Origin: a virus | DNA: 30,526 nt | IMG/VR virus record: IMGVR_UViG_3300010389_001519 | Coordinates: 1 to 30,526 of that record | Reading direction: 5' to 3' (one strand) | Shown: in pieces, positions 1 to 30,526 of the stretch | Position numbering within the stretch: position 1 is the first letter of the stretch | Layout: every line of letters starts with the position of its first letter | Notes under the pieces: generated by a model | The model's database searches: none | What the model was told of the DNA's origin: nothing | What the model saw: the letters and a program-made list of their open reading frames with translations, nothing else | Made by a program: the position numbers and the translations under genes

Positions 1-1
1 C

Positions 2-946
2 AAGATACCTAACCCGATGCTGTTTGGTGTTCGGGTGGAGGGTACGCTCGGAGGCAGGAATGAACTAATAGACTCGTTTGAGTTGTTTAAGACTAACTAC
101 GTTCAGCCTAAGCAAAAGAAGGTAGAGGACGTATTCAATTACATTTTGGGAACAGACCTGATTGAGATTGAAGAGATACCTGCTATTAAACCACAGCTTT
201 CGGAGAGTATTTTAAGAGAGATACTTGACACTAACGAATTAAGAGAAATAGCGGGTTACGAGCCAAGACAAGAGCCTATCGTTAAAACAACAGAAACGGT
301 TACAAGAAAGTTCTCACAAGACGACATGGATTTAGTCTTTTTTGAGAAGATAGGCAAGGTATATGACGGAGAAGTATTGGGCGAAAGGGAAATGCTTTTA
401 GATGATGACTACCAGCCGATACTAAAAGACGCTGCTTTCAGATTGTCCTTTCAGCTTGACCTTGACGAGATAGACAAGCAAGTCATTGACCTTTTGGAAG
501 ACGACCCACAACGCACCCCAAAGGAACTAGCAGAAGCGGTGGGTGAGTCCGAGGCGGAAATGAAGGAACGCCTTAAAAACTTGGAAGAACAAGGTGCTAT
601 TAAGAAAGGCGTAGCCACTAACGACATCGGCGAAGAGTATGAGACATACGAACCGAGCGAAGAAGCAAAAGAAGAACAGCCTGAGAAGAAAATAATCACG
701 GTGTACAAGTATGCCGAGCGTCCTGATGCACTTCCAACTCAAACGGGTAGAAGCAGACCATTTTGCGAAAGGATGATGGAACTATCAGAGCGTGGGCATA
801 GATATACACGTGAAGAGATAAATCAGATATCAGCGTTGGCTGGGCGTGATGTATGGACAAGAAGAGGTGGATGGTATAACCACCCAACACAGGGCAAGCG
901 ACCGTTTTGCCGACACTATTGGGTACAATCAGTAATCGCAGTATGA
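2..946 (+). CDS. Portal / minor head protein, C-terminal part (5' end outside window)
   Basis: The reading frame is open from the first bases, so this is the 3' part of a longer gene. Residue numbers count from the Met at base 17. The first 85 residues (NPMLFG, GG-NELIDSFELF, then LREILDTNELREIAGYEP) look like the C-terminal region of phage portal proteins, the ring at the capsid vertex through which DNA passes. Residues about 148-198 resemble an AsnC/Lrp-type winged helix (LDEIDKQVIDLLEDD...). Residues 246-306 form a Cys/His-containing tail (RPFCERMM, YTREEI, VWTRRGGW, CRHYWVQ) that I associate with minor head proteins of Bacteroidetes phages. The stop overlaps the next start (ATGA). The portal assignment rests on pattern recall; a portal fused to a minor head protein is equally possible. 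Confidence 0.72.
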   Translation, partial: KIPNPMLFGVRVEGTLGGRNELIDSFELFKTNYVQPKQKKVEDVFNYILGTDLIEIEEIPAIKPQLSESILREILDTNELREIAGYEPRQEPIVKTTETVTRKFSQDDMDLVFFEKIGKVYDGEVLGEREMLLDDDYQPILKDAAFRLSFQLDLDEIDKQVIDLLEDDPQRTPKELAEAVGESEAEMKERLKNLEEQGAIKKGVATNDIGEEYETYEPSEEAKEEQPEKKIITVYKYAERPDALPTQTGRSRPFCERMMELSERGHRYTREEINQISALAGRDVWTRRGGWYNHPTQGKRPFCRHYWVQSVIAV

Positions 947-1518
947 GCAGGGTTTTATTTATATCAGAGAGTTACGTTAAAGACAACACAGTCCTTGACG
1001 AGAACGTGGACGCTAAACTTCTACGGAATGTTATAGAGGATGTTCAGAGGATTAAGTTCGAGCAGTATCTAGGGACGGACTTGTATAACGACTTCAAGAC
1101 GGAGATAGCAGCAGACCCTGACTTGAGCGGAAACGCTGACTACAAGACTCTCTTGCAAGAGTACATCCAGCCGTGCTTAAAGCATTGGGTAGTATTTGAG
1201 TGTTGCGACTACTTGGTGTTTAAGTTCAGAAACAAAGGTGTAGTTAAGCAGAACTCAGAGAACTCGCAGTCGTTGCTACTTGACGAAGTGCAATACTTAA
1301 AAGACCAGTCGAGAATAAAGGCAGAGTTCCTTGCTAAGAGATTGGTTGAATATCTGTGTGACAACGAAGAGACATATCCGAAGTACAACGACAACGGAGA
1401 TTCAAGCGACTTGCAACCGACCAAGAACACATACTTTTCAGGAATTTATTTAGGACTCAATGAAGAACCAAAAGACCTCCAAAGTTTCTACCGTGACGAC
1501 ACGACAGAGATACTGTAA
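943..1518 (+). CDS. Head-tail connector protein (DUF6712-like)
   Basis: 191 residues. The N-terminal pattern FISESYVKDNTVLDENVDAK, followed by LGTDLYNDF and a helical middle (LLQEYIQPCLKHWVVFECC), matches the connector/adaptor family placed after portal or capsid genes in Bacteroidetes phages. These proteins form the ring under the portal to which the tail docks. I chose ATG 943 rather than the upstream in-frame ATG at 907, because 943 overlaps the portal stop as ATGA and family members begin at this point. The position between portal and tail-completion genes fits the role. Confidence 0.7.
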   Translation: MSRVLFISESYVKDNTVLDENVDAKLLRNVIEDVQRIKFEQYLGTDLYNDFKTEIAADPDLSGNADYKTLLQEYIQPCLKHWVVFECCDYLVFKFRNKGVVKQNSENSQSLLLDEVQYLKDQSRIKAEFLAKRLVEYLCDNEETYPKYNDNGDSSDLQPTKNTYFSGIYLGLNEEPKDLQSFYRDDTTEIL

Positions 1519-1576
1519 CAAGGCGACACAAGAGAAGGTGATAAAGTACATCAAAAAGAAGTATGGTAACGTATAA
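1460..1576 (+). CDS. Small basic protein, 38 aa, bridging two structural genes
   Basis: This ORF overlaps the end of the connector gene by 59 bases and the start of the next gene by 14 bases, closing the only gap in this part of the operon. The product is strongly basic and ends in a helix-like segment (KVIKYIKKKYG). I do not recognise a named family. The way it tiles the gap in a densely overlapped operon, and its protein-like composition, favour a real gene, but length alone gives little support. It could be a fortuitous ORF. Confidence 0.42.
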   Translation: MKNQKTSKVSTVTTRQRYCNKATQEKVIKYIKKKYGNV

Positions 1577-3737
1577 TCAGATAATTGACATACTCTCAGA
1601 GATTGCCTCTAACCACTCACAAATTGAGAATTTCGGTAACGGTGATTTGTGGGAAGTTGTTCAGCATAATCAAAACCCTGACTTTCAGTATCCGATGTTA
1701 TGGGTGGAAGATGCTCCAATGTCTTTCAATGAAAAGGAGTTTCAATATACCTTTAACGTCTATGTGTTTGACAGGTCTAACCGTGACCGAGTTCAGGACA
1801 AGGAACACGAGAACGATGTAAAGAGCGATATGCTCCAGATAGGGTTGGGGGTGCTTGCGATGCTGCACAATGAATACGATGAGACTTTCATAGATGTGGT
1901 CAAGAGTCATTCCTTTGAGAGTTTCACGGAGCGATTAGACGACACCCTAACGGGTTGGAGGTTCACGGTATCTTTAAGTTCGCCATTTGATTATGACGCT
2001 TGTTCAGAACCGTTCACGGGGAATGGTTCTACTTTTGGAGCGTGTGACCCTGTGACAGTTTACGATTCAGATGGGACGACAGTAATTGCGACTATTCCAT
2101 CTGGAGGCACTTACACGGTGTCCCCAAGCGGGGACGCTACTGCTATTCTAAATAACACAGATGGCACTACTATTTCAACCACCGCAATTCCTGCGGGGGA
2201 TAGCGAAATAATCACCGCACCTGATGCGTCGTGGACGTTAGAAAACACGTTGGGAACTGAAATAGATACAGGGTCTATTCCAAGCGGAGATAGCGATTCG
2301 ATTGTTGCACCTGATGAAACTATCAACGTGGTGGACCAAAACGATGTGTTGCAGCAAACATTGACCTTTCCTGTTTACGAGAATCAACAAATTGATATAA
2401 GCACTTATTGCGAAGACGCTACTGCTGTTTTGAAAAACACGGACGGCACTACATTAAGCACGACCGATATACCGAGCGGAACAAGCGATGACATAACTGC
2501 ACCCGATGCGACATTTAGCATCAACAGCACACAAGTAGCTACGATACCGAGCGGAGATAGTGATTCGATTGAGGTTAGAAAAGAAAATACAAGCGATCAA
2601 ATAGGCAGCTTGCAGGGTCAGTATTGGAGGGTTGACGATAGTGTGATTACGCTAAAAGACACAGCGAATAATACGCTATCCACTACGAATGTTCCTGCTA
2701 CGGAAGCACAAGATATAACTGCACCCGATGGAACGGTAAACGTAAACAAATCAGATAGCACTTTAATTAGCGCACAAACGGTACTATCAAACGGAACTAC
2801 TAATTACAACGTGGCTGATAGTACGGCGGTGGTAAAAGATACGGCAGGGGTAACATTAAGCACAACGGCAATTAAAGCAACGGAGAGCGAAGATATTACT
2901 GCACCAGATGCTGATGTAGAAAACAGCGATGCAAGCTATACAGATACGGTTGAGAGCGGTGGCACGTTGGTTGTGCCTGACAGTAATGTAAACGTTAATA
3001 GTTCGTTGGAAGGTACGGTTGTAAGTGCTAAGACTATTGATATTGATGTAACTGATGGAAGTAGCCCTGTAACCCCTAATGCTGTAAGTGTTGTTGGCAA
3101 TACGGTAACGGTTGAAGTGCCTGCTGGTGGCGGTGCGCCTGTTGGTGCTACGCTGATGAAAACAGGGCAAACGACTTCTTACAGAACAGGCGATGATGGA
3201 GACTTAGAGGTAGGCAGAGCAACGGACTTTTTTACGTTAGCGAGTAATAATCCTTTTGGTAATACTAACCGTTTCACGGATGAATTAGGGGGTACGGCTT
3301 ATACGAATAACATTGTAATTGATTGGTCAACTTATGATGGTTCGACTGTTTTAGGATGGAGAAGGACGGCGACACCAGGTATAAATTGGAATGATGCTAT
3401 TGATGGTGCTTTATTAGTAAGCATTGGAACATTTACAACAGGGTGGAGATTGCCGAATATAAATGAACTTTTTTCTTTAATGGATAGAGAGCAAACAGGA
3501 GCAGGCGGTAGAGCAATAAGCTATTCGCCATTCATAAACTTCAATAGTAATTTTGCTCTGTGGAGTTCAACAACAAATAAATTAATAACAAGTCAAGCTT
3601 TAGCAACAAATTCTAATAACGGTTATGTTTCGAATGTAAATAAAACATCCACATCTGCTCCTGCGGCTTTGGGTAGTGGACAGATGAGATACATTCCCTG
3701 CCGCACATTCACAGTAACAGGAACAACACTAACATAA
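1563..3737 (+). CDS. Tail-completion domain fused to repeats and a DUF1566-type adhesin
   Basis: 724 residues in three parts. Residues 1-150 (VTYNQIIDILSEIASNHSQI, GDLWEV, YPMLWVED, then DDTLTGWRFTVSLSSPFDYD) look like the neck or tail-completion family found next to connectors in Bacteroidetes phages. Residues about 160-525 hold degenerate repeats; four copies share the pattern (D/N)T-G-TLSTT-IP-G-S--ITAPD, rich in Thr, Ser, Asp and Val, as expected for a beta-rich fibre. Residues 533-724 match the DUF1566 / Lcl_C pattern: NPFGNTNRFTD, IDWS, WRLPNINELFSL, WSSTT and a closing CRTFT. That fold is lectin-like and is often found in surface adhesins. Inference: a neck or tail appendage that displays a receptor-binding tip. 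Such fusions are unusual; structural genes of this size normally carry one of these roles. Confidence 0.7.
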   Translation: MVTYNQIIDILSEIASNHSQIENFGNGDLWEVVQHNQNPDFQYPMLWVEDAPMSFNEKEFQYTFNVYVFDRSNRDRVQDKEHENDVKSDMLQIGLGVLAMLHNEYDETFIDVVKSHSFESFTERLDDTLTGWRFTVSLSSPFDYDACSEPFTGNGSTFGACDPVTVYDSDGTTVIATIPSGGTYTVSPSGDATAILNNTDGTTISTTAIPAGDSEIITAPDASWTLENTLGTEIDTGSIPSGDSDSIVAPDETINVVDQNDVLQQTLTFPVYENQQIDISTYCEDATAVLKNTDGTTLSTTDIPSGTSDDITAPDATFSINSTQVATIPSGDSDSIEVRKENTSDQIGSLQGQYWRVDDSVITLKDTANNTLSTTNVPATEAQDITAPDGTVNVNKSDSTLISAQTVLSNGTTNYNVADSTAVVKDTAGVTLSTTAIKATESEDITAPDADVENSDASYTDTVESGGTLVVPDSNVNVNSSLEGTVVSAKTIDIDVTDGSSPVTPNAVSVVGNTVTVEVPAGGGAPVGATLMKTGQTTSYRTGDDGDLEVGRATDFFTLASNNPFGNTNRFTDELGGTAYTNNIVIDWSTYDGSTVLGWRRTATPGINWNDAIDGALLVSIGTFTTGWRLPNINELFSLMDREQTGAGGRAISYSPFINFNSNFALWSSTTNKLITSQALATNSNNGYVSNVNKTSTSAPAALGSGQMRYIPCRTFTVTGTTLT

Positions 3738-3970
3738 TGAAATACAAATTTGAACAATTCAAAGTAACAATAGACAACCCGACAGTAACGGTTGACATGA
3801 ACACCATTCGGGATAAAGCTATTGACAAACTTTTGAGCGTGGATATTACATTAACAACCAACACGGCTTCCTTTGGGGTAACGGCTGAAGATATGCCATA
3901 CGACCCAACGTGGGAGGACGACATGGTTGCTGGTATGGTAAACGAATGGTTGGTGCAATTTGAAGTGTAA
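3737..3970 (+). CDS. Small protein paired with the DUF1566 adhesin (copy 1)
   Basis: 77 residues, starting on the last base of the adhesin stop codon (TAATG). The C-terminal part, EDMPYDPTWEDDMVAGMVNEWL, resembles the second small protein at 4560-4787, which has KRMPYGETWEDKDVEVFIEN. Both small genes directly follow a DUF1566 adhesin. I know no named family. Inference: an assembly chaperone or a subunit specific to the adhesin, by analogy with fibre and chaperone gene pairs in other phages. Confidence 0.68.
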   Translation: MKYKFEQFKVTIDNPTVTVDMNTIRDKAIDKLLSVDITLTTNTASFGVTAEDMPYDPTWEDDMVAGMVNEWLVQFEV

Positions 3971-4563
3971 TGGCTGTAACGATTAAAATAAACCCATGTC
4001 CTGAAAGGTATAACTCTGCCAACCCTTACAAAACAGGGCAGACGACAAGTTATGCTTCAGGTGATGATGGAGATTTAGAAAGAGGCAGGGGAACGAGTTG
4101 GACGGACTTAGGCTATAACAACCCTTTTGGAAACACCAATAGATTCACCGACACGACAGGAGCGCAAACATACGCTAATGATATTGTAATTGATTGGTCG
4201 AGTGCTAACTATGTAGGGCAAACTGTTCTCGGTTACGATAGACGATCAAGGGGAACAGGTGGTGCGGTTGGAGGGGGTGCTGAAAATTGGTCAACGACTT
4301 TAGGTTACACACCGATAACGGCTAACTCATACAACGATTGGGTAATTCCAAACATAAAAGAACTATTGAATATAATTGACTACGAAATTGGCTTAAATTA
4401 CTCCCCGTTTTCTATAACTGTCAACCTTTGGTCGTCTACAACAAACCCAGCTGGCAACGTGGTTTTTTACAGCTTAAACGGGTTTTTGGCAAATGTACCC
4501 ACAACTACCAACTTGAACTTTATAGTAATGAGAACATTCACATTTACAGAATTAGGACTATGA
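3970..4563 (+). CDS. Second DUF1566-type adhesin, stand-alone
   Basis: 197 residues, almost all one DUF1566 domain. It is clearly paralogous to the C-terminal domain of the protein at 1563-3737: both have KTGQTTSY, GDDGDLE-GR, NPFGNTNRFTD, a -IVIDWS motif, (I/L)PNI-EL, SPF, LWSSTTN and RTFT near the C-terminus. A variant stands where the first copy has WRLPNINEL: here it is WVIPNIKEL. It lacks the tail-completion domain and the repeats. Start and stop overlap both neighbours. Role inferred: a second receptor-binding or decoration protein. The segment after WSSTT differs most between the copies. Confidence 0.68.
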   Translation: MAVTIKINPCPERYNSANPYKTGQTTSYASGDDGDLERGRGTSWTDLGYNNPFGNTNRFTDTTGAQTYANDIVIDWSSANYVGQTVLGYDRRSRGTGGAVGGGAENWSTTLGYTPITANSYNDWVIPNIKELLNIIDYEIGLNYSPFSITVNLWSSTTNPAGNVVFYSLNGFLANVPTTTNLNFIVMRTFTFTELGL

Positions 4564-4787
4564 ACATAACACACGACAACTACACGGCTAAAATCAACGT
4601 CAAAGAGTGGCGTATAAAGCAAGTCATAGACCACTACAACAATTCATGTACGGTGTGGGTTCATATCACATCTGAGGATGGCTCGGAGTACGGCATAGAA
4701 CTACCTAAACGAATGCCCTACGGTGAAACGTGGGAGGACAAGGACGTTGAGGTCTTTATTGAGAATCAGTTAAAGGAAATGGGATGA
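4560..4787 (+). CDS. Small protein paired with the second adhesin (copy 2)
   Basis: 75 residues, starting at the ATGA overlap with the adhesin stop. A longer in-frame start at 4428 would lie inside the adhesin gene and is rejected. The motif MPYGETWEDKDVE matches MPYDPTWEDDMVA of the 3737-3970 product, and the overall length is the same. The N-terminal half is predicted beta-rich (TVWVHITSEDGSEYGIEL). Its function is unknown; its gene position suggests a dedicated partner of the upstream adhesin. Confidence 0.66.
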   Translation: MNITHDNYTAKINVKEWRIKQVIDHYNNSCTVWVHITSEDGSEYGIELPKRMPYGETWEDKDVEVFIENQLKEMG

Positions 4788-4954
4788 AGGGACACGAAGA
4801 AATAATAGGCATACCAGCAGCGATGTTTGCAGCGATAAGCCCGTACATTAAGGTAATAAACGAAGTAGGGCAGACCATTGCTGTATTGTTAGGTTGTGGT
4901 ATTGCTTTGATTACCTTAATGTTAAAGATTCGCCAATGGCGGAGGGGTAAATAA
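4784..4954 (+). CDS. Small holin-like membrane protein, 56 aa
   Basis: The start overlaps the preceding stop (ATGA). The product has an amphipathic N-terminus, one or two hydrophobic stretches (IPAAMFAAISPYI and TIAVLLGCGIALITLML), and ends in a basic tail (KIRQWRRGK). This size, the hydrophobic segments and the basic C-terminus are typical of phage holins, which open the inner membrane for the endolysin. The amidase gene lies 1.1 kb downstream in the same operon. A second holin-like gene is at 6514, so which one is the real holin is open. Confidence 0.55.
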   Translation: MKGHEEIIGIPAAMFAAISPYIKVINEVGQTIAVLLGCGIALITLMLKIRQWRRGK

Positions 4955-4973
4955 TTTTCACTAAATTGCCCCT

Positions 4974-6053
4974 ATGGGACGTACAAAAACACGGGTATAC
5001 CTGAACCGTGAACAGGCGGTTGAAATGGGATTAACGCCCAACAACTGCAACTACTATTGGGTAACTCCTGACGAAAAAGAAACCATCGAAACCCACAAAG
5101 CACTAAAAGACGAGTGCGTAAAGGTGGGGATTCCTTCCGATTCGGTCAACCACTACTGGCACAAAGGGAAGAACTTTTCAATTCACGTCAAGAACCAAAA
5201 GAACTTATTAGATGTCAAGCGTCAGATTATCCAAGAAATGCAGGAGTATTCTCCTGAGTACCCTGTAATTGAGTACGAAAGTATAGACGAAGGGCATCTA
5301 CTTGTAATCGACCCTGCCGACATTCACATAGGTAAACTTTGCGATTCGTTTGAAACAGGTGACGACTACGATAGTCAGATAGCCGTTCAAAGGGTATTAG
5401 ATGGCGTTAGAGGGATTCTAAAGAAAGCACAGGGGTTTCCTATTGATGAGATACTTTTCGTGGCGGGAAATGACGTATTACACATCGACACGCCAAAGCG
5501 AACGACAACAAGTGGAACACCGCAGGACACATCAGAAATGTGGTACACCAATTTCATAATGGGGCGAAAATTATACACGGATATAATCGAAATGCTTATA
5601 CAAGTCGCTCCTGTCAGGGTTGTTTTCAATCCGAGTAACCATGACTTTATGAGTGGCTTTCAGTTGTTGGATGCGGTGCAATGCTGGTTTAGAAATTGTG
5701 AATCGGTTACGTTCGATGCAGATATGAGGCATCGCAAGTATTACCGCTATCATTCAAACTTAATTCAAACAACTCACGGGAACGGAGCAAAGACTTCTGA
5801 TTTACCTTTGTTAATGGCTCAGGAAACACCGTTAGATTGGAGCAAAACAAAGCATAGATACATCTACACCCACCACGTTCACCACAAAACGAGTAAAGAC
5901 TTAGTAGGCGTTACGGTTGAATCAATGCGAAGCCCATCCGGGACTGACGGTTGGCATCATCGTAATGGTTACCAGCACGCTCCGAAGGCGGTTGAAGGAT
6001 TTATACACCATAAAGAACACGGTCAAATCGCACGTTTAACGCATATATTCTGA
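4974..6053 (+). CDS. Calcineurin-like metallophosphoesterase
   Basis: 359 residues. Metal-ligand motifs of the metallophosphoesterase superfamily appear in order: D113-PADIH118, GND (165-167), the NPSNHD block (219-224), THGN (267-270) and YTHHVHH (298-304). The N-terminal 100 residues look like an extra domain with a possible DNA- or protein-binding role. I know homologues in Bacteroidetes phages, often called DNA repair exonuclease-like, but their substrate is not established. The upstream 19 bases contain TAAATTGC, a weak match to the -7 box. It sits between the holin-like gene and the amidase gene; a role in lysis is not implied by its sequence. Confidence 0.8.
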   Translation: MGRTKTRVYLNREQAVEMGLTPNNCNYYWVTPDEKETIETHKALKDECVKVGIPSDSVNHYWHKGKNFSIHVKNQKNLLDVKRQIIQEMQEYSPEYPVIEYESIDEGHLLVIDPADIHIGKLCDSFETGDDYDSQIAVQRVLDGVRGILKKAQGFPIDEILFVAGNDVLHIDTPKRTTTSGTPQDTSEMWYTNFIMGRKLYTDIIEMLIQVAPVRVVFNPSNHDFMSGFQLLDAVQCWFRNCESVTFDADMRHRKYYRYHSNLIQTTHGNGAKTSDLPLLMAQETPLDWSKTKHRYIYTHHVHHKTSKDLVGVTVESMRSPSGTDGWHHRNGYQHAPKAVEGFIHHKEHGQIARLTHIF

Positions 6054-6517
6054 TGGAATATCCAGCAATATCAAGAGGCATAAAGTATTACATCATCCAT
6101 TGTGCTTACACCAAAGCCGATCAAGACTTCGATGTGGAAGACATACGAAGGTGGCACAAAGCAAAAGGATGGATGGACATAGGCTATAACCGATTTGTTA
6201 AAAGAGACGGCACGTTGCAAGAGGGTAGAGATTTAAGGCACTGGGGGGCGCACACATTAGGTCATAACCACGATTCCATTGCGGTGTGTTACGCAGGAGG
6301 CAAGAGCGAAGATAACAAGCCCGAAGACAATATAACGGTAGAGCAGTTCAATTCCATTATCAAGGACTTCCTAAAGTGGCAAGAAGTGTACCATGATTTG
6401 GTAATGGCTGGACACAATCAGTTTAACGTGAAAGCGTGTCCATGTTTTGATGTTCGTGAGTACGCAGCGAAACACGGGATGCCATATTATGACGGAGAAC
6501 TAAAAGTAAAACTATGA
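6053..6517 (+). CDS. N-acetylmuramoyl-L-alanine amidase, T7-lysozyme type (endolysin)
   Basis: 154 residues, close to T7 lysozyme (about 150). It cleaves the amide bond between muramic acid and L-alanine in peptidoglycan. The zinc ligands predicted from the T7 alignment are H16 (IIHCA), H121 (GHNQF) and C129 (KACPCFDV); the catalytic partners are Y45 and K127. WGAH (64-67) and AVCYAGG are also typical. There is no signal peptide, so export depends on a holin. Start codon overlaps the previous stop. Confidence 0.9.
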   Translation: MEYPAISRGIKYYIIHCAYTKADQDFDVEDIRRWHKAKGWMDIGYNRFVKRDGTLQEGRDLRHWGAHTLGHNHDSIAVCYAGGKSEDNKPEDNITVEQFNSIIKDFLKWQEVYHDLVMAGHNQFNVKACPCFDVREYAAKHGMPYYDGELKVKL

Positions 6518-6705
6518 GAAATTTATATGAATTTGTAGGGGGCAGAAAGATGTTGGTCTTTTACCTTCTTGTTGGACTAAGCGGTGGGCTATGGTTCTTC
6601 AATAGAGAAATCACAGCGGATCAACTGTTTAGGTTTTGGGAATGGACAACGGTAGCTTTAGTTTTGGGTAATGTAGGAAGTAAATTTGCAGGTCGTGAGA
6701 AATGA
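6514..6705 (+). CDS. Holin-like protein with two membrane segments, 63 aa
   Basis: The start overlaps the amidase stop. There are two hydrophobic stretches (LVFYLLVGLSGGLWFF and TTVALVLGNVGSKF) around a short polar loop, and a charged C-terminus (AGREK), the usual look of a class II holin. It lies directly after the amidase and before the spanin-like pair, the classical holin-endolysin-spanin neighbourhood, so it is a stronger holin candidate by position than the protein at 4784. Confidence 0.58.
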   Translation: MRNLYEFVGGRKMLVFYLLVGLSGGLWFFNREITADQLFRFWEWTTVALVLGNVGSKFAGREK

Positions 6706-6976
6706 GCATTGGATAATAGCAATTTGCGCTGCCTTCATATTAGGCTTTCTAAGCGCACCAAAGAAGAGCGAGTATAGTGTGGACACAGGACTAGAGGAAA
6801 GATTGCTTAATGACGCTGAAAATGCCCGCAAACGGGCTGACAGTCTTTTAGTGATGGACGCACGAAAGAACGAGCAGATACGACAACTTGAATTAGAACT
6901 GATAAAGAATGAAGAGTTTATTGATACCGCTACTCCTGACCAGCTCGATAGCCTATTCACAGCCTACCTTAGATAA
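6686..6976 (+). CDS. Membrane-anchored coiled-coil protein, i-spanin-like
   Basis: About 96 residues. Start is either TTG 6686 (an AGGAAG stretch stands 5 or so bases upstream) or GTG 6695; both overlap the holin-like gene. An N-terminal membrane anchor (WIIAICAAFILGFLSA) is followed by a long charged helix with a heptad look (ENARKRADSLLV...QIRQLELELIKNEE). That is the design of an inner-membrane spanin subunit, which disrupts the outer envelope at the last lysis step. The gene's 3' end overlaps the next gene in another frame. Function is inferred from topology and context; no sequence family was recognised. Confidence 0.55.
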   Translation: MQVVRNEHWIIAICAAFILGFLSAPKKSEYSVDTGLEERLLNDAENARKRADSLLVMDARKNEQIRQLELELIKNEEFIDTATPDQLDSLFTAYLR

Positions 6977-7343
6977 ATCGCAATTAGCGATAACAAAAAA
7001 TCCGTATGGACAAAGCGATTCAGGAGAAATATCGCATATCGCAATTCACGATACTATCTGCATCCGCAAGGAGAAAGCAATAGACTGCGTGCGGTGCTTA
7101 ATGAACGAACCTGTTAAGGACAGTCTTATTGTAAGACTTGAAGAGAAGAACGAGATTCAGGCGGGTGCTATTGAGAACCTGGTAGAAGCAAACGACAAAC
7201 AGGCAGAAGTAATCGTACTGAAAGACCAGCGCATCGCAGGGCTTAATGATGAGATAGGCAGACGCAAAAAAAAGACGCTTTTTGCAGGCATCCTTTCAGG
7301 TGTAGGCGGGGTTTTTGTTGGTTGGTTAGTCTCCCTGTTTTAG
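6909..7343 (+). CDS. Secreted coiled-coil protein with C-terminal membrane segment (spanin partner?)
   Basis: 144 residues. The N-terminus is a clear signal peptide (MKSLLIPLLLTSSIAYSQ, probable cut before Q). Two CxxC-like cysteines follow (DCVRC), then a long coiled coil (about 70-118) and a C-terminal hydrophobic segment after RRKKK (TLFAGILSGVGGVFVGWLVSLF). The first 68 bases lie inside the upstream i-spanin-like gene in a different frame, as in Rz/Rz1 pairs. It lacks the lipobox cysteine of classical o-spanins and has an inner-membrane-type C-terminal anchor, so it could also act as a single-molecule spanin. It is the last rightward gene before the convergent leftward operon. Confidence 0.55.
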   Translation: MKSLLIPLLLTSSIAYSQPTLDKSQLAITKNPYGQSDSGEISHIAIHDTICIRKEKAIDCVRCLMNEPVKDSLIVRLEEKNEIQAGAIENLVEANDKQAEVIVLKDQRIAGLNDEIGRRKKKTLFAGILSGVGGVFVGWLVSLF

Positions 7344-7397
7344 TAGTTGTGTTTATCGTTCCATTACAGAAGGTTATCACCAATGCGTTTATTAGGG

Positions 7398-7416
7398 TGT
7401 TAGCAACAATAAACAC
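7398..7416. repeat. Left imperfect inverted repeat flanking the methyltransferase
   Basis: TGTTAGCAACAATAAACAC. The reverse complement of 8051-8069 is TGTTAGCAACTGTAAACAC, which matches at 17 of 19 positions. The two copies bracket the methyltransferase ORF almost exactly: the left copy abuts its stop codon. Confidence 0.7.
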
Positions 7417-7427
7417 TACCATAGTGC
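7413..7427 (-). terminator. Short hairpin at the end of the leftward operon
   Basis: Read leftward, the hairpin GCACTA-TGG-TAGTGT contains the methyltransferase stop codon and is followed by a T-rich stretch (TTTATTG). An 8-base pair GTGTTTAT (7349-7356) / ATAAACAC (7409-7416) could form a larger bidirectional structure between the two convergent operons. The stem is only 5-6 pairs and the T run is interrupted, so terminator activity is uncertain. Confidence 0.35.
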
Positions 7428-8042
7428 TTGTTGAGCCGTTTGTTCTTTAAATCGCTTACAAGCCTTTTCGTAGTATTCAGCATCTATCTCATAGGCTATT
7501 AACTTTCGTTTCATTTGGTGGCAGGCTATGGCTATGCTTCCGCTTCCCAAGTGAGTATCCAAAATCAAATCGCCCTCGCTCGTATAGTTTTCTAAAATCC
7601 ATTTGTAAAGTGATACTGCTTTTTGAGTTGGATGTATTTTTATATCTTCATTATGAAACTCTACTCTACTTTTTCTAAAGGCTTTACTTGCACTATCAAA
7701 TGAAGTCCACGCCATTTCAAAATCACTGCCCGTAAACTTTTGTATTTTATCTTAAATCAAAAAGCATCTTGTGCTTGGTAAATAATCAAGAAAGTAATTT
7801 CCACCCCAAATAATTTGATTTTTAGATACCCTCATAAGTTCTTTAAAATAGTTTGCACTTGGTATTTCCTTATCCCATCCTTTTTTAGGGATGCTATTCA
7901 TTTGTATTTTACCTGTTTTGCCGCCTTTAAATTTATCGTGCAAACCATAAGGCGGGTCAACTATTGCAATATCAAAGTAGTTGTCGCCATAGCCTTTTAA
8001 GGCTTGTAAGCTATCCCCGTGTATTAATTCAATGTCTTTCAT
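7416..8042 (-). pseudogene. DNA adenine methyltransferase (beta order), interrupted by an in-frame TAA
   Basis: Read leftward, one frame encodes a methyltransferase of about 208 residues, broken only by a TAA at 7754-7752. The first part (96 aa) has HGDSL and the catalytic DPPYGLHD. After the stop the same frame continues with 12 residues (DKIQKFTGSDFE) into MAWTSFD, then HPTQK and the AdoMet-binding DTHLGSGS. Catalytic motif first and AdoMet motif last is the beta-class order of N6-adenine or N4-cytosine methyltransferases. The expected sequence at the stop is LIWDK, so TAA replaces what is usually a Trp codon. No frameshift is needed. Possibilities: pseudogene, sequencing/assembly error, or two polypeptides that associate (the second ORF has a Met 36 bases after the stop). 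Coding sequence looks more AT-rich than the neighbouring phage genes. Typical role of an intact enzyme: protection of phage DNA from host restriction. Confidence 0.82.
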
Positions 8043-8050
8043 ATAAATCC

Positions 8051-8069
8051 GTGTTTACAGTTGCTAACA
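8051..8069. repeat. Right imperfect inverted repeat flanking the methyltransferase
   Basis: GTGTTTACAGTTGCTAACA; pairs with 7398-7416 (17 of 19). It lies 9 bases upstream of the methyltransferase start and its distal end (CTAAC) is also the left arm of the attC-like cruciform at 8064-8113. Confidence 0.7.
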
Positions 8070-8113
8070 ATGGCTATACGGCATTAAAACGACCGCATAG
8101 CCTCAATCGTTAG
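8064..8113. other. attC-like cruciform (integron cassette recombination site candidate)
   Basis: An imperfect palindrome. Paired segments: CTAAC 8064-8068 with GTTAG 8109-8113; GGCTAT 8072-8077 with ATAGCC 8097-8102; CGG 8079-8081 with CCG 8093-8095; loop 8082-8092. The outer arms fit the attC core boxes: rightward GTTAGGT (8109-8115) fits GTTRRRY, leftward ACCTAAC fits RYYYAAC. The flanking words CTAACAAT and CTCAA-TCGTTAG look like those of classical cassette attC sites. It sits 4 bases past the stop of the 8120-8365 gene and 21 bases before the methyltransferase start, the spacing expected between two cassettes read leftward. The opposite GTTAGCA arm deviates from consensus. No integron integrase is in the window. 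It could instead be a simple terminator hairpin. Confidence 0.5.
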
Positions 8114-8119
8114 GTCCAA

Positions 8120-8365
8120 TCAATCCCATTCCCAAGTACGAAGGTTTCTATTTTCAATACCACAGCGTAAAGCCTTCTCAATATCGCAATGGTAAATTAC
8201 TGTTTCATTATCTACCATCATACAAGTGATCCCCCTTAATGCGCTGTTAAACTTATCCATATTTATATCTGGATAGTATTTTAAGAGCATATCAATTTCA
8301 CTCTGAACAAACCCTTCTTTATTCTTTGTCTTAAAGTTGTAAACTTTTTCTCTAATGTTTTCCAT
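8120..8365 (-). CDS. Hypothetical protein, 81 aa
   Basis: A compact alpha/beta-looking protein with motifs EIDMLLKYYPDINMDKF and RGITCMMVDNETVIYHCDIEKAL, ending in RTWEWD. I have a weak memory of similar small proteins in phages and Bacteroidetes genomes, with no known function. It stands between two attC-like palindromes in the leftward accessory segment and looks AT-rich, consistent with acquisition as a cassette. Confidence 0.65.
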   Translation of the reverse strand: MENIREKVYNFKTKNKEGFVQSEIDMLLKYYPDINMDKFNSALRGITCMMVDNETVIYHCDIEKALRCGIENRNLRTWEWD

Positions 8366-8384
8366 TGTTCGTTATTACTCCCGT

Positions 8385-8446
8385 TCGGGTATAGCTAAAA
8401 CCATTTTATTGCGATACGTTAATACATTATACCGCATCGGGTATAG
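8385..8446. repeat. Direct repeat and hairpins in a non-coding gap
   Basis: The 10-mer TCGGGTATAG occurs at 8385-8394 and 8437-8446. The first copy lies in a CCCG-TT-CGGG hairpin (8380-8389) and the second in TATACC-gcatcg-GGTATA. The pair may be an operator or part of a processed leader for the downstream leftward genes. No gene was found at 8366-8508. Confidence 0.4.
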
Positions 8447-8490
8447 TCAACTATTTTGGTTCGTTTACTTGACATTCTAACTCAGACCCT

Positions 8491-8542
8491 AACCATTGAG
8501 GTTTATTGTCAGTCAAAGTATCTACTGACCGTTCTCATGGTT
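8491..8542. other. Second attC-like cruciform (weaker)
   Basis: Nested inverted repeats: AACCAT (8491-8496) with ATGGTT (8537-8542), one extra unpaired T at 8497, then GAG (8498-8500) with CTC (8534-8536), and an inner stem GTCAGT (8508-8513) with ACTGAC (8524-8529). A two-part stem with a single extrahelical base is the architecture of attC. Read leftward the end is CCTCAATGGTTAGGG, close to CCTCAATCGTTAGGT at the first site. Both core boxes deviate from consensus, so support is lower. Confidence 0.35.
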
Positions 8543-8628
8543 GCGTCAGAAGATGAACTTACTTCTGTGCGCTTTTCTGCACTTCTTATCGTTGTTACTT
8601 CCAAAAAGTACAATATATTATTCATCAT
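8509..8628 (-). CDS. Possible 39-aa ORF overlapping the previous gene
   Basis: ATG ATG at 8628-8623 overlaps the end of the 8618-8803 gene by 11 bases, and the ORF runs to a TGA inside the second cruciform. The product is Ser- and Thr-rich with no recognised motif. The overlap suits the operon style, but nothing else supports it. If cassettes are read leftward, it would be the ORF in front of the second attC-like site. Confidence 0.25.
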   Translation of the reverse strand: MMNNILYFLEVTTIRSAEKRTEVSSSSDATMRTVSRYFD

Positions 8629-8803
8629 GTGCAGTATCTTGCCCTTTTGGATAATATATTAACTCCGTCAATGTGGTGTCGGTATTCACGTTAATTCCGT
8701 CAGTTCGCTTTTTTAACTTGTCGTCATTGACTATAAGCATACTACCCATAGTCCAAACCACAAGGAACAACGCTCCTACTGTTGTGCGTGCGTTGTCTTT
8801 CAT
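8618..8803 (-). CDS. Small membrane protein, 61 aa
   Basis: One hydrophobic segment near the N-terminus (TVGALFLVVWTMGSMLIV) followed by a polar tail. The start overlaps the stop of the upstream gene (8800-9111). No family recognised. A small inner-membrane protein of the early leftward operon; host-takeover or superinfection functions are possible but not shown. Confidence 0.6.
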   Translation of the reverse strand: MKDNARTTVGALFLVVWTMGSMLIVNDDKLKKRTDGINVNTDTTLTELIYYPKGQDTAHDE

Positions 8804-9111
8804 GGTCTTAGATATTCGTTAACAGCGTAAAAGAGTGCTTCCTTTTCATCCTCCCCTGCTGCGTCATTTACCTTTGTGTTGGCTAAAAAATTACGCACTC
8901 TCTCAAACGTTTTTTTATGTTGGTCAATGCGTTCTTTCAACTCACGTATCTCTTTAAGGTCTTGGTAGCTTTTCTTTCTCATAATTCTTGCTCGGTAGCT
9001 TTCTAAAAGTTCCACAAGGTCAAGTTCCTGAATGTCTCCATTTTGAGCAGTTCCGTACCAGTCTTTTGGTTTAAGGTTGCGTTCGTTCAAAAATTCTTCT
9101 TCTGCTTTCAT
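8800..9111 (-). CDS. Hypothetical coiled-coil protein, 103 aa
   Basis: Starts with FLNERNLKPKDWYG, then a highly charged helical region (ESYRARIMRKKSYQDLKEIRELKERIDQHKK). Ends with a segment that looks alpha-helical (EALFYAVNEYLRP). It is the sixth or so gene in the leftward operon, with a stop/start overlap to the downstream gene. No function can be assigned. Confidence 0.62.
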   Translation of the reverse strand: MKAEEEFLNERNLKPKDWYGTAQNGDIQELDLVELLESYRARIMRKKSYQDLKEIRELKERIDQHKKTFERVRNFLANTKVNDAAGEDEKEALFYAVNEYLRP

Positions 9112-9363
9112 TTATAAGTGTTTTTCTTGCTTTGTAAGTGTTTTTCTTACTACGTCAGGATGTTCGTGTAGGTCGTTAAAAGCAACATCATGCCAATACC
9201 TCCACCCCTCTTTTGTTTTGTGCCATTCTGCAAAAGAAATAATAGCCTTCTGTAACGAAGAGCACTCGTCACGCCATCCTTCCCAACTCTTATCAACCTG
9301 ACTTAACGACCACTCGTTTAGTGGTGCGGGTAGTTCCTTTAACCATTCTTCTGTCTTTCTCAT
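9112..9363 (-). CDS. Hypothetical protein, 83 aa
   Basis: Trp- and charge-rich small protein (EEWLKELPAPLNEW, KSWEGWRDE, WHKTKEGWRYWHD). The start overlaps the stop of 9360-9719 by four bases; the stop (9112) lies directly next to the following ATG at 9111. No recognised domain. Confidence 0.62.
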   Translation of the reverse strand: MRKTEEWLKELPAPLNEWSLSQVDKSWEGWRDECSSLQKAIISFAEWHKTKEGWRYWHDVAFNDLHEHPDVVRKTLTKQEKHL

Positions 9364-9719
9364 GCCGTTGCTTTTAGATACGCTGCAATAGCGTTTGTTA
9401 CTTCTTTCATTGATTCAACGTAGTGCCGTAGTCCTTTGATCTCGCCTTCTAATTTCGCCTCTGCCATTATCAAGTCCTTACATTCTTCGTGTGCTTTTGC
9501 TTCACGCTCCTGAACAGTTCCTGAGTGCGCCAGCGTAGAAGACATTACGGTTAGTTTCCTTTCCGCTTTTACCTTTGGGTGTTCTACTTCCTTTCGGCTT
9601 AACTTTTCCGTGACTTCGGCTATGTGAAGGGCAAGAAACCCCCTTGCATTTAAGAGGGCTTCCGTGTCCTTAACGTTGAACCAATTAGGTAGGTTAGATA
9701 TTATCTCGTCCTTACTCAA
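9360..9719 (-). CDS. Hypothetical helical protein after the SSB-like gene, 119 aa
   Basis: Begins at a TTG that overlaps the stop of the SSB-like gene (TTGA), a strong hint of translational coupling. The sequence is almost wholly helical (VTEKLSRKEVEHPKVKAERK, AHEECKDLIMAEAKLEGEIKGL, VTNAIAAYLKAT), like a coiled coil. I do not recognise it. Its coupling with an SSB-like protein suggests a part in DNA replication or recombination. Confidence 0.62.
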   Translation of the reverse strand: MSKDEIISNLPNWFNVKDTEALLNARGFLALHIAEVTEKLSRKEVEHPKVKAERKLTVMSSTLAHSGTVQEREAKAHEECKDLIMAEAKLEGEIKGLRHYVESMKEVTNAIAAYLKATA

Positions 9720-10168
9720 AACGGTAGGTTGTCGTTAGATTGTTTGGTGCTTGACGCTGACCCATTCACAAAGTCCACGAACTTCTGTGCTGTCTTTATT
9801 ACATCATCTGCACTTGCACTTGACTGAGCGTGAAATTCCGCTGCTGCTTTAATACAGGTCTGCCGAATAATAGACTGGTTGCGGTTGTCGTCCCGTACTT
9901 CTTTGTGTGCCTCCGAATGTCTACGGTCAGACGCTGCACCTCCGAAGTTTTGATCGGGCTTTGAAACTTTACCCCAGCTTCCATAGTCGTTTGTGCCTTT
10001 CACTTCGTAGGACGCTTCATCGCCTACCTTAAATGGCGACTGTTGGGTCTTGTGGTTAGCGGTTAGGATTGTTCCGTCTTCAAACTCATACTCAAATTTG
10101 TAGAGTTTGCCATGCTTAGAATCGTAATCTCCTGCACCCTGAATGTTCTTAATCTTGCTTGTTTTCAT
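9716..10168 (-). CDS. SSB-like single-stranded DNA-binding protein (inferred)
   Basis: 150 residues. The N-terminal 70 residues are beta-rich and OB-fold-like (YKFEYEFEDGTILTANHKT, PFKVGDEASYEVKG). A helical region follows (IIRQTCIKAAAEFHAQ). The last residues, SNDNLPF, resemble the acidic-hydrophobic tip of bacterial SSB (DDDIPF), which recruits host replication and repair proteins. Position in the early operon opposite the primase-helicase fits. I have seen this N-terminal domain in Bacteroidetes phages without an agreed name, so the SSB label is inferred from the tip and fold, not from family identity. Confidence 0.5.
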   Translation of the reverse strand: MKTSKIKNIQGAGDYDSKHGKLYKFEYEFEDGTILTANHKTQQSPFKVGDEASYEVKGTNDYGSWGKVSKPDQNFGGAASDRRHSEAHKEVRDDNRNQSIIRQTCIKAAAEFHAQSSASADDVIKTAQKFVDFVNGSASSTKQSNDNLPF

Positions 10169-10178
10169 ATTTGTTTAT

Positions 10179-10418
10179 TTATAGAATATACTTTTTTTCT
10201 CGTTCAACTTGTGGCTTGCCCAGCACGTTTGCCATTTGGCATAGAATCATTCGCCTTTCGTGGTATTTAATAAGGTCTAACTTGACCAGCTTCTCAATGT
10301 TTTGCGTGAAGTCTTTTCTTGCGTCTAAGAACTTTTCTTCTGCGTCAATTAGCGCATCTACGTACCTGAGTTCTCCCATTACGTAATTTTCCATGTCGGT
10401 TACTGTTTCGTTTTTCAT
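10179..10418 (-). CDS. Hypothetical helical protein, 79 aa
   Basis: Helical, charged protein (ELRYVDALIDAEEKFLDARKDF, KLVKLDLIKYHERRM). The start is preceded by ACAAAACGAC, a word repeated in front of two other leftward genes. Overlaps the stop of 10415-10669 by four bases. No recognised family. Confidence 0.6.
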   Translation of the reverse strand: MKNETVTDMENYVMGELRYVDALIDAEEKFLDARKDFTQNIEKLVKLDLIKYHERRMILCQMANVLGKPQVEREKKYIL

Positions 10419-10669
10419 GTCGTTTTGTATGTGTTTAGTTTTTCAATAAGGCTACAATACTCTTGTCGCATACACTTTAATCTTTCTTCACGTAGTTTTT
10501 TATTTTCTGAATATCCAGACCAGTTGCCGTGGTTTAACCATTTTTCACAATCTTCTATTTGTCTTTTCAAAAATGAAATATCAAAACGCAACTCGTTAAC
10601 TTCATTTATTTCTGAATCGGTTAAAAGACGATATTCTTTTGATGGGTCTAAATTTGTTCTGATTTTCAT
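10415..10669 (-). CDS. Hypothetical protein, 84 aa
   Basis: Helical, charged (INEVNELRFDISFLKRQIEDCEKW, then LREERLKCMRQEYCSLIEKL). Overlaps both neighbours by four bases. No domain recognised; typical of small early phage genes. Confidence 0.6.
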   Translation of the reverse strand: MKIRTNLDPSKEYRLLTDSEINEVNELRFDISFLKRQIEDCEKWLNHGNWSGYSENKKLREERLKCMRQEYCSLIEKLNTYKTT

Positions 10670-10851
10670 TCTTCCAACTTTTTACTCTTGTCAACTGTGA
10701 ACCTTACTGTAAATTCCTTGTCGGGATTTTCGCTTGGCACCTCCATGTGTCTGCATAAATACCAATTTCCATCATCGGCTAAAGCGTAAAACTCTCCATT
10801 AACTTGCTTCACAATTATTCGACGTTTTGTATCTACTAAATGTAGATTCAT
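10666..10851 (-). CDS. Hypothetical protein, 61 aa
   Basis: Predicted beta-rich (RRIIVKQVNGEFYALADDGNW). Overlaps both neighbours by four bases. No family recognised. Confidence 0.58.
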   Translation of the reverse strand: MNLHLVDTKRRIIVKQVNGEFYALADDGNWYLCRHMEVPSENPDKEFTVRFTVDKSKKLEE

Positions 10852-11075
10852 GATTCAGCCATTTTTAAGACTGAAACAAAAGCATCGTAAAGCGACTTGT
10901 CTGCAGGCATGGTTCTCCAGTAAGCCCTAACGGTCTCCATAGTTTCCGTATCAACATTATAAATCCAGTCGTGGTTAATTCTTTCTTGTCTTGTTGCACC
11001 ACTCCAAGCATCTTCAACGTCTAATATAGTAGCTGTGTTAATCATATCAGGTGTTATAATTTCAAAGTTCTTCAT
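10848..11075 (-). CDS. Hypothetical protein, 75 aa
   Basis: Starts MKNFEIITPDMI; contains DVEDAWSGATRQERINHDW and a helical C-terminus (LYDAFVSVLKMAES). The start is preceded by AACAAAACGAC, as for two other genes of the operon. No family recognised. Confidence 0.6.
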   Translation of the reverse strand: MKNFEIITPDMINTATILDVEDAWSGATRQERINHDWIYNVDTETMETVRAYWRTMPADKSLYDAFVSVLKMAES

Positions 11076-11087
11076 GTCGTTTTGTTT

Positions 11088-11309
11088 TTAGTCTTCAACA
11101 GGCACTAAGATATATCCGAAGTCTTCTTTGTATTCGTTTACTCCGTGTTCGCCATCCCACTCTTCATTCACGCTACCTCTGTGTGTGATAAGAAGATTGC
11201 CTTCACATGAATTCGTTCGTGGGTTAATTGCGCTAAGCTCACTGGTGTCAACGTCGTAGATTTTAGCGTTGAACAATTCTTCGTTGGTTACTTTGATTGT
11301 GGTTTTCAT
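11088..11309 (-). CDS. First gene of the leftward operon, hypothetical, 73 aa
   Basis: I chose ATG 11309 (MKTTIKVTNEELFNAKIYDV) over a longer in-frame start at 11363, because 11363 lies upstream of the predicted promoter box. The product is small and acidic (NEEWDGEHGVNEYKEDFGY), suggesting a DNA mimic or binding protein, but this is a guess. Leader of about 20 bases includes AACAAAACGAT. Confidence 0.6.
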   Translation of the reverse strand: MKTTIKVTNEELFNAKIYDVDTSELSAINPRTNSCEGNLLITHRGSVNEEWDGEHGVNEYKEDFGYILVPVED

Positions 11310-11334
11310 ATCGTTTTGTTTTTTGATTACATGA

Positions 11335-11366
11335 CAAACATACGAACGATTTTTTAATCCCACAAG
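11335..11366 (-). promoter_or_regulatory. Leftward early promoter (Bacteroidetes type)
   Basis: Read leftward: TATGTTTG at 11342-11335 matches the Bacteroidetes -7 consensus TAnnTTTG at every defined position. A TTG at 11365-11363 stands 20 bases upstream, as expected for the -33 element. Predicted transcript start near 11329, giving a leader of about 20 bases before ATG 11309. Confidence 0.65.
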
Positions 11367-11370
11367 TTTT

Positions 11371-11397
11371 TTTTTAGAAATCTTTTACCTATGTTTG
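11371..11397 (+). promoter_or_regulatory. Rightward early promoter (Bacteroidetes type)
   Basis: TATGTTTG at 11390-11397 is a perfect -7 box; the upstream part is a T tract rather than a clean TTTG. Five bases separate the box from ATG 11403, so the transcript would start at or next to the start codon (leaderless). With the leftward box it forms a 9-base inverted repeat, ACAAAACATA-type: ACAAACATA (11334-11342) and TATGTTTGT (11390-11398), which could also be operator half-sites. Confidence 0.6.
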
Positions 11398-11402
11398 TTG
11401 CC

Positions 11403-11684
11403 ATGAAAGAAATACTAAAGCAGAATGGCGTAAGTATTAAAGAGGTTGCAAGCGTATGGGGTTGCCACCTGAACACCGCCAGTTCAAAGATTGAGTTTCC
11501 CCACACAATGAGCGTAAAGCAGTTCGATGACCTGTGTTATTACATGGACTACGACACTAACGCAATGTTTAACCACATCTTTCGTAAGGGCAAAGCACCT
11601 GACCACTATGTTCATAAGGAGAATCTACCTTATAGACAAAGGAAGGAGGCGAACGAACTTGAACGATTAAGAGGACAAGATTAA
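11403..11684 (+). CDS. Cro/CI-like HTH regulator, 93 aa
   Basis: Residues 10-30 ([20 protein letters not shown]) look like the two central helices of an XRE/Cro helix-turn-helix. A four-helix-like body follows ([16 protein letters not shown]). The C-terminus is basic and polar. It is the first rightward gene at the divergent promoters, the classical place of a Cro-like switch protein. I prefer ATG 11403 (MKEILKQ) to the in-frame ATG 11391, since the latter is part of the -7 box. Confidence 0.65.
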
Positions 11685-11695
11685 AACAAATAGAC

Positions 11696-12406
11696 ATGGA
11701 TAAATTAACATCAAGAGAAATTAAGACATTAAACTTTCTTAATGAATTGTACCATCTAACTAAAGACGATTGGACTGAATTAAGTGTTTCTGCCATCTGC
11801 AAAAAAAATAACGCTACTCCAGTCACGGCACGAGTAGCACGGGAGCGTGGACTTTTTCTTGTAGGACCAAAGGTTCATAACACACCCCTATACAAATGGA
11901 ACACCACGAAGCCAAGTATACACATGGTTCGCAAGTTGTTAGATTTTGCAAGAGAAGCAGAAAGATTGCACGATGAAAAATCTCGTAATAAAAGGAAGGC
12001 AAGCCGAGCCAACAAATCAAAAGATAAGACTATGACACCGAAACAAACAACGCAACTATTGTTTGAAGATAAGCCGTACAGGCAGTTTGCACACTTGTCT
12101 ATCTCGAACGATGAAGCAAATATCCTTATTAAGAAGTTTGGCAAGGATAAAGTTGACGACATTCTATGTCAGATAGAGAATTACAAAAAGAACAAGAACT
12201 ATACTTCATTGTACCTGACTGCTCAGAATTGGCTAAACCGCAGACAAGAACAGGAGTACGCCAAGCGTAAGGAGTGGGAATTGCAAAAGAAACAGGCAGC
12301 AGAAAACCGCAAACGATTAGAGGCGATGAATGTATCGAAGCCTGTAAAGGAAACCAAGAAGGTCTCGATTTTGTGGGGGCTATATTCTTATGAGAAAAGT
12401 TTGTGA
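11696..12406 (+). CDS. Putative replication-initiation-like DNA-binding protein
   Basis: 236 residues. The N-terminal 75 residues look like a winged helix ([28 protein letters not shown]). A basic linker follows ([15 protein letters not shown]). The region about 125-180 ([20 protein letters not shown], then [18 protein letters not shown]) resembles C-terminal segments of phage replication initiators of the DnaD/O type. The tail is a charged helix ([16 protein letters not shown]). Position just before the DUF6291-like gene and primase-helicase supports replication. Precise family not recognised. Confidence 0.5.
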
Positions 12407-12528
12407 TTGACGCAACCTTTGTACTATATTTACGTCTATTAAGAGAGGTTGCCAGTTTAGCGGCTGCGTAAAAGGTTTCACAGCTTCCTTTCCTCTCTCT
12501 TATTTTAAGCTGTGGTAAAAAGCTAATT
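12400..12528 (+). promoter_or_regulatory. Promoter and structured leader of the replication genes
   Basis: TTTG at 12400-12403 and TATATTTA at 12425-12432 (21 bases between) fit a Bacteroidetes-type promoter with one deviation from TAnnTTTG. The transcript would start near 12438. The leader holds two interlocking pairings: TAAGAGAG 12440-12447 with CTCTCTTA 12495-12502, and CACAGCTT 12479-12486 with AAGCTGTG 12507-12514. They can form a pseudoknot or alternative hairpins, and the second ends 14 bases before ATG 12529. A further pair, GCAACCT 12412-12418 with AGGTTGC 12446-12452, spans the promoter. Confidence 0.5.
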
Positions 12529-13206
12529 ATGGACACCAAGACCAAGAAGAAATCTTTTATCGCCTATTCTGACTGGCGAGACACCTTCAACGAACTTACG
12601 GATGAAGATGCAGGGAAGTTGGTTAAACACATTTTCGCATACGTTAATGACGAGAAACCAACTACGGATTCTGTAATCATTAGGGCTGTCTTTGCTCAGA
12701 TGAAAAACGCCATTGACCGTGACAGGGAGAAGTGGGAAAAGCAAATAGAACAGCGGTCAAAGGCGGGAAAGAAGTCTGCAAAGGTAAGGGCAACGAAACG
12801 CAACGAGCGTTCAACGGTCGTTAACGAAACGGAACGAAATTCAACTGATAGTGTAAGTGTAAGTGATAGTGTAAGTGATAATGTATCTACTAACGTAGAT
12901 GATATGCACCCGACACTTCCACAGGTGATGGAAAAAGTATTAGACTTGTACGGTGAAGAAGTAGTACATTCTATGAGCGAGTTCTTCAGGGATAGTGCAA
13001 AATCGTTTTTCTACCACTACGATTCACAGGGCTGGGTCAAGGGCAACGGACTACCGCTAACAAATTGGGAAACGAAGTTAAAGGAGTGGGTGGAAAAAGA
13101 CAGGCGAGAGCAACGACCACGACCCGAGCTGCCGAAGATAGACCCTGCCAAAGAGAAGGCTGAACACTTTAAGAATGCACCAACGCTCAAAAAAGGAATG
13201 ATATGA
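12529..13206 (+). CDS. DUF6291-like phage replication protein
   Basis: 225 residues. The N-terminus (SFIAYSDWRDTFNELTDEDA, then GKLVKHIFAYVNDEKP, IRAVFAQMKNAIDRD) matches a domain that I know as DUF6291 from Bacteroidetes phage and prophage replication loci. A basic linker and a Ser/Asp/Val-rich low-complexity stretch follow; it is encoded by a 12-base unit GATAGTGTAAGT repeated at 12847-12858 and 12865-12876. The C-terminal part (KSFFYHYDSQGWVKGNGLPL, TNWETKLKEWV) is the segment common to phage initiator or helicase-loader-like proteins. The gene overlaps the primase-helicase start by four bases. Confidence 0.65.
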   Translation: MDTKTKKKSFIAYSDWRDTFNELTDEDAGKLVKHIFAYVNDEKPTTDSVIIRAVFAQMKNAIDRDREKWEKQIEQRSKAGKKSAKVRATKRNERSTVVNETERNSTDSVSVSDSVSDNVSTNVDDMHPTLPQVMEKVLDLYGEEVVHSMSEFFRDSAKSFFYHYDSQGWVKGNGLPLTNWETKLKEWVEKDRREQRPRPELPKIDPAKEKAEHFKNAPTLKKGMI

Positions 13207-14933
13207 TTAGCCTATTTCCCGACATAACGAACCACTACAACGAAACCATTACCATTCAGGAGGGGCTGCGTAGGATAAAAGAAGGCAACTCAAAGGAGCG
13301 CATACAGTCTTACCGTAAGGCGAAGATGGATTCATTGAAGCGTTCACTTCCGATTGTAACATGGTCAGGAACATTCACCGAAAGGAAAGCGGATAGCCTT
13401 CAGGCACATTCAGGATTTATAGTGCTGGACTTCGACCACGTGGGAGCAGATTACAAAGAAGAACTAAAGACGGACCCGTTTATCTACGCTGCGTGGGTAT
13501 CTCCATCAGGGGACGGGGTTAAGGCATTGGTGAAGATCAAGGAACACCAAAGCCATGTAGAACATTTTTACGCACTCAAGAGAAGGTTTCCGAAGATGGA
13601 TGATTCAGGTAAGGACGTAAGCAGAGCGTGTTTTGAAAGCTACGACCCTGAGTTATACCTGAACGAAGGTGCTGAGGTGTTTACAGAGAAGTCCAAGCCG
13701 ATAGACACCAAAGCCATAGAGAAACGAATACTCAAAATCATTGAAAGTTCCCAAGAGGGGAACAGGAATAACACCCTTCTTAGGGCAGCACGATTAGCAG
13801 GCGGTTACATAGCATCAGGGGTGCTGGATGAATCATTCACGGATAAGATAAAACACAAGGCTTTAGATATTGGATTAGATCAACAAGAAGTTGACGAAAC
13901 AACAGCCAACGGAATAGGCTACGGCAAAGCCAACCCGATAACCGACCCTGTATATTCAATGCCTGAATCAATCCTTTCAGGAAAAGAACAAGAGGATGAA
14001 TGGTTGACACTTGTGTATCACAACGAAGTCCCGCAAGGTTACCCCATTGGCTCTAAGCATTTCGACACTCACTTTAGATTAAAGCCGAAAACCATGACAG
14101 GGATATTCGGGATAGATAACGTTGGTAAGACTACCTTTTGGACGTTCCTAATGGTTGCATACTCAAAGCGACACGGGGTAAAGTGGTTGGTGTTTGCAAA
14201 GGAAAACAACGAAGCAGCGATCAGGCAGAAGGTAGTTGAAATCTACTTAGGAAAACAGATGCACCAAGCGGGGGATGCCGAGTTGGTTGGGGGCTTAGAC
14301 TTTGCCTATGAACATTTCGACATTGTGCGAAACGACTTGGACATTGACAAAGACAATTTCATTGAGGTGTGCGATAATCTATACAAAGACCATCACGGCA
14401 TCTTTATCGACCCTTACAACGCATTTCAGTACGATGCTAGCCCCAAAAGTAACTACGCCTTTTTAGATTCGCTTAGAGCGTTTCAAAACAAGTCGGGTGT
14501 GTCGTTTTACATTTCAATGCACATATCAACAGAGAAGGCACGTAACTGGGTTTACAGCGACAAGGATAGCATCACAGACTTTGAAGGAAATGAGATAGGC
14601 GTGAGGGGGCAAATGAAAATACCACGTAAGAACTTTGTGGAGGGAGGTCAACCGATAGCGAACAAGCTGGACGACATACTGATCGTCCACCGATTGCCGA
14701 AGGTAGAGCAGTTGAGGCGGTACACTTTGGTTAGTGTGGACAAGGTAAAAGAAGAACAGACGGGTGGCATGGTTAGCTTTGACGAGCCTATACTTTTTCA
14801 AAAGTCAGGAATTTACGATACATTTACGGACAACAAAGGCGTGAACCCTGTAACGGGGAGCAAGGAGGGCAAGGTTATAGTACGGGGATCATTTGAGCAT
14901 AAGTTAAGAGAAGAAACAGATTTACCATTTTGA
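13203..14933 (+). CDS. Primase-helicase: BT4734/VirE-N domain fused to RecA-fold ATPase
   Basis: 576 residues. Residues 1-155 match the BT4734-like (VirE N-terminal) domain, related to archaeo-eukaryotic primases: GFIVLDFDHV (71-80), SPSGDGVKALVKI (100-112), DVSRACFESYDPELYLN (138-154). A PriCT-like segment follows (NRNNTLLRAARLAGG, 187-201). The C-terminal half is a RecA/DnaB-type ATPase: Walker A G303-IDNVGKT-310, KENNEA-A-R segment (333-341), Walker B GIFIDP (399-404) and FYISMH. This is the likely replicative primase-helicase of the phage. Overlaps the previous gene by four bases. Confidence 0.82.
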   Translation: MISLFPDITNHYNETITIQEGLRRIKEGNSKERIQSYRKAKMDSLKRSLPIVTWSGTFTERKADSLQAHSGFIVLDFDHVGADYKEELKTDPFIYAAWVSPSGDGVKALVKIKEHQSHVEHFYALKRRFPKMDDSGKDVSRACFESYDPELYLNEGAEVFTEKSKPIDTKAIEKRILKIIESSQEGNRNNTLLRAARLAGGYIASGVLDESFTDKIKHKALDIGLDQQEVDETTANGIGYGKANPITDPVYSMPESILSGKEQEDEWLTLVYHNEVPQGYPIGSKHFDTHFRLKPKTMTGIFGIDNVGKTTFWTFLMVAYSKRHGVKWLVFAKENNEAAIRQKVVEIYLGKQMHQAGDAELVGGLDFAYEHFDIVRNDLDIDKDNFIEVCDNLYKDHHGIFIDPYNAFQYDASPKSNYAFLDSLRAFQNKSGVSFYISMHISTEKARNWVYSDKDSITDFEGNEIGVRGQMKIPRKNFVEGGQPIANKLDDILIVHRLPKVEQLRRYTLVSVDKVKEEQTGGMVSFDEPILFQKSGIYDTFTDNKGVNPVTGSKEGKVIVRGSFEHKLREETDLPF

Positions 14934-14934
14934 T

Positions 14935-15192
14935 ATGAGAAAAGACTACGTAGACGGAACACCTGACGACTGGCATGAGGGCAACCCGTTGTTTTCACGC
15001 AATTACGGAAACCACAAGAAGCACTACTTTGAACACAAGCGGTTCATAATCAATGGCAGAAAGTACGAAGTGCGGGGGCAACGCTCCGATGGTTACAAAG
15101 ACATCTACCGAATCCGAAGGGATGACGGCATGGAAGTAGAGTGGACAATGCAAAAGATTGTTGAATGGCTAAAGGAATTGACGGTAAGTTAG
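14935..15192 (+). CDS. Hypothetical protein, 85 aa
   Basis: Basic, aromatic-rich N-terminus (DWHEGNPLFSRNYGNHKKHYF) and a beta-rich core (RFIINGRKYEVRGQ, GYKDIYRIRRDDGMEVEW). It follows the helicase with one base of spacing and overlaps the HNH gene by 28 bases. No family recognised; likely a DNA-replication accessory by position. Confidence 0.6.
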   Translation: MRKDYVDGTPDDWHEGNPLFSRNYGNHKKHYFEHKRFIINGRKYEVRGQRSDGYKDIYRIRRDDGMEVEWTMQKIVEWLKELTVS

Positions 15193-15527
15193 ACAAACTA
15201 TGGTCTATTCTGGTCCGTGAACGGGACGGGTGCTGTATGTACTGCGGACGAACGGAAAGTTTAGACGCACACCACATCATCGGAAGGGCGAATCGTTCAA
15301 CCCGCTGGGACTTGGAAAACGGGATTACTTTGTGCAAGAAGCATCATGTATTTTCAAATGAGTTCAGCGCACACGGCACGCCTGTAAAGTTTACGCATTG
15401 GTTGGAAGAACAGAGAGGTCGGGAATGGGTTGAGGCACTTGTAAGGAAAGGAAATGAAACGGTAAAGTTTAGTAAACACGACAAAGAAGAACTATATGAG
15501 CAACTCCAAAGGCATACAGGAAAATGA
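15165..15527 (+). CDS. HNH endonuclease (NinG-like context)
   Basis: 120 residues. C24-x2-C27 (CCMYCGR), the HH pair H36-H37 (DAHHIIGR), N52 and C57-x2-H60-H61 (LCKKHH) form a standard HNH core with a structural zinc site. Such nucleases near phage replication genes act in recombination or junction processing, or in packaging. It is not a homing endonuclease by position: it is embedded in the operon with overlaps on both sides. Confidence 0.78.
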   Translation: MAKGIDGKLDKLWSILVRERDGCCMYCGRTESLDAHHIIGRANRSTRWDLENGITLCKKHHVFSNEFSAHGTPVKFTHWLEEQRGREWVEALVRKGNETVKFSKHDKEELYEQLQRHTGK

Positions 15528-15777
15528 ACTACCCGATGTGTGGGAGCAGTTTTCTCAAGGTCGAAGCCCGCATAGTATAGCAGCAAACTTCGGGGTAAGT
15601 TACAGCGCAATAAGGAACGCATTACAGAAGTTAATGGACGACCCTTCGTTAAGGAAGAAGAAGAACTTTGAACCGTTTGCAGACGTTCAGCGGATGGTCA
15701 AAAAGGAATTGTGGGAAACCGACCCTACCATTGGCGATGTAAAAAACCACCCTGAGATATTAGAGAAGTACAGATAA
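15496..15777 (+). CDS. Small HTH protein, 93 aa
   Basis: A helix-turn-helix segment (SPHSIAANFGVSYSAIRNAL) of the kind seen in transposase/recombinase-type or sigma region 4-like DNA-binding domains. A linker with basic residues (RKKKNFEPF) follows. The role is unknown: a regulator of the middle or late switch is possible, since it is the last gene before the terminator and the sigma-like gene. Overlaps the HNH gene by 32 bases. Confidence 0.6.
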   Translation: MSNSKGIQENELPDVWEQFSQGRSPHSIAANFGVSYSAIRNALQKLMDDPSLRKKKNFEPFADVQRMVKKELWETDPTIGDVKNHPEILEKYR

Positions 15778-15805
15778 ATGCCTACATTAGCAGTTCATGT
15801 CGGGT

Positions 15806-15892
15806 CGCCACCAACCTCACAAAGATACGTTCTTTTCAACGGTGGCGTTTTGTTTACGGAGCAGGGGGAAGTGAATCGCCTCCTGCTTTTTT
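15806..15892 (+). terminator. Rho-independent terminator after the replication genes
   Basis: AGCAGGGGG (15860-15868) pairs with CCTCCTGCT (15879-15887) with one G-T wobble; the T run 15887-15892 follows. Upstream, CGCCACC (15806-15812) pairs with GGTGGCG (15841-15847), followed by TTTTG. The second hairpin has all features of an intrinsic terminator; the first has a long loop. Together they separate the replication block from the next genes. Confidence 0.72.
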
Positions 15893-15916
15893 AATATATG
15901 GGTAATATAGAATCAA

Positions 15917-15924
15917 TATATTAG
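15917..15924 (+). promoter_or_regulatory. Candidate promoter -7 box of the sigma-like gene
   Basis: TATATTAG, one deviation from TAnnTTTG, with five bases to ATG 15930, the same spacing as the leaderless regulator at 11403. It lies in an 8-base inverted repeat, TAATATAT (15892-15899) and ATATATTA (15916-15923). Its place directly after the terminator makes a new transcript start likely. Confidence 0.4.
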
Positions 15925-15929
15925 CGAGC

Positions 15930-16481
15930 ATGAACCGACAAGAGGTCATTGAGTGGGTATTTGAAAAGGAAGAGTTTAGGCGGTTTGCCGACTCCATACA
16001 CCCCGACCTTTGGAGTGAAGTGATGGTTGTGTTGTGTGAGATGGATGAGCAAGAACTGATTGAGAAGTACGAAGAGGGTTGGCTTGACGGTTATGTTTAC
16101 CGAACCATTAAAAACATGGGTGCATCCAGCACAAGCAAATTTTGCAAGCTGTATCGCCCTGCTCAGTCTCATTACGCTCCTGAGTTCTGTGAGTTGATAA
16201 TAGACATTGCAGATGAAAGCGACATCGAAGAACTGCAACGAAAGGAACTGCTTGACGCTATGGTGGTCAATTCGTTTGAGAAGTGCTTTCCGCAAGGCGA
16301 CAAGGCTGCTGCAATTAGGGCAGTCTTTTTTGATTGGCTGAACGGCACAAGCGTTCAAGACATGAGCAAAGATTCAGGCATACCCGAACGAACGGTTTAC
16401 GAGATGATATACAGAGTTATACGAACCATCCGCAAGGATATAATAGGCGAATACTATGAAGGTGTTGTCCTCAATTCCTGA
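15930..16481 (+). CDS. Sigma-70-like protein (putative late regulator)
   Basis: 183 residues. The C-terminal part (AIRAVFFDWLNGTSVQDMSK, then DSGIPERTVYEMIYRVIRTIRKDI) looks like sigma region 4, a helix-turn-helix that contacts the promoter. The N-terminal part (RRFADSIHPDLWSEVMVVLCEMDEQELIEKY, YVYRTIKNMGASSTSKF) resembles a degenerate region 2. I know comparable proteins in Bacteroidetes phages, usually ahead of late genes. It is the first gene after the terminator. Alternative: a DNA-binding protein without sigma activity. Confidence 0.52.
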   Translation: MNRQEVIEWVFEKEEFRRFADSIHPDLWSEVMVVLCEMDEQELIEKYEEGWLDGYVYRTIKNMGASSTSKFCKLYRPAQSHYAPEFCELIIDIADESDIEELQRKELLDAMVVNSFEKCFPQGDKAAAIRAVFFDWLNGTSVQDMSKDSGIPERTVYEMIYRVIRTIRKDIIGEYYEGVVLNS

Positions 16482-17475
16482 GAAGTTTGGAGGGGTGGAG
16501 TATCACCGCCTATGGACACCGCTAAACAAGTTGGCTTCGCCTGACTTTGAGGTCCACCACGTGCCGTCGTTCATACCGAGAACACGAACCGACATATGGA
16601 AGGACTACGACCTGTGTATAGTATCAAGAACCATAGACGTGTCTCCCCGTCAGATTTCATCCATTAGGCAAATCAAGAAACATTCCAAGCTGGTGGTTGA
16701 TGTGGATGACCTATGGGTATTATACAAGGACCATGCGCTGTATCGTTACTACAAGAAGATCAACTACAAGTACTATGCAAAGGAGTTGCTGCGACACGCT
16801 GACCTTGTGACCACCACTACCGACTATTTGGCTGACGAGATATGCCAAGTAACGAACGCTCCTATCGCAATACTACCGAACGCCATTGACCCCGATCAAC
16901 CACAATGGAAAGTAAACCGAAAGCCGTCCGACCGTTTGCGGTTTGGTTGGGTAGGGGGAGTGCATCATTTACCCGATATTGCAAAGGTCAGGCATCACTT
17001 CAAAAGGATAGCGGGACTGGATTGTGAGATATACTTGGCAGGGTACTCTGAGCAAGAACCCGTTTATGAGTACTACACCTCTGTATTGAGCGGTGACTAC
17101 AAGCACCCTCACGTGAATAAGATAAACGCAGCAGACGTACACACCTACGGGAGTGCATATGATTACTTTGATGTGGCTATCGCTCCGCTTGAAGACAACA
17201 GATTCAATAGTTGCAAGTCAGAGTTGAAAGTTATTGAGGCAGGATTCAAAGGTTGTGCTGTGATAGCGTCAGCGGTTCGCCCTTACGACTTGATCTGCAC
17301 CGAAAAGAACAGCATATTCACGGACGACTACTACACAGCGTTCAAGCGGTTGATTGACAACCCTAATTTAGTTGAGGACTTGTCGAGCCAGTTAGCGGAG
17401 GACGTTCAAAAGAGATACCACATTGATGTCGTTAATAAAGAAAGATTAGAAGCGTATGAGTCAATTCTACGTTGA
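16456..17475 (+). CDS. Glycosyltransferase, GT4-like (GT-B fold)
   Basis: 339 residues. The C-terminal half has the GT-B donor-site layout: LRFGWVGGVHH (about 160-170), then KSELKVIEAGFKGCAVIAS with the E-x7-E-like pattern of family 4. The N-terminal half (EYHRLWTPLNKL, VVDVDDLWVLY, TTTTDYLADEI, LPNAID) is the acceptor domain. It uses a nucleotide sugar; donor and acceptor unknown. It opens a cluster of four glycan-related genes and overlaps both neighbours. Confidence 0.8.
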   Translation: MKVLSSIPEKFGGVEYHRLWTPLNKLASPDFEVHHVPSFIPRTRTDIWKDYDLCIVSRTIDVSPRQISSIRQIKKHSKLVVDVDDLWVLYKDHALYRYYKKINYKYYAKELLRHADLVTTTTDYLADEICQVTNAPIAILPNAIDPDQPQWKVNRKPSDRLRFGWVGGVHHLPDIAKVRHHFKRIAGLDCEIYLAGYSEQEPVYEYYTSVLSGDYKHPHVNKINAADVHTYGSAYDYFDVAIAPLEDNRFNSCKSELKVIEAGFKGCAVIASAVRPYDLICTEKNSIFTDDYYTAFKRLIDNPNLVEDLSSQLAEDVQKRYHIDVVNKERLEAYESILR

Positions 17476-18154
17476 ACAGCATAAGGACTTCGGGTTGGGG
17501 AATTTCATTAACTGCACCCCAACTATTAGGGGGCTGTTTCACCATTACGGGAAGGTCAATGTATTATTTCAATCGGAGTACGTTAAACAATGCTACCTTG
17601 AATCAGATATTATTAACATCATTGAAGAGCCGACAGGTAGGAGACTGTTCGGTAGTGATATGATTAACCAACAAAAGCCCGACTACATCTACATTCAGGA
17701 GCAGATACTCGGTACTACGGGGTGGGAACCATTCATTGACAAGTGCTATGCCATAGGGGGTGACTACGGGGTGTTCATAAACGGGTCAGGCAACCAGTCA
17801 AAGGCATACTGTGACGCTAAGTGTGTGAATGATGACATCCAGCAACTCATTAAACGGTTAAGCCCCGTCAAGATAATCGGGGTGGGGTCAAATGAGGACA
17901 AGGAAAGGAACATTTTTGACGGGTACTACGGCAACATCAGGGACGCTTTAAGCTATATTCGTGGCGCAAGGTTTGTGATATCGAACGACACAGGTCTATA
18001 CCATGCTGCTGGGGTGTTCAAAAAGGATCAGTTGGTCTTATGGAAAAACACGAACTTAGAGAAGAACAGGAACACGAACGTCAAGTGCGTATATGCTAAA
18101 CAACACCAATGGAAAGAGAGTATTCAACATTTCCTATCAGGGTTTTCGGATTAG
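17456..18154 (+). CDS. Glycosyltransferase, GT9-like (heptosyltransferase type)
   Basis: 232 residues. Residues 10-30 (KDFGLGNFINCTPTIRGLF) match the N-terminal G-x-GN--N--P-I motif of family 9. The C-terminal half has KIIGVGSNEDKERN and SYIRGARFVISNDTGLYHAAG, the usual SxDTGxxHxA sugar-nucleotide site. Shorter than bacterial heptosyltransferases (about 320), as is common in phages. Overlaps GT4 by 20 bases and the next gene by 46. Confidence 0.72.
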   Translation: MSQFYVEQHKDFGLGNFINCTPTIRGLFHHYGKVNVLFQSEYVKQCYLESDIINIIEEPTGRRLFGSDMINQQKPDYIYIQEQILGTTGWEPFIDKCYAIGGDYGVFINGSGNQSKAYCDAKCVNDDIQQLIKRLSPVKIIGVGSNEDKERNIFDGYYGNIRDALSYIRGARFVISNDTGLYHAAGVFKKDQLVLWKNTNLEKNRNTNVKCVYAKQHQWKESIQHFLSGFSD

Positions 18155-18618
18155 AGAGGTCAGGCACTAACCTGATGGAGTGGGTTGTTATCAATCACTT
18201 TGACCCCGATTACAGAAGGATAGAAGTGTTCGGTGACCATCCTGCCATGAGGTATTACGGTCAACCTCAAAGCCTGAAACACACCCTGCCAACGAAAGCA
18301 TACTCAGATGTGAATATAGTAATATACAAGACTTTCAATCAATGGAAGGCATCATGGGATAAGTACTACAAGAAGGGTAATAGATACAGGCTTGGAGGGG
18401 GAGTAGGATGCACCCGTGATGTATTGAAGATGTACTTGGATAAAGCAGAGCAGATAGGAGCGTACATTGTAGAGTATGACAGCTTCATCTACAACTACGA
18501 GCATCATGTTATGGCTATCGCCAACCTCTTAGGAGTAGAACTGTCGGAGGTCAAGCCGTTACCTAATACCAAAATGGGAACAAACATGGAACCGTCAAAC
18601 AAAATCTTCAAAGGATGA
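18109..18618 (+). CDS. Sulfotransferase-like protein
   Basis: 169 residues. RVFGLERSGTNLMEWVV (11-27) is close to the PAPS 5'-phosphosulfate loop of sulfotransferases (xxRSGTxxL). VIYKTFNQWKASWDKYYK resembles the 3'-phosphate-binding strand-helix region, normally RDP-D---S. It lacks the Arg/Asp of that motif, so activity is not certain. Together with the glycosyltransferases it suggests a sulfated glycan. Alternative: a kinase-like P-loop protein. Confidence 0.6.
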   Translation: MEREYSTFPIRVFGLERSGTNLMEWVVINHFDPDYRRIEVFGDHPAMRYYGQPQSLKHTLPTKAYSDVNIVIYKTFNQWKASWDKYYKKGNRYRLGGGVGCTRDVLKMYLDKAEQIGAYIVEYDSFIYNYEHHVMAIANLLGVELSEVKPLPNTKMGTNMEPSNKIFKG

Positions 18619-19313
18619 AGGTAGCATACATAGTCAACACAATCAACCGTTCAGAACTCACGCCAAGAGTAACGGCTCACAACCTCCGTGTAAGCGGTCT
18701 AAAGGCATCCGAGACGCTGATAATAGTAACGGATAACGGGAGTAGTGAGAAACCCATCCGAGAGTGGGGTATGAAGTTCGCAGACGTGTACATTGACAAC
18801 GGCACGAACATAGGTAACCCGCAGGCATTGAACAACGCCTTAGCGATAGCCAGAAGCCACTACTGCGACTACTTTGTGATAGCAGGTAATGACATAGAAC
18901 TAAAGGAGGGGTGGGCAACCCATTCGATCAAGGAGTTTTCGTCCAACCATAAACTCGGTTTGCTGGGATACGATTGGCGCAATTCAAAGGGGGATACAAA
19001 GGGTCGTGTAAGGCTTTCAACGTCAGTATTTGGCACGTGGATGTTTCCGTTCAAGACCTTGGAGAAATGCGGGTATTTTAGTACCTTTAGTAAGTACGGA
19101 CTATGGGATGGAGAGTTCCACATGAGGGTAACGAAGAACGGATTTGAGAAGGGCTATCTTGTAGGGTTTGACTCCAAGCACATGGGTAATGACATGGGTG
19201 AAAACTCACCGTACCGCAAGATGAAGGACGAAGAAATGAGAAAGGCAGCGTATGAGGGCATCCAAAAGCGCACAAATGGAGATTGTAAACACGTAAACCG
19301 ATTGAACGAATGA
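18615..19313 (+). CDS. Glycosyltransferase, GT2-like (GT-A fold)
   Basis: 232 residues. N-terminal YIVNTINRSELTPR and IIVTDNGSSEKP are the nucleotide-binding start of family 2; NIGNPQALNNALAIARSHYCDYF precedes the VIAGNDIEL motif, which takes the place of the usual DDD/DxD. C-terminal GLWDGEFHMRV resembles the ED catalytic region (here DGE). The sugar is unknown. Overlaps both neighbours by four bases. Confidence 0.75.
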   Translation: MKVAYIVNTINRSELTPRVTAHNLRVSGLKASETLIIVTDNGSSEKPIREWGMKFADVYIDNGTNIGNPQALNNALAIARSHYCDYFVIAGNDIELKEGWATHSIKEFSSNHKLGLLGYDWRNSKGDTKGRVRLSTSVFGTWMFPFKTLEKCGYFSTFSKYGLWDGEFHMRVTKNGFEKGYLVGFDSKHMGNDMGENSPYRKMKDEEMRKAAYEGIQKRTNGDCKHVNRLNE

Positions 19314-19612
19314 ACTACTATCTATTCATCATCCTATCAGCGACCATCTTGACTTGGTTTGCTCAGTCGTTAGGCGTTATGGCATGGCTTGGAACTTATG
19401 CGTTGCGAGAGCGATCACGGGGAACGGTTGCGAAAAACAGGCAAATTCATATAGTAATATGGGATGCTCTGTTTAAGTTGACCATCTGCAAGAAGTGTCT
19501 ATCGTTTTGGATAGCCCTGAGTATCGTAATGAGTGGGGGGATTACCATGTACGAAGCATTGGCAGTAATGGGAACGAGTGTAGTAAACAACATACTTAGC
19601 AGATATGAATGA
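19310..19612 (+). CDS. Membrane protein with a CKKC motif, 100 aa
   Basis: Hydrophobic N-terminus (LFIILSATILTWFAQSLGVMAWLG), a basic stretch with a CxxC (TICKKCLSFW) followed by a second hydrophobic segment (IALSIVMSGGITM). Topology is two or three membrane passes. I recall similar CxxCLSFW segments in small uncharacterised membrane proteins. Start overlaps the previous stop (ATGA). Possibly linked to glycan transfer at the membrane, by context only. Confidence 0.6.
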   Translation: MNYYLFIILSATILTWFAQSLGVMAWLGTYALRERSRGTVAKNRQIHIVIWDALFKLTICKKCLSFWIALSIVMSGGITMYEALAVMGTSVVNNILSRYE

Positions 19613-19934
19613 ATTTATACAACAGTACTTCGAATTGATTGTAGAAGCTAACAAGAACAGGAGCATATCCCGAAAGTTGAACACGCCTCAGATGAGGCTT
19701 GACTGGCAGCAATTAGGTCACTCCGTGCCACCAGTTCAGGATTTAACTTGTGCAGCGTGTATGTTTAGATTTTTAGGAAGACTGGAACATGAGTGCAGAA
19801 CATACATTGAACTACAAGGTAAGCGCAATGATAGCAAGCCGAAGCAGAGCAACAAAGGGCGCACTCGTAATGCTCCACGAACTAAACGGGGAAATAGTGG
19901 AACTAATACAGATAACAGGGGTAGCAGAGATTGA
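19605..19934 (+). CDS. Hypothetical protein with basic C-terminal tail, 109 aa
   Basis: N-terminal 60 residues are ordered-looking (NEFIQQYFELIVEA, MRLDWQQLGHSVPP, DLTCAACMFRFLGRLE, with a CxxC). From about residue 72 on it is basic and low-complexity (KRNDSKPKQSNKGRTRNA). That tail overlaps the next ORF over 146 bases in another frame, so it may be shaped by it. No family recognised. Confidence 0.52.
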   Translation: MNEFIQQYFELIVEANKNRSISRKLNTPQMRLDWQQLGHSVPPVQDLTCAACMFRFLGRLEHECRTYIELQGKRNDSKPKQSNKGRTRNAPRTKRGNSGTNTDNRGSRD

Positions 19935-20022
19935 TGGTGAACTATGGTTAGTAGACAATGAAAGTTTTGAAAGCGATATATGGGACGATACAGAAGATGA
20001 CGAGTCTGACCTATTTGATTGA
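19789..20022 (+). CDS. Small acidic protein overlapping the previous gene, 77 aa
   Basis: The C-terminal half is ordered and acidic (VMLHELNGEIVELIQITGVAEI, DGELWLVDNESF, DIWDDTEDDESDLFD). The N-terminal part lies in the overlap and is less protein-like, so the true start may be ATG 19828 or 19870. Acidic, small and upstream of terminase; function unknown. Confidence 0.45.
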   Translation: MSAEHTLNYKVSAMIASRSRATKGALVMLHELNGEIVELIQITGVAEIDGELWLVDNESFESDIWDDTEDDESDLFD

Positions 20023-20080
20023 GTCCATAGGCTTGGCACTGTATATGTTCTTTTACACCCTCATCAAACGATTCAAGTGA
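19997..20080 (+). CDS. 27-aa single-span membrane peptide
   Basis: MTSLTYLIESIGLALYMFFY followed by TLIKRFK: one hydrophobic span with a basic end. It overlaps the acidic gene by 26 bases, and its TGA stop overlaps the GTG start of the small terminase (GTGA). This stop-start overlap supports translation. Function unknown. Confidence 0.4.
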   Translation: MTSLTYLIESIGLALYMFFYTLIKRFK

Positions 20081-20577
20081 GCAAAGGGAAAGACGATAAG
20101 GGTAGATTTACAAAGGGCAACCTGTTCTCTCTATATAATTGTGGAGGCAGACCACCTAAGTATAAAACCGCTGAGGAGTTAGCACAAAAGATAGCAGAAT
20201 ACTTAGAGTACGAAGATAGCCTCAAAAGACCAGACGCATACTCAGGGTCAGGTAAAGGGATATATACCCTAAGCGGATGCGCACTCTATTTAGGGTTCAA
20301 TAGCAAGTCTTCAATGGACGACCAGATGAAAAGGAGTGCGGAGTTTTCGAACGTAATAGAACGTTTCAAGCTATTTCTAACACATTGGAACGAGCAGAAG
20401 CTGTATTGGGCTGGTACGTTCCATGCTGCGAACTTCTGGCTTAAGAACTTTGGAGGTTATAAAGAAGAGGCTACAATCAATCAAAATCAAAAGATAGAAG
20501 CGAACTATGGTGGTAACGATGTACCAACCTCACGCCAAGCAAGCGGAGATACACAGGGCGATCAATCAGGGGAGTGA
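20077..20577 (+). CDS. terS: Terminase small subunit
   Basis: 166 residues from a GTG start coupled to the preceding stop. The N-terminal GRPPKYKTAEELAQKIAEYLEY, then YTLSGCALYLGFNSKSSMDD (a helix-turn-helix-like segment), and ERFKLFLTHWNEQ form the common phage DNA-packaging small subunit that recognises phage DNA at pac or cos. It lies directly ahead of the large subunit, with 71 bases overlap. Confidence 0.72.
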   Translation: MSKGKDDKGRFTKGNLFSLYNCGGRPPKYKTAEELAQKIAEYLEYEDSLKRPDAYSGSGKGIYTLSGCALYLGFNSKSSMDDQMKRSAEFSNVIERFKLFLTHWNEQKLYWAGTFHAANFWLKNFGGYKEEATINQNQKIEANYGGNDVPTSRQASGDTQGDQSGE

Positions 20578-21679
20578 GAAGTACTACACCCTAGACATCG
20601 GTCGGCAGTTTGGGAAGTCACTACTTGCACAGAACCAAGCGGTCGATTGGATGGTCAATAAGTCATGGCAGGGCGCATGGGTGTCGCCTACCTACCGACA
20701 AGCCAAGAAGGTTTCAGAAGAACTATACAACGCATACGAAGGGCTATTCAATTACAACCGTTCGGAGTTGGTAATGTCTACCCCTAACGGTGGGGGTATT
20801 CAGTTCTTCTCAGCGGAGCGATACGACAACATCAGAGGATTCACCTTTGACTTTCTGATTATAGATGAGGCAGCGTTCATAGACGAAGAGGCATGGACCG
20901 AGGTCCTGAGGGCAACGGTACTCGTCAGGGGTAAGAAGGTTCTGTTCGTGTCTACCCCAAAGGGTAAGAACTGGTTCTATCGAATGTGGATGATGGACAA
21001 CCCCGACTACAAGTCGTTCAGGTTTACGTCTTACGATAACCCGCTGATTGACCCGAAAGAGATAGACGGGGCGAGCGAGACACTACCCGACCATGTATTT
21101 AAGCAGGAGTACCTTGCTGAGTTCTTAGACGGGGGTACAAGTTTGTTTAAGAACATGACGTATCAGAACGTCCGAGAAGGAGAGAAGTTCTTTGCTGGTG
21201 TCGATGTAGGACGAGCAGATGACTATACGGCATTAACTATTCTGAACGAAAAGGGGCAGATGGTTTACGTGGACAGGTGGAGGCATGATCTATGGGAGAA
21301 CATTAGAAACAAAGTAGCAACGAAAATAAACGAGTATGGAGCAGCCACGCTGGTTGAAGTCAATAGCATCGGGGATCCGTTCTTGGAGGACATCCAAAAG
21401 CAAGTTAAGCAAGCCGAACCGTTCACGACTACTAACAAGTCCAAGCGAGAGGTATTGGAGTCTTTGATGGTAGCATCAGACAACGGTGAAACATCCTGCT
21501 TGAATGAGGACTGGATCAAGAAGGAATTGGATATATTTGCATGGGAGTACAACCCGAAGACTAGGACGGTAAAGTATGGCGCACCCGTTGGATTTCATGA
21601 TGACGGGGTTATGAGTTATGCTATTGCTCACCATGCGTATAAGACATTAAGACACTCAGGTAAATACATTATCAGATGA
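20507..21679 (+). CDS. terL: Terminase large subunit (packaging ATPase-nuclease)
   Basis: 390 residues, short for the family (usually 420-600). ATPase: Walker A GRQFGKS (32-38), Walker B FLIIDEAAF (116-124) with the catalytic Glu E121, coupling motif VSTPKG. Nuclease: GVDVGRADDYTAL (D233), VEVNSIG (E284) and HDDGVMSYA (D365-D366), the three acidic positions of the RNase H-like domain. It pumps DNA into the prohead and cuts it. Start could be ATG 20519 (MYQPHAKQ) instead of 20507. Overlaps the chaperone gene by four bases. Confidence 0.93.
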   Translation: MVVTMYQPHAKQAEIHRAINQGSEKYYTLDIGRQFGKSLLAQNQAVDWMVNKSWQGAWVSPTYRQAKKVSEELYNAYEGLFNYNRSELVMSTPNGGGIQFFSAERYDNIRGFTFDFLIIDEAAFIDEEAWTEVLRATVLVRGKKVLFVSTPKGKNWFYRMWMMDNPDYKSFRFTSYDNPLIDPKEIDGASETLPDHVFKQEYLAEFLDGGTSLFKNMTYQNVREGEKFFAGVDVGRADDYTALTILNEKGQMVYVDRWRHDLWENIRNKVATKINEYGAATLVEVNSIGDPFLEDIQKQVKQAEPFTTTNKSKREVLESLMVASDNGETSCLNEDWIKKELDIFAWEYNPKTRTVKYGAPVGFHDDGVMSYAIAHHAYKTLRHSGKYIIR

Positions 21680-22356
21680 ATTGGAGCGACATCACATTAG
21701 AGCAGTTGGTGGACATTGAGAACGCCAAGCAAAGCGATTGCAGCGCAATAGAAAAGCGTATGCGTATTTACTCTGCGGTGTATAGGTGTTCGATGGAGGA
21801 TGCTCGCAAAGTGTCCTTAAAACGCCTGTATGACTTCCACAACGAACTGGTATGGATGAATCAACTCCCGAAGGAGGTAATAACCAAGAAGGTCAAGATA
21901 GACGGCAGGGTGTTTGAATTTGAACTTGACGCTCAGAAGTTGGACGCAGGGAGTTACATCACCATCATGGACCTGCTCAAACGAGCAAAAGAAGAGGGGG
22001 TACTCAACTACATTCACAAGATACTCGCTGAGATCGCAACGGAGAAAGGCAAGAAGGCAGACGCAGATGTGGCTGAGTTGTTCTATAAGAACCTGACGGT
22101 AGACATTGCATATCCCATAGGTGTTTTTTTTTGGAAACTCTCGAACGCCTTAATGCTGCGTATCCTTCCCTATTTAGCAAATCAGATGGAGATGAAGGTG
22201 AACGAACTGGAGGATTTGTTGAAGAATGGGGATGGTTTGTCACGCTCGACAATCTCACAGATTCAGACTTTACTAAGTGGGATACGGTCACAGAATGGGG
22301 AGTTGTTCGATTCCTTAACACACTTACATACTTCAAACAAAAGCAAGACTACGTAG
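21676..22356 (+). CDS. Tail assembly chaperone, unshifted product
   Basis: 226 residues, helical (LEQLVDIENAKQSD, VKIDGRVFEFELDAQKL, ITIMDLLKRAKEEG). Situated between terminase and tail genes, with a T9 run at 22124-22132 at which a -1 shift produces a longer product, the arrangement of lambda gpG and gpGT. The unshifted C-terminus after the slip (WKLSNALMLRILPYLANQ...) ends at 22356. These proteins hold the tape measure protein during tail assembly. Confidence 0.72.
   Translation: MNWSDITLEQLVDIENAKQSDCSAIEKRMRIYSAVYRCSMEDARKVSLKRLYDFHNELVWMNQLPKEVITKKVKIDGRVFEFELDAQKLDAGSYITIMDLLKRAKEEGVLNYIHKILAEIATEKGKKADADVAELFYKNLTVDIAYPIGVFFWKLSNALMLRILPYLANQMEMKVNELEDLLKNGDGLSRSTISQIQTLLSGIRSQNGELFDSLTHLHTSNKSKTT
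22124..22132 (+). other. Programmed -1 frameshift site (T9 run)
   Basis: Nine T in a row, in the zero-frame as GTT TTT TTT TGG, which allows both tRNAs to slip back one base. A shift here joins residues 1-152 of the upstream frame to the 88-codon frame that ends at 22397. The second frame has no ATG of its own near this point (only a TTG at 22131). Confidence 0.78.
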
Positions 22357-22397
22357 AGCAGCAACGCCAACAGGCAATGTTGCGAAATTCGGGTTAA
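22131..22397 (+). CDS. Frameshifted C-terminal extension of the tail assembly chaperone
   Basis: The -1 frame encodes 88 residues (ETLERLNAAYPSLF, GGFVEEWGWFVTLDNLTDSDFTKWD, VVRFLNTLTYFKQKQDY) ending in a polar helix. The GW-V-LD-L---D-TK pattern is what I know from the corresponding region in Bacteroidetes phages. Made as part of a fusion of about 240 residues (21676-22397), not as a separate protein. Analogous to gpT in lambda gpGT, which binds the tail tube or tape measure. Confidence 0.7.
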   Translation: METLERLNAAYPSLFSKSDGDEGERTGGFVEEWGWFVTLDNLTDSDFTKWDTVTEWGVVRFLNTLTYFKQKQDYVEQQRQQAMLRNSG

Positions 22398-22398
22398 T

Positions 22399-22412
22399 TC
22401 ATATAGTTATGT
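22399..22412 (+). promoter_or_regulatory. Repeated TCATATAGTTATRT motif, copy 1
   Basis: TCATATAGTTATGT lies directly before ATG 22413. It recurs with one change as TCATATAGTTATAT (29099-29112) before ATG 29115. These are two of the few non-coding gaps in the late block. Possible late promoter core or translation signal. Confidence 0.45.
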
Positions 22413-22877
22413 ATGAGCATCAACCCTGATGAATTAGCACTAAAATTTGCGGAGCAGGTCAAGAGGCGAGACCACTACGAGATAGCCCGTGAAACAGGCA
22501 AGTCTATATTTGATGAGGTGGCACAGATAATGGATAGTCTCATCGCAGACATTGAGCGCAACCTTCAACCGAACATGGACACGGCAAATCTGGCACAGTC
22601 CTTTGAGCCAGAGGTGTTCTTTTCAGGCAACAGTTTTTTCTTTAGGTTACTTGCTGCAGATTACTACGACTACTTGAACAAAGGGGTCAGCGGTGCGAGA
22701 CAAGCCCGTACGGGTACACCTTACTCATTTACCACAAAGAAGCCTCCTGCAAGTGCTTTGAAGCATTGGGCAAATCGTAAGGGGTTGAATGAGTGGGCTG
22801 TTAGGGAGAGCATATTCCAAAAAGGAATCAAGGGAACAGGCTACTTCGATAGAGCATTACAAAAGAATTTCGGATGA
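22413..22877 (+). CDS. Tail completion / neck protein (HK97 gp10-like)
   Basis: 154 residues. Central segment YDYLNKGVSGARQARTGTPYSFTTKKPP, then helical ALKHWANRKGLNEWAVRESIFQKGIKGTGYFDRAL at the C-terminus (G-G-F(L)DRA- ending) follows the layout of the Bacteroidetes-phage tail-completion protein family (gp10-like) that connects tail tube and head. It comes just after the chaperone. Family memory, no tool check. Confidence 0.6.
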   Translation: MSINPDELALKFAEQVKRRDHYEIARETGKSIFDEVAQIMDSLIADIERNLQPNMDTANLAQSFEPEVFFSGNSFFFRLLAADYYDYLNKGVSGARQARTGTPYSFTTKKPPASALKHWANRKGLNEWAVRESIFQKGIKGTGYFDRALQKNFG

Positions 22878-24085
22878 CACAAAAGGAAACACCAGCATAT
22901 TCGTTTACTCCAGTTTACAATCCGCTAGAGTTTGTGTATGATTCAGCCAACAATGGAGCGGACGGGTTCAGCTATGTATTTGACGTTTACATCAGCGGAG
23001 CGGGGTCGTATAACCATAGGTTCTTAGTTGACCCACACCCGACACTGGGGTATGGCAGAATAGACCTACGTTCGGTGTTGGAATCAGAGGTGACGAGTAA
23101 CATAGACATCTCACAGGATAGCGTAGACTCATGCGGCAATTCAATCGTTGACTTCGTGGTCAAAGTAGGAGAAAGGTCAGACGCATCGGGAACGGTCACG
23201 GACATTAGCACATCATCCACCTACTACCCTTGGAACGCTTCGATGTACCATGACGAGTTCATCGACTACTCTAACCAGTACCTTCTGAGTTCAGGGTCCA
23301 CGAATAAGTTTCTGACCAACTCACCACGAACCATCGAAAAATCGTTAGGCGATTACTCATGGCTGTATGGATTGAGCGAGGACGTAACAAAGGTGAAGAT
23401 AATCACAAAGGACTCAGCGGGGTCTACAAACGGGGAGTTTGATTTGGCGTACTCAGGTAGTGCATACGCAACCACAGCCGATAGGATGTTAAGCATACCC
23501 ACAGGAAAGCAATTAGAAAGCACCCTGCCAACAGGGGTAACGGTAGTGAGCGGAGCGCAACCGATACTAGATTCAGACGTGTCGAGTTACACCGTACAGG
23601 CGTATGCAGGGACGACAGCATCAAGTGAACTGTTTACATACAACGTAGTGAATCGGTGTGTGAGAACTACCCCAAAGGAGGTGGTGTTCTTAAACTCGTT
23701 AGGAGGCTTTGATTCTTTTGTCTTTGAGTTGGCAAGCATACCGACAAGGAACAAGGAGGTGAGGCAGTACAAGCAGGACTTTGGAACGCTGAACGCTGAC
23801 GGTACAATCGGGTACTCCAAAAGCCAGCATCTCAAAAAGAACTACTACACCACAAGCACACAGAAATTGCGGGTGTCAAGTAACTACCTGAGCGAAGCTG
23901 AAAGCGAATGGCTGAAAGAGTTATTCGACAGTCCTGAGGTGTATCTGGTAGAGGGGGATGAACTGATAGCCATACAAGGCATCGAAGAGACGAACTACGA
24001 AGAAAAGCAGAAGGAGAGGGAAAAGCTGTTCAGGTTAGAGTTTACATTGGTTTATTCATGGGATAACTACCGTCAGAGATGGTAA
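22874..24085 (+). CDS. Tail protein, distal-tail-like, 403 aa
   Basis: Beta-rich structural protein. The C-terminal third (RCVRTTPKEVVFLNSLGGFDSFVFE, then SNYLSEAESEWLKELFDSPEVYLVE, LVYSWDN) is a pattern I know from tail-tip-region proteins of Bacteroidetes siphophages, often annotated as tail protein. Starts 4 bases before the previous stop; overlaps the next gene by 7 bases. Role in the tail tip or baseplate is inferred. Confidence 0.65.
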   Translation: MTQKETPAYSFTPVYNPLEFVYDSANNGADGFSYVFDVYISGAGSYNHRFLVDPHPTLGYGRIDLRSVLESEVTSNIDISQDSVDSCGNSIVDFVVKVGERSDASGTVTDISTSSTYYPWNASMYHDEFIDYSNQYLLSSGSTNKFLTNSPRTIEKSLGDYSWLYGLSEDVTKVKIITKDSAGSTNGEFDLAYSGSAYATTADRMLSIPTGKQLESTLPTGVTVVSGAQPILDSDVSSYTVQAYAGTTASSELFTYNVVNRCVRTTPKEVVFLNSLGGFDSFVFELASIPTRNKEVRQYKQDFGTLNADGTIGYSKSQHLKKNYYTTSTQKLRVSSNYLSEAESEWLKELFDSPEVYLVEGDELIAIQGIEETNYEEKQKEREKLFRLEFTLVYSWDNYRQRW

Positions 24086-27003
24086 AGACTTCAATTATAT
24101 TAGATGGCACTCAGTTAGACGTTGAGGGGGACATTCCCGTAAACATCAATTTGAGCATTGCCGATGTGCGGAAACCTGACGAGAGGCAGCAGTCATTCAC
24201 TAAGACAATCACGTTGCCACGATCCAAGACCAACGACAAGGTGCTGGGTCATGCGTTTGAAATCAACATAGACGGGTCATACAACCCAAAGATCAGAAAG
24301 CCGTGTAAGATACTCGCTAATGGCATTGTTCAATTCGACGGGTTTGCACAGTTGAAGAACGTCAAGCAGAACCACGAGGGTAACTGGGCGAACTATGAAA
24401 TAGTGGTATTCGGCAAGTTAATCAATATGTTCACCGCTATCGACAAGGCTGAACTCACGGATCTTGACCTGTCCGAGTATAACCACCCGTACAACAAGGT
24501 GACTCAGGAGTTGAGTTGGGACACTTCGATATGGAAGAATGGCGCAAGTGGATATGTTAACTATTCAAGCGGGGTACCAACGGGTGAGGGGTACGTTTAC
24601 CCTCTGATTGATTACGGATATTCGACCAATCAGATAGACTACGATGTTACGCATTTGTACCCTGCTATCTATTTGAAGACCTATGTGGACGAGATATTCA
24701 CGCAATCGGGGTACAGTTACGAGAGCGACTTCTTTGAATCTGACTACTTCAAGAAACTGATAATACCATTCAACCGTCAGCGGTTAGAGTTGTCATCGGG
24801 TCAAGTAGCAGAAAGGCAGTTCTTAGCCCGAACAACAGGGAGCGTATCGGGAAGCGTTGGTGGTGGTTCACAGTTAAGGGTTATGCAGTTCCCTTCGGAG
24901 GACTACGATACGGGCAACCTCCACGACCCGAACGCCACAGTAGCAACACAGACGGCATCACAGATGACGGTGACCGAGTCAGGGCGGTATAACATATTCT
25001 CCAATATATTTGTCAATGGTGAGTTCACCCCTTCGGTGTCGGGAACAGTAGATTCCAACAGTTACATCAAGGTGACTGCATTCATATACAAGAACGGCAA
25101 TGCGTTGGGAGGGTCATCACAGCGATTATACATAGTGCCTCCGACAAGTTTCAGTGGAACACATACCACCGACACAGCCCCGACATTATCCAATAACACA
25201 GAGTACTATAGGTACTACTTTGGTTCGGGGCTTGGGTCTAATCAGCTGGCGTTCCTGAACCCTCCTAATATGCTATCGTTGGTAGAGAACAACCTACAAC
25301 TAAACGCAGGCGACACGGTGGATATTAGACTGTTCTATGAGTATGACTTGGAGGATGCAAGTAACGCCCAACCATTTGAGCAGGGAGGCTCGCCAGTTAG
25401 CGGAGATTTGACAATCAACACCCTAACAAATTCGTTCTTCCAAGCGCAAGTAAACAACGTGCAAATACAAGGAGGCAACACGGTCAACTTGAATCAAGCT
25501 ATTCCTGAGAATATCAAGCAGCGTGATCTGCTGATGAGTATCGTAAAGATGTTTAACTTGTATGTGGACGTGAAGGGATTGGATGACCCTACAACGTATG
25601 TAATTGAACAGAGGGAAGACTTCTACTCAACAGGCAATGAGGACTGGTCTGACAAGTTGGATAGACTGAATGACTTGGAGATCATTCCGATGGGTCTATT
25701 GGATGCGGGGGAATACTTCTATTCGTACACTCAGGATAAAGACTACTTCAACCAACGCTATGAAGAGAATTGGGCAGAGATATACGGACAAGCGGAGATA
25801 GACATTGACAACGACTTCATTAAGGAACGCAAGGAAACGAAGATTATATTCTCCCCTACTCCGTTGGCTGACGATGGGTTCTCAGATATAATCATTCCGA
25901 GAATCATTAACGAAGACAACACGGGGAGCATCGTGCCATATCAGGGCAATATCAGGATATTGTTCTACGGAGGTCTTAGGAACGCTAATTCAGCATGGAA
26001 TCACATTGATTCAAGCGGGTCAACTCCAAACGGTTCTTACCCGTATTCGGGGCATTTAGACGACCCAGTGAACCCTACGGAAGACTTGAACTTTGACTTA
26101 CCAAGAGAGGTGTATTACAACGCTCCTGCGGGGTCTAATATCACATGGACGGATTCGAATCTGTACAACAAGTTTCACAAGAAGCAGATAGACGAAATCA
26201 CGAACGAAAACTCACGGTTGGTAAAGGGAATGTTCAAACTATCCCCGATGGACATATACGGGCTATCGTTTAGGAAACTGTATTATTTCAACAACGCATA
26301 CCACAGATTACACAAGGTAGTGGACTACAACCCATCGGACTACCAGCTGACAAAGTGCGAGTTTTTGAAAATAACAGGGGGTGTTCCATTTAGTGCGGGC
26401 AGTTATGAAGCTGGCAACGCCTATGACGGTCACACGGAAATCACAGAGCCACGACTGAACGGCTCACGTCCTCTGCCTGACGGGAACGTTTACAACCCAC
26501 GAAATAAAAGCATAACAGTAACGGGGGAGAACAACGTAGTCAACCCACGATCTAATGACATTAACATCTTAGGTGACGGCAACCAAGTAGGAGCAGACGC
26601 TGAAAGGATAACCATAACAGGGTCTAATAACGTCATTGAACCAGGAGTGACCGATGTGGTATTGATTAACACAGACGGTATAACGGTTACCGAATCGGGA
26701 ACATGGGTCAACGGCAAGAAGGATGGTAAAGCGGAAACGGTTAGCAGTAGCATAACTCCCGAAAATGAAGTTAGGTTTTACTTTGCAGACACATCGGGCG
26801 GGAATGTGGCATTCAAACCACCAGCAACGGGAACAGAAGGGGTTGTCTGGACTTTCAAAAAAATGGACGCTGCAAATTTAATGACAATCACACCAATAGG
26901 AGGGACGACAGTTGACAGCGAACCGACAAGGAATTACAGTTCTCAGTACGATACCGTTACGATAACATGGAACGAAACTGAGGGTGAATATAGCATAGTA
27001 TAA
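24079..27003 (+). CDS. Large tail-tip / baseplate protein with fibre-like end, 974 aa
   Basis: N-terminus (IILDGTQLDVEGDIPVNINL, SIADVRKPDERQQSFTKTITLP, then INIDGSYNPKIRKPCKIL, NGIVQFDGFAQL) matches a conserved Bacteroidetes-phage tail protein. The middle is long and beta-rich. Near 795-865 come hexad-like repeats (ITVTGENNVVNPRSNDINIL, GDGNQVG, ITITGSNNVIEPG) typical of a beta-helix fibre segment. The last part (NVAFKPPATGTEGVVWTFKK) may be the adhesin end. Overlaps neighbours by a few bases. Confidence 0.66.
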   Translation: MVKTSIILDGTQLDVEGDIPVNINLSIADVRKPDERQQSFTKTITLPRSKTNDKVLGHAFEINIDGSYNPKIRKPCKILANGIVQFDGFAQLKNVKQNHEGNWANYEIVVFGKLINMFTAIDKAELTDLDLSEYNHPYNKVTQELSWDTSIWKNGASGYVNYSSGVPTGEGYVYPLIDYGYSTNQIDYDVTHLYPAIYLKTYVDEIFTQSGYSYESDFFESDYFKKLIIPFNRQRLELSSGQVAERQFLARTTGSVSGSVGGGSQLRVMQFPSEDYDTGNLHDPNATVATQTASQMTVTESGRYNIFSNIFVNGEFTPSVSGTVDSNSYIKVTAFIYKNGNALGGSSQRLYIVPPTSFSGTHTTDTAPTLSNNTEYYRYYFGSGLGSNQLAFLNPPNMLSLVENNLQLNAGDTVDIRLFYEYDLEDASNAQPFEQGGSPVSGDLTINTLTNSFFQAQVNNVQIQGGNTVNLNQAIPENIKQRDLLMSIVKMFNLYVDVKGLDDPTTYVIEQREDFYSTGNEDWSDKLDRLNDLEIIPMGLLDAGEYFYSYTQDKDYFNQRYEENWAEIYGQAEIDIDNDFIKERKETKIIFSPTPLADDGFSDIIIPRIINEDNTGSIVPYQGNIRILFYGGLRNANSAWNHIDSSGSTPNGSYPYSGHLDDPVNPTEDLNFDLPREVYYNAPAGSNITWTDSNLYNKFHKKQIDEITNENSRLVKGMFKLSPMDIYGLSFRKLYYFNNAYHRLHKVVDYNPSDYQLTKCEFLKITGGVPFSAGSYEAGNAYDGHTEITEPRLNGSRPLPDGNVYNPRNKSITVTGENNVVNPRSNDINILGDGNQVGADAERITITGSNNVIEPGVTDVVLINTDGITVTESGTWVNGKKDGKAETVSSSITPENEVRFYFADTSGGNVAFKPPATGTEGVVWTFKKMDAANLMTITPIGGTTVDSEPTRNYSSQYDTVTITWNETEGEYSIV

Positions 27004-29078
27004 TGGCAAAGCAGATAGCATTAGAAATAGAGTTGAACGGGGACAAGCAAGTCCTACGTTCGATGAACGACATGAACGATGCTGCGGAGCAACTCCGTAT
27101 GCAAATGGAATCAGCAACCGACCCTGAAGATATTAGGCGGTTCGGTCGGGAGTTACAAAAGGTAGAAGGTCATGTCAAGGATATAGAGTTGCAATTTGAG
27201 TCGCTGGACATTGAGCAGCGCATGACGGCAGCGACGGATGTGGTAGCAGGGGTAGCGGGTGGATTCGCAGCGGTTGAAGGTGCTATCGCAATGGCTGGGG
27301 TAGAGTCTGAGGCGTTTGAGGAAACCATGACAAAAGTGACGGGGGCTATGGCATTTGCTACGGGCATCCGTGATCTCGGCAACATGGTGGTAGCCATGCA
27401 GAAGTTGGGCGTTGTTACCAAAATACAAACAGCACTACAAACAGCGTTTAATGTTGTCGCTAATGCTAACCCGTTATTTCTTATCGGAACGGTTGTGGTC
27501 GGGGCTATTACTTTGCTGCTTGATAAGTTAGGATTCCTTACACCAATCTTTAACGCAATAGGTAAAGCTGTTAAAGGGGTTGTTGGATTTGTTAAAGACC
27601 TTGTTGGTGATGTGGTGGACTTAGTTAATACGGTTGGCGGTCTACTGCAAGGTGTATCGCTAGCCGAGCAAAAAGCAGCAAAAGAAGCGGAGAAAAGAAG
27701 AAAGGCGGAAATTAAAGCGCATAAGGAACGGATAAAAGAACTTAATAAGGAGATTGATGCGCTTGACGACCAAATTGCTCAAATAAGGAAAGTGGGGCAG
27801 GCTGTAGAGTTAAGGTATAACCGAGAGATTGAACTTGCACGTGCAGCGGGCAAGGAAACCACAAAACTTGAGGAAGAGAAGTTAGACGAAACTATTGAGA
27901 TAGCTCGTAAAGAGATAATAGCGTTAGAAGAGCGTTACCGCAAAGAACAAGATATTCTGCGGCAAAGAACAGAACTTGCAAAAAAGGAAGCAAACGTTAT
28001 ATCAAGCAACTTCCTACAAGCTCAAAAACAAATTGTAAGAGGTCGGCGGAATGAGATTGCAGAAGCGAAAAATATGCTTGACGAACTTTTGCACGATAGA
28101 AAAGTTCACAACGAGGAAGTGGCAAAAGAGCAGCGTGATGCAGATGAAGAGGCACGTGACAGGTATCGAGATCACCTTGAGAAGATGCGTGAAATAGAAA
28201 TGTTCCTTGAAGATTTAAGAGCCGAGAACATATCCAACGAATACGAAAGAGAATTAGAACAAGAGCGATTAAGGTACGAGCGACTTCGGGATGAATATAA
28301 AGGTCATGCAGAGGTATTGGAGCAGCTTGAAATTCAACACCAAGCAAATTTGTTGAAAATTCAAGAAGATGAACGTCAACGTCAGCGTGATATTGATAAG
28401 GAATACCGTGACGAGCAGGCAAGAATACGAGAAGAAGAAGCTAAGAAACGAGAGGAAGAACAGAAGAAGAGAGAGGAAGGTGCAAAGATGCAGCAAGAGT
28501 TTTACGCTGGCTTGGCTGCAATGGGTGAAGAAGAAGCGAAGAAAAAGGTAGAAGAAAACGAGCAACTACTCACAAGGATGACTGAGGCACGTTTACGATA
28601 TGAGGTCGGCGTGGTATCTACCCTTCAAAACGTAGCAAAGATAATCGGAGAAGAAAGCGAAAAGGGTGCAAAGTTAGCAAAGGCAGCAGCAATCATACAA
28701 GTTCTAATAGATACAGCCAAGTCTCTTAGTTCCGCAATATCTGGGGCGGTAGCAGCAGCATCGTTGACTGGACCAGCAGCACCGTTTATTATGGGGTCAT
28801 ACATTGCAGCGGGGGTGGCAACTGTCACGGGGGCATTTGCTCAAGTTAAAAGCATATTAGGAAAGGCAGACGCAAATATGCCGTCATTAGGTAGTGCAAC
28901 GGCAGGAGCAACGGGAGGCGCAAGGATAAACCCCGTAACAAGTGGCAACACTCAAATAGATGCGAACGGCAACAGCATCCAAGATTCGCAGGAGATGAAA
29001 GTCCACGTAGTAGAAAGCGAGATAACCGAAGTGCAGGGTAGGGTTAGCGTAATAGAAAATCAAGCAGCAGCACGTTAA
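27003..29078 (+). CDS. Tape measure protein, 691 aa
   Basis: Starts in the TAATG overlap. N-terminal LRSMNDMNDAAEQLRMQME and EVE-HVKDIEL are the usual start. A hydrophobic helical region (ANPLFLIGTVVVGAITLLLD) precedes a long charged coiled coil at about 225-500 (KEAEKRRKAEIKAHKERIK, EEARDRYRDHLEKMREIEMF). A hydrophobic C-terminal segment follows (AISGAVAAASLTGPAAPFI). It sets the tail length: at about 0.15 nm per residue, 691 residues give roughly 100 nm, a siphovirus-sized tail (an estimate). Confidence 0.82.
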   Translation: MAKQIALEIELNGDKQVLRSMNDMNDAAEQLRMQMESATDPEDIRRFGRELQKVEGHVKDIELQFESLDIEQRMTAATDVVAGVAGGFAAVEGAIAMAGVESEAFEETMTKVTGAMAFATGIRDLGNMVVAMQKLGVVTKIQTALQTAFNVVANANPLFLIGTVVVGAITLLLDKLGFLTPIFNAIGKAVKGVVGFVKDLVGDVVDLVNTVGGLLQGVSLAEQKAAKEAEKRRKAEIKAHKERIKELNKEIDALDDQIAQIRKVGQAVELRYNREIELARAAGKETTKLEEEKLDETIEIARKEIIALEERYRKEQDILRQRTELAKKEANVISSNFLQAQKQIVRGRRNEIAEAKNMLDELLHDRKVHNEEVAKEQRDADEEARDRYRDHLEKMREIEMFLEDLRAENISNEYERELEQERLRYERLRDEYKGHAEVLEQLEIQHQANLLKIQEDERQRQRDIDKEYRDEQARIREEEAKKREEEQKKREEGAKMQQEFYAGLAAMGEEEAKKKVEENEQLLTRMTEARLRYEVGVVSTLQNVAKIIGEESEKGAKLAKAAAIIQVLIDTAKSLSSAISGAVAAASLTGPAAPFIMGSYIAAGVATVTGAFAQVKSILGKADANMPSLGSATAGATGGARINPVTSGNTQIDANGNSIQDSQEMKVHVVESEITEVQGRVSVIENQAAAR

Positions 29079-29098
29079 ATTGCGACAATCCTTTTATA

Positions 29099-29112
29099 TC
29101 ATATAGTTATAT
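29099..29112 (+). promoter_or_regulatory. Repeated TCATATAGTTATRT motif, copy 2
   Basis: TCATATAGTTATAT, two bases before ATG 29115, in the 36-base gap after the tape measure gene. Same motif as 22399-22412 with one substitution. See the entry for copy 1. Confidence 0.45.
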
Positions 29113-29114
29113 GA

Positions 29115-30026
29115 ATGGAGTTACCTGTTTACAAATTAGTCATTGACGAGAAGGACGACTCAGGGGTTGATTACATCGCCCTTGTAGACCAACCTGCAAT
29201 ACTTAGAAATTGGAGGGCGTTCTCGGATGACTCGTATAATGACTACCCCAAAGCAGCAAGTGCTAACGCTGCACGTGCATTAAGGTTGCGTGACCAGTAC
29301 GAACTTGACTGCGGTACTCAAACAGGGTGGGCGAGAGCGAACCAGCTTGCCGACGGGGAGAACATCACAGAAGAAACGATAGCACGCATGGCATCCTTTG
29401 AGCGTCACAGGGGTAACTCGGACGGTGACCCAAAAGAAGACTGCGGTGCGCTGATGTGGTTAGCGTGGGGAGGTGATGAAGGTATTGAATGGGCGCAGCG
29501 AAAACTCGACCAGATTAGAGAGAAGAACCAACGCAAGTTCAGGTTCAACCTTGACGAAGACCGTCAAATACTTTCAGGGTTTGCTATGGTAGCAGACTTA
29601 CCTATCTACCGAGCGGACGAAAGAGGTGAGTACTATGTGATCTTTGAACGGGAAACGATAGAGCGAATAGTACACAAGTACTTCTCAAATTCGTTTCATA
29701 AGAACTTCAACCGTATGCACTCAATGAATGAAACGCTTGACAATGTGGTCTTGTTTGAGTCGATGGTGATAGATAGCGACAGAGGGATTAAGACACCCGA
29801 AGGATACGAAGAAGCACCTGACGGGTCATGGTTCATCTCTGTCAAAGTGAACGACAAAGAAGAGTGGGCAAAGGTAAAGGAGAACTTCAATGGTTTCAGC
29901 GTTGAGGGATTCTTTGATGAAGTACCATTTAAGGTAGAGGATGAGGCGGTGCTTGAAGAAAAGGTAAAGCAATTAACAGGTCAATTCAAACAACTATTAG
30001 ACTATTATGAAAAAAGAGCAATTTGA
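29115..30026 (+). CDS. XkdF-like prohead serine protease with an inserted domain
   Basis: 303 residues. Start (MELPVYKLVIDEKDDSGVDYIALVDQPAILRNW) and the protease part from residue 142 (FNLDEDRQILSGFAMVADLPIYR) fit the S78_2/XkdF family. Likely catalytic residues: H202 (NRMHS) and S262 (GFSVEGFF). Residues about 43-137 hold a separate domain (YPKAASANAARALRLRD, GWARANQLADGE, RMASFERHRGN, CGALMWLAWGGDEGIEWA). The protease cuts scaffold and head proteins during capsid maturation. Overlaps the next gene by 20 bases. Confidence 0.78.
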   Translation: MELPVYKLVIDEKDDSGVDYIALVDQPAILRNWRAFSDDSYNDYPKAASANAARALRLRDQYELDCGTQTGWARANQLADGENITEETIARMASFERHRGNSDGDPKEDCGALMWLAWGGDEGIEWAQRKLDQIREKNQRKFRFNLDEDRQILSGFAMVADLPIYRADERGEYYVIFERETIERIVHKYFSNSFHKNFNRMHSMNETLDNVVLFESMVIDSDRGIKTPEGYEEAPDGSWFISVKVNDKEEWAKVKENFNGFSVEGFFDEVPFKVEDEAVLEEKVKQLTGQFKQLLDYYEKRAI

Positions 30027-30526
30027 AGCCCTTATCGAAGAAGCCAACTCGGTGCTGGGTAAATTGAAAAAGAAGTTCATGGTGAGCGGTACGCTTGCTG
30101 ACGGAACTCCTTTCATGGCAGATCCTGACATCTCAATCGGGTCAGCGGTTTTCATCTCAACAGACGAAGGTGAAGTGCCTGCTCCTGACGGAGAACATGA
30201 ACTTACAGAAGGCGGTTCAATCGTAACTGAGGGCGGTGTAATCACAGCGGTAAACGCAGAGGGCGAAGAAGAAGTCCAGGCAGGCGAGAAGGAAGAAGAA
30301 ATGCGTGAGCCTAAAGTGGTAACTGAGCGTCAGGAGACAGAAAAGCGATTTGAAGAAACTCCAACACCTGAGCCTAACGAAGTTCCTGCTGAAACAGTAA
30401 CGGAGGAAGAGTTTGACGCAGCCATCGCAGAGAAGGAAACAGAAGCGACAGAGGCAGCAAAGAAGTTCGCAAAGGAATTGGAAGAGTTAAAGGCAGAACT
30501 GAACACGACTAAGGATGATTTGAAGC
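30007..30526 (+). CDS. Scaffold-like head protein, N-terminal part (runs off the window)
   Basis: Frame is open to the window end: at least 173 residues. N-terminal EQFEALIEEANSVLGKLKKK, followed by KFMVSGTLADGTPFMADPDI and a repeated GSAVF-ISTDEGEVPAPDGEHELTEGGSIVT segment, then an acidic, helical coiled-coil region (EEFDAAIAEKETEATEAAKK, FAKELEELKAELN). This order occurs in Bacteroidetes-phage scaffold or minor head proteins next to the protease. The major capsid gene is expected just beyond the window. Confidence 0.58.
   Translation, partial: MKKEQFEALIEEANSVLGKLKKKFMVSGTLADGTPFMADPDISIGSAVFISTDEGEVPAPDGEHELTEGGSIVTEGGVITAVNAEGEEEVQAGEKEEEMREPKVVTERQETEKRFEETPTPEPNEVPAETVTEEEFDAAIAEKETEATEAAKKFAKELEELKAELNTTKDDLK

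Follow-up and report, generated by a model that had tools for sequence, protein, structure and literature searches.

An attC-like hairpin and a methyltransferase cassette in a tailed phage suggest an integron-like system of large viruses

Introduction

Can a phage genome carry a mobile gene cassette of the integron type, and which enzyme would move it? This question is raised by a whole virus record of 30,526 bases, the whole stretch of DNA analysed here (the window), in which no match to an integron integrase is found. An earlier note, made from the sequence, had proposed that two attC-like cruciforms separate leftward genes between 7.4 and 8.5 kb and that they possibly mark a cassette segment in a putative Bacteroidetes phage. 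Phage-borne methyltransferase cassettes are already known: Qi et al. 2023 (PMC9892861) describe cassette segments (CALINs) in phages, and that of Polaribacter phage P12002L has two methyltransferases. One of its sites (P12002L_attC2) recombines with attI1 via IntI1, and integron parts in phages are regarded as infrequent (PMC9892861). Almost no complete integrons are found in Bacteroidetes by IntegronFinder 2 (PMC9024848).

Results

The phage and its hairpin

The window is assigned to a tailed phage since a terminase large subunit, a primase/helicase, an amidase and a tape measure are encoded in it (PHROG matches). At the nucleotide level, positions 5298-6049 resemble Flavobacterium phage hemulen6-1, which indicates that the host is probably of the Flavobacteriia type. 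The methyltransferase genes of hemulen6-1 occupy the place that corresponds to the cassette segment of the window. A terminase search for close relatives of the window phage with an empty site returned only three distant contigs. The features of the segment are collected in Table 1.

Table 1. Coordinates of the cassette segment and its surroundings in the window
Feature	Position	Strand	Basis
Phage genes leading to the cassette segment: DNA repair exonuclease family, amidase, small lysis-type ORFs	4974-7343	+	PHROG matches
Other cassette end box, GTTGCTAAC (+ strand reads GTTAGCAAC)	7399-7407	-	Sequence; homology of relatives ends nearby
Methyltransferase cassette core between the end boxes	7399-8068	-	Nucleotide identity to L002, L039
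N6/N4 DNA methyltransferase gene, in-frame TAA at 7752-7754	7416-8042	-	PF01555
Cassette end box, GTTAGCAAC (+ strand reads GTTGCTAAC)	8060-8068	-	Sequence; common to L002, L039
attC-like hairpin, CTAAC-GATTG-AGGCTATGCGG-T-C(GTTTTAAT)G-CCGTATAGCCA-TT-GTTAG	8064-8113	-	Fold, covarying family
81-aa ORF, best explained as gene of a second cassette; far end not preserved or not recognised	8120-8365	-	L472-L474
Weak imperfect palindrome, not accepted as family site	8489-8543		z -2.4 to -2.6

The first cruciform is present where the earlier note placed it: of the two leftward genes, the methyltransferase gene starts at 8042 and the 81-aa ORF stops at 8120, and the cruciform lies in between. Folded as a single strand, it gives -10.4 kcal/mol on the minus strand (z -4.9; none of 200 shuffles is equally good) and -6.8 kcal/mol on the plus strand (z -2.6). 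Its stem surrounds the loop CGTTTTAATG, which is also the loop of the covarying site family described below, and the family core AAC..GTT spans 8066-8111. The claimed box pair GTTAGGT/ACCTAAC is half right: GTTAGGT is found on the R' side of the plus strand, while the other box reads GTTGCTAAC, so that the exact pair is absent. The second proposed cruciform (8491-8542) does not hold. It reaches a z of just -2.4 to -2.6 against shuffles and is ruled out as an attC-like site by its geometry, in which the box, spacer and stem arrangement of the family is missing. The first hairpin is the sole family-type site detected in the window. IntegronFinder 2 by default calls a CALIN from at least two attC sites without an integrase, a number that the one convincing site of the window does not reach.

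The box-stem geometry alone is weak evidence, because Markov shuffles of the window yield about six bare box-stem matches with at least 10 pairs. The hairpin could thus be thought of as a chance palindrome beside an ordinary phage methyltransferase. We give this reading practically no weight, since the hairpin belongs to a family whose loop and box words recur across over 100 contigs while the stems covary; it is already contradicted by the folding of that family, the counts of box complements and the covariation. Homologous cassettes also end at the same boxes, and their ends are complementary.

The window hairpin was further compared with other known elements. No intrinsic terminator pattern (a GC-rich hairpin followed by a T run) is seen at 8064-8113. 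None of the Rfam covariance models reaches its gathering score in the window, and the weaker matches below it are unrelated; tRNA readings of the hairpin gave no match either. The outcome that the earlier note named as a refutation, palindromes solely as terminators within one phage lineage, is not seen: the window site shows no terminator pattern and the sites adjoin different genes.

The cassette and its ends

The decisive feature, which is absent from the earlier note, is a pair of complementary boxes. The boxes GTTAGCAAC (7399-7407) and GTTGCTAAC (8060-8068) are exactly complementary, and they bracket the methyltransferase gene 0.66 kb apart. As in an integron cassette, the start is complementary to the R'' box of its own attC-like site.

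The same boundaries are observed in relatives. L002 is 77% identical in nucleotides to the window over 7387-8112 and L039, a phage-like contig from a Winogradskyella MAG, is 91% identical over 7398-8091; outside these ranges no nucleotide match was reported. Homology to L003 and L004 ends at 7399; in all four relatives it ends at 7387-7399, within about 12 nt of the end box. Methyltransferase relatives in L006, L123 and L127 are bounded likewise, and the gene recurs with the same ends across unrelated contigs. L039 has a near-identical methyltransferase, yet its hairpin stem differs; hence the hairpin is not simply carried along by the gene.

The PF01555 match (E 1.8e-17) covers the C-terminal half of the methyltransferase. 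At the position of the in-frame TAA a tryptophan is found in all six aligned relatives. A TAA in place of this tryptophan would equal a CC to TT double change on the plus strand, so the gene looks newly broken, unless this is an assembly error. Separately, the flank outside the 7399 end mirrors the sequence inside it (GTTTATT..AATAAAC, 7387-7413). A mirrored flank is also seen at the 3' end of the methyltransferase in L002 (GTGTTTAT..ATAAACAC) and in L004 (GAGTTTAC..GTAAACAC), and it varies together with the inner sequence. A terminator, a second att arm or something else are candidates for it.

Relatives of the 81-aa ORF (86%) occur in L472-L474 with GTTATGCGC (GTTATGCAC in L472 and L473) and GCGCATAAC as end boxes and with attC-like sites on either side. 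The 5' boundary of this second cassette is not found in the window. The 81-aa ORF is best explained as the remains of a second cassette preceding the methyltransferase cassette. The proposal of a phage-borne, attC-like cassette segment is thus borne out in that the ends are complementary and both genes recur as bounded cassettes.

A covarying family of sites

Each site of the family combines R boxes (TAACG...TGTTA) with a spacer that stays unpaired and a stem that covaries, which is the integron arrangement of R'' and R' boxes in an imperfect palindrome with an unpaired central spacer. The loop-word pattern of the window matched at least 120 stretches of viral contigs, of which, by a rough estimate, tens could arise by chance in a contig collection of the size searched. 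Among the matches listed, nearly all fold, and most of the 125 distinct sites listed have differing stem sequences around the identical loop. For 14 distinct sites of equal length (48 nt), 98.7% of the stem cells are paired compared with 72.5% after shuffling, and both sides are altered in a compensatory manner in 10 of 12 stem pairs; slid controls fail this test. In the short sites a single unpaired T is found beside the apical C-G pair. The hairpin is found again beside many different ORFs, with compensatory changes in its stem. To be noted, the terminal part of a site of about 126 nt in L369 contains two tRNA T-arm-like stretches (GGTTCGATTCC, GGGTTCGACTCCC); no tRNA is predicted at this site.

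The complementarity of the ends is general. Among the 120 matches listed, the complement of R' is found downstream in 47 of 101 and that of R'' upstream in 43 of 93, compared with 2-4 in the controls. In most of 271 distinct bounded cassettes, the two ends repeat each other exactly in inverted orientation over 8-10 nt; the repeat is 10 nt long in 154, 8-9 nt in 91 and longer than 10 nt in one.

Site arrays beside a viral tyrosine recombinase

Of 40 hairpin-bearing records, 9 encode a tyrosine recombinase, mostly within about 5 kb of a hairpin; the contigs of these 9 are 55 to 465 kb long. It matches the integron-integrase model on both sides with the middle unmatched. With seven of these recombinases as queries, 80 viral loci were collected. 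In large viral contigs, dense arrays of sites are found directly upstream of the recombinase gene (about 268 aa) and on the same strand. This holds for 64 of 65 loop-family hairpins; the remaining one lies downstream on the opposite strand, and none of the 65 is downstream on the strand of the recombinase. Controls with shuffled loops and reversed sequences gave 0-2 hairpins, whereas a further listed control, ATTAAAAC, is the complement of the loop and hence no real control. A wider scan, which demanded bulge-free stems, adds longer sites of 85-90 and 110-136 nt.

Adjacent boxes match at 9 of 9 positions in 150 of 256 pairs, against 1.8% with shuffled partners; 222 of these pairs are distinct, and several of the viral contigs may be near-copies. 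The resulting chains reach up to 10 sites. Between the final site and the recombinase gene, 57 of 66 loci contain the complement of the last box, and in most of these it is followed by a TAACTAT..ATATA motif about 50 nt before the gene. This conserved attI-like motif takes the position expected of an attI site beside the recombinase gene of an integron; the window has no such motif.

Among 40 recombinase records, a T4-type major capsid gene is found in 16, compared with 0 of 14 control genomes, and a terminase in 14. Many of the viruses with such arrays are large tailed phages. The window itself has one good site and no such recombinase. In L353 (G439), a methyltransferase of the window family stands in the array immediately before the recombinase, and it is through such cassettes only that we infer a tie between the cassette of the window and the viral recombinase. 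Chained arrays with several methyltransferase genes are also observed in the cultured Flavobacterium phages hemulen6-1 (L037) and filifjonk9-1 (L038) and in Tenacibaculum phage JQ (L036). A search for the recombinase in named phages gave just integrases of 29-38% identity.

Identity of the recombinase

In the NCBIfam ranking, XerA is nearest (recomb_XerA_Arch is the best model), followed by the integron integrase and XerC/D, all under the cut-off. The best PDB matches of the recombinase model are XerA (PDB 5hxy, 4a8e) and the V. cholerae integron integrase. An additional domain near patch III has been called defining for integron integrases (Ghaly et al. 2022, PMC9668308). Both motif spacing and tree indicate that it is missing from the viral recombinases. 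The stretch between the K(G)..R motif and HxxRH, where the domain is located, measures 52-57 residues in the viral enzymes, 57 in the one other enzyme measured and 79-100 in 17 true IntI; a slightly different measure gives 48-50 for the viral group and 62 for XerD. In the tree, which has long branches, the integrases group as a single clade, and the main viral group forms a separate one, whose sister L442 is chromosomal; the recombinase of L353 is a long branch outside the main viral clade.

Related recombinases, mostly of 340-475 aa, are encoded in the Bacteroidota chromosomes L483-L491, possibly as part of a chromosomal cassette system. Their chained attC-like sites lie on the opposite strand past the 3' end of the recombinase gene, and for this reason they were kept separate from the viral group.

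Cassette turnover and polarity

L384 and L372 differ by 1086 bp, which is exactly two cassettes, between flanks of 576 and 960 bp that are 100% identical. This difference could have arisen by homologous recombination within the roughly 40 identical bases of the hairpins. It raises the wider possibility that the hairpins are recombinogenic repeats or weak terminators, shuffled by homologous recombination of the phages with no dedicated enzyme. The sites are indeed intergenic, about 40 identical bases are common to many copies, and copies of this kind delimit the L372/L384 difference. We nevertheless regard this explanation as very unlikely. The complementarity of neighbouring boxes extends over 8-10 nt and stops sharply at 10, and stems covary around constant loops and boxes, features that are needed neither for termination nor for homologous recombination. 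The linkage to a tyrosine recombinase is moreover strictly one-sided, and the window site shows no terminator pattern.

The orientation of the genes is also distinctive. An ORF of at least 40 aa lies on the AACG..TGTT strand in 231 of 246 cassettes and on the AACA..CGTT strand in 15. On the gene strand, the conserved bases are those of the canonical bottom strand and the spacer lengths those of the canonical top strand. Judged by shared neighbouring sites, polarity is 4 to 1 for one reading, from few cases, and the L372/L384 event favours the other.

The elements of an attC site are the spacer, the extrahelical bases and the terminal structure (Bouvier et al. 2009, PMC2727003). No canonical extrahelical bases are found in the stems of the chained arrays, which pair without bulges. 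As the scan itself required bulge-free stems, this evidence rests on the complete chains.

These results bear on whether we are dealing with ordinary integron cassettes, that is, canonical attC sites that came from a bacterial integron and are moved by an integron integrase of the host. The published phage CALINs and the activity of one P12002L site with attI1 and IntI1 (PMC9892861) speak for it, as do the integron-like R' and R'' boxes, spacer and end complementarity. The sites flanking the P12002L methyltransferase share the geometry of the window family and are presumably those that were tested with IntI1. All the same, we consider this origin unlikely. The recombinase linked to the arrays has no integrase-specific domain, and the cassette genes lie on the opposite strand relative to the site. 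The bulge-free geometry detects just one site in the canonical array of about 10 sites of Shewanella phage M16-3. True integron integrases were also tried as owners of the site family and rejected: their loci in the same phylum sample (L492-L503) have no such arrays.

Discussion

A cassette system of large viruses

The segment of the window is best read as a movable methyltransferase cassette with one foldable hairpin, part of a large, seemingly undescribed integron-like viral system. We consider it quite likely that the methyltransferase cassette and the remains of a second one are cargo of a tailed phage and were recombined at the attC-like site by a tyrosine recombinase. The site would fold as single-stranded DNA into the hairpin in vivo, and a tyrosine recombinase would exchange the boxes, so that each cassette could leave and enter as a unit, its 8-10 nt ends pairing with each other. 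A good candidate for the enzyme is the XerA/IntI-like recombinase of about 268 aa that is encoded where arrays of this site family end in large viral contigs; it may act at the attI-like site TAAC-TATnATATATA about 50 nt before its own gene. It would have reached the phage of the window in trans, from a co-infecting virus, a prophage or the host. The cargo is probably selected, as methylation would shield phage DNA from host restriction, although the gene is broken here.

In a broader sense, we lean towards the view that large tailed viruses of Bacteroidota-type hosts have an integron-like system of their own, with a compact XerA-like recombinase that has no integrase domain, an attI-like site at the start of its gene, and arrays of up to at least ten chained cassettes in reverse orientation with bulge-free hairpins, and that smaller phages such as that of the window are its carriers. 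Anti-restriction genes would therefore circulate between phages as cassettes. If the system is active, viruses possess their own cassette platform, of which hundreds of cassettes are detectable here, and methyltransferases pass between phages as ready-made units. Furthermore, a recombinase without the additional domain that is paired with sites without canonical extrahelical bases would provide a natural test of the roles of both features.

Comparison with known systems

No account of this recombinase-array system was found in the literature searched, which consisted mainly of open-access journal papers. Qi et al. 2023 (PMC9892861) describe neither the site family nor the attI-like motif nor a linked recombinase. 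With the CALINs of that study (P12002L, Tetrasphaera TJE1 and Pseudoalteromonas PH101), the window shares an integrase-less cassette segment in a tailed phage and a methyltransferase as cargo, and the P12002L sites fit its family. It differs from them in having only one convincing site.

The viral recombinase is like XerA, XerC and XerD in sequence and fold and in the missing IntI domain. Whereas housekeeping Xer enzymes act at dif, where they resolve chromosome dimers, the viral ones sit at cassette arrays in viral contigs.

The closest comparison is with the integron. Both have a tyrosine recombinase gene with an attI-like site next to it, and both have arrays of small ORFs. The sites are in each case imperfect palindromes that contain R'' (..AAC) and R' (GTT..) boxes, an unpaired spacer and a variable terminal part (sites of 40-190 nt), and the cassette ends are complementary. 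The viral system differs in the missing additional domain of its recombinase, in stems that have no canonical extrahelical bases, in genes on the AACG..TGTT rather than the AACA..CGTT strand, in the 8-10 nt length of the end complementarity and in array genes that run toward the recombinase gene and in its direction. The cassette segment with an attC-like site that the earlier note proposed is supported, its membership in a canonical integron is not: the system works like an integron and fails two of its defining tests, the integrase domain and the extrahelical bases.
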